Source: an archaeon BMS3Bbin15 (GTDB taxonomy: Archaea; Hydrothermarchaeota; Hydrothermarchaeia; Hydrothermarchaeales; BMS3B). Taken from it: a DNA stretch of 47,530 nt. The notes beneath the pieces were generated by a model, which had not been told where the DNA came from, did not search any database, and saw only the letters and a program-made list of their open reading frames with translations. Positions 1 to 47,530 of this stretch are shown here, piece by piece. The translations under genes and the position numbers were made by a program. The DNA lies in NCBI GenBank assembly GCA_002897955.1, contig BDTY01000064.1, positions 1 to 47,530 of the forward strand. The letters are read 5' to 3'. Position 1 is the stretch's first letter. Every line of letters starts with the position of its first letter.

Positions 1-1
1 G

Positions 2-387
2 ATGGAGGACTTAAAAGGCATTCGTAATGCCAAGTCTACTAAATCATTCAGGTACTCTTTGAACAGTTGGTCATTCTATCAGCTTAGACAAATGATAGAA
101 TATAAAGCCAGGCTGCTTGGAGTACGTATTGTCTATGGTGACCCAGAATATACCAGTCAGGAATGTTCAAGATGTGGGCTGATAGGCAATAGGAATGGTA
201 AGGTGTTTTTAAGTGCCCCCACTGTGGCCACGTTGACCATGCTGACGTAAATGCTGCGTTCAATATAGCATTGCGTCAAGGTATAGGTCAATCTGTTGCA
301 GACAGAGATGTAACAGAAGGGAACACTGATATCCCTAAAGAGGCAACTCCAAGGACGATGGAGACCTTAGAACTCCACGAACTTTAG
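2..387 (+). pseudogene. tnpB: TnpB (IS200/IS605 OrfB) C-terminal remnant, frameshifted
   Basis: This is the C-terminal end of a TnpB RNA-guided transposon nuclease; the N-terminal part lies outside the window. The zinc ribbon starts as [10 protein letters not shown] in one frame. After a run of five T at 206-210 the matching second half, [20 protein letters not shown], continues in another frame to a TAG at 385-387. The conserved ribbon therefore needs a net frameshift to be whole, so the gene is inactive unless the T run is a sequencing error. The RuvC-III-like aspartate in HADVNAAFN is kept. The likely right end of the element (GTGGGAGTATGTCA) lies at about 501-514, beyond a later insertion. 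Confidence 0.88.
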
Positions 388-493
388 AGGCTGTCCAGTA
401 ATCAAAAATACTACAAGAAAGAAGCTAAATTTAGCCTTTATTGTCTAAAATAAGCAGTCTTTATATTACTGGGAGTAATTGTCGGACAGCCTC
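387..493. mobile_element. 107-bp MITE-like element with perfect 10-bp terminal inverted repeats
   Basis: GAGGCTGTCC at 387-396 is the exact reverse complement of GGACAGCCTC at 484-493. An inner pair, CCAGTAAT (395-402) and ATTACTGG (465-472), extends the symmetry. TTTA flanks both sides (383-386 and 494-497), as expected for a 4-bp target duplication. There is no coding capacity inside. It sits exactly at the tnpB stop codon, so the first G of the element completes the TAG. GAGGCTGTCC-type ends resemble those of several DDE insertion sequences, but I cannot name the parent family. Confidence 0.75.
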
Positions 494-515
494 TTTAGTC
501 GTGGGAGTATGTCAG

Positions 516-716
516 AGATGTGCCATAATCTTCGTTGATATAGACAGTGCTGGGAAGGCAGTGGCAAAAAAACTCCGTCATTATCTTAGTCAGATGGGTG
601 TTGTTATAGTTGAGAGATACAGACTCAACCTTCTCAGTAAGCTTGAAACAGAACAGGTGGAAAATATTCCTGTCAGGATAAGAAGACTCAGAGAGAGCTT
701 CTACCGCTGGGATTAG
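516..716 (+). pseudogene. Toprim-domain protein (UPF0292-like), C-terminal fragment
   Basis: After the inferred end of the IS200/IS605 element an open frame reads QRCAIIFVDIDSAGKAVAKK, then a hydrophobic strand and an arginine-rich tail ending RIRRLRESFYRWD. The VDIDSAG segment matches the DxD part of the Toprim fold. The overall pattern resembles the C-terminal half of small archaeal Toprim proteins (UPF0292 type; VEGKxD first, TDxDxxG later). The half carrying the conserved glutamate is missing, displaced beyond the tnpB insertion or lost. The gene is therefore broken and its product probably absent. Family assignment is an inference from a short fragment. Confidence 0.6.
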
Positions 717-718
717 TA

Positions 719-726
719 TTTATAAA
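719..726 (+). promoter_or_regulatory. TATA box for the DUF531 gene
   Basis: TTTATAAA lies directly after the Toprim fragment and about 16-28 bases before the two possible ATG codons (739 and 751). No Shine-Dalgarno sequence precedes either ATG. This favours a leaderless or nearly leaderless transcript starting near the second ATG. Confidence 0.5.
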
Positions 727-738
727 AGTTAAAATTAG

Positions 739-1770
739 ATGCTTAGAACTATGAATAAAAAATTAACAACACACTGGCCCTCATACGCAAGAAGTCTTAA
801 GAGAGAGGCAAAAAAGCTGGTTGAAGCAGGAAATATAAAGAGCCTTTACATGCTTATTGATAAAGCTCTTGGCATTGGTGATGCCTACTACAGAGCTCAG
901 GCTCTCGCCTGGGTTGCAAGAAGAATACAGGAAGCAGGCTATGACTCTTCTAAATATTTTCTGAAAGCAGTGGAAACTACAGAAAAAGTACCCCAGGAAT
1001 GGAAGCGGTCAGAAATTCTTGTTAATATAGCATATGAGATGTCAATGGCAGAAGTTAAAGATTTTAAACCACTGCTCAGAGCAGTTGAAAGTATAGATAA
1101 TGAAGAGCACAGGCGTAAAGCTATAAAGGCTGTCAGCAGGAGAATGACAAAACTTGGTCTTAAATCCAGAGCTTCTCCTGAGCCTAAGGCACCCATAATA
1201 GCAAAGTCAGAAAAGGCTACTATGGAGAAAAAGGAGATAAACACAAATATTCCTCCAATCAAAAATAAAAAGAAGAGTATTACCATGGGGCTTTACAACA
1301 CATATTCCGGGAAGTCTCTCAGAGTCGCCCACATAAGGGCAATTGCAAGGGCTGCACCTCTCTGCTATGCCTTCAACTTAAATCTTTCACTCTTTGGTTT
1401 TCCTGTAGAAACCCCGGAGGAAATTGTTGAAAAAGTTGAAAATGAGACAAGAGTCGGAAAGGAAGAAAGTTATATAAAAAAGCTTTTTGAAGAGGGAAGA
1501 TTGTCTGTTCTTGATTTTCCTGAAAAACAGTTTCAGTCTGAGTCTGGTGAGCTTGTTGCAACCACACCACACCCGGACCCCAGAAAAAAAATATCAATTG
1601 AGAAAATATCAATAAGTAATTCTTCCTTCTGCCTTCTGATGGGTCTGGGAAATCAGGGAATTCCTGGCAACATTCTAAAAAAGGTAAAGTACCATCTTGA
1701 GCTTACAGACAGGAATATTCCACTTGAGACATGTACAGCAATGGGGGTTCTTGCTGCAAAGCTTGGCTAA
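739..1770 (+). CDS. DUF531 protein with an N-terminal helical extension
   Basis: The C-terminal half (from about residue 182, ITMGLYNTYSGKSLRVAHIR) is an archaeal DUF531 (COG1772) domain. It includes RAIARAAPLCYAF, GRLSVLDFP, LVATTPHPDP, LLMGLGNQGIPG and LETCTAMGVLAAKLG. As I recall, this family has been grouped with SPOUT-type RNA methylases; the glycine-rich LMGLGNQGIPG turn and terminal ETCTAMG would suit such a knot, but that is inference. Residues 1-135 form helical repeats rich in Ala, Lys and Glu (SLYMLIDKALGIGDAYYRAQ and similar), followed by a Lys/Pro linker. Family members as I know them are shorter, so this is an extended form. The start may be the ATG at 751, which fits the upstream TATA box better. 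Confidence 0.8.
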   Translation: MLRTMNKKLTTHWPSYARSLKREAKKLVEAGNIKSLYMLIDKALGIGDAYYRAQALAWVARRIQEAGYDSSKYFLKAVETTEKVPQEWKRSEILVNIAYEMSMAEVKDFKPLLRAVESIDNEEHRRKAIKAVSRRMTKLGLKSRASPEPKAPIIAKSEKATMEKKEINTNIPPIKNKKKSITMGLYNTYSGKSLRVAHIRAIARAAPLCYAFNLNLSLFGFPVETPEEIVEKVENETRVGKEESYIKKLFEEGRLSVLDFPEKQFQSESGELVATTPHPDPRKKISIEKISISNSSFCLLMGLGNQGIPGNILKKVKYHLELTDRNIPLETCTAMGVLAAKLG

Positions 1771-1825
1771 AGAGGTTTTTGTGCGACCGGGAAGCTTAAA
1801 GTAGCATTATATAGAAAAATAATAT

Positions 1826-3157
1826 ATGCAAAAAGAAAAGCTCGCCTTCTTTTATATGCTTTCTGCCTGGGTTCTTGCAGTATTACTGTCATGTGTAATC
1901 TTCGGACCGCTTTCAGGCACATTAACCTCGAGCTATCATGCAAGAATGGTGGAGCTATTCAGAAGCCATGGGTTTGCCAGCTATGATAGCCTATCTTATG
2001 GAGGCAGGTTATTCTCTTACTATCCTCTTGGTTACTTTCTTGGAGGAGCAATAACAAGAGTCTTACCCCCTCATATCTTCTATATCCTCTTTCCAGCAGT
2101 AAACTTTTCAGCTTTTCTTTTCCTTATTTATAAAATTCATAGAAAATTTTCAAACACCTACTCTGCCATGACTGTCACCCTTCTTCTTGCAACATTTGCA
2201 TATTCAGCATTTGGCAGATTTTTTATAGACCAGCTCTCCTTTGTCTTTGCTGCTCTGGCAGTTTATCTTGTCCTTGGCAGAAGATTTTATCTCGCTGGAA
2301 TAATCTCTGCTCTGACACTCCTTGCCCATGCTGAAAGTTTCCTGTTTATTGCCTTATTTTTTATTGCATACAGCTTCAAAGATAGAAAAGTACTCATTTC
2401 TCTGTTAATAGGGACTTTTCTTGCTCTTCCCTACTATATATATTTCCTCCAGAAGTTCGACTGGTATATACCCTTTCTCAACCCTGAGTACAGATGGATT
2501 GTTAGAAGTTACTGGACTGATGTCACCCCTGGAGTAGTGAACCTTCTTAAACTCAGATATTTTCTATTTATAGGTTTTGCCGGTGCTATTTCTTATATGA
2601 GAGTAAAATTTTATCCTGCTCTCATAATTGTTGGCTCTATTTTTGTTTTCTCTGGTTCAAGATTTATTGACCCATTAGGCCTGATTTTCTTTTCAATACC
2701 TTCAGCAGCCTTTATTTCTGGAATTAAAAAGAGAAAAGTGCTGTACTATGCTGTCCTGCTCTACACCCTTCTATACCTGGGCTATGCAGTTTCCACACCC
2801 CTTCAGGTTAAAACAGGAAATGACCTTATGCATACCCTCAACTGGATAAAGGAGAATACTTCAGACAATACTACAGTAATAGCGTCTATTGGCGACGGGC
2901 ACCTAATAACATACTATGCCAAGAGAAAGGACTTTGCAGATGGCCTGTTTGAATATGCTAACCTGACAAAGGCGAAGCTTGACCTTCTTGCTTTTCGGGG
3001 AGATAAATCTTATATGAGAAAGATTATCAATACTTCATATAGACCAAAAGTTTTTCTTGTGAAAAAGCAGAGCAGAATCTACATGTTCCTCAGAGACAGA
3101 TTCAATGTACTCTATGAGAACGGAAATTATGTTGTTCTGGGTGGTAAATATGATTAG
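1826..3157 (+). CDS. Polytopic membrane protein, GT-C glycosyltransferase-like
   Basis: The protein has 443 residues, with about nine or ten hydrophobic segments over residues 8-325 and a soluble C-terminal part of about 115 residues. The first external loop carries acidic and aromatic residues (SYHARMVELFRSHGFASYDS, then YYPLGYFLGG), a layout seen in GT-C enzymes that use polyprenyl-phosphate sugars. The tail begins LMHTLNWIKENTSDNTTVIA and continues SIGDGHLITYYAKRK, similar to the soluble tails of such proteins. The exact activity and substrate are unknown. Its stop codon overlaps the start of homoserine kinase by 8 bases, so the two are probably co-transcribed even though their jobs look unrelated. 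Confidence 0.6.
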   Translation: MQKEKLAFFYMLSAWVLAVLLSCVIFGPLSGTLTSSYHARMVELFRSHGFASYDSLSYGGRLFSYYPLGYFLGGAITRVLPPHIFYILFPAVNFSAFLFLIYKIHRKFSNTYSAMTVTLLLATFAYSAFGRFFIDQLSFVFAALAVYLVLGRRFYLAGIISALTLLAHAESFLFIALFFIAYSFKDRKVLISLLIGTFLALPYYIYFLQKFDWYIPFLNPEYRWIVRSYWTDVTPGVVNLLKLRYFLFIGFAGAISYMRVKFYPALIIVGSIFVFSGSRFIDPLGLIFFSIPSAAFISGIKKRKVLYYAVLLYTLLYLGYAVSTPLQVKTGNDLMHTLNWIKENTSDNTTVIASIGDGHLITYYAKRKDFADGLFEYANLTKAKLDLLAFRGDKSYMRKIINTSYRPKVFLVKKQSRIYMFLRDRFNVLYENGNYVVLGGKYD

Positions 3158-4055
3158 AGTTATTTCTCCTGCCACAAGCGCAAACCTTGGTCCGGGTTTC
3201 GATGTTATTGCAGTAGCTCTTGAAAGACCAGAGGATAGCATGGAGTTCTGTGAAATTGATGAAGGAATAGAGATTGAAGTTAAGGGCTACAGTGTGCCCG
3301 TTTCTCCTGAGAAGAATATAGCCGGAATTGTGGCTAATAAAATGCTAGGTGATTTCAAAATTGAAAGAGGAGTGAGAATATCCCTCAATAAAGGCATAAG
3401 GCCTATGAGTGGTCTGGGTTCAAGTGCTGCTTCAAGTACTGGAACAGTTATTGGAATTTCAGAACTCTTTGGTATATCAATGAACAGGGATAAACTTCTT
3501 GAATACTCTCTTATTGGAGAGAAAGCTACCTCAGGCTCTTTTCATGCAGATAACATCTCAGCCTGCCTTCTCGGAGGATTGACAATAGCATTATCCGAGC
3601 CTCTTAAAGCTTTCAGATTTGATGTAGCTTCGAGTATTGATTACGTTGCAGTCCTGCCCGATGTTGAAGTCAATACGAGAGAAGCAAGAAAAATTCTTCC
3701 AAAAAAAATTACTCTCAGGAAATACTCCAGCAATCTGGCAAGGGCGTGCCTTCTGGTGAGAGCTCTGGAAGAGGGAGATTTTAAAAAGCTGAACATAGCC
3801 TATGAAGACAATCTTATCACACCCCTGAGAAGCAAACTTGTGCCCTTCTATTATGAGTTAAAAAGGGAAGCTTTAAGCACAGGAGCAGAAGCCTTTTTTA
3901 TCAGCGGGTCAGGGCCTGCCACACTATCATTGTTAAACAGAGAAAAAGTCGATGCCAGAGATTTAGCAGAACACCTCAAGAGTTTCTACCTGAATAAAGG
4001 AATCGAAGCTGAAATCTACTGGGGTAAAATAGGTGAAGGGACAAGAGTTACATAA
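3150..4055 (+). CDS. thrB: Homoserine kinase
   Basis: A GHMP-family kinase that phosphorylates homoserine for threonine synthesis. It begins MIRVISPATSANLGPGFDVI, the usual archaeal ThrB start. The ATP-binding GLGSSAASS loop lies near residue 87, and a C-terminal FFISGSGPATLSL motif is present. Translation from 3150 gives 301 residues, normal for the family; an upstream in-frame ATG at 3105 would overlap the membrane-protein gene by 53 bases and is not needed. The partner enzyme, homoserine dehydrogenase, and its predicted ACT regulator lie 4.6 kb away on the other strand, so the pathway is locally clustered but not in one operon. Confidence 0.95.
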   Translation: MIRVISPATSANLGPGFDVIAVALERPEDSMEFCEIDEGIEIEVKGYSVPVSPEKNIAGIVANKMLGDFKIERGVRISLNKGIRPMSGLGSSAASSTGTVIGISELFGISMNRDKLLEYSLIGEKATSGSFHADNISACLLGGLTIALSEPLKAFRFDVASSIDYVAVLPDVEVNTREARKILPKKITLRKYSSNLARACLLVRALEEGDFKKLNIAYEDNLITPLRSKLVPFYYELKREALSTGAEAFFISGSGPATLSLLNREKVDARDLAEHLKSFYLNKGIEAEIYWGKIGEGTRVT

Positions 4056-4059
4056 AACT

Positions 4060-4623
4060 TCATCTTCTTATTAGACTGGAATACAAAGATATAAATAAAT
4101 TGTTTAAAGGTTTCAGCCTTGTTCTCAGTGAATAAATAATGAAGGAGGAAAAGATGGCAACCACAGCAGAACCAATAATGTCAAAAGGAAAATGAATCCC
4201 AACAAATACCCTTGCAAATCCTCCCAGAAAACCGAGAACAAATAAAATAAGCCCAGATGTTCTTGTTTTCCTGAAGTATATTAACGTAAATGCTATTGAC
4301 AACATGAAAGTTGTATGGTCTGAGGGAAAGGATGAATCAGATGAATGTAAAACCAATAATTTTCCTAAATGTAACATAAAAGGTCTCGGATGATAATAAA
4401 AAGAACCGATTATAAAATTGAATGAAAGTCCTAGAATAGAGGCATAAAAACAGTATAGTGCAGTATTTTGATATTTGTTCTTAAACCATAAATAAACAAC
4501 CCATAATATAAAAATGATAGGCATATATTTTGCAGCAATTATTGCAGCATAATCCAGTATAGGGTTTGTTCCAGCAAAATGATTTATATAGTTAAACATA
4601 GCTATGTTCAATTCAGATATCAT
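4060..4623 (-). CDS. PAP2-family membrane phosphatase
   Basis: An integral membrane phosphatase of 187 residues with about five or six hydrophobic helices. The three PAP2 signatures are visible: YHPRPF, the serine-histidine motif SFPSDHTTF, and ARVFVGIHFPFDIIGS. Enzymes of this group dephosphorylate polyprenyl diphosphates or lipid phosphates at the outer membrane face (BcrC/undecaprenyl-diphosphatase type), so recycling of the archaeal lipid carrier is a plausible role. The gene converges on thrB with a 4-bp gap. Codon use is AT-rich. The substrate is not shown by the sequence. Confidence 0.85.
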   Translation of the reverse strand: MISELNIAMFNYINHFAGTNPILDYAAIIAAKYMPIIFILWVVYLWFKNKYQNTALYCFYASILGLSFNFIIGSFYYHPRPFMLHLGKLLVLHSSDSSFPSDHTTFMLSIAFTLIYFRKTRTSGLILFVLGFLGGFARVFVGIHFPFDIIGSAVVAIFSSFIIYSLRTRLKPLNNLFISLYSSLIRR

Positions 4624-4892
4624 CTAAAACCACCATTTACACTTAAAAGTTACATTTCAGCTTAATTCCGTAGATTATTTTTGACTAATATTATCGTCTA
4701 ATTTAATCGTTGATTTTTATATCTATGCAGAATAACTCGTGTATAACACCACCATATTACAAAACATAACTTATAAATATTTTGTTTGCCTCTTTCTGAT
4801 GAATTAATAGAGAATTCCTTTATATCAGCTTCAGCCTAACAGTCACCAGGTTATTGGAAGGAACATAGCAATCAATTGCCTATCAAGAATGA
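4624..4892. other. AT-rich intergenic stretch
   Basis: I see no gene, tRNA or clear repeat here. It separates the PAP2 gene from the 3' end of SRP RNA and presumably holds the PAP2 promoter and the SRP RNA terminator, since an A run at 4897-4900 reads as T on the minus strand. Several TATA-like AT tracts occur, but none stands out. Confidence 0.5.
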
Positions 4893-4900
4893 AATTAAAA

Positions 4901-5214
4901 GCGGGCACGCCTGAGAGTGAAAGCTCCTCCCTGAATTCCGCACATCCAGGCATACCTCCACTCCGCAACCCTGCAAGCACCAAGCGTCCAGCCTACCGCT
5001 GTTCTCTTCCGAGCCTCACGGGGTTCAGCTGGCAGAGGCAGTTATACCAACCCTTCCGGAGAGGTACTCTGCCACCGTCGGTCCTGCAGGACGAAGCTTC
5101 TACAGCATGCCTGGAGGCCTCCTCCAGTTTGAATACCTTGCCTCTCAGGCTTCGACCCCGGCATATCGACGATTTCAGGTTACAGGGGACGCCGAACCCC
5201 CCGGTCTAGCCCGC
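4901..5214 (-). ncRNA. ffs: Archaeal signal recognition particle (7S) RNA
   Basis: Read on the minus strand, the RNA opens GCGGGCTAGACCGGGGGGTT and continues through the conserved archaeal 5' domain (GGCGTCCCCTGTAACC, GTCGATATGCCGGGG). The last bases, GCCCGC, pair with the first six to form helix 1, fixing the ends at 5214 and 4901 (314 nt, usual archaeal size). Helix 8 is clear around 4992-5022: GTGAGGCTCGGAAGAGAACA carries the GGAA tetraloop (5007-5010), followed by the asymmetric-loop side. This is the SRP54 binding site. A second loop, CCGGAAGGG, near 5052-5060 fits the SRP19-binding helix 6. A T run follows the 3' end. A 106-codon frame on the opposite strand is an artefact of this RNA. 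Confidence 0.95.
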
Positions 5215-5257
5215 AGATGAACTAAGAGAAAGTTAACATAGTCATTAAAAGATAAAC

Positions 5258-6076
5258 CTAGAGCTTTCTGACAATATAATCCAGCATGTCCTTGAAAATA
5301 TAGTAGCCATCTCCATAACCCTCTGGCTTGCCATAATCTCTTGTCCAGTCCGGATACATATACCTGTAGAAGGCTCTTTCAGGATGAGGCATCATACCCA
5401 TAACATTTCCTGCATTATTTGTTAAACCTGCAATGTCACCGTAGCTGCCACTGGGATTCTCTGGATAGCTTCCCAAGGCCAGTTTTCCCTCTCCTGAGGC
5501 ATATTTGAAAGTTATCTGCCTGTTCTCCTCAAGCTCCTCGTATGTTTTTTCCTCTTTACCTTCAGGAAGAATCAGCCTTCCTTCACCATTAGCAACTGGA
5601 ATCTTTACAAGTTCCCCAACACTTCTGGTGAATAAACCACCTCTGTAGCTTTTGATATGACACCATCTGTCTTCAAATCTTGCTGAAATATTCTTTCCCA
5701 GTGCAAGAGTGATATCCGAACCAGGCAGAAATTCAGCTTCAATTAAAGCCTGAAACCCATTACATATGCCAAGAACGGGATTACTCTCGGCTATAAATTC
5801 CTCAAAATCTGTTTTTAGATTATACCTTAGAAGCTTGCCAAGAATTACACCGCTTCTAACCATATCCCCAAATGAGAAACCACCCGGAAGAATAATTCCA
5901 TTATAATCCTCAAGAGAGATATGTCCTTTTATTATTCTGTTAAGGTGCACCACATCAGCTCTGGCACCCAGGTCGAAAACTGCATCTTTCGTTTCAGCAT
6001 CACAATTTGTACCGGGCGCTCTTATTATAAGCACCTTTACATCCTCAAGCCTCAAAGTCTCACCCCCGTCTGCCAT
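5258..6076 (-). CDS. purQ: Phosphoribosylformylglycinamidine synthase, glutaminase subunit
   Basis: The glutamine amidotransferase partner of PurL; it supplies ammonia for conversion of FGAR to FGAM in purine synthesis. It has 272 residues. Motifs in order: APGTNCDAET near residue 20, LPGGFSFGDMVRSG, the nucleophile cysteine in LGICNGFQAL, and the late MMPHPERAF with its histidine and glutamate. The ATG lies inside the end of purL (25-bp overlap), indicating tight coupling. It is the last protein gene before the SRP RNA, whose 5' end is 43 bases beyond the purQ stop. Confidence 0.95.
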   Translation of the reverse strand: MADGGETLRLEDVKVLIIRAPGTNCDAETKDAVFDLGARADVVHLNRIIKGHISLEDYNGIILPGGFSFGDMVRSGVILGKLLRYNLKTDFEEFIAESNPVLGICNGFQALIEAEFLPGSDITLALGKNISARFEDRWCHIKSYRGGLFTRSVGELVKIPVANGEGRLILPEGKEEKTYEELEENRQITFKYASGEGKLALGSYPENPSGSYGDIAGLTNNAGNVMGMMPHPERAFYRYMYPDWTRDYGKPEGYGDGYYIFKDMLDYIVRKL

Positions 6077-8394
6077 GCTTTCTTCAGACCATCAAGACCT
6101 TCAGTTAAGACATTTTTATCTCTGCTGAACACCACGATTTCTTTCTTTCCGAGAGTTTTTCCTATCTTAGAACAGAGCACATCTGAAAAAAGCTCTTCGA
6201 ACTCCTCAGCTCTGGAAGGTGAAACCTCAATCAGGAAGCGTGAGTTACTCTCAGAGAAGAGAATAAAGTCTTCTCTGAGCTCTCCAACACCTGAAAGTTC
6301 GATTTCTGCTCCGTAGCCTCCTGCAAAGCACATTTCAGCCAGAGCAACCCCTAGTCCTCCCTCACTCAAATCATGACATGAGATGACAAGACCCCTGTCA
6401 ATAGCCCCTGTCACAGCTTTAAATGTTTTAATTGCCTTCTCAGGCTCAACTCTGGGAACACTTATTCCAAGATAGTCCTTGAGCTTGTAGTAATGACTTC
6501 CTCCCAGCTCTTTTCCTGTCTCTCCAGCAAGGTAAAGGTAGTTTCCACTGCCCTTCAATCCCATGGTAACCGCCCTTCGTATGTCAGGAATTATGCCCAG
6601 GGCTGAGATTAGGAGAGTCGGTGTAACCGCTCCGGAGCTGGATTCATTGTAGAGGCTGTCTTTACCGGAAATAAAAGGAGCTCTGTAAACTTTTGCTATG
6701 TCATAACATGCCTGAGCAGCCTTCACCAGAGAGCCAAGATTCTCAGGTTTTTCAGGATTGCCCCAGCAGAAATTATCGAGAAGAGCAATTCTTCTACCTC
6801 CAACAGCAATATTGTTTCTGATAGCTTCGTCTATTGCAGAGGCTGCCATCCAGTATGGACTGATTTTTCCATACTCAGGATTTATACCATTGGAAATCAC
6901 AATACCCTGCCAGGAGTTGCGGAGAGGCTTCAAAACAGAAGCATCCCCAGGACCGTCATGGTTCTCACCCTGCAACGGCTTTATCACAGTGGATGCCTTA
7001 ACTTCATGGTCATAGGTTCTTATTACACTTTCCTTGCTTGCTATATTTGGCATAGCAAGAATACTCTTCAAATCTTCACCAAGGTCCCCCATTTCAAATT
7101 CAGGTTCTTCTAAAACATTCTCCTTAAACTCTGCATTTCTGACAACTCTGGGGATGCCATTAAAAAGAAACTCAATACTTATTTCAGCCACTTTTTCCTT
7201 CTCATAAAACACTTTAAGAAGACTGTCTCCTGTCAGCCTGCCTATCTCCATGGCCTCAACTTCCTCACTCTCGAAAATTTCAATAACACTCTCCTTATTC
7301 TTCTCGGGTACGATAACAAGCATTCTCTCCTGGGACTCAGAAACCCATATCTCCCAGGGTTTCATATTCGGATATTTCAACGGCACTTTTTCGAGATAAA
7401 CCATTGCACCGCAGTTGAAGGTGTCTGCCATCTCACCTATGGCTGAGCTGAGCCCACCTCCTCCGAGGTCAGTTATTGCACTCCCAAGCTCTTTATCTTT
7501 TATTTCAAGCAGGGCTCGCTTTATTTTCTCCTCTTCAATAGGGTCACCTATCTGCACAGCAACACTGAATATTTCTTCTGCCTTCTCTCCCAGCTCTGTA
7601 CTTGCAAAGGTTACACCGTGAATTCCATCTCTTCCAGTCTTTCCTCCTGCAAGAATTAATATATCCCCTGCCTTTGCCTCTCTTCTGTACTTGCTCTTAT
7701 TAACAATGCCAACAGTACCGCAGTAAACCAGTGGATTTGTTATATAACTGTTATCAAAGAGAATAGCCCCGTTTACAGTGGGTATTCCCATGTTATTACC
7801 ATAATACCCGATTCCTGCAACAACATAGTTGAAGATAAATCTTGGATGTTTAAAGCCTGTGGGTAACTCACTGTAATTTATGTCCAGATTTCCAAAACAT
7901 AGCACGTCAGTATTTGCTATAGGCTCTCCCCATACACCAAGAATATCTCTTATTACACCACCCACGCCCGTAGCTGCGCCACCAAAGGGTTCTATTGAAC
8001 TGGGATGGTTGTGAGTTTCCACCTTGAAGGCTATTGCATAGTCCCCCTCAAAATCCACAATTCCTGCATTGTCCTCAAAAACCGAGAAACACCAATCAGG
8101 AGAAAGTTCATGTGTAACTCTTGCTACTGTACTTTTAAGAAGGTTGTCAACTTCGCCGGAAGGAGTTTTTATTAAACCTCTGAAGGTTTTGTGTACGCAA
8201 TGCTCACTCCATGTCTGAGCAAAGGTCTCAAGCTCCACATCCGTAGGATTCCTTCCAAGCTCAGAGAAGTATTTTTTTATTGCCTGCATCTCCTCGAAGC
8301 TCAGGGCAAGCTGTCCCTCCATGCTTATTCTCTGAAGTTTTTCGCTATCAGCCTCTATAATCTCAATTTCATTAGCCTGCATATTAATACTCAC
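6052..8394 (-). CDS. purL: Phosphoribosylformylglycinamidine synthase, synthetase subunit
   Basis: The ATP-dependent subunit that aminates FGAR with ammonia from PurQ. The protein has about 780 residues and the small PurL architecture that needs PurS and PurQ. Motifs: TFAQTWSEHCVHKTF near residue 60, VETHNHPSSIEPFGGAATGV, a central GDILILAGGKTGRDGIHG, ITDLGGGGLSSA, and a second-half ISCHDLSEGGLGVALAE. The first possible start is GTG at 8394. An ATG four codons later (8382) has GTGAG at a good SD distance and is equally likely. The order purS-purL-purQ follows the pathway complex. Confidence 0.95.
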   Translation of the reverse strand: MSINMQANEIEIIEADSEKLQRISMEGQLALSFEEMQAIKKYFSELGRNPTDVELETFAQTWSEHCVHKTFRGLIKTPSGEVDNLLKSTVARVTHELSPDWCFSVFEDNAGIVDFEGDYAIAFKVETHNHPSSIEPFGGAATGVGGVIRDILGVWGEPIANTDVLCFGNLDINYSELPTGFKHPRFIFNYVVAGIGYYGNNMGIPTVNGAILFDNSYITNPLVYCGTVGIVNKSKYRREAKAGDILILAGGKTGRDGIHGVTFASTELGEKAEEIFSVAVQIGDPIEEEKIKRALLEIKDKELGSAITDLGGGGLSSAIGEMADTFNCGAMVYLEKVPLKYPNMKPWEIWVSESQERMLVIVPEKNKESVIEIFESEEVEAMEIGRLTGDSLLKVFYEKEKVAEISIEFLFNGIPRVVRNAEFKENVLEEPEFEMGDLGEDLKSILAMPNIASKESVIRTYDHEVKASTVIKPLQGENHDGPGDASVLKPLRNSWQGIVISNGINPEYGKISPYWMAASAIDEAIRNNIAVGGRRIALLDNFCWGNPEKPENLGSLVKAAQACYDIAKVYRAPFISGKDSLYNESSSGAVTPTLLISALGIIPDIRRAVTMGLKGSGNYLYLAGETGKELGGSHYYKLKDYLGISVPRVEPEKAIKTFKAVTGAIDRGLVISCHDLSEGGLGVALAEMCFAGGYGAEIELSGVGELREDFILFSESNSRFLIEVSPSRAEEFEELFSDVLCSKIGKTLGKKEIVVFSRDKNVLTEGLDGLKKAWQTGVRL

Positions 8395-8408
8395 TTTAAT
8401 ACCTATTC

Positions 8409-8627
8409 CTAAAGCTGTAGTATTTCATAATCCTGGCTTGTTGTGTTTGCAAGGAACCTTCTGCATACTTCCTCCACCTCCTCCCTGTTGCAACCCTTTA
8501 TCCAGAATATCTTCGCAGTTTTTACTTCTTCAGCACACTCAAAACCCAGCATCTTCAAACCCTGAAGGGTGGTGTCGCCTTCCGGGTCCTGCACACCCTT
8601 TTTATAGTAAATTCTAACTTCCCACAT
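8409..8627 (-). CDS. purS: PurS subunit of FGAM synthase
   Basis: A small 72-residue protein that bridges PurL and PurQ in the FGAM synthase complex. Recognisable features are MWEVRIYYKKGVQDPEGDTT, LKMLGFECAEEVKTAKIFWI and a C-terminal CRRFLANTTSQDYEI. A strong GGAGGTGG ribosome site precedes the ATG. It starts one base after the homoserine dehydrogenase stop, so threonine and purine genes share a transcript. Confidence 0.93.
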   Translation of the reverse strand: MWEVRIYYKKGVQDPEGDTTLQGLKMLGFECAEEVKTAKIFWIKGCNREEVEEVCRRFLANTTSQDYEILQL

Positions 8628-8628
8628 A

Positions 8629-9633
8629 CTACCACCTCCCTGTTATACTTATTATATCACTCAGTATTGCACTGTTCGTCTCTATAGCTCCTGCTCCCTT
8701 ACCAGCTACTGTTATCTCACCTGCAATATCACAGGTTAACATGGCAACGTTTAAGGCACCTCCAACGTTGAGAGGATGAGATACATTTACCAGCCTTGGA
8801 GCAACTTCAAGAATTCCATTTTTAACTTCACCTATCAGCTTAATTACATAACCACTTTCCCTGGCAAGCTTTATTGCCTCAGGGGTTATTCCTGTTATGC
8901 CGCGAGTTTTAACATCCTTATAGGTGGCATTCATTCCCATTAAAGCATTGGCAAGAATTACGAGTTTGCTTGCTGTGTCGATACCTCCAATATCATAGGT
9001 AGGGTCAGTCTCTGCATAACCAAGCTGCTGGGCTTCTTTAAGTACATGCTCAAACTCGGCACCCTCCTGTGTCATTCTGGTTAAAATATAATTGGTGGTA
9101 CCATTGAGTATTCCTTCAATAGAGAGAATTCTGTCAGCAGATAGAGTCTCTCTTGCAAGATTTATAATAGGCATGGCTCCACCTACAGTTGCTTCGTATC
9201 TGAATTCAACCCCATTCTTTTCAGCAGTTTCTACAAGTTTTTTAAATTTGAGGGCAAGAGGTGCTTTATTGGATGTAACAAGGTGCTTGCCAGCTTTCAT
9301 AGCAGCAAGCATATGACTCAAACCAGGCTCTCCTGTTTTTATATTTGAGGGAGTCAATTCAAGCACAAAATCAGCTTCAATTTCTTCAATAGCTTCGAGA
9401 CCACTTATTTTTCTGGCTTCAGGATAATCTATTATTTTTCCTGAGTTTTTTACAATCTCCAGAGCTTTCTCAAGGTCAATACCTTTACCATTGTAGGCAG
9501 TGCCTGATATATCAGTTATTGAAACAACTCTTATGTCTTCTCCAGTCCTTTTCTCAAGCTCATCTTTCTTTTTCAGGAGCACCCTTGAGAAGCCCTGACC
9601 TATAACTCCAAAGCCAATTATCTGAATCTTCAA
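8629..9633 (-). CDS. hom: Homoserine dehydrogenase
   Basis: Reduces aspartate semialdehyde to homoserine with NAD(P)H, the branch point to threonine and methionine. The 334-residue protein begins [14 protein letters not shown] (Rossmann glycine motif). It carries VTSNKAPLA, the [14 protein letters not shown] and [12 protein letters not shown] segments, and the catalytic-region [22 protein letters not shown]. No C-terminal ACT domain is attached; a separate ACT protein is encoded just upstream, which fits regulation in trans. The start codon is TTG at 9633, with GGAGG lying inside the end of the preceding gene. Confidence 0.95.
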
Positions 9634-9635
9634 AC

Positions 9636-10139
9636 TTAAACCTCCAGGCTTCTGATTACTTCCAGATTTTTTTCTCTCGCTATCTCACACAGTCGATTCA
9701 GCACATCTTTCTGGTTTGCTTTTTCTGCAAGTTCAATATCAAATAGGGCGGAGGACTCCTTTTCCGGCTTGGGCATACTCAGGCTCATGTCGCTAACCAT
9801 AACTCCTGGAAGTTCATTTATTCTATCTATTGTATCTCTTAAATCCGTGTCAACAACATGACCAATAATGAGAACGCCAACTCTTCTCTTCCTGACAGCC
9901 TCTCCCAGTTTAACTATTTTAATGTCCCTACTGCCAAGCTCGGTAGCTATCTTCTCAATCACATCTATACTCTCTACGTCAACAACGAAATGGACATGGG
10001 TTTTTCCTGAGCGTACTCTTTCCTCCTCTCTTATGTGCACTATACTTATAACATTTGCACCAAACTCAGAGATGGGTTCAAGCGCTCTGATAAGCTGTCC
10101 CGGCATATCCTTAAGCTCAAGGTCAAGACTAATACGCAT
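9636..10139 (-). CDS. ACT-domain protein, predicted regulator of homoserine dehydrogenase (COG2061)
   Basis: A 167-residue protein beginning [20 protein letters not shown], a typical ACT amino-acid-sensing domain ([15 protein letters not shown] follows). A second half ([35 protein letters not shown]) looks like another ACT-like unit. The family is annotated as a predicted allosteric regulator of homoserine dehydrogenase, and here it lies immediately before hom, strongly supporting that role; threonine is the likely effector. The ATG at 10139 is chosen because residues upstream of it in the longer open frame overlap the preceding gene and do not look like protein. Confidence 0.85.
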
Positions 10140-10143
10140 AATA

Positions 10144-10698
10144 TCACCACAATTTTCCTTCATCCCACAAGCTCGAAAAGTTCTGCTCTTCAGCTTTACT
10201 CTCGGACTTGATATCAGCCTTATTTTTACTCTCCTCCTCTTCCTCATTAACCGACTCCTCTCTTCTGATGAAGCCTTCACCTGAAAACTTCAGAAGCAGC
10301 GCATAATCTTCAAGCAGATGTTCAAGGCTGTGGAGAGAGATATTCTGGGTAAACCTGTTGTAAGTTTCATAAACTTCACCTGTGAAATTCTTTATTGCCG
10401 CTCTTAGCTCCAGAAAGATTTTGTGGTCTGTGATGTAAAAGAGAAAATCTTTGTCAAGATAACGACAGAAATCCAATAGAAAAATCTGCACAACATAGCG
10501 GGAAGCATAGCTATCTCTATCCATTAAGGACATTATTGATATAAACTCTCTCATCTGATTCTCCAGCTCTTCCCTGCTTTTTACATCTGAAAAGAAGTTT
10601 CTTGTTTGCCTGAGAGTTGTGAAGGCATCACTTGAGCTTGAAGTTGTCTCTTTCTCATATGCCCCAAGAGCAGCTTTGAACTCTTCAAAGGTGAACAT
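10144..10698 (-). CDS. Uncharacterised 184-residue protein heading the hom-pur operon
   Basis: I do not recognise this family. The first 135 residues are predicted mainly helical with aromatic-rich helices (FLLDFCRYLDKDFLFYITDH, YALLLKFSGEGF). The last 45 residues are a highly charged Glu/Lys tail (ESVNEEEEESKNKADIKSES) ending NFSSLWDEGKLW. The tail looks disordered and the final aromatic motif could be a docking peptide. There is no signal peptide, membrane helix or cysteine motif. It ends 4 bases before the ACT gene and is the first gene of the cluster, so its expression follows threonine and purine synthesis. Its function is unknown. Confidence 0.7.
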   Translation of the reverse strand: MFTFEEFKAALGAYEKETTSSSSDAFTTLRQTRNFFSDVKSREELENQMREFISIMSLMDRDSYASRYVVQIFLLDFCRYLDKDFLFYITDHKIFLELRAAIKNFTGEVYETYNRFTQNISLHSLEHLLEDYALLLKFSGEGFIRREESVNEEEEESKNKADIKSESKAEEQNFSSLWDEGKLW

Positions 10699-10772
10699 GG
10701 TTTTAATTGGATGCAGGAATGATATATAACTTATGCCCCAATGTTCTTCAACCCGCTGTTTTTATGGAGTAG

Positions 10773-10877
10773 TATATTGGTCAATGACAACGACTCTGGC
10801 ATAAAAGGTGAGAAGACAATATTTAACTGGTGAAATTCAGGTAAAACCTCAATTCTGGCAGTAAAGTGGCCAATATA
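10773..10877. repeat. 105-bp stretch bounded by an imperfect inverted repeat
   Basis: TATATTGGTCA at 10773-10783 is complementary, with one mismatch, to TGGCCAATATA at 10867-10877. Inside, two related direct repeats occur, CTGGCATAAAAGGTG near 10796 and CTGGCAGTAAAGTGG near 10855. The stretch lies between the start of the operon-leading gene and the stop of moaE, so it must hold the operon promoter. It could be a small decayed mobile element or a pair of regulatory sites. Confidence 0.35.
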
Positions 10878-10935
10878 TAATCCTCTTTTTGTGGCAATAT
10901 GAAAACAAAGTATGGAATTTTATTCTACGCTGATT

Positions 10936-11358
10936 TCACGGATGTTCCTCAACCCAGACTTCACCTTCCTTTGTATACTCCTTTTTCCATATAGGCACAT
11001 GCTTTTTAAGCTCGTCTATACAGTATCTGCAGGCTTCAAAGGCATCCTTTCTGTGCTCTGCACCAGCCACAATAAGAACTATATTGTCACCTATGTCAAC
11101 TCCGCCATATCTATGGATTATACTTATCTGAATAGCATCAAACTTCTCCATTGCCTCTCTGCGTATCTCTTCCAGCTTTTTCTCTGCCATGCCCTCGTAA
11201 TACTCAAATTCAAGTTTTTTAACCTCCTTTCCTTTGGAGAAATCTCTGACTGTGCCGAGAAAGCTAACTATGCCACCAATGCGTGAGGAAAAATCCCTTA
11301 CCGTCTCAATCTCCCTTTTAATATTAAAGTCCTCTCTCTGAACTCTTATCCACTGCAT
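10936..11358 (-). CDS. moaE: Molybdopterin synthase catalytic subunit MoaE
   Basis: Transfers sulfur from MoaD thiocarboxylate to precursor Z during molybdopterin (or tungstopterin) synthesis. Visible motifs are IGGIVSFLGTVRDFSKGKEV, LEFEYYEGMAEKKL, HRYGGVDIGDNIVLI and the conserved AEHRKDAFEACRYCIDELKK followed by HVPIWKKE, whose lysines are catalytic. A perfect AAGGTGAT ribosome site at 11364-11371 points to the ATG at 11358 (140 residues); the longer GTG start would lie inside that site. No other molybdopterin gene is in the window. Confidence 0.93.
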   Translation of the reverse strand: MQWIRVQREDFNIKREIETVRDFSSRIGGIVSFLGTVRDFSKGKEVKKLEFEYYEGMAEKKLEEIRREAMEKFDAIQISIIHRYGGVDIGDNIVLIVAGAEHRKDAFEACRYCIDELKKHVPIWKKEYTKEGEVWVEEHP

Positions 11359-11412
11359 ATCTATCACCTTAAAATCTTAAAAAGCTCCCGAGTTAAAAGT
11401 GGTGATACATAT

Positions 11413-11422
11413 TTTTATATAT
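11413..11422 (+). promoter_or_regulatory. TATA box of the response-regulator gene
   Basis: The TTTTATATAT tract sits about 38 bases before the ATG at 11455. That places a transcript start near 11443 and leaves a very short leader containing the GAGGGA ribosome site (11444-11449). The region also serves as the 5' flank of the divergent moaE gene. Confidence 0.5.
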
Positions 11423-11454
11423 CTTGAACAATAAAACAAACGTGAGGGAATGTT

Positions 11455-11838
11455 ATGGCAAATATACTGGTGGTGGATGACGAAAAAGATGTCTTAATTC
11501 TTATGGAGAAAATTCTTAAATATAAAGGTTATGAAGTTATAACTGCAGATAGTGGTAATAAAGCCCTTGATGTTATCAACTCAGAAACAAAAATTGACCT
11601 TGTTATTCTGGACATAATGATGCCTGATATTAATGGCTGGGAAGTTTGCAGAAAAATAAAAAGTAACCCCAGGGTTAGCAGTATACCGGTGGTAATGCTC
11701 AGTGCTCTTTTTCTTGAAGAGCATATTAAAACAAGCTTTGAAGTCGGAGCAGATGACCACATTACAAAGCCTGTGAACTTCCAGAAGATAAGTGATGTGA
11801 TTTATCAGTTTGTAGGTGATTCAGGTATAAGCGGATGA
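11455..11838 (+). CDS. Stand-alone response regulator receiver (CheY-like)
   Basis: A 127-residue single receiver domain. It starts NILVVDDEKDVL (acidic pocket Asp-Asp near residues 9-10), has the phosphoacceptor in LVILDIMMPDINGWE near residue 53, a conserved Ser in VVMLSALF, and Lys in DDHITKPVNF. No output domain follows. There is no kinase nearby, so it must receive phosphate from a histidine kinase elsewhere. Its end converges on pelota with a 10-bp gap. Confidence 0.93.
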   Translation: MANILVVDDEKDVLILMEKILKYKGYEVITADSGNKALDVINSETKIDLVILDIMMPDINGWEVCRKIKSNPRVSSIPVVMLSALFLEEHIKTSFEVGADDHITKPVNFQKISDVIYQFVGDSGISG

Positions 11839-11848
11839 TGTAATATGC

Positions 11849-12916
11849 TCAGAAGCTGAGTGGAAACCTCAATATAGCCGCTATTTTTCCTATGGCTTCC
11901 AGCCTCTCTCCAGCTTCATGCTCAGAACTCAGAATCATAACTTCACTTTTTGACGCCTTTGCCTTCTCAATAATTTTATCACTCATCTCATACTCCTTAA
12001 CAAATTTTTCACTTAGCAGGAGTATTTCCACAGCACCGTATTCAAGTGCCTTCTCAACCTCTTTCAAGCCATAGGCAGCCTTTCCTCTATCTTTACCTAT
12101 CTCCCCAAGAAGTTTTTCAACAAGCTGAGATTCTCTTGCAATTCTGCAATCTTTTGCTATTCTCTCAGCGACACCCCGTTTTAATACTTCATATATTCCT
12201 GATTTCCCTCCAGAGCCTGTATTCTCAAGAAAACACTTATCTGATATTTCAGAAAATTTCTCATTTATCACCTTTAAAATATTCTCCTTCCAGAAACCGG
12301 GACCAGCTATTATTACTGCCTCAGGTTTCTCCCTCTGAACAAGTTCCTGTATCTTCTCTGCCACATCTATATAAAATTTCTTTATCATTGATTCCTGCTG
12401 TTTTGCATATCTCTTGCCGGAGGTTGGTCCCGAGACTCTGGCAACAAAGCCAACACCATATCTCCTTACTATACCAAGCTCTGCTTCACCATCTTCAATG
12501 GCGGCAATTATAAGAATGGGTTCACCTCCTTCCTTCTCAGCCTCCCCGAGTCTTTCAAGGTGCCATTTTTTCCACACCTCTTTCCTTATAGTTACTATGC
12601 TGCCAACCTTTACATCTATAGTATGGTAAGAGCCAAAACTAACAAGGTCCTCAGGACCAAATTCAATGGTGCCCGTAACTCTCAGGAGAAAGCCATAGCC
12701 TGAAAAATCTACATTACTTACCTTTATTCCAAGGTGCATTCTGACTTTCTCACCCCTGTCTGCCCTCTTCTTTTCCTCATCTTTGACTCTTCTGAAACTT
12801 ATCCCCTCAAGAATGTCCCCTTTTTCGATAATACTCTTCAGATACCAGAGGTCATCGAGAGTCCCGATTTTCAGCTTGATTTTTCCTTCCTTAAAGTCTT
12901 TATGTATTATCTTCAT
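11849..12916 (-). CDS. pelA: aPelota (Dom34), ribosome rescue factor
   Basis: Archaeal Pelota binds stalled ribosomes with aEF1A and splits them with ABCE1. The 355-residue protein has an N-terminal Sm-like domain (MKIIHKDFKEGKIKLKIGTL, DDLWYLKSIIEKGD, RKVHLG-like RMHLGIKVSNVDF). The eRF1-type central domain follows (VARVSGPTSGKRY, KPEAVIIAGPGFWKENI, ENTGSGGKSGIYEVL). The C-terminal L7Ae-like part contains KAAYGLKEVEKALEYGAVE and SEHEAGERLEAIGKIAAILR. No GGQ motif is present, as expected. It lies downstream of leuS and a 55-residue gene on the same strand. Confidence 0.95.
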   Translation of the reverse strand: MKIIHKDFKEGKIKLKIGTLDDLWYLKSIIEKGDILEGISFRRVKDEEKKRADRGEKVRMHLGIKVSNVDFSGYGFLLRVTGTIEFGPEDLVSFGSYHTIDVKVGSIVTIRKEVWKKWHLERLGEAEKEGGEPILIIAAIEDGEAELGIVRRYGVGFVARVSGPTSGKRYAKQQESMIKKFYIDVAEKIQELVQREKPEAVIIAGPGFWKENILKVINEKFSEISDKCFLENTGSGGKSGIYEVLKRGVAERIAKDCRIARESQLVEKLLGEIGKDRGKAAYGLKEVEKALEYGAVEILLLSEKFVKEYEMSDKIIEKAKASKSEVMILSSEHEAGERLEAIGKIAAILRFPLSF

Positions 12917-12978
12917 ATTAGAACTTCATTGGTATTTAACTAAAAAAAAGTTGTGATTAATTAAGAAGATTGCTGGTT

Positions 12979-13146
12979 TTACTTCTCTTCGAAGCTTTTC
13001 TTTCTTCTCTTTATTATATAGGTCTTTTTATCGTCATTGATTTCTATATAATCTGTTAGAAAATCTCTGAATGGAATTTCCTTTTTCCAAGAGCTCTCCC
13101 AGTCTTCCAGTATATTCAGAAATACTTCTTTAATAGGCTTTCCCAT
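12979..13146 (-). CDS. Small charged protein between leuS and pelA (55 residues)
   Basis: An open frame reads MGKPIKEVFLNILEDWESSW, then KKEIPFRDFLTDYIEINDDK, and ends KTYIIKRRKKSFEEK. A near-perfect AAGGAGGTGAAC ribosome site lies 4 bases before the ATG, the best evidence that it is a real gene. It is basic overall, has no cysteines or membrane helix, and ends in an RRKK cluster that could bind nucleic acid. It sits 62 bases before pelA and 162 bases after leuS on the same strand, suggesting a link to translation. I do not recognise a family. Confidence 0.75.
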   Translation of the reverse strand: MGKPIKEVFLNILEDWESSWKKEIPFRDFLTDYIEINDDKKTYIIKRRKKSFEEK

Positions 13147-13308
13147 ATGTTCACCTCCTTAAATGATAAACAGTTTTTATAGAAAATGTCCCTAATAACC
13201 TCATTATGTTAACAATGCAGTTGAATTAAGGAAGGCAACAGGTGAATAAATCAACCCCTTATAATTGCTACTCCCATTCATCAAGAAAAGAATAAACTTC
13301 TCCCCCTG

Positions 13309-16155
13309 CTACTCCAGATAAATTGCCGGCTTCATGGGCATAGCATTTCTGCTCTTTCCTGCAGGGTCATATATATTCTCATCCTCGCTAAGGTATACCT
13401 CAACCTCTGCCCTTGCCTCCCTTTCAATAAACTCCCTCGCCTCCTTAAGCATAGCTCTCTCATCTATTCTTGCAATAAACCTTAGTCTTTCAGGTTTTCT
13501 TGTGTAGTAGGTTATAAGTCCGCTAACCTCCTTACCATGCTTTCTGAGATTCTCTCTCTTCATGAGTTCCTTCATGGCATTCTTCAGTTTCTCCTTACTC
13601 ATACTGCTAAGAGCCTCAAAAACTTCCCACTTCCATTCCGGCGAGATATAGAGAAATATTTTCTTCGGGGTAATACCTGCAACCTTGATAATATTCTCAA
13701 TATCGGACAAAAGCTCTGAGAGCATATCCTCAGCAGTCTCTGCCTTTATATTAATTTTATTTTCACTGTACTCAGGCCACTTAGCCAGAGAAATAAAACC
13801 GTTTCTTCCCAGAATTTCCCATATTTCCTCACTTAGAGCAGGTACATAGGGTGAGAAAAGCTTTGCCCAGATTTCAATAGCTTCAAAAAGCATATCCTTC
13901 TCCGGCTTATCCCTGCGCATATACCATTTTATATCTCTCCACACATCAAACAGGCCAGACTGAAGTGCACTCCTTGTTCTTAGCTCCTCAAGATTATCGG
14001 TGGTATTTTTAATATGCCTCTGAAGCCTGCTCTCCAGCCATAAATCAATATTTTTCCTCTCCTTCCTGAAGTCAAGGCTTGAGGCATCCTTTATCATTTC
14101 AAGCAAATTTCTCAGGTGTATCTCCATATCCTTTGCAGACCTGGTCCTCCAGTCAGGGTCCCTCATTCCCTCACTCGCATAAAGAAGAGAAGCTCTTGTC
14201 ACACTGGCTCCATTCTCGCGGAGAGCTTTCTTGAGAGTTATAAAATTCCCCTTACTCTTACTCATCTTCTCCCCTTCAATACTCATCATTCCATTCACAC
14301 CAATTTTCCTAGGCCACTTGCTCCTGTCAAACAGAGCAACATGATGGAAAATAAAGAAGGTTAGATGGTTTGGTATCAGTTCCTTGGCCGAGCATCTTAA
14401 ATCTACTGGCATCCAGTACTCAAATTCATTGCGCATTTCTTCAAGAAGCTCTGTATTAATATCATACTTTGAAGAAAGTTCCTCAATAATACCATTTCCA
14501 TAAAATATATAGTCAAAAACATCCCCTTCCAGCTTACTACCAGGAATTTTCTCAAGATTCAGGTGTTTTGCTATTGTATAGAATGCCATATATATTGTGG
14601 AGTCGCTCAGTGTTTCAACCTTCCACTCTTTATCCCAGGGGAGAAGCGTACCCAGACCTGTTTTTCGTGCACAGGCTTTGTCTTCAAGCCACTCTATTGT
14701 GTTCTCAAAATTAGCTCTTGCCTCAGGCGGATAGATTTTAATATCCTGCAGAGCTTCTCTAACCTTTGCTTTCCACTCTTCATTGCTGTAGTTCAGAAAC
14801 CACTGGTTTTTAAGTATCTTCACAACACATGTCGTGCCGCACCTGCACTTTACATTTTCAAGAAGCTCATACATTTTGTCTGCAATATGCAAAGCAATAA
14901 AATCCTCAACAAGCTGCTTCTTTGCCTCATTAACTTTAAGTCCGGAGTACTTTCCCGTAATATGCCTGAGAACACCCTTATAGAACTCCTGTTTATAAAT
15001 TATCTCAGTAGCCTTCTCAAGCTTTGCATCTTCCTGATTTTCAATACCCATCTCTTCAACTAACTCTATGGCAGGATGCTCGCCATGCTTGGAGGTTTTT
15101 ATCAGAGGTATGGGCTTTATTTTCATAAGAGATTCTTTAGTAATTCCATACTTTTCAGCCTCATCAGGATTTTCCTGAATGTCCTTCAGAGCCATATAAT
15201 CATAGGGAGCGTGAGATGGCACTGACATCACAACACCTGTGGCATTGTCAGGCATGACAAAACCTGCGGGAAGAATTATAATTTTCCTGCCTTTAATAGG
15301 CTCTCTGCAAACCTTTCCTATCAGCTCTCTTCCCATAAAGCTGGAAATTATCTCAACGCCATCCTTCTGTTCCTTTAACTTTGGCACAGCCTCTCTGCTC
15401 ACTATCCACTTTTCTCCGGCAATATTTATTTTTACATATTCTATATCAGGGTTTATCCACATATTTGTAACACCGAAAATAGTCTCTGGCCTGAGAGTTG
15501 CAGCAGGAAGAAAGGCATCACCAAACTCAAACTTCAGTATAATAAACTCGGTTGGACTTGCTCCTTCACCCTCAAGCCTGTCATGGTCACCGGTTGGACT
15601 TTCATCATGGGGGCACCAGACCACAGGGTGAGTTCCCTTTCTGACATAACCTTTATCTCTCAGTTTAAGATACTGCCACTCTATAAATCTGTCAAACTGC
15701 TCATTCAATGATGTGGTGGTAAATTCCCTGCGCCAATCTATACTGTGTCCAAGCTCAATCAGGCTCTTTTTTGAATCATTTATATAATATCTTGCCATAT
15801 ATTCCGGAGATGTAAACTTTTTTATTTCTTCCTCGGGCACTTCATCTATATCCCTGAAAATCCTTATCTGAGACTCATCACCCTCAGCGACTCTCTTTGC
15901 TGCTCCGGCTATAGGCTCACCTGTGATATGCCATGCCCAGGGAAACAATGTGTTGTAGCCCTGCATTCTTTTAAATCTTGCCCACACATCCACCCTTGTG
16001 GAGGTGAAAGTATGACCCAGATGAAGAGGGCCATTCATATATGGAAAAGGAAAGGTGGCAAAGATTTTCTCTTTATCTTCAATATCGGCTTCAAAGATTT
16101 TTGTCCTGTCCCATTTTTTTGCCCATTTGCGGTCAATTTCTCTGAGCTCAGTCAT
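13309..16155 (-). CDS. leuS: Leucyl-tRNA synthetase, archaeal type
   Basis: Charges tRNA-Leu. The protein has 948 residues, usual for the archaeal/eukaryotic form. The class I HIGH motif is PYMNGPLHLGHTF near residue 38, and KMSKS is GEKMSKSKGNF near residue 628. The CP1 editing domain lies between (residues about 170-430, with LRPETIFGVTNMW), and TCVVKILKNQWFLNY precedes the second half of the catalytic core. A zinc-type pair occurs in CRCGTTC. The C-terminal anticodon-binding region and small extra domain are complete, and a GAGGTG ribosome site lies before the ATG. Confidence 0.97.
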   Translation of the reverse strand: MTELREIDRKWAKKWDRTKIFEADIEDKEKIFATFPFPYMNGPLHLGHTFTSTRVDVWARFKRMQGYNTLFPWAWHITGEPIAGAAKRVAEGDESQIRIFRDIDEVPEEEIKKFTSPEYMARYYINDSKKSLIELGHSIDWRREFTTTSLNEQFDRFIEWQYLKLRDKGYVRKGTHPVVWCPHDESPTGDHDRLEGEGASPTEFIILKFEFGDAFLPAATLRPETIFGVTNMWINPDIEYVKINIAGEKWIVSREAVPKLKEQKDGVEIISSFMGRELIGKVCREPIKGRKIIILPAGFVMPDNATGVVMSVPSHAPYDYMALKDIQENPDEAEKYGITKESLMKIKPIPLIKTSKHGEHPAIELVEEMGIENQEDAKLEKATEIIYKQEFYKGVLRHITGKYSGLKVNEAKKQLVEDFIALHIADKMYELLENVKCRCGTTCVVKILKNQWFLNYSNEEWKAKVREALQDIKIYPPEARANFENTIEWLEDKACARKTGLGTLLPWDKEWKVETLSDSTIYMAFYTIAKHLNLEKIPGSKLEGDVFDYIFYGNGIIEELSSKYDINTELLEEMRNEFEYWMPVDLRCSAKELIPNHLTFFIFHHVALFDRSKWPRKIGVNGMMSIEGEKMSKSKGNFITLKKALRENGASVTRASLLYASEGMRDPDWRTRSAKDMEIHLRNLLEMIKDASSLDFRKERKNIDLWLESRLQRHIKNTTDNLEELRTRSALQSGLFDVWRDIKWYMRRDKPEKDMLFEAIEIWAKLFSPYVPALSEEIWEILGRNGFISLAKWPEYSENKINIKAETAEDMLSELLSDIENIIKVAGITPKKIFLYISPEWKWEVFEALSSMSKEKLKNAMKELMKRENLRKHGKEVSGLITYYTRKPERLRFIARIDERAMLKEAREFIEREARAEVEVYLSEDENIYDPAGKSRNAMPMKPAIYLE

Positions 16156-16210
16156 TATGACACCTCATTAATTTTGAAAAACGATTTATTTATTGCCTGA
16201 AAAACACATA

Positions 16211-16909
16211 TCAGCTTAAGAATATTGCATGGCAGCCTGCAAGAGAGCAGGTATTCTTAGAAATTACATTAACAGCCTTCTGTGCCGCCTTGGTGTTATT
16301 TGCTTTAAGAGCAGCCTCCAGATTATCAACATATTCATCTTTCATTCTCTCTTTAGTAAGCTCTGGAAGAAACTTAGACGTGAGCTTCTTGCTCTCATAG
16401 AAATATTTCTTGAATGCAGGAAAGTGTTTTCTGGCAGTTACAAGGTCTCCAGCCTGAACAGCCTTCTGTATAACTCCATACTCATATTCCATGTTTGCCA
16501 TGGAGCCTCCTGTGCGCTGGTGGCAAACAGTCACACCACAGCTTCCCGCTATGCCGGATATTGTCTTATTTGCATCCTTAAAGTCACCTCTGTTTATCTG
16601 ATTATTGAGAAGGCTAAGATTATTCTCATTAACCATAAACCTCATATGTGTCTTACCAGCTTTTTCCTTCGCAAGGTTATATGCCTCTAAAAGACTTTTA
16701 TAGCTTTTTTGGGCTGCTTTCTGGTTGCCTTCATCTATAGCAGCTTTAAGTTCGCTATAAGCATCTTCAAAACTCTTCTGTATACTCTTGGCCTCTATTA
16801 TCTTCTTATTTCTATCAGCTACTCCACTTGCCTGAGTTTTACTACTATGAATACAGCCGGCAAACACAGCCAGCACAACCAGGATGAAGAGAATATAACC
16901 AATCTTCAT
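16211..16909 (-). CDS. Lipoprotein with two CX4CH heme-type motifs (cytochrome c'-like)
   Basis: The 232-residue protein starts with a lipoprotein signal (hydrophobic stretch, then FAGC with Cys19), so it is probably anchored outside the membrane. Two motifs, CGVTVCH (C124, C129, H130) and CSLAGCH (C221, C226, H227), have the CX4CH spacing known from some multiheme cytochromes rather than the usual CX2CH. The remainder is helical, with two similar units ending in the cysteine motifs (NNQINRGDFKDANKTISGIA versus AALKANNTKAAQKAVNVIS). A four-helix bundle with a C-terminal heme, as in cytochrome c', is the closest layout. Heme attachment is inferred. Its neighbours are unrelated synthetases; its promoter probably lies at 16910-16990. 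Confidence 0.65.
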   Translation of the reverse strand: MKIGYILFILVVLAVFAGCIHSSKTQASGVADRNKKIIEAKSIQKSFEDAYSELKAAIDEGNQKAAQKSYKSLLEAYNLAKEKAGKTHMRFMVNENNLSLLNNQINRGDFKDANKTISGIAGSCGVTVCHQRTGGSMANMEYEYGVIQKAVQAGDLVTARKHFPAFKKYFYESKKLTSKFLPELTKERMKDEYVDNLEAALKANNTKAAQKAVNVISKNTCSLAGCHAIFLS

Positions 16910-16997
16910 ATACTTCCACCTATATTATTTCACCTGTAATAAACAAATATAACTTTCAAAGATTTAAGTGCTTTCTTGAAATTTTGAAGAAGGCAGC

Positions 16998-18854
16998 TCA
17001 ACCTCTGAACTTTGGTCTCATAGAGAGCCTCTCCGGAAGAGGAATCTTCATAAAGGGCTTGCCCTCATTTTCACTCTCAATCAACTCTACCATCTCCTCT
17101 CCTGACAGAGTTAGCTGCTCACCACTCTTTCTGAGCCTTACAGTAATATTTTTATTCTCTTCTTCCTTTGCACCAACCACGGCAATATAGGGTATCCATT
17201 CCTTCTCCCCCTTTCTTATCTTCTTGCCCAGTGTGTCGCCTTCATCATCAATGTCAACTCTTACCTTCTTTTCCCTGAAAAACTCAAGGATGTCCTCAGC
17301 ATAACTCATATTCTTCTCACTGACTGGTATAATTCTGAGCTGGGTTGGAGATAGCCATACTGGAAAAGAAGGTTTCTCGCCCCTCAACGATTTTAAATAT
17401 TCCGTTTCGAGAATAGCATAGAGATTTCTGTCTATGCCGCCAGATATACTGGCATGCAGCAGAAGAGGATGCTCCCCTTCACCTTTCTCATCAACATAAT
17501 TTATATCAAAACGCTCTGTATTTTCAACATCTATCTGCACTGTGCTCAGTGTCGCAGCCTTGTTCAGAGCATCATTAATAGAAAACTCAAATTTCATTAC
17601 AAAGTAGAAGAAGCGCTCTTCCCATATCTCCACAAGAATAGGCTTACCCACAAGCTTTGCCATTTCAACTGCAAAATCTCTATTTTCATCATAAAATTCC
17701 CTGACAAAACGGATAGCCACATCATATTCAATGCCAATATCCTCCATCCATCTCATACTCAGCCTGTACTGCCTCAAAAACTCATATCTGGCCTGAACCA
17801 TATCCCTACATAAAGTATGCATATCAGGCATGGTAAAGGTTCTAAGGCGCTTTAAACCAGCGAGCTCGCCACTCTGCTCCCTTCTGAAGGAGTAGTGAGT
17901 GAGTTCATAGAGGCGGAGAGGTAAATGCCTGTAGCTTATTGTCATGTCATGCATCATTAAGTATTGCCCGAAACAGGCTGCAAAACGCAGAAAATACTCC
18001 CTGTCATCACTCTTGACAACATATTGCCTTGCAGGAAACCTGTTAAGATAACTGCTAAGCTTTTCGTGAGCATAATCGTACATTATAGGAGTTTCTACCT
18101 CCATAGCACCATAATCCCTGACAATATTTGAAACATGCTCTTCAAGGAGCTTCTTTATAAAGGTACCTTTGGGATACCATCTTAAATTACCCTGGTCACT
18201 GGCAGGCTCGTGGTCTACAAGCTCCAGGTCCTTCATCAGCCTTATATGGGGAGGCTCCTTATTCATACTCCTCGTGCCAGAGGTTTCATATTCATAGAAA
18301 ATTTTAAGGCTTTCATATCCTGTGAAATCAAATTCCTCCGCTGGTATATTGTCACCTTCAGGTGTTAAAACATACCAGCTCTTTTTCAATCCTTGCTCAG
18401 CCTTAAGAGCACGGTTCTCCTTCTTTTCCTCCTCAACCCTTATTTCCCTTGAGAGTTCACTCATTGGATGCCCCTTGCATCTCAACTCAAATGCCTTATA
18501 CCAGCCAAAAGGCGCTCTGATAACCTCATAATCTCTCTCTTTAAGCTTCTTTTCAATCAGCCTGATAACAGCTATAGCAAAATCCGGCTTTGATAGGGAA
18601 GAACTGAGATGAGCATAAGGGTATAGCACTATTCTCTGAGCCTTTACCTTTGAATAAATATCCAAAATTTCTTCGGTTGCCTTCTCAGCTATTCTGCCTT
18701 TTGCTTTCTCATCCTCTTTTTCAACAGCAATAAAGACAGCAAGAGCCTCTTCTGCTCTACCATGCCTCTTCTCTTCTGGCACATCTTCGGCTATTTTTGT
18801 TTTCTGTTTTGCTATAAATTCTAGATAATCTGTATGCAGAATGAGGAGCTTCAA
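16998..18854 (-). CDS. thrS: Threonyl-tRNA synthetase, archaeal type
   Basis: Charges tRNA-Thr. The N-terminal domain (LLILHTDYLEF, VLYPYAHLSSSLSKPDFAI) is the archaeal D-aminoacyl-deacylase-like editing domain that removes mischarged serine. The class II core follows with HIRLMKDLELVDHEP, YPKGTFIKKLLEEHV, the motif 2 region SYRHLPLRLYELTHYSFRRE and motif 3 SISGGIDRNLYAILE. The C-terminal anticodon domain has LRIIPVSEKNMSYAEDILEF. GAGGTGA lies just upstream of TTG at 18854, giving MKLLILHTDYL as in relatives; an ATG at 18869 lacks its own ribosome site. Total length is about 618 residues. Confidence 0.95.
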   Translation of the reverse strand: MKLLILHTDYLEFIAKQKTKIAEDVPEEKRHGRAEEALAVFIAVEKEDEKAKGRIAEKATEEILDIYSKVKAQRIVLYPYAHLSSSLSKPDFAIAVIRLIEKKLKERDYEVIRAPFGWYKAFELRCKGHPMSELSREIRVEEEKKENRALKAEQGLKKSWYVLTPEGDNIPAEEFDFTGYESLKIFYEYETSGTRSMNKEPPHIRLMKDLELVDHEPASDQGNLRWYPKGTFIKKLLEEHVSNIVRDYGAMEVETPIMYDYAHEKLSSYLNRFPARQYVVKSDDREYFLRFAACFGQYLMMHDMTISYRHLPLRLYELTHYSFRREQSGELAGLKRLRTFTMPDMHTLCRDMVQARYEFLRQYRLSMRWMEDIGIEYDVAIRFVREFYDENRDFAVEMAKLVGKPILVEIWEERFFYFVMKFEFSINDALNKAATLSTVQIDVENTERFDINYVDEKGEGEHPLLLHASISGGIDRNLYAILETEYLKSLRGEKPSFPVWLSPTQLRIIPVSEKNMSYAEDILEFFREKKVRVDIDDEGDTLGKKIRKGEKEWIPYIAVVGAKEEENKNITVRLRKSGEQLTLSGEEMVELIESENEGKPFMKIPLPERLSMRPKFRG

Positions 18855-18896
18855 TGTTTCACCTCTCATTAGTTAATCTTACAGTTAACATAAAAC

Positions 18897-20063
18897 TTAC
18901 TGAAACAGATGAATAACATTCTTAAGAATATACGATGGAAACTTTCTGACACTGAAAATAAGAGAATCTCTGTAAAAATCTCTCGGTCTTACTCTATCTC
19001 CCGCAAGTAATGTTACTATGTTTTGCAGAATGTCACTTTCCTCAAAAAGATAGTAAGAGAAGCCCAGACTAAGGTAAAATAACTTTGCAATTCGCAGAAG
19101 AGCTTTCAGGTCCGGAAGAATCTCCCTGTCGGTTGCTTTCTGGTAATCTTTCAGACTTCCTCCCTGAAGAGCTGATTTAACAGTTTCTGCAGCGAGATAG
19201 CCGGATAAGGCGGCATAGTATATCCCCTCTCCTGAAAGAGGGTCAACAAAACCTGCAGCATCTCCTGCCAGAGCAACCCTGTCATTGGCCACAACACGCT
19301 TTATTCCCCCCATTGGAATTGCAAAGCTCTCTGAAACAGGCAATTTTGTTCCATCAAGGAAAGTCTGTGCTTTTACAAAGTTGTCAAGATAATCCCTTAT
19401 ACTGCCTTTAAGCCTGCTTCCAAGCTCAGCGACACCAATCGTTACTCCATCTTCTTTTGGAAATATCCATGAGTAGCTGAAGCTGCTCCTGCCAAAGTGA
19501 ATCTCCATAGCATCAATATCGAAATTGCCTTTAATTTCATACTCTGCGGCTATGGCAAGCTGATTTTTCGGAAAGCTCTCTCTCAGCTTTGCTTCTCTTG
19601 CAACAAGGCTGTAAAAACCGTCACCACCTATTATATAATCTGCTCTTATCTCATCACCTCCCCTGATGTGTAGCACCGGAGAGGTTCCTGTATCTATACT
19701 TCTTACAAAGGTATCCTGAAATAATTCTGCGCCAGCCTCCTGAGCTTTCATTGCAAGAAAATTGTCAAATATGCTTCTATAAGTGGTGTAAATTTTACCG
19801 CTGCTAATTTTAGTGCTTTTCTCAGCCCCTGGTATCTTCACCTTCACATTACCTATCTCAAGACCTAGGGATTGTTTATCTGGAGTTATTCCAAGGCTTT
19901 TGAGAAGATTTACAGTTTTCTCGGTAACCGCGCCACCGCAGAGCTTGTGCCTCGGTAGCCTTTCTTTCTCAAGAAGAACTACCTTCAAACCCTTCTTTGC
20001 TGCATGGTAAGCAGCAACACTTCCTGCCACTCCTGCTCCTACCACTGCCAAATCATAACTCAT
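18897..20063 (-). CDS. Geranylgeranyl reductase family flavoprotein
   Basis: An FAD-dependent reductase of 388 residues that saturates geranylgeranyl chains of archaeal membrane lipids or related isoprenoids. The N-terminal dinucleotide fold is YDLAVVGAGVAGSVAAYHAA, followed by KERLPRHKLCGGAVTEKTV with the family cysteine-glycine motif. The second FAD motif is RVALAGDAAGFVDPLSGEGI. It starts 36 bases from the divergent yjbQ gene. Whether it is the main digeranylgeranylglycerophospholipid reductase or a paralogue acting on quinones or polyprenols cannot be decided here. Confidence 0.88.
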   Translation of the reverse strand: MSYDLAVVGAGVAGSVAAYHAAKKGLKVVLLEKERLPRHKLCGGAVTEKTVNLLKSLGITPDKQSLGLEIGNVKVKIPGAEKSTKISSGKIYTTYRSIFDNFLAMKAQEAGAELFQDTFVRSIDTGTSPVLHIRGGDEIRADYIIGGDGFYSLVAREAKLRESFPKNQLAIAAEYEIKGNFDIDAMEIHFGRSSFSYSWIFPKEDGVTIGVAELGSRLKGSIRDYLDNFVKAQTFLDGTKLPVSESFAIPMGGIKRVVANDRVALAGDAAGFVDPLSGEGIYYAALSGYLAAETVKSALQGGSLKDYQKATDREILPDLKALLRIAKLFYLSLGFSYYLFEESDILQNIVTLLAGDRVRPRDFYRDSLIFSVRKFPSYILKNVIHLFQ

Positions 20064-20099
20064 AAGAAGTTTTTTCTTTTAGTAAATAAAATATTTTCT

Positions 20100-20501
20100 A
20101 TGGAGATAATTTCAATTTTAACCAGCGGAGAGACAGATTTTGTGGATATCACACCAGAAGTGGAGAAGGTGATTGCCAGCTCCGGAATTAAAGAAGGTGT
20201 GGCTCTTATTTACTCAGAGCATACCACAGGTGCTGTTGTAATAAATGAAAAGGAAGCAGGGCTTCTCGAGGATTATCTGGAGCTTCTCAGGACACTTGTG
20301 CCACGTGGAAAAGGTTACATGCATAACAGAATAGACAGCAATGCACATGCGCATCTAAGGGCTTTAATTCTCGGCAATGAGAAGCTGGTGCCAGTTGTTA
20401 ACTTCAAGCCAGTCCTTGGTACCTGGCAGAGAATATTCTTTGTTGAACTCGACGGACCCAGAAGAAGAAAGATAATTGTTAAAGTTTTAAAGGACGTTTA
20501 G
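20100..20501 (+). CDS. YjbQ / UPF0047 family protein
   Basis: A 133-residue protein of the YjbQ family, whose members show weak thiamine-phosphate-synthase activity. The metal-site region IYSEHTTGAVVINEKE and GYMHNRIDSNAHAHLRALIL supply conserved histidines, and FVELDGPRRRKI closes the fold. The ATG at 20100 gives the usual family length; an upstream in-frame ATG at 20004 lies inside the divergent reductase gene and is rejected. Its stop codon abuts the ATG of the VOC gene, so both are co-expressed. Confidence 0.9.
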   Translation: MEIISILTSGETDFVDITPEVEKVIASSGIKEGVALIYSEHTTGAVVINEKEAGLLEDYLELLRTLVPRGKGYMHNRIDSNAHAHLRALILGNEKLVPVVNFKPVLGTWQRIFFVELDGPRRRKIIVKVLKDV

Positions 20502-20861
20502 ATGAATATTCTCAAAACACTTACCAGAATATATCTTGAACCAGCCAATTTGAATAGAGCTATTGCTTTCTATGAGAATCTCTTCAACGAAAAGTGCAAT
20601 CTACGTTTCAGGTATTCTGATGCCAGACTGGAACTTGCAGGTGTGGGTTCTGTTCTTCTTATTGCTGGTTCGGAAGAGGCTCTTCAGCAATTTAAAAATA
20701 CGAAGGCGACATTTATTGTTGATTCGCTCAATGATTTCAAAGAGGAACTCATAAAGCATGGCGCGGTGGTCCTGCAAGAGCCCAGGAAAGTCCCAACTGG
20801 AGTGAACATGCGGGTAAAGCATCCTGACGGAGCGATTATTGAATATGTTGAACTATCCTAA
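20502..20861 (+). CDS. VOC (glyoxalase/bleomycin-resistance fold) protein
   Basis: A 119-residue vicinal-oxygen-chelate protein with two beta-alpha-beta-beta-beta modules. These are ILKTLTRIYLEPANLNRAIA with FYENLF, and TKATFIVDSLNDFKEELIKH ending GVNMRVKHPDGAIIEYVELS. The terminal Glu in IIEYVE is the typical metal ligand. The substrate is unknown. It follows yjbQ without any gap. Confidence 0.85.
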   Translation: MNILKTLTRIYLEPANLNRAIAFYENLFNEKCNLRFRYSDARLELAGVGSVLLIAGSEEALQQFKNTKATFIVDSLNDFKEELIKHGAVVLQEPRKVPTGVNMRVKHPDGAIIEYVELS

Positions 20862-20931
20862 AAATTTCCGCGCTCCACAAACTTTTGGCTATAAATTGTA
20901 AAGAAAAGATTTGATTATTAGATAGAACATT

Positions 20932-22053
20932 ATGGTCTGGTATAAAATGAAAAATGAAATTTTAAGAATTATCAATGAAAATCTAATATTCTTACCATTT
21001 ATATTTATTTTAATTTTATTATATCTGTTATACCCTAATGAAATAAAAAACTACCATTATTTTGTAGATTGGAGAACCATAGGTGCTTTAGCAGGACTAC
21101 TAATCATTACAACAGCAATAAAAGAAAGTGGATACTTCTTGATTGTCACAAAGCTAATTTCCAAAAAAGCAAATACTGAAAGAAAAATAGCATTATTTCT
21201 CATTTTATTGTCCTGTATATTTGCTACATTTTTAACAAATGATATTGCACTGTTTATTATTGTTCCTTTGACATTAAATTTTCAAAAATTTATAGAAAAT
21301 GATATTAAAAAAATAGTGATTTTTGAAGCAATAGCCGTAAATGCCGGTTCTCTATTAACACCCATAGGTAATCCCCAAAACCTGTTTTTATGGCATCAAT
21401 GGAAGATTTCATTTCTGGATTTCATAATAAAAATGTTTCCAGTTTTCCTTTTACTCTTAGCTTCGCTTATTATTTTTATTCTGGTTATTTTTCCTTCAAA
21501 AAAATTATCTATTCAAAAGCAGGAAAATGCAACTGAATTTAATAAAGGATTATTCTTTCTATCAATTTTACTTCTGGTAGGATATATTGTGGTTCTTGAG
21601 TCTAGATTGACATACTATGCTCTACCAGCAATTTTCGTGATTTATCTGGTTTTTTTTAGGAATATCCTGATAAAGTCTGATTGGTTATTAATCATGCTTT
21701 TTATAGTCATGTTTATTGATTTTCATCTAATTAGCAGGATACAAATTATTTCAAATTTTGTAAACTCATACAATTTAAATAGCTCTTCTACAGTATTCAC
21801 ATTTTCGCTATTATCCTCGCAAATAATAAGCAATGTTCCAGCGAGTATATTTATGTCCAAGTTCTCTCATAACTGGTTTTCTATAGCTTATGGAGTAAAT
21901 GTTGGAGGTAATGGAACTGTGATTGCTTCTCTTGCCAATATAATTGCTTTAAGATTTGTCAGAGATAAAAAAATCTGGATTGAGTTTCATAAATACTCAT
22001 TGATTTATCTACTAATAACAGGAGGGCTAGCTTATGTACTGTTTTTCATGTGA
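20932..22053 (+). CDS. ArsB/NhaD-type ion transporter superfamily permease
   Basis: An integral membrane protein of about 370 residues with about ten or eleven helices. The hallmark segments are FATFLTNDIALFIIVPLTL and AIAVNAGSLLTPIGNPQNLF, the paired hairpins of the ion-transporter (SLC13/ArsB/CitMHS) fold. A late SSQIISNVPASIFMSKFS repeats the second hairpin. It could export arsenite or exchange sodium or carboxylates; the sequence does not say. Codon use is much more AT-rich (TTA, ATA, AAA) than the flanking genes, suggesting transfer. Either ATG (20932 or 20947) may be the start. It converges on hypF. Confidence 0.75.
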   Translation: MVWYKMKNEILRIINENLIFLPFIFILILLYLLYPNEIKNYHYFVDWRTIGALAGLLIITTAIKESGYFLIVTKLISKKANTERKIALFLILLSCIFATFLTNDIALFIIVPLTLNFQKFIENDIKKIVIFEAIAVNAGSLLTPIGNPQNLFLWHQWKISFLDFIIKMFPVFLLLLASLIIFILVIFPSKKLSIQKQENATEFNKGLFFLSILLLVGYIVVLESRLTYYALPAIFVIYLVFFRNILIKSDWLLIMLFIVMFIDFHLISRIQIISNFVNSYNLNSSSTVFTFSLLSSQIISNVPASIFMSKFSHNWFSIAYGVNVGGNGTVIASLANIIALRFVRDKKIWIEFHKYSLIYLLITGGLAYVLFFM

Positions 22054-22157
22054 AATATCACAAAATAATTTTTAGTTGAAGTAGGTTATAGCTTCCCTGT
22101 CTCAGACATAGGATTAGCCTAAACATTATAATTATAAAATATTAACTAAAAATATAA

Positions 22158-24404
22158 TCATATTCTCAATCTGGCAAGATAGCTCTGGCCCAGACTCAGA
22201 CCATTATCTCCACGAGCAACATTTTCATTTAGACTTAGCCTCAAACCCTGCTGGTTAAATATATTTTCCATTTCACCCACAACCACCTCATTGTAGGCGA
22301 CACCCCCTGACAGAACAATGTCCTTAACACCATAATCCTGTGCCTTAACTGCTGCAAGCTCTGCCATGCCTGTTGCAAGAGCCTTCTGTGCCGAAGCTGC
22401 TATTTTTTCACGACTTTCGCCAGAATTTAAATAGTCCAGACATGCCTTCAGAAGCTTTGCTGAATTGAAAACCTCAATTTTACCCTCCCTTTCAAACCTG
22501 ACAGGCATGTCAAGCTCTGGCCTTACTCCATGGGCAAAGCTCTCCAGCTTCATAGCAGGTTCTCCCTCATAGGTTCTTTCTCTGCACACACCGAGGAGAG
22601 CAGAAACTGCATCAAGCACTCTTGCAAAGCTGCTGCATTGAAATACATTGAAGTTTTTATTCCACTGCTTTAACAAAATCTCCACCTCGAAGCTTTCCAT
22701 GCCGAGAGCTGTTAAAGCTTCATTAACCTCTTCCTCTTCAAGTTCCCCAAGGAGCAGACCAGCCGTTATTCTGAGAGGATTTCTAACAGCACTGTCCCCT
22801 CCTATGAGAGGAAAACTCTTCATCGAACCGGCTCTATCAAAATCTGAGCCAGAAAAAAAGAAGATTTCTCCACCCCATGCCTCACCACTGTAACCATATC
22901 CAAAACCGTCAAGAGCAATCCCTATTCCTTCTTCAATTCCCTTTTCTGCAGCAACCCCTGCAATATGTGCTTCATGATGTTGAATTTTGAAAAGTTCAAG
23001 TCCCTGCTCCTCCGCAAGAGCTTCAGCAAGCTGTGTTGTCTGAAAGCCGGGATGGAGGTCGCAGGCAATTGCCTCAATCTCATATGCACCTGATAAAGCT
23101 TTCATCCTTTTTACACTTTCCTCAAGAAATTCAAGAGTTGAAGGTGATGTGGTCTTTCCAATATACTGGGTCAAATAAGCCTTTTTTCCAACAAGAAAGC
23201 AGGCGGTAACATTCTCCTCCGCACCCAGAGAAAGAACATCCGGCCCGCTTCTTTTAAGTGAAACAGCTCCCGGAACATAACCTCTTGAACGCCTTATAAA
23301 TGCTCTTCTTCCCTCCACAACCCTTAGAATAGAATCATCAATCCGATTTACAATCCTGCGATTATGGAGGAGAGCATAGTCATGAAACCCCAGCTTAAGG
23401 ACATCCTTCCTTTCAGATGCCATAGGTTCACCCGGAGCATTGCAGGAGGTCATAACCAGAGCTGGAGAATTCATATAATTAAAGAGAAGATGGTGAACCC
23501 CTGCATATGGAAGCATTACTCCAAGTGTATGAAGCTGGGGGGCTACAAATTCTGAAATTTCACTGACCCTTTTCTTTAAAAGTAAAATCGGCCTTTCTCT
23601 GCTTTCAAGAAGAGTTTCCTCTTCTTTACCAATAAAAACAAGTTTTCTTGCAGCCTTTATATCTCTTACCATAACTGCAAAGGGTTTTTTCTCTCTGCCC
23701 AGTCTGCGTCTCATTTCCTTCACAGCCCAGGAGCTGGTAGCAAGACATGCCAGATGTGTACCACCCACACCTTTAATTGCCAGAATCCTGCCCTCCATCA
23801 GGAGCGCAGCAGCCTTTATGATAGGGTTTCCACTTGATTTTTCACTACCCCTGTATAGTTCATAGGATGGACCGCATTCCCCACAGGCTGTTGGCTCAGC
23901 TTTAAATCTCCTGCTCTCCGGCGAAGTATACTCATCCAGACAGTGCCTGCAAAGCTTAAAACTTTTCATTGATGTATTTTCTCTATCATAAGGTAGAGCT
24001 TCTATTATACTGAATCTGGGACCGCAGTCAGTACATACCGTAAAAGGATAGAGGTATCTTCTATCTCTGAAATCAAAAATCTCTTTAAGACAGGTATCAC
24101 AGATAGCAAGGTCAGGAGGTAGTGAGGAACCGGAGGCTTTACCGGAAGAGCTTTCAAGAATTGAGAATTCACTGTATTCCTTTTCTTCACCCCTGATTAT
24201 CTCAATGCTTTCAATCTCAGCCAGAGGTGGCTTTTCTTTCTTCAGGGCAGCTATAAACTCAGGAGACTCTCTGTGAATATACATCTCAACACTATCTCCG
24301 AGGTTTCTGATATAACCCCTGAGGCCAAAGCGCTTAGCAAGTCTGTAAACAAAGGGTCTGAAGCCTACACCCTGCACGACCCCTTTAATAACAACTTCTG
24401 GCAT
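22158..24404 (-). CDS. hypF: Carbamoyltransferase HypF, [NiFe]-hydrogenase maturation
   Basis: Makes the carbamoyl group that becomes the cyanide ligands of [NiFe] hydrogenase, passing it to HypE. Domain order is complete. The acylphosphatase domain is VIKGVVQGVGFRPFVYRLAK. Two zinc fingers follow (CDTCLKE with CTDCGPRFS, CRHCLDEY with CGECGP). The YrdC-like domain contains AIKGVGGTHLACLA and FIRRSRGYVP. The carbamoyltransferase part holds HHEAHIAGV, IALDGFGYG and LSGGVAYNEV. ATG at 24404 is preferred over TTG at 24410. It overlaps the end of the OB-fold gene. It implies a [NiFe] hydrogenase encoded elsewhere in the genome. Confidence 0.97.
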   Translation of the reverse strand: MPEVVIKGVVQGVGFRPFVYRLAKRFGLRGYIRNLGDSVEMYIHRESPEFIAALKKEKPPLAEIESIEIIRGEEKEYSEFSILESSSGKASGSSLPPDLAICDTCLKEIFDFRDRRYLYPFTVCTDCGPRFSIIEALPYDRENTSMKSFKLCRHCLDEYTSPESRRFKAEPTACGECGPSYELYRGSEKSSGNPIIKAAALLMEGRILAIKGVGGTHLACLATSSWAVKEMRRRLGREKKPFAVMVRDIKAARKLVFIGKEEETLLESRERPILLLKKRVSEISEFVAPQLHTLGVMLPYAGVHHLLFNYMNSPALVMTSCNAPGEPMASERKDVLKLGFHDYALLHNRRIVNRIDDSILRVVEGRRAFIRRSRGYVPGAVSLKRSGPDVLSLGAEENVTACFLVGKKAYLTQYIGKTTSPSTLEFLEESVKRMKALSGAYEIEAIACDLHPGFQTTQLAEALAEEQGLELFKIQHHEAHIAGVAAEKGIEEGIGIALDGFGYGYSGEAWGGEIFFFSGSDFDRAGSMKSFPLIGGDSAVRNPLRITAGLLLGELEEEEVNEALTALGMESFEVEILLKQWNKNFNVFQCSSFARVLDAVSALLGVCRERTYEGEPAMKLESFAHGVRPELDMPVRFEREGKIEVFNSAKLLKACLDYLNSGESREKIAASAQKALATGMAELAAVKAQDYGVKDIVLSGGVAYNEVVVGEMENIFNQQGLRLSLNENVARGDNGLSLGQSYLARLRI

Positions 24405-24406
24405 TT

Positions 24407-25054
24407 TCAATCATTCATTATTTTAAACCGTCCTATTTTCGGCTCATAAATCTCGCCTTCTACAAGGAGGTCATTAATAATCTTATCAAGGTCCTCCTCC
24501 TTTATACCTGTCTCTTTTACAACTGTAATATACTTTACACCTTCTCCTTCATCACCTGTTTTAATAACCTCCAGCACTCTATCCCTGGGAGGAGCTTCTC
24601 CTTCAAACTCGACTTTATCTTCCACAGCTTTGGAGGATGGTTTCTTTCCAAGAGTTTTATCTTTGATAACGAGCTCCAGCCTTCTAACCAGTTCCCAGTT
24701 CAGGTCCTCAATTATATGAACCACTTCAGGAAATATATAAATTTCTCCCTGATACTTCTTCACCTTACCAACCACGTCTATATTTTCGCCAACTTCAATA
24801 CCTTTTAGTACATCTGTATCTCTGAAAGCTCTAACTGAAATAATCTCTGAACTGTCATCCAGAGTTACATTAACATATTTGTCATCTTCACTGGTAAATT
24901 TCGAAACAACAACACCCATTACCCTTGTTCTGGATATCATCTCATTCAGTGGCGTTACAACATAGTTGGGCTCCATGTCATCCTCTGTTTTAATAAATTC
25001 CCCTTTAACAAGGTCTTTAATCCTCACCTTTGTGGCAGTCTTTCTCTCTATCAT
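24407..25054 (-). CDS. OB-fold ssDNA-binding protein with C-terminal winged helix (RPA32-like)
   Basis: A 215-residue protein. Residues about 40-125 form an OB fold (MISRTRVMGVVVSKFTSEDD, YVNVTLDDSSEIISVRAF, GENIDVVGKVKKYQGEIYIF). The last 65 residues form a winged-helix unit (VKYITVVKETGIKEEDLDKI, LLVEGEIYEPKIGRFKI). This arrangement matches the small subunit of replication protein A or the archaeal RPA-associated COG3390 family. It starts 2 bases after the mcm stop, so a role at the replication fork is well supported by context. Its ribosome site AAGGTGA lies within the mcm end. Confidence 0.82.
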   Translation of the reverse strand: MIERKTATKVRIKDLVKGEFIKTEDDMEPNYVVTPLNEMISRTRVMGVVVSKFTSEDDKYVNVTLDDSSEIISVRAFRDTDVLKGIEVGENIDVVGKVKKYQGEIYIFPEVVHIIEDLNWELVRRLELVIKDKTLGKKPSSKAVEDKVEFEGEAPPRDRVLEVIKTGDEGEGVKYITVVKETGIKEEDLDKIINDLLVEGEIYEPKIGRFKIMND

Positions 25055-25055
25055 T

Positions 25056-27095
25056 TTATGTCACCTTGTACCTTTCAAATTTTGGTTCGAATATATCACC
25101 TTTGGCTTTCAACTTATCAAGAACTTCCATAGTATTTGTTTTACTTATCCCCTTCCGCTCACCTATCTCAATAATTTCACTCTTTTTTGCAGTTCCATAT
25201 TCATTCTCAAGTTCTCTTATTATACTTAATATATCATTTATTTTATCTCTCTGAGATTTTGTTATTCCCGAATATATCTTATCTATATCAATCTCACCTG
25301 TTTCCATATCAATACCAGCCTGAGCAAGAGAAGCTTTAACCAGACCTATAGCTGTTTCTGCATCATCTGCAGTTACAATATTACTTAGCCTGACTCTTGC
25401 TCTGGCTTTGGAAAGTCTTACAATTGCCCAGAGCTGTCTGGCAGTTAAGGGTATTGGCATATCTTCAGCCTGCTGAGCCTTTTCACGCATCTGAACATAA
25501 AAATTTTCTATTACCTCTCTTGCCTCTGGACTCAACTCAGGGAAAACATTCTGCTTTGCATAGGCTATATGCTTCCTCAAAAATTCCGGTGACAATGGGG
25601 GTATTACGCTTTCAGGTGAAACTGCGGTGTCAAGAATATGCCTTGCCACGTCTCTTGTCGTTGAAGGGTCATCTCTAACAAAAAATATGAGGTCAAACCT
25701 TGAGAGTATTGAAGGGGGAAGATTCACCTGCTCACTCAGAGCTTTATAATCATCAAACCTGCCATACTTTGGGTTGGCTGCTGCAAGAATTGAACATCTT
25801 GACCTGAAGGTTGCAAGGATTCCGGCTTTGGCTATGCTTACACTCTGCTGCTCCATAGCCTCATGCATGGCGGACCTATCATTTGTTTCCATTTTATCAA
25901 ACTCATCTATACACGCTATACCTTTATCAGCAAGCACCAGAGCACCAGCTTCAAGACTCCAGCCGCCATCACCGAATTCATCCTTAACAGCAGCAGCTGT
26001 AAGACCAGCGCCAGACGTGCCTCTTCCACTGGCATATATGCCTCTAGGAGCAAGTTCCTTGGCAACATACTGAAGAAGCTCGGATTTACCTGTGGCAGGC
26101 TCACCCATAAGAATGATATGAGAATCCCCTCTTACTTTTCCCCCATCTGGAAGATTAATTTGTGGTGCAGAAAATAGCTGGTACATTATTGCTTCCTTGA
26201 TTTTACTGTAACCAAAGATATGTGGTGCAATACTTGCTATTATTTTTTCATAAACATCACTGCTTTTTGAAAATTCCAGAATTTTCTCCACATCTTCCTT
26301 TTTTATTTCAATTTCTTCGAATTCAATCTGAATTGGTTTGAAATTATTGGCTTCAAGAAAAATTTCGAAAACCCTCAATTTAACTGTCCTGTTTCTCTTT
26401 ACGGCAGTTCTCAATATTCCAGACACAAAAACAGTTTCACCGGGTGTTATCTTTCCTGCGAGGTCATCCTCCAGGTAAATAGGTATCTGCTTGGGACTTT
26501 CTCCACCCCTCAGGTCTTCAAGACTTTCCTGTACGAGTATTTTCTGGGAATCCCTGAAGACAGAATCCTCAACAATAAGCTTGTAGGTTGACTTGCGTTC
26601 ACAGCTCTCGCAGATGTAAGGTTCCCTCAGAACATCATCTTTCTGCTCCACATAATTGATATGATTGCATTGCTGACATTCAAAGGCACCGGTTATAAGC
26701 TTTGGTCTGACATCTGTTGCCTTTCTTACTATACCGTCAATACCTATAAACCTCCCTATATCACTACTTCTAAGCTCTCGAATCAATACATTTGCTGTGT
26801 CTGGCAGGTTTATGAAGCGCACATTTACCTTGACCTTCACCTCTCCAACTACAGGAAGGTCAATTGCAGCCATAGCCCTGTGAGCGGCATTCAGGGCTTC
26901 ATCTGGGTTATATAGAAGAGTTTCAGCAAGAACGTAGTCATACTTCTCAAGAACTTCCATATCAACTTCAAGGCTTTGTTTGGCAGGATAATGACGGATA
27001 ATATCAAGAATATCTATGGTATAGTAACTCCTGAAGAACTTCTCAAATTTCTTCTGCAGTTCTTTACCTGTTAATCTGCTTTCCTCTGCAAGCAT
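25056..27095 (-). CDS. mcm: MCM replicative helicase
   Basis: The hexameric 3'-5' helicase of the replication fork, 679 residues and without an intein. N-terminal domain residues 1-250 include a zinc finger (CQQC, then CESC) near residues 138-166. The AAA+ core has Walker A GEPATGKSELLQ near residue 330, the following GRGTSGAGLTAAAV, Walker B GIACIDEFDKM, and the arginine finger in SILSRFDLIF. The C-terminal winged helix (ELENEYGTAKKSEIIEIGER) is present. The last residues EPKFERYKVT resemble the end EPKIGRFKI of the neighbouring OB protein, so the two winged helices may be related. Confidence 0.97.
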   Translation of the reverse strand: MLAEESRLTGKELQKKFEKFFRSYYTIDILDIIRHYPAKQSLEVDMEVLEKYDYVLAETLLYNPDEALNAAHRAMAAIDLPVVGEVKVKVNVRFINLPDTANVLIRELRSSDIGRFIGIDGIVRKATDVRPKLITGAFECQQCNHINYVEQKDDVLREPYICESCERKSTYKLIVEDSVFRDSQKILVQESLEDLRGGESPKQIPIYLEDDLAGKITPGETVFVSGILRTAVKRNRTVKLRVFEIFLEANNFKPIQIEFEEIEIKKEDVEKILEFSKSSDVYEKIIASIAPHIFGYSKIKEAIMYQLFSAPQINLPDGGKVRGDSHIILMGEPATGKSELLQYVAKELAPRGIYASGRGTSGAGLTAAAVKDEFGDGGWSLEAGALVLADKGIACIDEFDKMETNDRSAMHEAMEQQSVSIAKAGILATFRSRCSILAAANPKYGRFDDYKALSEQVNLPPSILSRFDLIFFVRDDPSTTRDVARHILDTAVSPESVIPPLSPEFLRKHIAYAKQNVFPELSPEAREVIENFYVQMREKAQQAEDMPIPLTARQLWAIVRLSKARARVRLSNIVTADDAETAIGLVKASLAQAGIDMETGEIDIDKIYSGITKSQRDKINDILSIIRELENEYGTAKKSEIIEIGERKGISKTNTMEVLDKLKAKGDIFEPKFERYKVT

Positions 27096-27130
27096 AAAAT
27101 ATACTCCCTCTCATAGATTAATAATTTTTC

Positions 27131-27162
27131 TAAATATACATTTCTCTTTCGTATGGAAATGT
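27131..27162 (-). promoter_or_regulatory. mcm promoter with an overlapping inverted repeat
   Basis: On the minus strand a TGTATATTTAG TATA-like box (27131-27140) lies about 40 bases before the mcm ATG. Overlapping it, ACATTTC (27138-27144) and GAAATGT (27156-27162) form a 7-bp inverted repeat with an 11-base spacer. Such a dyad at the TATA box could bind a repressor. GAGGGAG serves as the ribosome site. Confidence 0.45.
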
Positions 27163-27210
27163 CTTTGCCAAGAGCACTGCAAAAGTGAAAGTTAGCCAGA
27201 CATGTATAAA

Positions 27211-28068
27211 TTAGAATTCAATGCCAATCCCATAAACTTTCTCAATATTTTCCTTATGAATTATATAAACATCCTCTTCACTTATGAACCCTTCCTTTAG
27301 AAGATTGAGAGTAACTCTGGGCACACTCTTGGGCCCAACAACAGCACCCGGTCTTCGCCTATCATCTATATAGTCACTTTCCATAAGGAATCTCTTCCCC
27401 TCTTTCAAGGCTTCAAGAATATTGACACGCTTTGATATCAACGACGGCATTATACCTGTTTTCGAAGCTACCTCTATAAAAGGCGGAGAGAAGTGCTTAA
27501 CCACTCTATTACTGTCAAGCCCTGCCTTTTCAGCAAGTTCGGAAAACTCATAAAAACCACTCTCCCCTATACTCTCTGTATGAAGCTGAACAGCACAGTC
27601 TATCTCTCCAGCCTTTTTAAAAGCATAGAAAAGAAGCTCATGGCAGGCATCGATAATATCTTTGCTTACTTCATAATGCGGCCTTCCAAGCTCGCCAAGA
27701 GCAATTGCTTTATTCTCCTCAATAAATCCACATGCGAGGTCCACGGCATCTTTTGCAATCTTTAAAGCTTCAACCCTGCCTCTTTCTTCAATCATGAAAT
27801 GAAACTCGGCAGGATGAACACCGAGAACAGTAAAAACCTTGATTCCAAGTTCTTCAATCTTCTCTCCAAGAACCAGTGTTTTCTCATATAGCCTGTGGAA
27901 ATTCTCAAGGGTAACACCACTGTAGCCCATATCTTTTGTAAGTTTATTTACAAGAAGAATGGTATTTCCACCCGCTCGTTTAAACTTTTTCACAGCGTCA
28001 AGACCATAGCCATTCAATTCATCTATATGTATATGATTATCAGTCAGAGGAAATGTTGCTGTAGTCAT
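27211..28068 (-). CDS. TatD-related metal-dependent hydrolase (COG1099 type)
   Basis: A TIM-barrel amidohydrolase-fold protein of 285 residues. The metal site starts at PLTDNHIHIDE near residue 10. LGVHPAEFH, IALGELGRPHYEVSK, AVQLHTESIGESG and VVKHFSPPF supply further histidine and glutamate ligands, and LMESDYIDDRRRPGAVVGP contributes the final aspartate. TatD relatives are 3'-5' DNA/RNA nucleases, but the archaeal COG1099 branch has no assigned substrate that I know of. It lies 12 bases after the DUF116 gene and upstream of mcm on the same strand. Confidence 0.88.
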   Translation of the reverse strand: MTTATFPLTDNHIHIDELNGYGLDAVKKFKRAGGNTILLVNKLTKDMGYSGVTLENFHRLYEKTLVLGEKIEELGIKVFTVLGVHPAEFHFMIEERGRVEALKIAKDAVDLACGFIEENKAIALGELGRPHYEVSKDIIDACHELLFYAFKKAGEIDCAVQLHTESIGESGFYEFSELAEKAGLDSNRVVKHFSPPFIEVASKTGIMPSLISKRVNILEALKEGKRFLMESDYIDDRRRPGAVVGPKSVPRVTLNLLKEGFISEEDVYIIHKENIEKVYGIGIEF

Positions 28069-28079
28069 AAATTATCTTC

Positions 28080-28778
28080 CTAAGCCTCTGATTTATCACC
28101 GCTGCACGACAGCTTATTTGTTTCATCTTTTATGTTTTCAATGCCAAGTCTCAGCTTTCTGAAGACCTCTTTTACATCTACCTCTGTATTGACACATCCA
28201 TCTTTTAGAAGAGGAACCCCCACCACAGCACATTCAGCTCTTGAGATTTCATGCATGCTCATATTTAAATCCTGATGGCAGGCTATTCCAAGGGCTGCGC
28301 CTGGCCTCACTTTTTTGACAATCCTTTTGACAAAACTTCCTCCCGGCACGATATAGAATTTATAGCCCAGCCTTTCAGCCTCTGCTTTAATATCCTTAAC
28401 AATACAGAGACCGCAGCTCTTGCAGTCTATCCCTGTTATCGAATCAAGCCTTGCAGGACACTTGGAATGCCTTACACACTGAGGCACAACAACAATTCTA
28501 TCATCTGGAGATATCCTTGCAAATTTACGTTCATTGAGATTATTCCTCACCTCAATGCCAATGAGGTCAACTATTCTATCACTTATGCCGAAAAAATTTG
28601 CTATTTTTTTGAATTGCAGATAAAATGTATCCACAGTAAAGAGAAGTATTCTGGGAAAAAGAAGTCTGTTCTTCTTTACCAGCATCACTCCAAGAATTAG
28701 AGATATAATTAAAAATAACGCCAGAAGTACCAGAACAGTAATTGTGATTTTCCCAATTATAGAGTAAATCTGGTCCAT
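28080..28778 (-). CDS. DUF116 protein, membrane-anchored with cysteine clusters
   Basis: A 232-residue protein with one or two N-terminal membrane helices (ITITVLVLLALFLIISLILG), then the DUF116 (COG1852) domain: VVVPQCVRHSKCPARLDSIT, IDCKSCGLCIVKD, FYIVPGGSFVKRIV and a late LKDGCVNTEVD. The CxxCxxC pattern suggests an iron-sulfur or zinc site facing the cytoplasm. The function of the family is unknown. Its promoter is unusual: a tandem 25-bp duplication. Confidence 0.88.
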   Translation of the reverse strand: MDQIYSIIGKITITVLVLLALFLIISLILGVMLVKKNRLLFPRILLFTVDTFYLQFKKIANFFGISDRIVDLIGIEVRNNLNERKFARISPDDRIVVVPQCVRHSKCPARLDSITGIDCKSCGLCIVKDIKAEAERLGYKFYIVPGGSFVKRIVKKVRPGAALGIACHQDLNMSMHEISRAECAVVGVPLLKDGCVNTEVDVKEVFRKLRLGIENIKDETNKLSCSGDKSEA

Positions 28779-28782
28779 ATTT

Positions 28783-28832
28783 CCACCTTAAAGTTATATA
28801 TTAATTACCACTTTAAGATTATATATTATTAA
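28783..28832. repeat. Tandem 25-bp repeat carrying duplicated TATA elements
   Basis: 28783-28807 and 28808-28832 are adjacent 25-mers sharing 20 positions (both begin CCAC and contain TTATATATTA). Each unit on the minus strand contains a TATATAA box and an AAGGTGG- or AAAGTGG-type sequence. The proximal AAGGTGG is the DUF116 ribosome site. The proximal TATA is too close to the ATG (28778) to work, so the distal TATA is probably the active one. Confidence 0.65.
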
Positions 28833-28903
28833 CTCTAATAATATTATTAACAAAAGTTGAAAAATTGAAAACGTTTTTTTTTGTTATTAAATAATAATGA
28901 ATC

Positions 28904-29041
28904 ATGGACTACACTAAATGCGAAAACTGCAATGTTCCGGTAAGCCACTGCGACGGTATGACCCGTTATAAGTGTGGAGAGGAAAAAAAGGAAGTTAAGA
29001 AATTTTGTGTTTATGACAGATTTATGAAGCATAAGAAATAA
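28904..29041 (+). CDS. Small cysteine-rich protein (45 residues), possibly truncated by a stop codon
   Basis: A short frame reads MDYTKCENCNVPVSHCDGMT, then RYKCGEEKKEVKKFCVYDRF, ending MKHKK. Cysteines at 6, 9, 16, 24 and 35 suggest a zinc-binding fold. The same frame continues after the TAA (29039-29041) for 29 more sense codons (AGEFCKKKDRLISRQFELMM and a short acidic tail). It then ends at a TAA that overlaps the methyltransferase ATG. It may be a longer gene with a nonsense mutation, or two tiny genes. There is no clear ribosome site. The family is not recognised. Confidence 0.45.
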   Translation: MDYTKCENCNVPVSHCDGMTRYKCGEEKKEVKKFCVYDRFMKHKK

Positions 29042-29130
29042 GCAGGAGAGTTCTGCAAAAAGAAAGACAGGCTCATTTCCAGACAGTTTGAACTCATGAT
29101 GGAAGAACAATTGAAGGGGGATGGACCATA

Positions 29131-30945
29131 ATGGTAAAACAAGTATCAAAAGAATCATTAGATATTACAAAAGAGAAGATAGCACAATTAAAAAAATTAT
29201 TTCCTGAAGTAATCAGTGAAGGAAAAATAGACGTTGAGAAACTACAAAGGACACTAGCAGATGACGTTGATGGAAAAGATGAGAAGTATAGCTTCAATTG
29301 GGCAGGAAGAAAAGACACATTCAAAAGTATTCAAACAACAGCTAAAGGGACATTAGTTCCTGCAGAAAAAGACTCTGTTAATTGGGATAAAACTGAAAAC
29401 CTATTTATTGAAGGAGATAATTTAGAAGTATTAAAATTATTGCAAAAAGCATATTTTGAAAAGATTAAATTAATCTATATTGATCCACCATATAATACAG
29501 GAAAAGATTTCATTTACAAAGATAATTTCAAACAAAGTATTAAATCATATTTTGAACAAACTAGACAATCAGAAAATGGCATTAAATTAACTACAAACCC
29601 CGAAACTAGTGGCAGATATCATTCTGACTGGATATCTATGATGTACCCTAGATTATTTATTGCTAGAAATTTATTGAGAAACGATGGGGTAATTATTGTA
29701 TCAATCGATGACAATGAAGTTCATAATTTGAGATTAATATTAAATGAAATATTTGGAGAAGAAAATTTTATTGCAGATGTTATTTGGAATTCTACAAAAT
29801 CTGTAACTAACACAGCCATAGTGTCTGTTGCCCACACACATAATTTAGTATATTTAAAAAATAAAGACTATTTTGTTGTGCATAGAACTGAATTCAGACT
29901 ACCTGAATCAGGAGAAGGATTCTCCAATCCAGATCATGACCCTAGAGGTCCTTGGAAAGCTGATCCATTTCAGGTAGGGGGGTGGAGACCTAATCAACAA
30001 TATGAGGTCAAAAATCCAAAAACAGGAAAAATATACAAACCAAATCCTGGATGTAGTTGGAAAAATGACTACAAAAAATTCCAAGAATTATTAAAAGACA
30101 ATAGGATAGTGTTTGGCGCTACTGGAGAGGCAGGCCCACAGAGAAAGAGATTTCTTTCTGAAGCTACTGAAAGGGGCAGGGTAGTGACTACCATCTGGAA
30201 TGATGTTGATACAACTACTAATGCCACCCAATATCTAAAAAAAATGTTTGGATTTAGCGCTTTTGATAACCCAAAACCTGTTAATCTAATTCAAAGATTT
30301 ATTCAATTAGGTACTGTTGATGAGGGGGTTATTATGGACTTCTTTTCAGGGTCAGGCACAACAGCTGAAGCTGTATTACAGCAAAATATTGAAGATGGAG
30401 GTACAAGAACATTTATTTGTGTTCAATTACCTGAACCAACAAATAAAGAATCCGAGGCCAGAAAGGAAGGCTTTGAGAAAATATCGGATATAGCAAAAAA
30501 AAGGATTCGTAAAGTGATATCTCGTATAAATAAAGAAAAAAATCAAAAATTTGGTTTTAAAGTATTTGAATTGAAATCATCTAATTATAGACAGTGGGAA
30601 AATTATGACGGAAAAGACATAACAGAACTATCTAAACAAATGAAGTTATTTACAGACCCATTAATTAAAAGTTACAAAGAAATTGATGTAATTTATGAGT
30701 GTATTATAAAAGAAGGATTGAGTCTAAATGCTAAAATAGACAAATTGGCAATAAAGAACAACTCAATCTATAAAGTAAGCGATCAGGATTTTAGTTTCTA
30801 TATAACATTAGATAGAGACTTAAAAATGGAAAGTCTAAACAAATTATATCTAAAAAAGAGCGATGTGCTAATTTGTCTTGACCAAGCATTATCAGACAGT
30901 GGAAAAACCAATCTAGCTGTTCAGTGTAATTTAAAAACAATATAG
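29131..30945 (+). CDS. Type III-like DNA methyltransferase (Mod), no Res partner
   Basis: A 604-residue adenine-type methyltransferase. DPPYNTGKDF (motif IV) is near residue 118, and the SAM-binding DFFSGSGTT (motif I) comes later, near residue 402, i.e. the beta-class order used by type III Mod subunits. The N-terminal LFPEVISEGKIDVEKL and FIEGDNLEVLKLLQKAY are typical. The C-terminal domain is complete, ending NLAVQCNLKTI. No Res helicase-nuclease follows; the next sequence is an IS-like remnant. TTA, AAA and GAA codons dominate, unlike neighbouring genes, so it was probably acquired. It may act as an orphan epigenetic or protective methylase. The start overlaps the preceding stop (TAATG). 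Confidence 0.92.
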   Translation: MVKQVSKESLDITKEKIAQLKKLFPEVISEGKIDVEKLQRTLADDVDGKDEKYSFNWAGRKDTFKSIQTTAKGTLVPAEKDSVNWDKTENLFIEGDNLEVLKLLQKAYFEKIKLIYIDPPYNTGKDFIYKDNFKQSIKSYFEQTRQSENGIKLTTNPETSGRYHSDWISMMYPRLFIARNLLRNDGVIIVSIDDNEVHNLRLILNEIFGEENFIADVIWNSTKSVTNTAIVSVAHTHNLVYLKNKDYFVVHRTEFRLPESGEGFSNPDHDPRGPWKADPFQVGGWRPNQQYEVKNPKTGKIYKPNPGCSWKNDYKKFQELLKDNRIVFGATGEAGPQRKRFLSEATERGRVVTTIWNDVDTTTNATQYLKKMFGFSAFDNPKPVNLIQRFIQLGTVDEGVIMDFFSGSGTTAEAVLQQNIEDGGTRTFICVQLPEPTNKESEARKEGFEKISDIAKKRIRKVISRINKEKNQKFGFKVFELKSSNYRQWENYDGKDITELSKQMKLFTDPLIKSYKEIDVIYECIIKEGLSLNAKIDKLAIKNNSIYKVSDQDFSFYITLDRDLKMESLNKLYLKKSDVLICLDQALSDSGKTNLAVQCNLKTI

Positions 30946-30949
30946 GTGG

Positions 30950-31268
30950 CCTATGTAAACTACTCCCGCTAAAGCAGGGAGCTTTCCATCGGAGGTTGAG
31001 ATAAGTGCACAGCACCACTGAGAACCCCATCATCTGGACGAAAGAGCTGGTTTACAGCAACTCCTGCTCTGGTAAACTGGGAAAAAAATTTGGGGTTGAT
31101 GAAACCCTGAAAGAATTTCCGCACCAGAGCCGATTTGACAGCAATAGCCAGCGAGGCTTTCCTATCACTATTCACAATCTTTAAATTGTTGTTAAAGCAT
31201 ATATCGTTTTTGGAGGTGAAACAGGGCAATTCCTCCCTTCTCTGAAGAGAGAAGGTTTCATTGCCCAA
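30950..31268 (-). mobile_element. IS200/IS605-like remnant without tnpB (omega-RNA-like region)
   Basis: There is no convincing gene in this 320-bp stretch. On the minus strand it ends CTCCCTGCTTTAGCGGGAGT (about 30962-30981), a hairpin like those at the right end of TnpB elements where the omega RNA terminates. At the other end 31224-31266 folds into a long hairpin: GGGCAAT pairs with ATTGCCC, enclosing an 8-bp stem CCTTCTCT/AGAGAAGG with a GAAG loop. The 99-codon minus-strand frame across it looks like translated RNA. It may be a decayed or non-autonomous, palindrome-ended element. The assignment is inference from hairpins and memory of such ends. Confidence 0.5.
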
Positions 31269-31273
31269 AAGTT

Positions 31274-32550
<1,277 letters not shown>

Positions 32551-32556
32551 CTTTTT

Positions 32557-32898
32557 TCAAAACAGGGGTGGGGAATGAGTGGCAATGAGGACTAAAGGCT
32601 CTTTTGAAGTATTTTTAATTTCATGCTCTATGCCATGAGGAACAAATATATAATCTCCTGCTCTGACCTCCTTCTCCTCACCTGCAAAGCTACCGGTACC
32701 ATTTCCGGAGAGTATATATATGGAATCTCCTTCCTTATTGTGCACATGGAGGGGTGCTTCATTCCCTGGAGCTATTTTAAGAATGGACACGCTTATTGAA
32801 TTTTCGGATTCAGCACCAGTAAGAAATTTAGCAATTCTAACTCCTTTGAATTTTGGATGTTCTTCAAACTTTCTTTCGTCATTAAAATCATACTTCAC
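32557..32898 (-). CDS. Cupin-domain protein
   Basis: A 113-residue single cupin: PGNEAPLHVHNKEGDSIYIL (motif 1 with two His and a Glu), then GDYIFVPHGIEHEIKN (motif 2 with the third His). It probably binds one metal ion; the ligand or reaction is unknown. The start is GTG at 32898, supported by GGGAGG. It lies 11 bases after the PEP carboxylase stop in the same operon. Confidence 0.88.
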   Translation of the reverse strand: MKYDFNDERKFEEHPKFKGVRIAKFLTGAESENSISVSILKIAPGNEAPLHVHNKEGDSIYILSGNGTGSFAGEEKEVRAGDYIFVPHGIEHEIKNTSKEPLVLIATHSPPLF

Positions 32899-32909
32899 AA
32901 CTATCCCTC

Positions 32910-34481
32910 CTAACCAAGAGCTTTTCTCGCCTTTGCTATCCTCATAATCATTTCATGGGCAAGCTCTTTCTCAACATCAAGAAGTTTTTCAGTATCGAGG
33001 AGCATATATTTCAGGTAGGGCTTGAGTCTTACCATCATTTCCAGAGCCTCTTTATCTTTCTGCCGTGGTTCTATATCAAGATACTCATAAATATACTCGA
33101 CATCCCTGCGCACAAGCTTCATGGCATATTCTGGCAGAAAACTTTCTATCACCCCGAGGTTGAGAAAACCTGCTGCAAATTCCATGTCCTCTTTTATGCT
33201 TGGATAAAAATCAAAGAAAATATCAAGTTTTCCTTTCCTGTCAAGGGCTTTCAAACCTCTTCCTGTGCCTATAAACTCTGGAGGAAGCCCGATTGTATAT
33301 AGAGCACCTGTGAATTTGATTGCTCTCGGAAGTTCTGGAAGCTTATCAATCTGAAGCCTCTGAAGTTCGAGGGCAAGCTCTCTGTCTTCAATAAGAGAGG
33401 CAATTTTTGATGGCATTGGAACTTCTCTGGCATAGCCGAGTGCCCCCTTTCTGGCAAGTCTGTCTCTCCTGTCTGGCATTAGGTCGGAAACTCTTAGCAG
33501 TCCTGAATAGTCAATATAGTAGAAGCTGAGAAGATATTCTTTTACAAAAGTAGCTATAATAGTGGTAATTTCTTTTCTATCTCCCTCTGAATATCTCAGA
33601 GGTTTTGCTTTTGGAAGGGAAGTTTTAAGTTTCTTTACAACACCTTTTGTTGCTTCTATGCCATGGTCGTAGCGTAGGGCTGACTGTACTGTCAGTGTTC
33701 TTATTCCTGAGTACTCTTTTATCAGGTTATCAAGATTTTCTGGAGAGGCATGCCCTCTGAAGGGTAATGTGCCGGCACCCAGTATCGGACTTATTTCAAA
33801 GCCTATATCTTCTCCAGCTCTATATGCCTCAGATATGGCAACTTTACATGCAAGAGAAGCTGCAATATGCCCATAGGAGAGAGCAGGGTCACTTCTTCCT
33901 ATTAAAAGTCTGAATACCTCGGGTAGTGGCACTATCTCCTTAACCTTTTCGGAATAATCTTTCAGCAAATTTCCAACTGTTAATAGCTCCGGAATTTCTT
34001 CTATGAGGGGAATAAGTTCGAACTCTTCAGGGGGTATTTCAATGCCAAGTTCTCTTTCAGCCAGACCTGCCACGTCAAGCATTCTCTTTCTTGCTCCGAC
34101 AAGCTCATCAGCCTCAGAAGACATGGGATGTATAACTTCAACCACACTCAGGTGGTCATAGCTTTCACTACCCTTATACTGGGCTTCCATAATACTCATA
34201 AGAGCCATAAGCTGTCTGAAAACATTCTCCATTGAAGCAGAGGGCATCCTTGGAGTGATAAAAACATCTTTGCCAGGCTCAAGACCGGCATCTATAACTT
34301 CGCCCACTACCTGGGCAGTCTGGTGATAGGGTGTGAGCTTACCTTCATAGTCCACCATATATTCATCAAACCCATAATCTGTGAAGCATTCACGAGCTTC
34401 TTCTGGCTCTTCCTGAACAGGCACATATTTAACCGCTGAGTCAGGGTGCTGGGTAGCCATAGCTGCCGGAATCTTTCTCAT
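32910..34481 (-). CDS. ppcA: Phosphoenolpyruvate carboxylase, archaeal type
   Basis: Fixes bicarbonate onto PEP to make oxaloacetate. At 523 residues it is the short archaeal (PpcA) form, about half the bacterial size. The start MRKIPAAMATQHPDSA is diagnostic. FITPRMPSASMENVFRQLMA, EVIHPMSSEADELV, FRLLIGRSDPALSYGH and GTLPFRGHASPENLD follow. The terminal half has FIGTGRGLKAL. The first ATG overlaps the aldolase stop (ATGA), so synthesis is coupled. The enzyme feeds oxaloacetate to aspartate and thus to the threonine genes elsewhere in the window. Confidence 0.95.
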   Translation of the reverse strand: MRKIPAAMATQHPDSAVKYVPVQEEPEEARECFTDYGFDEYMVDYEGKLTPYHQTAQVVGEVIDAGLEPGKDVFITPRMPSASMENVFRQLMALMSIMEAQYKGSESYDHLSVVEVIHPMSSEADELVGARKRMLDVAGLAERELGIEIPPEEFELIPLIEEIPELLTVGNLLKDYSEKVKEIVPLPEVFRLLIGRSDPALSYGHIAASLACKVAISEAYRAGEDIGFEISPILGAGTLPFRGHASPENLDNLIKEYSGIRTLTVQSALRYDHGIEATKGVVKKLKTSLPKAKPLRYSEGDRKEITTIIATFVKEYLLSFYYIDYSGLLRVSDLMPDRRDRLARKGALGYAREVPMPSKIASLIEDRELALELQRLQIDKLPELPRAIKFTGALYTIGLPPEFIGTGRGLKALDRKGKLDIFFDFYPSIKEDMEFAAGFLNLGVIESFLPEYAMKLVRRDVEYIYEYLDIEPRQKDKEALEMMVRLKPYLKYMLLDTEKLLDVEKELAHEMIMRIAKARKALG

Positions 34482-35125
34482 GGTTTTCCCCCTTCGTATT
34501 CTTCAGTATAGAATTTTCTCAGTTCTGCCACATCATCTTCGCTAATAACATTGATTTTCCCGAGAATACTGCCAAAAATAGTTGCTTCGGCTGCTCTTTC
34601 AACCACAACACACACTTTGAAGGCTTCTTTCAGACTTCTGCCTACACATACAGTACCATGATTGGCAAGGAAAACAGCTTTTTTATTTCCAAGAGTTTTG
34701 ACAGCTTTTTCTGCAAGTTCCCATGTACCGGCCTTTGTATAGGCTGTGCAGTCAACACTTCCGCCCACCACCTGTGCGAGCTCTTCAAGGACAGGAGGTA
34801 AAGATTTACCGGCTATGGCAAAGGCACAGGCAAAGGTTGAATGAGTATGCACTACAGCTTTGACCTCTTTTTTATTTCTGTAGATTTCAGCGTGAAGTTT
34901 TAGCTCGGTGGATGGCTTTCTTCTGCCTTCAAAGCTGAGGTCTGAATTTACTTCAACTATATCCTCAGGCTGAAGGGTATCATAGTCAATCCCGCTGGGA
35001 GTTATAAAAAACTTATCTTCATCAATTCTTCCACTGACATTTCCCCAGGTAGAAGTAGTCAAACCCAGAACTGAAAGTTTTCTGGCTGTCTTAATTATTT
35101 CCTTTCTGAGTTCTGGATTCTGCAT
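34478..35125 (-). CDS. Class II aldolase/adducin family, fuculose-phosphate aldolase-like
   Basis: A 215-residue zinc aldolase. It has LGLTTSTWGNVSGRIDEDKF and FITPSGIDYD near the N-terminus, AVVHTHSTFACAFA with the HxH zinc ligands, and a third histidine in VFLANHGTVCVGRS. Family members cleave fuculose-1-phosphate to dihydroxyacetone phosphate and lactaldehyde. In archaea this has been linked to lactate formation for coenzyme F420, which is one possible role here. It is first in the aldolase-ppcA-cupin operon. Confidence 0.88.
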   Translation of the reverse strand: MQNPELRKEIIKTARKLSVLGLTTSTWGNVSGRIDEDKFFITPSGIDYDTLQPEDIVEVNSDLSFEGRRKPSTELKLHAEIYRNKKEVKAVVHTHSTFACAFAIAGKSLPPVLEELAQVVGGSVDCTAYTKAGTWELAEKAVKTLGNKKAVFLANHGTVCVGRSLKEAFKVCVVVERAAEATIFGSILGKINVISEDDVAELRKFYTEEYEGGKP

Positions 35126-35241
35126 AGCTTATATAAAAATTACAACAATTAAAAATATTTCAGACATTTGCCTGTGATTATAACCAAATCGAGAAGTGTT
35201 TCAGATTTCAGGATAGCCCATAATATTCTGATTGCCGTAAT

Positions 35242-35251
35242 CTTTATATAT
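35242..35251 (+). promoter_or_regulatory. TATA box of the proteasome beta gene
   Basis: The CTTTATATAT tract lies about 60 bases before the ATG at 35307. It predicts a leader of about 35 bases that carries the GGAGGT ribosome site at 35295-35300. Confidence 0.5.
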
Positions 35252-35306
35252 GATAAATCTGATAGAGAGAGGTAACTAATTTTACTACTTTTTTGGAGGT
35301 TGTTTA

Positions 35307-35945
35307 ATGGAAGCTGTTGAAAAAGTTAAAGAATATCTGAAAGGAACCACAACTATAGGCCTGGCTGCCAGTGAAGGTGTGGTCCTCGTTAGTGATAAGA
35401 GAGCAACCATGGGTACGTTAATTGCTCATAAAGTTGTAAACAAAAGTTTTATAATAGATAAACATGTTGCTGCTACTGTAGCCGGGAGTGTTGGAGACGC
35501 CCAGGCTTTGATAAGATGGATGCGCTCAGAAGCAAGGCTGTATAGAATGCGGAAGGGTGAAGAAATCAGTATTGGAGCTCTCTCAAATCTTATGGGAAAT
35601 GTACTTTTCTCCCAGCGTTATTATCCGTATATTGTCCAGCTGGTTATTGGCGGCGTTGATAAGACAGGTTCAAAGGTATTTTCTCTTGACCCTCTGGGTA
35701 GCAGTATTGAAGATAAAGTTGTTTCAACAGGTTCAGGCTCGCCTTATGCCTATGGTGTCCTTGAGGATGCCTACAGAGAGGATATGGATGTAGAGGAGAC
35801 AGTTAGAATAGGGGTAAGAGCAATGAAGGCAGCCCTTCAGAGAGATGCTATGACAGGTAATGGGATTGATGTAATTAGAATAACCAAGGAAGGGGCTGTT
35901 AAACTTTCCAAAGAGGAAACTGACAAAATTATAGATTCTCTTTAA
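35307..35945 (+). CDS. psmB: 20S proteasome beta subunit
   Basis: The catalytic subunit of the proteasome. A 13-residue propeptide ends at Gly13, and the nucleophile Thr14 starts TTTIGLAASEGVVLVSDKRA, with the conserved Asp and Lys of the active site. VAGSVGDAQALIRWMRSEA and STGSGSPYAYGVLEDAY are typical. The 212-residue precursor has the usual size. The alpha subunit is not in the window. It is followed 40 bases later by aCPSF1, giving a protein- and RNA-turnover pair. Confidence 0.97.
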   Translation: MEAVEKVKEYLKGTTTIGLAASEGVVLVSDKRATMGTLIAHKVVNKSFIIDKHVAATVAGSVGDAQALIRWMRSEARLYRMRKGEEISIGALSNLMGNVLFSQRYYPYIVQLVIGGVDKTGSKVFSLDPLGSSIEDKVVSTGSGSPYAYGVLEDAYREDMDVEETVRIGVRAMKAALQRDAMTGNGIDVIRITKEGAVKLSKEETDKIIDSL

Positions 35946-35985
35946 CTTTTCTTTTATACTTTTAACCTATTATGGGGTAACATTA

Positions 35986-37899
35986 ATGGTCATGAGAGAT
36001 ATTCTAGAGGAAATAAGGCATGCAGTTCGTGAGCACATACCCGAAGCTGCACTTGTCACCCGGGTTGACTTTGAGGGCAGTGAGGTTGTGCTGTATTCGA
36101 AAAATCCCAGCGCCCTTACAGTAAATAGCGATGCAGTAAAGGAGCTGGCGAGGGTAATAAGAAAACGTGTTATTGTCAGACCTGACCCGAGTGCTCTACT
36201 TCAGGGAGAGGATGCAAAAAAAAGAATCCTTGAAATAGTTCCGTCAGATGCAGGAATAGTTGATATTAAATTTGACATTGTTTTTGGCGAGGTTATTATT
36301 GAAGCAGAGAAGCCAGGTCTTGTAATAGGTAAGTCTGGCTCGACTCTGAATCAGATAAGAGCAGCTATTGGCTGGGTACCAAAGGTAATAAGAGCTCCAC
36401 CTATACCCTCAAAGATAATAAAAAGTGTTAGACAGCAGCTTCTTGCAAGCAGTGAAAAGAGAAAGGAAATCCTAGTAAAAATAGGCAGGAAGCTTCACAG
36501 AAGTACAAGGGACAGAGAGACAAGCTGGATAAGAGTATCAGCTATGGGGGGATTCAGAGAGGTGGGAAGGACAAGTATGTTAATTCAAACTCCTGAGAGC
36601 AGAGTGCTTGTTGACTGCGGTGTTAATGTTGCTGCAGGGGACAGCGAGAATGCTTATCCTTATCTTAATATACCTGAATTCAATATAGAGCAGCTTGATG
36701 CTGTTGTAATAACTCATGCTCACCTGGATCACTGCGGTTTTGTGCCTTATCTCTACTATATGGGCTATGAAGGACCGATTTACTGTACACCTCCAACGAG
36801 AGACCTTATGTTTCTTCTGCACTGGGATTTTCTTGATGTTGTTGAGAGGGAGGGTAGAGAGCTGCCTTATCCGAGGAAATATGTAAAGGAAATTCTCAAA
36901 TATGCCATTCCTGTTGAATATGGTGAGGTTACAGATATAGCCCCTGACATAAGGCTTACGTTGCACAACGCAGGGCATATTCTAGGTTCTTCTATTGCTC
37001 ACTTCCATATAGGTGAGGGACTTTACAACCTCGCGTATACAGGAGATATAAAATTTGAGCGTTCAAGGCTTCTTCAGCCTGCAAATGTTAGATTTCCAAG
37101 GCTTGAAACTCTAATTATGGAGAGTACCTATGGAGGAAGAAGAGATGTTCAACCTTCAAGAAAGAAAGCAGAAGAATTTATGGTAAAGGTTATAAAGGAG
37201 ACCATACAGAGGGGCGGCAAGGCTCTCATACCTGTTTTCAGTGTGGGCAGAGCGCAGGAACTGATGCTTGTTCTTGAGGATTATGCCAACGAGGGAATTC
37301 TTGAGGATATTCCTGTTTACCTTGACGGGATGATATGGGAAGCAACAAGTATTCATACCACATATCCCGAATATCTGAATATCGGGCTGAGGAATGAGAT
37401 ATTTCATAAAGGGCATAATCCCTTCATAAGTGAAATCTTTAATAGAGTTACCGGTACTGCAAATCGTAAGGAGATTATTGAAGGTGACCCGAGTATTATT
37501 CTCGCAACTTCAGGCATGCTGGCAGGTGGGCCTAGTGTTGAGTACCTCAGGAAGCTGGGTGACGACAGTAAAAACTCAATAATCTTTGTGGGATATCAGG
37601 CTGAAGGCAGCCTTGGCAGGAGGATTCAGAAGGGCTGGAAGGAAGTGCCTATGAAAGAAAACGGCAAGACAAGGGTTGTGAAGGTGAATATGCAGGTGCA
37701 CACTGTCGAGGGCTTTTCAGGGCACAGTGATAGAAATCAGCTTCTCAATTATATCAAAAGGCTGAATCCAAAGCCTGAAAGGATAGTTACATGTCACGGT
37801 GAGGAGAGTAAATGCATAGAGCTTGCTTCTGCTTTACATAAGATTAGCAGGTCAGAGACAAGGGCTGCTATGAATCTTGAAGCTTTCAGGGTGAAGTGA
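35986..37899 (+). CDS. aCPSF1 (KH-domain CPSF-like ribonuclease)
   Basis: A beta-CASP metallo-beta-lactamase nuclease that cleaves RNA 3' ends and drives transcription termination in archaea (also called FttA). The N-terminal 160 residues hold two KH-like domains, with VIGKSGSTLNQIRAAIG near residue 108. The lactamase motif THAHLDHCGF lies near residue 243. Later motifs are HNAGHILGSS, LIMESTYGGR, VFSVGRAQELML and SGHSDRNQL, plus VTCHGEESKC near the end. It has 637 residues, the normal length. Confidence 0.96.
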   Translation: MVMRDILEEIRHAVREHIPEAALVTRVDFEGSEVVLYSKNPSALTVNSDAVKELARVIRKRVIVRPDPSALLQGEDAKKRILEIVPSDAGIVDIKFDIVFGEVIIEAEKPGLVIGKSGSTLNQIRAAIGWVPKVIRAPPIPSKIIKSVRQQLLASSEKRKEILVKIGRKLHRSTRDRETSWIRVSAMGGFREVGRTSMLIQTPESRVLVDCGVNVAAGDSENAYPYLNIPEFNIEQLDAVVITHAHLDHCGFVPYLYYMGYEGPIYCTPPTRDLMFLLHWDFLDVVEREGRELPYPRKYVKEILKYAIPVEYGEVTDIAPDIRLTLHNAGHILGSSIAHFHIGEGLYNLAYTGDIKFERSRLLQPANVRFPRLETLIMESTYGGRRDVQPSRKKAEEFMVKVIKETIQRGGKALIPVFSVGRAQELMLVLEDYANEGILEDIPVYLDGMIWEATSIHTTYPEYLNIGLRNEIFHKGHNPFISEIFNRVTGTANRKEIIEGDPSIILATSGMLAGGPSVEYLRKLGDDSKNSIIFVGYQAEGSLGRRIQKGWKEVPMKENGKTRVVKVNMQVHTVEGFSGHSDRNQLLNYIKRLNPKPERIVTCHGEESKCIELASALHKISRSETRAAMNLEAFRVK

Positions 37900-37952
37900 A
37901 GTTATCTTGATATCCTATATGATTTTACAGAAACTAGAGGAGGGAGAAGGTT

Positions 37953-38786
37953 ATGACTGAGAAGGTGCTGGTGAAGAAAGTTGAGGATTACACTCAGGCT
38001 GGAAAGTTTGTCAGGGAGGCTTTTGAAACCTTTGGATTTGAGGAAGAAGATGAGGTAATAATTAAGCCCAATTTCTTAAAATATAATGACCCGTTGATGG
38101 GGTGCATAACCCATCCTTCAGTGGTGAGTTCAGCAGTGGAGGCTGCCCGGGATTCTGGTCTTAAACCTTTAATTGCGGAAGGAGGTTTTGGAAAGGATTC
38201 GGCAGATAAATGTTTTTCATCCTTTAATCTGGGAGATGGAGTTGATTCTGTAAATCTCAACAGGGAGGAGTTTGTAAAAATTGATGTGGGGGGAAAGGCT
38301 TTAAAAGAAGTCAAGGTGGCAAAATCAGCTTTGAAAGCCTTGAATAAACCTTTTGTCAGTCTGCCAAAGTTCAAGGTCCATCATCTTACCGGGGTGACAC
38401 TTGGGATAAAAAACAATATGGGATTTTTAAAGAAACCGGCAGTTTATATGCATCTTAATATCCATCAAAAGCTTGTGGATTTACTCGGGGTATTCAATCC
38501 TTCTCTTGTCATAATAGACGGCGTGGTGGGCGGTGACCTTTCGGAGTCCAGGACAAAACCTATACCCCATGGTGTAATGGTTGCCAGCAATAATGTAGTT
38601 GCTGCCGATGCAGTTGCAGCAGAGCTCATGGGCTTTATGCCTGAAAAAATAGAACACATAAGGCTTGCGGCAGAGGTGTTCGGGGTGGACCTGAGTAAAA
38701 TAGAGACAAATGTAGACCTAAAAAGATTAAAAAGGAATTATTCACTCTCTCTTTTTAGCAGGGTCCTGGGCAAAATTGGAATATGA
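37953..38786 (+). CDS. DUF362 protein
   Basis: A 277-residue DUF362 domain: VIIKPNFLKYNDPLMGCITH, LIAEGGFGKDSADKCF, SLPKFKVHHLTGVTLGIKNN, and a C-terminal NVVAADAVAAELMGF. Many relatives carry a C-terminal ferredoxin domain; here that is absent and the protein ends in a basic tail. The family function is poorly known. AGGAGGGAG lies just before the ATG. It is the last core-type gene before the accessory island. Confidence 0.88.
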   Translation: MTEKVLVKKVEDYTQAGKFVREAFETFGFEEEDEVIIKPNFLKYNDPLMGCITHPSVVSSAVEAARDSGLKPLIAEGGFGKDSADKCFSSFNLGDGVDSVNLNREEFVKIDVGGKALKEVKVAKSALKALNKPFVSLPKFKVHHLTGVTLGIKNNMGFLKKPAVYMHLNIHQKLVDLLGVFNPSLVIIDGVVGGDLSESRTKPIPHGVMVASNNVVAADAVAAELMGFMPEKIEHIRLAAEVFGVDLSKIETNVDLKRLKRNYSLSLFSRVLGKIGI

Positions 38787-38875
38787 TGGGAAGTCAATTT
38801 TTACTTTCGAAACTTTTAGGGTCTCTGGATATATATTAGAAACCATTATATTTTTGAATTATCTATCCTGTTTTC

Positions 38876-39067
38876 TTACATCTCCCAGTATTTTACTAGA
38901 AACCTCACAAATTCTTTTCTCTCCCTCAGATAGTCAGCCGGACTTAAAAACATGCCAATAACGAGGGAATAATAGGCATAGATTGCAACCTTATTGATGA
39001 GGGCTTCCTTTCTGCTGTGCAAGAAGTATTGCCGCAGGTACAAGGGAGCCATTGCCACAAGTTTCAC
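38876..39067 (-). CDS. Short hypothetical frame, possibly a truncated gene tail
   Basis: A 63-codon frame starts at GTG: KLVAMAPLYLRQYFLHSRKE, then ALINKVAIYAYYSLVIGMFL, then SPADYLRERKEFVRFLVKYW. The composition is protein-like, with one hydrophobic helix between basic and aromatic segments. It resembles the end of a membrane-associated enzyme such as a family 2 glycosyltransferase, but this is a weak resemblance. No ribosome site is visible, and the frame opens upstream only to a nearby stop. It lies exactly at the left edge of the island, so a gene cut by the island's arrival is plausible. The remainder of 38787-39096 shows nothing else. Confidence 0.35.
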   Translation of the reverse strand: MKLVAMAPLYLRQYFLHSRKEALINKVAIYAYYSLVIGMFLSPADYLRERKEFVRFLVKYWEM

Positions 39068-39096
39068 TACCTCGATATAATCTACATTAGTCTATC

Positions 39097-40389
39097 TCAT
39101 AAGTTTTCAGAATCGCTAAGAATTCCCATTTCATATCCCAAGGAATAGACCTGCTTTCTATCCCTCTTACCACGAACAATTAATTCTGGTCGTTTGGATA
39201 AATCTGATAATATTTTCTGTAAGGTGGACCTGGTTACGCCACAAGCCCTTTGTAACTTTTTATCACTGGGAGAAGCTGATTTGATAGTCGAAAAAGCTCT
39301 AATGACTTTCTGTTCGGAGGTATCTAATCCATTGAATGTATTTCTGGAAATTTTAATACAGATGGGTTCGATATCAGAAAGAGAGTATGTTCTAATTGGA
39401 TAATCTTCAAGAAATATCTCTTCAAATACATTATTAAGAAAGTTAAATGCCCACCTGATGTCCCCACCGCATTTCGAGAACATATACTCTAAAACGTCGT
39501 CTCCCAAAGGAGGGGCATAATTCTCTTTAATCGCCGAGTATTTCAGGCGGCGGTCGACAGCAAATTGAAATTCATCAAGAGACAGAGGAGATAGTTCTAT
39601 GCTTTCTCCAAAAACTGAACGCAACCTACCGCTACTTGTAAGACGGCTTTTCAGTTGAAGGTCGCCAATAAAGATGAGAATAAACTCCGAAAAGATAAGG
39701 CCTCTCAGCATTTCTATGAGTGTGGTAATTTTTCCCTGGTCATTGACTTTTTCTTTTTCAAGGTTGTTTAAGGTAATCAATATTCTCGCCTTTAGGTCCT
39801 CTCTTACGATGTTGCCGATTTTTATCAGTCTGTTAATTATGAAATCTTGTGTCAGGAGGTTCATAGGCTGGACGGACGTGCTGGATGTAGACTCTCGTTG
39901 TCCATGAATAATGGGTATATTTGAACCATAAGAGTTACCTTTAGCGTCACCTTTCGTGACGATGTTTTCTATTTCAAAAAGAGTTTTTTTGTTCTTTTCT
40001 TTTAAGTATTCACGGTAAGGCTTAATGCTGTCCAATGTCACTCTGAGAATATCAATCAGGAACTCCCTTGGACTTTCTGTTTCTACTACCGAGATGGTGT
40101 CTGTTATGATGAAGTTGAAAACATCTCTGTTTTCTTCTACTTTTATCTCGCTAAAACATCGATTTTTAAAGGTTGATTTACCTACACCGAAACTTCCCTC
40201 AATACAAAAAGCATGGGTGCCAGATACGAATTTCTTGAAAAAATTCCTTATCTCCTTTTCCCTACCGACAAAAAGCGAATCAAATTCCTTCTTCTTTTCC
40301 AGGGGGTGATGTAAATAGGGATTTCTTGAATACCCCCACTTTTCCATGTCTTCAAATCCCTTCTTAACATAGTCTTTTCCAGAAGTCAT
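39097..40389 (-). CDS. P-loop ATPase with C-terminal helix-turn-helix
   Basis: A 430-residue protein. After an N-terminal FDSLFVGREKEIRNFFKK box, Walker A is GSFGVGKST (residues 65-73). The strand where Walker B is expected reads RILITLNNLEKEK (202-214), so the usual Asp is Asn or Thr; ATP hydrolysis may be weak. LILIFIGDLQLKSRL and SPLSLDEFQFAVDRRL fit the sensor 1 and lid regions of Orc/Cdc6- or STAND-like ATPases. The final 75 residues hold an HTH (LQRACGVTRSTLQKILSDLS). AGGAGATG precedes the ATG. It is divergent from the HD-domain gene and is the left arm of the accessory island. It is probably a sensor or regulator; the target is unknown. Confidence 0.7.
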   Translation of the reverse strand: MTSGKDYVKKGFEDMEKWGYSRNPYLHHPLEKKKEFDSLFVGREKEIRNFFKKFVSGTHAFCIEGSFGVGKSTFKNRCFSEIKVEENRDVFNFIITDTISVVETESPREFLIDILRVTLDSIKPYREYLKEKNKKTLFEIENIVTKGDAKGNSYGSNIPIIHGQRESTSSTSVQPMNLLTQDFIINRLIKIGNIVREDLKARILITLNNLEKEKVNDQGKITTLIEMLRGLIFSEFILIFIGDLQLKSRLTSSGRLRSVFGESIELSPLSLDEFQFAVDRRLKYSAIKENYAPPLGDDVLEYMFSKCGGDIRWAFNFLNNVFEEIFLEDYPIRTYSLSDIEPICIKISRNTFNGLDTSEQKVIRAFSTIKSASPSDKKLQRACGVTRSTLQKILSDLSKRPELIVRGKRDRKQVYSLGYEMGILSDSENL

Positions 40390-40435
40390 CAGACCATCTC
40401 CTGTTGCTTTTTAATGGGGGAACATTTTCTCACAC

Positions 40436-40660
40436 TTCAACGTTTCGTCCAACATTTTAAAAGTTTCAACGTAGTAGTTACCTATGGTGCACCTATCTTT
40501 TCAGTCTGTCCCGCCTGTTATTTAACTTTTTTGGTGGGGCTTTGAAAATATTTAAAATCGTGTTGAACACCTCTCAACTTTTCAACATATAAATCAAATT
40601 ATTCGAAATCACATATAAACTATACTTCAATTTAACGATAATTGTCCAATAATTGTTGGA
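40436..40660. promoter_or_regulatory. Divergent control region with iterated TTCAAC-like hexamers
   Basis: The 327-bp gap between the ATPase and HD genes contains repeated hexamers of the form TYCAAY or its complement: TTCAAC 40436-40441, TCCAAC 40448-40453, TTCAAC 40465-40470, GTTGAA 40562-40567, CTCAAC 40573-40578, TTCAAC 40581-40586, TTCAAT 40626-40631, TCCAAT 40645-40650 and GTTGGA 40655-40660. Two dyads stand out: TGTTGAA-N13-TTCAACA (40561-40587) and TCCAA-N6-TTGGA (40645-40660). An operator array bound by one of the island HTH proteins is likely. No gene is seen in the gap. Confidence 0.5.
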
Positions 40661-40685
40661 AATAATCATCTTTTTAAACACAAAG

Positions 40686-40693
40686 TATATAAA
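40686..40693 (+). promoter_or_regulatory. TATA box of the HD-domain gene, leaderless start
   Basis: TATATAAA lies about 27 bases before the ATG at 40717 and no ribosome site is present. The mRNA probably starts at or next to the ATG. The downstream gene is then translated by coupling. Confidence 0.55.
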
Positions 40694-40716
40694 CCTTTAG
40701 TTCTAATATATTTTAC

Positions 40717-42288
40717 ATGTATCGAGTTCGAGACCCTCTCCATGGCGATGTATCCTTAACGCAGGAAGAATATAGACTCATCAATACGTATGAAATGCAA
40801 AGGCTTTCAAGAGTCAAGCAGTTGGGGCTCTCTTACCTGGTTTACCCTGGGGCAACTCACACCCGTTTTGAGCATAGCATAGGAGTACGTTGGCTTGTCG
40901 AGAATATCATCGTTAAATCAAAACTTCCCATATCGCCAGACAAAAGAAGGATTTTATATCTAGCATCTCTTCTTCATGACGTATCGCACTCCTGCTTTTC
41001 TCATAGGGTTGAAGAGAGTATTCGTGTGATACCTCCCCATGATAAGATTAGGGATGTTATACTTACAGGAAACATTAAGGAAAAGCTCGTTGACCACAAG
41101 ATACTAAGGTCCTCTGAAATAGAAAATACAAAGTTCATTAGTGATGTGTTAAACCGTGAGACTATTGAAGAAATACGTAATGTCTATGATGGCACATACC
41201 AGGAACTTAAGGATATCTTGGATAACAACATCGATGCTGACAATTTGGATTATATCTTGAGAGATGGATTTCATCTCGGTCTTAATGCAGTGGACTATGA
41301 TGATAGAATATACTCTGCTTTTAGGTTAGGGATGGACCAAACTGGTAGAATGCGAACTGTTTTTGCAAATGAAAGGACAATATTAGAGTCTATTGGAATT
41401 ATATTAAATGCTAGGTGGTATCTTTATAGAGTTGCCTATCTTCATCATACCATCATGATTGCCGATGTTATGCTCTCTAAAGCAATTAAACAATGGCTCA
41501 ACGAAGAAAATGGCGATATTCTATTCCTGGTTGGCGATGAGGAACTTCTTTCGATGCTGAAAGGAGATAATGAAGTTTCCAGAGATTGCGTCAACCGCTT
41601 GTTTTCCAGGAGGCTATACAAGAGAACATATATGTTGGATCATTCCTCTCCTTTACGAGCAAAGCAAAAGGCCAAGGATATACGTGATAATCCTGTAGAA
41701 AAGGGAGAATTTGAGAACTACGTTGATGAGGATATTTCGATAATATTTCCCAGAAAGGACCCGTGGAAAGAATTTGGCAATATATTGGTGGATGAGGATA
41801 ACCCAAGACCTATAAAATCAGAGTTCTACAGCGAAATCAGTCTATTAAAGGAAAAATATGACAACCTCTGGAGATTCCTTATCGCTACTCCAAAAGAAGA
41901 TTATAACACAAGAAAATCTATTTTTGATAAATGTGTTAAATATTTTGGCAATTCCGGTATTTACCATCCTAAAAAAGTACTTATCAAAGAAAAAAATTCG
42001 GAGTTATTTGAAAACCTTAAAACAGTTTTGAAGAAAATATCAAAAGAAAGGGAAGCATCCATCAGGGTTCTAAGAGAACTGTGTGGTGAAAGGGAGGTTA
42101 TATCAGGAGATATCGAAACAAAGACAGGACTTTCAAGGTCCACTGTTTCCCAGTATCTCGGCTATCTCAGAGACATTTTGGGAGAACATGAGGTTCCGAT
42201 TATTTCAGTAAGGCTGGATAAAAAGAGAAAATTCTGGTGGATAAAAGACCCTCGTTTTAGAGAGTATATCATGGAGAGTACTGCATGA
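40717..42288 (+). CDS. SAMHD1-like HD phosphohydrolase with C-terminal HTH
   Basis: A 523-residue protein that begins with the dNTPase-type signature MYRVRDPLHGDVSLTQEE. The HD metal site is complete: His53 in HTRFEHSIG, His87-Asp88 in LLHDVSHSCFSH, and Asp175 in NIDADNLDYILRD. SAMHD1 and related proteins hydrolyse dNTPs to nucleoside and triphosphate, and some act in phage defence. Residues about 440-523 carry an HTH (IETKTGLSRSTVSQYLGYL) and a winged tail, unusual for this family and suggesting DNA binding or autoregulation. CGT/CGA arginine codons are commoner than in core genes. It ends in an ATGA overlap with the next gene. The substrate is unproven. Confidence 0.82.
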   Translation: MYRVRDPLHGDVSLTQEEYRLINTYEMQRLSRVKQLGLSYLVYPGATHTRFEHSIGVRWLVENIIVKSKLPISPDKRRILYLASLLHDVSHSCFSHRVEESIRVIPPHDKIRDVILTGNIKEKLVDHKILRSSEIENTKFISDVLNRETIEEIRNVYDGTYQELKDILDNNIDADNLDYILRDGFHLGLNAVDYDDRIYSAFRLGMDQTGRMRTVFANERTILESIGIILNARWYLYRVAYLHHTIMIADVMLSKAIKQWLNEENGDILFLVGDEELLSMLKGDNEVSRDCVNRLFSRRLYKRTYMLDHSSPLRAKQKAKDIRDNPVEKGEFENYVDEDISIIFPRKDPWKEFGNILVDEDNPRPIKSEFYSEISLLKEKYDNLWRFLIATPKEDYNTRKSIFDKCVKYFGNSGIYHPKKVLIKEKNSELFENLKTVLKKISKEREASIRVLRELCGEREVISGDIETKTGLSRSTVSQYLGYLRDILGEHEVPIISVRLDKKRKFWWIKDPRFREYIMESTA

Positions 42289-43526
42289 AGGAACTAAGTA
42301 AAAGATATGTTAAAATCAAAGATTATGAGAAGAGATATAAAGGTAGGAGATTCCAAGTCTCAGACCTTGATGAGCTTTATGCTCTTATCTGGTCGTGCCT
42401 GCAAAGCTCCTTTAGAAATTTTGATATACCAAACACTATAATGGCAAAGTCCGTTATCATAGCATCAAAGACATTTAATATAGAAACTCCAAGTACATCT
42501 CCTATCCTTCCTACTATCCATCTCTACGGTCCAGAGCTTATTGGGGATAAAGAAATCTTGTTATATAGTCCATACTTAAAAAGAGCGGGCGGAGACATGA
42601 TAGGCAGCGTGCAGCCAGACAAACATGTCATCCCAACAGATAATCGTGCTATTGCCAGGATTCGAGAGAAGTATGATAGTTATTTAAATCCTTTAGAGGG
42701 TATATTGGAACATATTTTAGGGAGTTTAAGTGACATGATAGACTTAACCTATGATGTCGTTTTTGAACGCCCCTATTTTACTGGAAGCCATAATATCATG
42801 ACTCCTGAGGAAGCTATGAAAAACATTGTATGGAACACCCTCTGCAGGAATATGCTGAGAGTCAAAAGAACATTGACAAGGCGTGGCAAAAGAAATTTTG
42901 AGATTCCAGATAATACAGTCAACTTTTCAATTTCAAATCATGGTGGTAATATAGAATGCCTAAAAGATGGTACAAAGAATGATATGGTCATTTTTCAGGG
43001 CATTTATCTTATGAATGCCATGGGTCTGCCGACTGGCAATTCCAAAGATGGTCCAGGAGAGTACCTTTATCGTCTTCTCTCTTGCAGGTATTTTAAGGAT
43101 TTCGGGGGATATTATAAGGAAAAAAAGGAACTTGATGGCAATAAAAGGGGATTTGATAGGGGTAACTTCTCAGGCAGTGATTATAGTAAGTACGATAGAA
43201 TCCTCAAAAATAAGGAGGCTGCTGTTTCAATAGCGAGAGATAAAGCGAATGCAACTAAAAAGAATGTTAAATTCGTAGTAGACTCCCTTTTACAAAACCT
43301 CATACAATGCGGTGCAGTCTATAAGAAGGGGAATACCTTCCTCGTAAATGGTTCTTATGTGAATATTGACGGTGTTCTATTTGACATGCCTTCGAAAGAT
43401 ATTATCAACGGATGGATGCGAAATATCTGGAACCTTAATGCCTATCTGAAGAAATTAAGAAGGGAATTTTCAAGAAGTCAACACAGAGCTAATTCTTCGC
43501 GAGACACATATTACTTCGTAAAGTAA
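42285..43526 (+). CDS. Unrecognised 413-residue protein coupled to the HD phosphohydrolase
   Basis: I cannot assign this to a family. It is soluble and basic, with a mixed fold. Notable stretches are FQVSDLDELYALIWSCLQSS, HLYGPELIGDKEILLYSPYL, MTPEEAMKNIVWNTLCRNML, NFSISNHGGNIECLKDGTKN and a charged region FGGYYKEKKELDGNKRGFDR. It ends with a basic tail LKKLRREFSRSQHRANSSRD. No HTH, nuclease or membrane signature is evident. The start codon sits inside the HD gene stop (ATGA), so the two proteins are made together and may form a complex. It is followed by a decayed IS1-like copy. Confidence 0.6.
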   Translation: MKELSKRYVKIKDYEKRYKGRRFQVSDLDELYALIWSCLQSSFRNFDIPNTIMAKSVIIASKTFNIETPSTSPILPTIHLYGPELIGDKEILLYSPYLKRAGGDMIGSVQPDKHVIPTDNRAIARIREKYDSYLNPLEGILEHILGSLSDMIDLTYDVVFERPYFTGSHNIMTPEEAMKNIVWNTLCRNMLRVKRTLTRRGKRNFEIPDNTVNFSISNHGGNIECLKDGTKNDMVIFQGIYLMNAMGLPTGNSKDGPGEYLYRLLSCRYFKDFGGYYKEKKELDGNKRGFDRGNFSGSDYSKYDRILKNKEAAVSIARDKANATKKNVKFVVDSLLQNLIQCGAVYKKGNTFLVNGSYVNIDGVLFDMPSKDIINGWMRNIWNLNAYLKKLRREFSRSQHRANSSRDTYYFVK

Positions 43527-43579
43527 TTTCCGTAAGTTATAGTGTTGGACATAATTAATTTAATTAATCAAGATTTGCC

Positions 43580-44125
43580 TAGTGTCTTAATTTAGAATAG
43601 TTAATTGGGAATAAAAAAATCCATGCCAGCTCCACCTATGATATATCCAGTTTTCTAGCATCGCCGGTGAAATGTTTCTTTTTAGTTCGTTGATGAAGTT
43701 CCAGTAGAGTTGAAACTGTTCAATTGCGCACTCCAGTCTCAGTTTATATTTTGAGAAACACTTTGTCTTCCACACTAATCTATCAATCCTCTCCCGTAAT
43801 ATTCCATTAAAGTTCTCGATGTTGGTGGTCTCTATGTCCTCCGGTTTTGGGTAGCTGTAGACCTTTCTTTTCTTTTTGTCTATAATTCAACCTTTTTCTT
43901 TGATTTTTATGAGCTATCCATAATTGATGCAGGTGTCTACATAGTAATCTGGTAGGACATGAGTATAATCGTCATTTCGAGCTGTGAATACCTCTATCTC
44001 CATGCATGACCTTCCTCAAACATAGTTTGGCTATCACGCTCAACTTCCTTCTGTTTTTTTAACCATGCTCCACATATCATCACACTCAAATGAGATAAGT
44101 CAGATTACAAATCTTTTTTCTGGTT
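43580..44125 (-). pseudogene. Decayed IS1-like transposase copy
   Basis: The stretch is clearly homologous to the element at 46.7 kb. The minus-strand frame at 43587-43775 (KTKCFSKYKLRLECAIEQFQ, then LYWNFINELKRNISPAMLEN) matches the end of the other transposase. GTTGATGAAGTTCCAGTA corresponds to GTTGATGAAATCCCAGTA there. Several frameshifts, a stop, a shortened A run (seven) and an internal deletion of roughly 130 bases after about 43990 make it inactive. A region resembling the other copy's left end lies near 43578. It flanks the ATPase-HD island, consistent with IS-rich turnover at this site. Confidence 0.82.
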
Positions 44126-44201
44126 TTCTACTCATTATAATTCTTATTTTCGGTATATCTGGTGCTGGCTTTTTATAACTGAGAGCCCATGTTTTCATTT
44201 G

Positions 44202-45167
44202 CTATTTTACAAATATTCTTCTGGCCAGAATATTAGAATAAATCTTGAAATCGTCTGTGTCAATATCCTTTTTCTCTCTGATAAACTGGGTAATCATCGA
44301 ATCATACACATCGGCAAGATATACTGCCGCAGCTTCGGGAAACATTGGTTCCATGGGTGAGCCGTTAATCTTCTCCCCGTGATGACTCAGTATGATATGC
44401 AGAAGCTTCATGGAAGTGGTTTCAGGTATATCAGCCTCAGCCAAGTGGTCCTTCACTATTTCATAGCTAAGTGCAACGTGCCCTACCAGCATACCCCTCT
44501 CTGTATATTCTATGGTATTTGTAATTTTAATCTCTTCGATTTTGCCAATATCATGCAAAAGAGCACCTGCAATTACAATATCCCTGTCCAGGGAAGAATG
44601 CAGCCGGCATGCAGTCCTGGCAAATAGTGCAACTCCCAGCGTATGTTCTAAAAGACCACCGATGCAGGCATGGTGATATCTTTTCGCTGCAGGTATTTTT
44701 TTAAACTTTGACCATATCACAGGGTCTTTAAATATACTCTCCAGTAAAAACCTGATTTTTTCATCTTTTACGGATTCTACAAGGGAAAAAAGCTTTTCTT
44801 CCATTTCCCCGATATCCTGATTGCTCGATGAAATAAATATTGATAGGTCATATTCGTCATCCAGTGCCTTTCTGGCAGTATTTTCAGGAGGATTGATATT
44901 TACCTGGATTTTTTCGTTATAGAGTACAGAGACAGCCTTGATATATACAATATCTCCTTTTGAAAACCCGTTAAAGACCTCTTCAACCTGCTTCCTGTCA
45001 GGACCACCCCAGTAATTTACCATCACCTCTCCGCTCTTGTCGGAAATTCCGAACATGAATCTGTAGCCATTCTTATACTCTTTAATTTCGTGTTTGTATT
45101 CCACAACAAAAAAGCCCTCTATAGGTTCTCTGTCCTTGAAATTTTTTATGAGTTTCTGTTTTTCCAA
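44202..45167 (-). CDS. OB-fold plus HD-domain protein, YhaM-type 3'-5' exoribonuclease
   Basis: A 321-residue protein. Residues about 10-115 form an OB fold (FFVVEYKHEIKEYKNGYRFM, GDIVYIKAVSVLYNEKIQVN). Residues 160-300 form an HD domain with the full set HHACIGGLLEHTLGVA, AGALLHDIGKIEE, GMLVGHVALSYEI and HIILSHHGEKING, ending PEAAAVYLADVYDSMI. This is the architecture of the bacterial YhaM/CBF1 exoribonucleases. The start is TTG at 45167, backed by GGGGAGGTGAT. A perfect 12-bp palindrome CTTTTGCAAAAG (45197-45208) lies upstream. Confidence 0.88.
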   Translation of the reverse strand: MEKQKLIKNFKDREPIEGFFVVEYKHEIKEYKNGYRFMFGISDKSGEVMVNYWGGPDRKQVEEVFNGFSKGDIVYIKAVSVLYNEKIQVNINPPENTARKALDDEYDLSIFISSSNQDIGEMEEKLFSLVESVKDEKIRFLLESIFKDPVIWSKFKKIPAAKRYHHACIGGLLEHTLGVALFARTACRLHSSLDRDIVIAGALLHDIGKIEEIKITNTIEYTERGMLVGHVALSYEIVKDHLAEADIPETTSMKLLHIILSHHGEKINGSPMEPMFPEAAAVYLADVYDSMITQFIREKKDIDTDDFKIYSNILARRIFVK

Positions 45168-45288
45168 TTTATCACCTCCCCGGCATAACTTAAAGCCTTT
45201 TGCAAAAGTGCTTTAAACCGGGAATAACCTTTTAATCAGATTTTAACAAGCTCTCAGTTTTTTGAGTTCTGACGCTGCCTCTCTTTTG

Positions 45289-45840
45289 CTATTTTTTATA
45301 ATTTTCAAGAAGCCTGCTGAGCCTTTCCATGTCTTCCTTCATCAGAGGTATAAAATTTCTGTTTCTGATTCCTGCTGCAGGATGAAACATAGGAAGATAG
45401 TTTTCCTTTTCCTTTATAATAACTTTACCATGTAATTTTGTTATTCCGTTAAGGCCAAGTACGGTTTTAATTGCAGTATTTCCAAGGAGAACAATTATAT
45501 CAGGCTTGATTATTTTAATCTGTTCTTTAAGATAGGGATAGCAGGCATTTGTTTCATCCCTTCTCGGAAGGCGGTTGCCAGGTGGCCTGCATTTTATCAC
45601 CGAAGTTATGAAGACTCTGCTTCTTTTCAGGCCTGCATCTTCCAGAAGCTCTGTAAGAAGCTTCCCGGCCCTTCCAACAAAGGGCTTTCCTGAAAGGTCT
45701 TCTTCCTTTCCGGGAGCCTCCCCGATAAAGAGCACTCTGGCATCTTCCGGCCCTTCCCCAGGCACTGCCTGAGTCCGATTCTTGAATAGAGGGCATTTTC
45801 TGCATTCCCTTACTCTTTCTGCCACCTCTTCAAGACACAT
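45289..45840 (-). CDS. Family 4 uracil-DNA glycosylase (iron-sulfur)
   Basis: Removes uracil from DNA arising by cytosine deamination. The 183-residue protein has the iron-sulfur cysteine pair CRKCPLFKNR near residue 13. The active-site loop is VLFIGEAPGKEEDLSGKPFV. The third and fourth cysteines are in VIKCRPPGNRLP and NACYPYL. VLLGNTAIKTVLG and MFHPAAGIRN complete the family pattern. It starts directly after the parvulin stop in the HAD-parvulin-UDG run. Confidence 0.94.
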   Translation of the reverse strand: MCLEEVAERVRECRKCPLFKNRTQAVPGEGPEDARVLFIGEAPGKEEDLSGKPFVGRAGKLLTELLEDAGLKRSRVFITSVIKCRPPGNRLPRRDETNACYPYLKEQIKIIKPDIIVLLGNTAIKTVLGLNGITKLHGKVIIKEKENYLPMFHPAAGIRNRNFIPLMKEDMERLSRLLENYKK

Positions 45841-46113
45841 TCAATCCGTCCTCTTTATAATATGGTAGCCGAATTGAGTCTTAATAATATCAGAAACCTC
45901 GCCCTTTTTCAGTTTGAAGGCCGCCCTTTCAAATTCCTTTACCATCTGGCCCTTACCGAAAAAACCCAGGTCTCCACCTTTCTTTTTTGAGGGACACACA
46001 GAGTATCTGCGGGCAAGTTCTGAAAAATCTGCACCACTGTTTAATTCCGACAGGATTTCCTGAGCCTTTGGATGTTTTTCAACAAGGATATGACTACATC
46101 GAATCTTGGACAC
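45841..46113 (-). CDS. Parvulin-type peptidyl-prolyl isomerase
   Basis: A single-domain parvulin of 90 residues: [57 protein letters not shown] and [12 protein letters not shown]. There is no signal sequence, so it is cytoplasmic. The start is GTG at 46113. It catalyses proline isomerisation during folding and lies in a small maintenance operon with the glycosylase. Confidence 0.93.
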
Positions 46114-46164
46114 ATTATCACCAGAGGAATAATAAAAGATAAACCTTTAAATTTCTTTCTATAG

Positions 46165-46635
46165 TTAAAACCTCAGAGTTGCCTTGAGTCTATCTTTGTT
46201 ACTGAGAAAATCAAGTGCATCTATTGAAGATGTGACCAGGATGTCTGCATTCTTTATTGCATCAACGGCACATCCCTCTTTCAGACAGACAGCAATTCCT
46301 ATTCGTGTAGTCCTTAACATTTTCCTGTCGTTATTACCGTTTCCAAGTGATACAACACTTTCAGGACCAAGGGATTTAACATATTCCTCTTTCAGGATAT
46401 CATGGTTTTCGCCTTGAAGTATGTTTATTCTGCAGTCTATTCCTTTCAACTCATTTCTGGCCATACCAAAAGTGTCTGCCGTGAGTATGTGAATCTGTAC
46501 ATCCTTTGAAAGGGCAATCAGTCTATCTCTTACGCCTTCACATAGCTTTCCATCCTCTGCGAGTGTTCCGTTGAAATCAAAAACAAGGTGTTCAATCACC
46601 ACAGGCCCAAAGCCGGGAATGTCAACTTCAATCAT
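46165..46635 (-). CDS. HAD-superfamily hydrolase (soluble P-type ATPase-like, COG4087)
   Basis: A 156-residue HAD protein. The nucleophile motif is VFDFNGTLAEDG (Asp20), motif II is HILTADTFGMA, and the third and fourth motifs are LGNGNNDRKML with the flanking lysine region. The DFNGT variant and short cap-less form match the archaeal soluble P-type ATPase-like group. Its natural phosphoester substrate is unknown. It precedes the parvulin by 51 bases on the same strand. Confidence 0.88.
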   Translation of the reverse strand: MIEVDIPGFGPVVIEHLVFDFNGTLAEDGKLCEGVRDRLIALSKDVQIHILTADTFGMARNELKGIDCRINILQGENHDILKEEYVKSLGPESVVSLGNGNNDRKMLRTTRIGIAVCLKEGCAVDAIKNADILVTSSIDALDFLSNKDRLKATLRF

Positions 46636-46746
46636 CTAATACCCCCGATATTTTTACTTATCTCAGGTCATTTTTGAATTTAGCATGTATAATCTTATAT
46701 GGATTTTTAAAGATGGATCCGGTCAGATTTTTGGTACTGTCCCATT

Positions 46747-47337
46747 TTATACCGCATAATGATACATTAAAAAATCGTGCCATGTCCATAGGTGGTCTGT
46801 TACCTCCTCTAACATTGCCGGAGAAGTTTTTCTTTCGAACTCGTTGATGAAATCCCAGTAAAACTGGAAGAGGTGGATGGCACAACATAATCTACTCTTA
46901 TATTTCGAGAAACATTTGCTCCTTCGGACAAGCCTACCGCACCGTTCCCGCAGTATACCATTGAAGTTCTTGATATCCGTGGTTTCTATATCCACCGGGT
47001 CCGGGTTGCCGTATATCGTTCGCTTCTCCTTGCCGATCAACTTTCCCTTCTCTTTGATCTTTATGAGCTGCCCATAGCTGATGCAAGTGTATGCGTAGTA
47101 TTTTGCAAGGACATATGTGTAATCGTCGTTTCCATCGGTGAAAATATCTATCTTCTTGTCTGGGGATGGAAGTTTAGTTCTGCGATACAGCTGGTCAACC
47201 ATGTTCTTACAAGTTTGTTGTGTCCATTTTCCAACTGCAAACGCCACAAAAAAGTAGGTGTATCGCTTTATGCATGCGTATATCCAGGCATCACCTTCTT
47301 CAGACCGAGTTGGGCTCTTACGCTCAACTTTCTTCTG
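46747..47337 (-). CDS. insB: IS1-like transposase, InsB' part (read by -1 frameshift)
   Basis: The catalytic half of an IS1-type DDE transposase. In the -1 frame after the A8 run it reads QKKVERKSPTRSEEGDAWIY and continues CIKRYTYFFVAFAVGKW. It then has IDIFTDGNDDYTYVL (second Asp) and IKNFNGILRERCGRLVRRSK with the Glu region, and ends HDFLMYHYAV. No stop interrupts it, so this copy may still be active. It is expressed only as a fusion with InsA through slippage, although an internal ATG at 47247 exists. Confidence 0.8.
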   Translation of the reverse strand, partial: QKKVERKSPTRSEEGDAWIYACIKRYTYFFVAFAVGKWTQQTCKNMVDQLYRRTKLPSPDKKIDIFTDGNDDYTYVLAKYYAYTCISYGQLIKIKEKGKLIGKEKRTIYGNPDPVDIETTDIKNFNGILRERCGRLVRRSKCFSKYKSRLCCAIHLFQFYWDFINEFERKTSPAMLEEVTDHLWTWHDFLMYHYAV

Positions 47338-47530
47338 TTTTTTTTAACCATGCTCCACAACTCATTGCATTCAAATAGAGTAAGTCCCACTTTCTTTATG
47401 AGATAATCGTTCATCTGCTCTGCATGTTCAGCCAGGTCTTCCAGCAATCTGCCAATGGTATCACGATGATGTCCAGTAATCCGTTCAATACTTCGTATCC
47501 CATTCTTCTCTACCAGATGCTTGCATATGT
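47268..47530 (-). CDS. insA: IS1-like InsA, C-terminal part (partial)
   Basis: The visible frame reads ICKHLVEKNGIRSIERITGH, then HRDTIGRLLEDLAEHAEQMN, then ECNELWSMVKK, and ends with TAA at 47268-47270. The RSIERITGHHRDTIGRLL segment is the DNA-binding HTH of IS1 InsA. The zinc-finger N-terminus lies beyond the window. The slippery site A_AAA_AAC lies within eight A (minus strand of 47338-47345), about 23 codons before the InsA stop, exactly the IS1 arrangement for -1 frameshifting. Confidence 0.75.
   Translation of the reverse strand, partial: ICKHLVEKNGIRSIERITGHHRDTIGRLLEDLAEHAEQMNDYLIKKVGLTLFECNELWSMVKKNRRKLSVRAQLGLKKVMPGYTHA

What the first reader, a model, noticed from the sequence alone, without database searches (positions are those of the whole stretch)
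39097..43526. Candidate undescribed module: HTH ATPase facing a SAMHD1-like HD protein coupled to an unknown partner
Three genes form a compact, divergently arranged unit. It comprises a P-loop ATPase with a degenerate Walker B and C-terminal HTH, an HD phosphohydrolase with an intact dNTPase metal site and its own C-terminal HTH, and a 413-residue protein coupled by an ATGA overlap. Arginine codons shift to CGN compared with the AGA/AGG use of core genes. A decayed IS1 copy lies on the right and a gene-tail-like frame on the left. dNTPases of the HD type are known antiviral effectors, so a nucleotide-depletion defence or toxin-like module is plausible. It is also possible that it is a regulatory island with another role.
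Basis: partly seen in the sequence, partly recalled or inferred. Interest (0 to 1): 0.75.

Follow-up and report, generated by a model that had tools for sequence, protein, structure and literature searches.

The report
Mobile archaeal dNTPase-ATPase gene cassette
A vent archaeon carries a recently exchanged three-gene cassette: an enzyme that looks able to break down DNA building blocks, a facing DNA-binding ATPase, and a protein with no relative found in the collections searched; virus defence is plausible but unproven.

Summary
The three genes are real and correctly placed. The genome shares its genus with the Hydrothermarchaeota MAG SZUA-158.

Gene A (39097-40389, -) is an AAA_16/Orc1-Cdc6-like ATPase with a winged helix. 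Its odd Walker B (NNLE) is a family trait, not decay. Gene B (40717-42288, +) is a SAMHD1/EF1143-type HD phosphohydrolase with all metal ligands intact, fused to a winged-helix tail. That tail was found only in the sister species. Gene C (42285-43526, +) is an orphan.

The cassette is foreign and mobile:
- Synteny with the sister breaks at gene A's stop codon, and the sister has its own insertion sequence at both edges of the slot.
- The sister's B tail sits beside a different gene, with C cut after about 11 codons.
- The shared B tail has dS 0.02, against 0.16-0.18 in flanking core genes.
- Arg CGN codons make up 28%, against 11% in core genes.

The three genes together were found nowhere else. 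No PADLOC model names them as a system, and A's distant relatives stand alone. B's substrate and C's role are unknown; Clover (dNTPase plus partner enzyme) is only a functional analogue.

Best reading: a mobile nucleotide-depletion defence or toxin-like cassette, about 40% likely. Novelty: new variant of a known kind.

The parts
38876..39067 (-). 63-aa gene-tail-like frame left of the cassette; part of the ancestral flank, also present in sister G001:C105, similar pieces at G000:C14 and C82
39086..39103 (.). left synteny breakpoint: 93% identity with sister G001:C105 ends here, at gene A's stop codon; the sister continues into its own insertion sequence
39097..40389 (-). gene A: 430-aa AAA_16/Orc1-Cdc6-like P-loop ATPase with C-terminal winged helix
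40174..40197 (-). gene A Walker A, GSFGVGKS (residues 65-72)
   Evidence: sequence
39142..39318 (-). gene A C-terminal winged helix (about residues 358-416)
40390..40716 (.). divergent intergenic region; CAAC/GTTG occurs 8 times (3.0 expected) and TTCAAC 4 times (0.4 expected), a candidate operator or iteron array
40717..42288 (+). gene B: 523-aa HD phosphohydrolase of the SAMHD1/EF1143 superfamily (HD, HD_assoc_2, winged-helix tail)
40864..41241 (+). gene B HD catalytic core with R50, H53, H87, D88, H91, H96, D173, D175
41401..41910 (+). gene B HD_assoc_2 region (residues 229-398)
   Evidence: E 4.1e-13
42061..42174 (+). gene B C-terminal ArsR/MarR-like helix-turn-helix (residues 449-486)
42071..42317 (+). 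only stretch of the cassette found in the sister (G001:C188, 96% DNA identity): B tail plus first ~11 codons of C
42285..43526 (+). gene C: 413-aa orphan protein, start codon overlaps B's stop (ATGA)
43580..44101 (-). decayed IS1-family element forming the right flank; second copy at 46734-47386; part of it shared with sister G001:C133

Best explanation
A horizontally exchanged accessory cassette of about 4.4 kb sits in a variable slot of a Hydrothermarchaeota genome. Proposed mechanism (inferred): B is the effector, a metal-dependent HD triphosphohydrolase that depletes dNTPs (or a related nucleotide) and so stops the replication of an invading virus or plasmid. C, translated with B, is its partner: an inhibitor, activator or sensor that keeps the toxic activity in check. 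A is a DNA-binding ATPase, transcribed divergently; it would either repress both promoters through the CAAC repeats between them, or sense the replication state and release or switch on B and C. The winged helix fused to B would tie the enzyme to its own promoter or to DNA. Shown: gene structures, intact HD active site, B-C coupling, foreign codon usage, synteny break, and exchange of B after the species split. Inferred: dNTP as substrate, toxicity, the roles of A and C, and the antiviral purpose.
For: HD fold and SAMHD1/EF1143 relatives (PDB 2hek E 1.6e-28, 9mr6 E 8e-25, human SAMHD1 E 1.7e-21, EF1143 E 4.5e-16). All metal and catalytic HD residues are kept. B is a long-branch outsider in the HD tree, not a duplicate of the genome's own ~398-aa HD gene. 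Left synteny ends at A's stop, and the sister has a private insertion sequence (11 ends there, 0 in this genome) at both edges of the slot. The sister's B tail sits beside a VapBC pair that lies elsewhere in this genome. B tail dS is 0.022 against 0.155-0.181 in flanking genes. CGN arginine codons are enriched in all three genes. Known precedent: HD dNTPases paired with a regulatory partner defend bacteria against phage (Clover, PMC12265719).
Against: No defence model matches beyond HTH level and a weak dGTPase hit. The trio is not found together elsewhere, and A's relatives stand alone. C has no identifiable domain, and its single-sequence model is useless (pLDDT 34). Two dNTP-contact positions of SAMHD1 differ in B (K312 to N, Q375 to L; positions from my own knowledge of SAMHD1, read from the alignment), so the substrate may not be a dNTP. 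In the sister C is truncated after B, so C is not always kept with B. There is no dense defence island.
Confidence: 0.4

Rival explanations
1. Remnant of an integrated plasmid or virus. A is an Orc1/Cdc6-like replication initiator acting on the AT-rich repeat region beside it. B adjusts nucleotide pools or removes modified or competing nucleotides. C is a further element-encoded protein.
For: Two of five A-family members match the orc1/cdc6 model TIGR02928 (best 2e-6) and RFC models. CAAC-type repeats are clustered in the divergent AT-rich region. HD relatives occur on plasmid and viral records.
Against: No integrase, terminal repeat, partition gene or structural gene within the 4.4 kb. No viral or plasmid contig carries A or C. 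A's relatives sit singly among ordinary chromosomal genes.
Confidence: 0.2
2. Unrelated accessory genes that piled up in one variable slot. B and C are a small coupled unit; A is an independent stand-alone ATPase that landed next to them.
For: A's relatives occur alone. The sister keeps only a piece of B, and no A was found in its 96% complete assembly.
Against: All three genes share the same codon bias and the same variable slot, with divergent promoters around one repeat-bearing intergenic region.
Confidence: 0.25
3. Regulatory island: B is an HD enzyme that degrades a signalling nucleotide, with its own winged helix as regulator. A and C set expression. The role is metabolic or stress response, not defence.
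For: HTH-type domains on A and B. SAMHD1 base and phosphate contacts altered in B. Most B relatives are ordinary chromosomal archaeal HD proteins.
Against: Foreign, recently exchanged and absent from all 22 other genomes of the phylum except one fragment, which fits a dispensable or selfish unit better.
Confidence: 0.15

Closest known systems
SAMHD1 / EF1143-type HD dNTP triphosphohydrolases (PDB 6tx0, 2o6i, 9mr6)
   Same: HD fold, all metal ligands, catalytic histidines, phosphate-binding arginine, HD_assoc_2 region
   Different: Residues at the SAMHD1 GTP-activation site (D137, R145) and at K312 and Q375 differ; no SAM domain; winged-helix tail instead; only distant sequence similarity
Clover (CloA dNTPase with CloB nucleotidyltransferase; PMC12265719)
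   Same: HD-superfamily enzyme encoded with a partner gene, in accessory DNA
   Different: B shows no significant match to CloA/dGTPase-type structures and only a weak dGTPase model match (E 0.0019); C shows no convincing GS...DxD nucleotidyltransferase motif; Clover has no divergent ATPase
Stand-alone anti-phage dGTPase (PADLOC dGTPase)
   Same: HD superfamily; plausible nucleotide depletion
   Different: B matches that model only weakly (E 0.0019 over residues 18-102); here there are two extra genes and an HTH fusion
Archaeal Orc1/Cdc6 and AAA_16/ATPase_2 P-loop proteins
   Same: N-terminal AAA-type ATPase followed by a winged helix, 430 aa
   Different: Walker B is NNLE rather than DE; window protein itself reaches no curated cut-off
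Ordinary archaeal chromosomal HD protein (G000:C19, 398 aa)
   Same: Same HD superfamily, 33% identity
   Different: Vertically inherited, no winged-helix tail, different neighbours

Membership tests
SAMHD1-superfamily HD phosphohydrolase (B) | HD domain with complete metal-ligand set H...HD...D | tested here: met
   H53, H87, D88, D175 invariant in 50 aligned homologues; Pfam HD 24.6 bits (cut-off 22) and HD_assoc_2 49.7 bits (cut-off 23.1)
SAMHD1-superfamily HD phosphohydrolase (B) | Catalytic histidines and phosphate-binding arginine (SAMHD1 H210, H215, R164) | tested here: met
   H91, H96 and R50 invariant; importance of R164 stated in PMC12042053
SAMHD1 proper | Guanine-specific allosteric site (D137, Q142, R145; residue roles from my own knowledge) | tested here: not met
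   Aligned residues in B are N, Q, S (alignment)
SAMHD1 proper | dNTP hydrolysis | not testable with these tools
   K312 to N and Q375 to L make the substrate uncertain
SAMHD1 proper | Second-metal histidine H233 | tested here: inconclusive
   Region not reliably aligned in B; H108 lies nearby
Clover defence system | CloA-type dGTPase effector | tested here: not met
   PADLOC dGTPase E 0.0019 over residues 18-102; NCBIfam dGTP_triPase 12.7 bits against cut-off 152; no dGTPase-type chain among PDB hits at E 0.1
Clover defence system | CloB Pol-beta nucleotidyltransferase with GS...[DE]h[DE] | tested here: not met
   Only chance-level pattern matches in C, no convincing motif; no Pfam family
Orc1/Cdc6 initiator family (A) | AAA ATPase with Walker A and C-terminal winged helix | tested here: met
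   Walker A present; winged helix by family profile
Orc1/Cdc6 initiator family (A) | Score above a curated Orc1/Cdc6 model for the window protein | tested here: not met
   TIGR02928 matches two of five family members (best 2e-6) but not the window protein
Known anti-phage defence systems (PADLOC-DB 2.0) | Model matches to two or more components | tested here: not met
   A and C none; B weak dGTPase and HTH only

The most novel reading that the evidence does not exclude
A previously undescribed archaeal nucleotide-depletion defence system: a dNTPase effector fused to its own DNA-binding winged helix, translated with a partner from a new protein family, and switched by a divergently encoded Orc1/Cdc6-like ATPase.
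Probability: 0.25. Interest if true: 0.7.

Novelty: new variant of a known kind. Interest (0 to 1): 0.42.

Why it matters
HD dNTPases defend animals and bacteria against viruses, but I know of no characterised archaeal example, and the literature searches run here found none. A mobile archaeal cassette with an intact HD active site, an HTH fusion and an operonic partner would make that link testable, and it supplies a new orphan protein family (gene C).

Tried and rejected
- Gene C as a Pol-beta nucleotidyltransferase (a Clover CloB analogue): no convincing motif.
- Gene C relatives: none in 394 archaeal genomes apart from a 51-residue match at E 8e-4 in a broken frame, judged chance; none in GTDB contigs, plasmids, phages or IMG/VR by the methods used. 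The weak PDB hit to an iron-transport protein (E 0.014) was judged chance.
- Structure models of C and A from single sequences: pLDDT 34 and 38, so no fold search was run.
- B as a recent duplicate of the genome's ordinary HD gene: rejected by the tree and ~30% identity (B's exact place is unsure because of long branches).
- A as a KAP, NACHT, STAND or BREX ATPase: no score reaches a curated cut-off for the window protein.
- The left flank as an insertion-sequence end in this genome: the 13/17 resemblance at 39088 is matched elsewhere in the window, so it is not evidence.
- A-family and B relatives in viral contigs: A none; B 16 loci, none with a match to B's winged-helix tail, A or C nearby.

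Full report
The window is a complete 47,530-base contig (G000:C64) of a 1.74-Mb, 98.6% complete archaeal genome bin. A genome of the same genus is SZUA-158, described as Hydrothermarchaeota (PMC6946796). Most of the window is core genes at 40-44% GC.

Genes. The three reported ORFs exist as stated. Dinucleotide shuffles of the 4.4 kb gave no stop-free run above 186 codons. Gene C starts inside B's stop codon (ATGA at 42285).

Gene A is a P-loop ATPase (weak Pfam KAP_NTPase and AAA_16). Distant full-length relatives (21-26% identity, 417-438 aa) occur in other archaea. Aligned with them, Walker A is kept and the NNL of the supposed degenerate Walker B is invariant. The family profile matches winged-helix regulators and AAA clamp-loader-like chains in the PDB, and two of five members match the Orc1/Cdc6 model. 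These relatives lie alone among ordinary genes, with no HD gene beside them.

Gene B has Pfam HD and HD_assoc_2 above cut-off. Its best solved relatives are 2hek, fungal and human SAMHD1, and EF1143. All metal ligands and catalytic residues are invariant. Against SAMHD1 (alignment; residue roles from my own knowledge except those in PMC12042053), B keeps R164, H167, H206, D207, H210, H215, D309, D311, Y315, R366 and Y374 equivalents. It differs at K312 (N), Q375 (L), D137 (N) and R145 (S). So a triphosphohydrolase site is likely, SAMHD1-style GTP activation is not, and dNTP specificity is open. The last ~120 residues resemble ArsR/MarR helix-turn-helix domains, weakly. No listed match among 394 archaeal genomes reaches this tail except the sister's fragment. 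In a tree of 44 archaeal HD proteins B is a long-branch outsider, not a copy of the genome's own HD gene on C19.

Gene C has no relative in 394 archaeal genomes (one 51-residue match in a broken frame was judged chance), GTDB contigs (degenerate 8-mer scan), IMG/VR, plasmids or phages, and no domain. Its single-sequence AlphaFold model is uninformative.

Mobility. Sister contig C105 matches window 34482-39102 at 93% and then enters an insertion sequence whose ends (GAGCCTATCGCA...) occur 11 times in the sister and not at all here. Sister contig C133 matches 46658-44157 and the IS1 remnant down to 43678, then meets the opposite end type of the same insertion sequence. The simplest reading is that the sister has this insertion sequence where this genome has the cassette. 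The contigs are not joined, so other DNA between two copies cannot be excluded.

The sister's only cassette DNA is a 247-bp piece on C188: the B tail plus about 11 codons of C, followed by a VapBC pair that in this genome lies on C82. In that B tail there is one synonymous change in 46 sites (dS 0.022) and six non-synonymous ones (dN 0.036). Flanking core genes have dS 0.155-0.181. About eight synonymous changes would be expected; the Poisson chance of one or fewer is roughly 0.002-0.007 (my arithmetic). So B moved between these lineages, or from a common donor, after the species split. The non-synonymous excess fits relaxed or diversifying selection, but numbers are small, and C188 is a short MAG contig. 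Arginine CGN codons are enriched in all three genes (28/100 against 68/613, p = 2.5e-5).

Regulatory region. The 327-bp divergent region has CAAC/GTTG 8 times (3.0 expected, p 0.006) and TTCAAC 4 times (0.4 expected, p 0.002), found after scanning many words, so this is a lead only.

Function. No PADLOC model covers A or C, and B matches dGTPase weakly. The precedent for HD dNTPase plus partner is Clover (PMC12265719), but B and C both fail its defining features. A side observation supports the idea that HD enzymes of this superfamily travel with small control partners: in eight of sixteen IMG/VR loci (six distinct sequences), an HD gene sits next to a ~170-184 aa protein resembling the C-terminal part of the DarG antitoxin. 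No similarity of that partner to C was seen.

Verdict. The anatomy and recent exchange are well supported; the defence or toxin-like role is the best single reading at about 0.4, ahead of chance assembly (0.25), a replicon remnant (0.2) and a regulatory island (0.15). The trio as a conserved system is not supported.

Noticed in passing
L149:5611-7910, L150:345-2125, L152:5875-7837 (L153 same), L154:5326-7969, L164:2006-3918, L159:5433-7455 (L160 same): In IMG/VR viral contigs a SAMHD1-like HD gene is repeatedly adjacent to a 170-184 aa protein (motif LQK...YGPYS) resembling the C-terminal part of the DarG antitoxin (best E 2.6e-9), with no Pfam family: a possible recurring HD toxin-antitoxin-like pair.
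   Followed up: partly
window 29131-30945 (+): Type III restriction-modification methyltransferase (PADLOC MTase_III, E 1e-194) in a low-GC (31%) stretch, with no room for a restriction subunit beside it: orphan or split system.
   Followed up: no
L029:473-1218 and L136:4926-5671: A VapBC-like pair is 96% identical between the two sister species but sits in different contexts, beside the B tail in one and elsewhere in the other: another exchanged unit.
   Followed up: partly
L141, L144 and L138-L148: Insertion sequence with ends GAGCCTATCGCATAATT / GAGCCTATCGCAAAATT, 11 ends in SZUA-158, many near contig ends, none in this genome.
   Followed up: partly
window 44202-45167 (-): OB-fold plus HD protein resembling the YhaM 3'-5' exoribonuclease (NCBIfam E 1e-35, below cut-off); conserved flank gene, not part of the cassette.
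   Followed up: no
L062:1-2551: 850-aa HD protein in a genome of the same class (G020), the row that groups with B in the tree, though by long branches.
   Followed up: no
G422:C50, C59, C63 and G423:C82: A-family ATPase fragments lie at contig ends, several per genome, suggesting multicopy genes that break assemblies.
   Followed up: no
window 4899-5216 (-): Archaeal signal recognition particle RNA (Rfam RF01857, 219 bits), an ordinary core gene.
   Followed up: no
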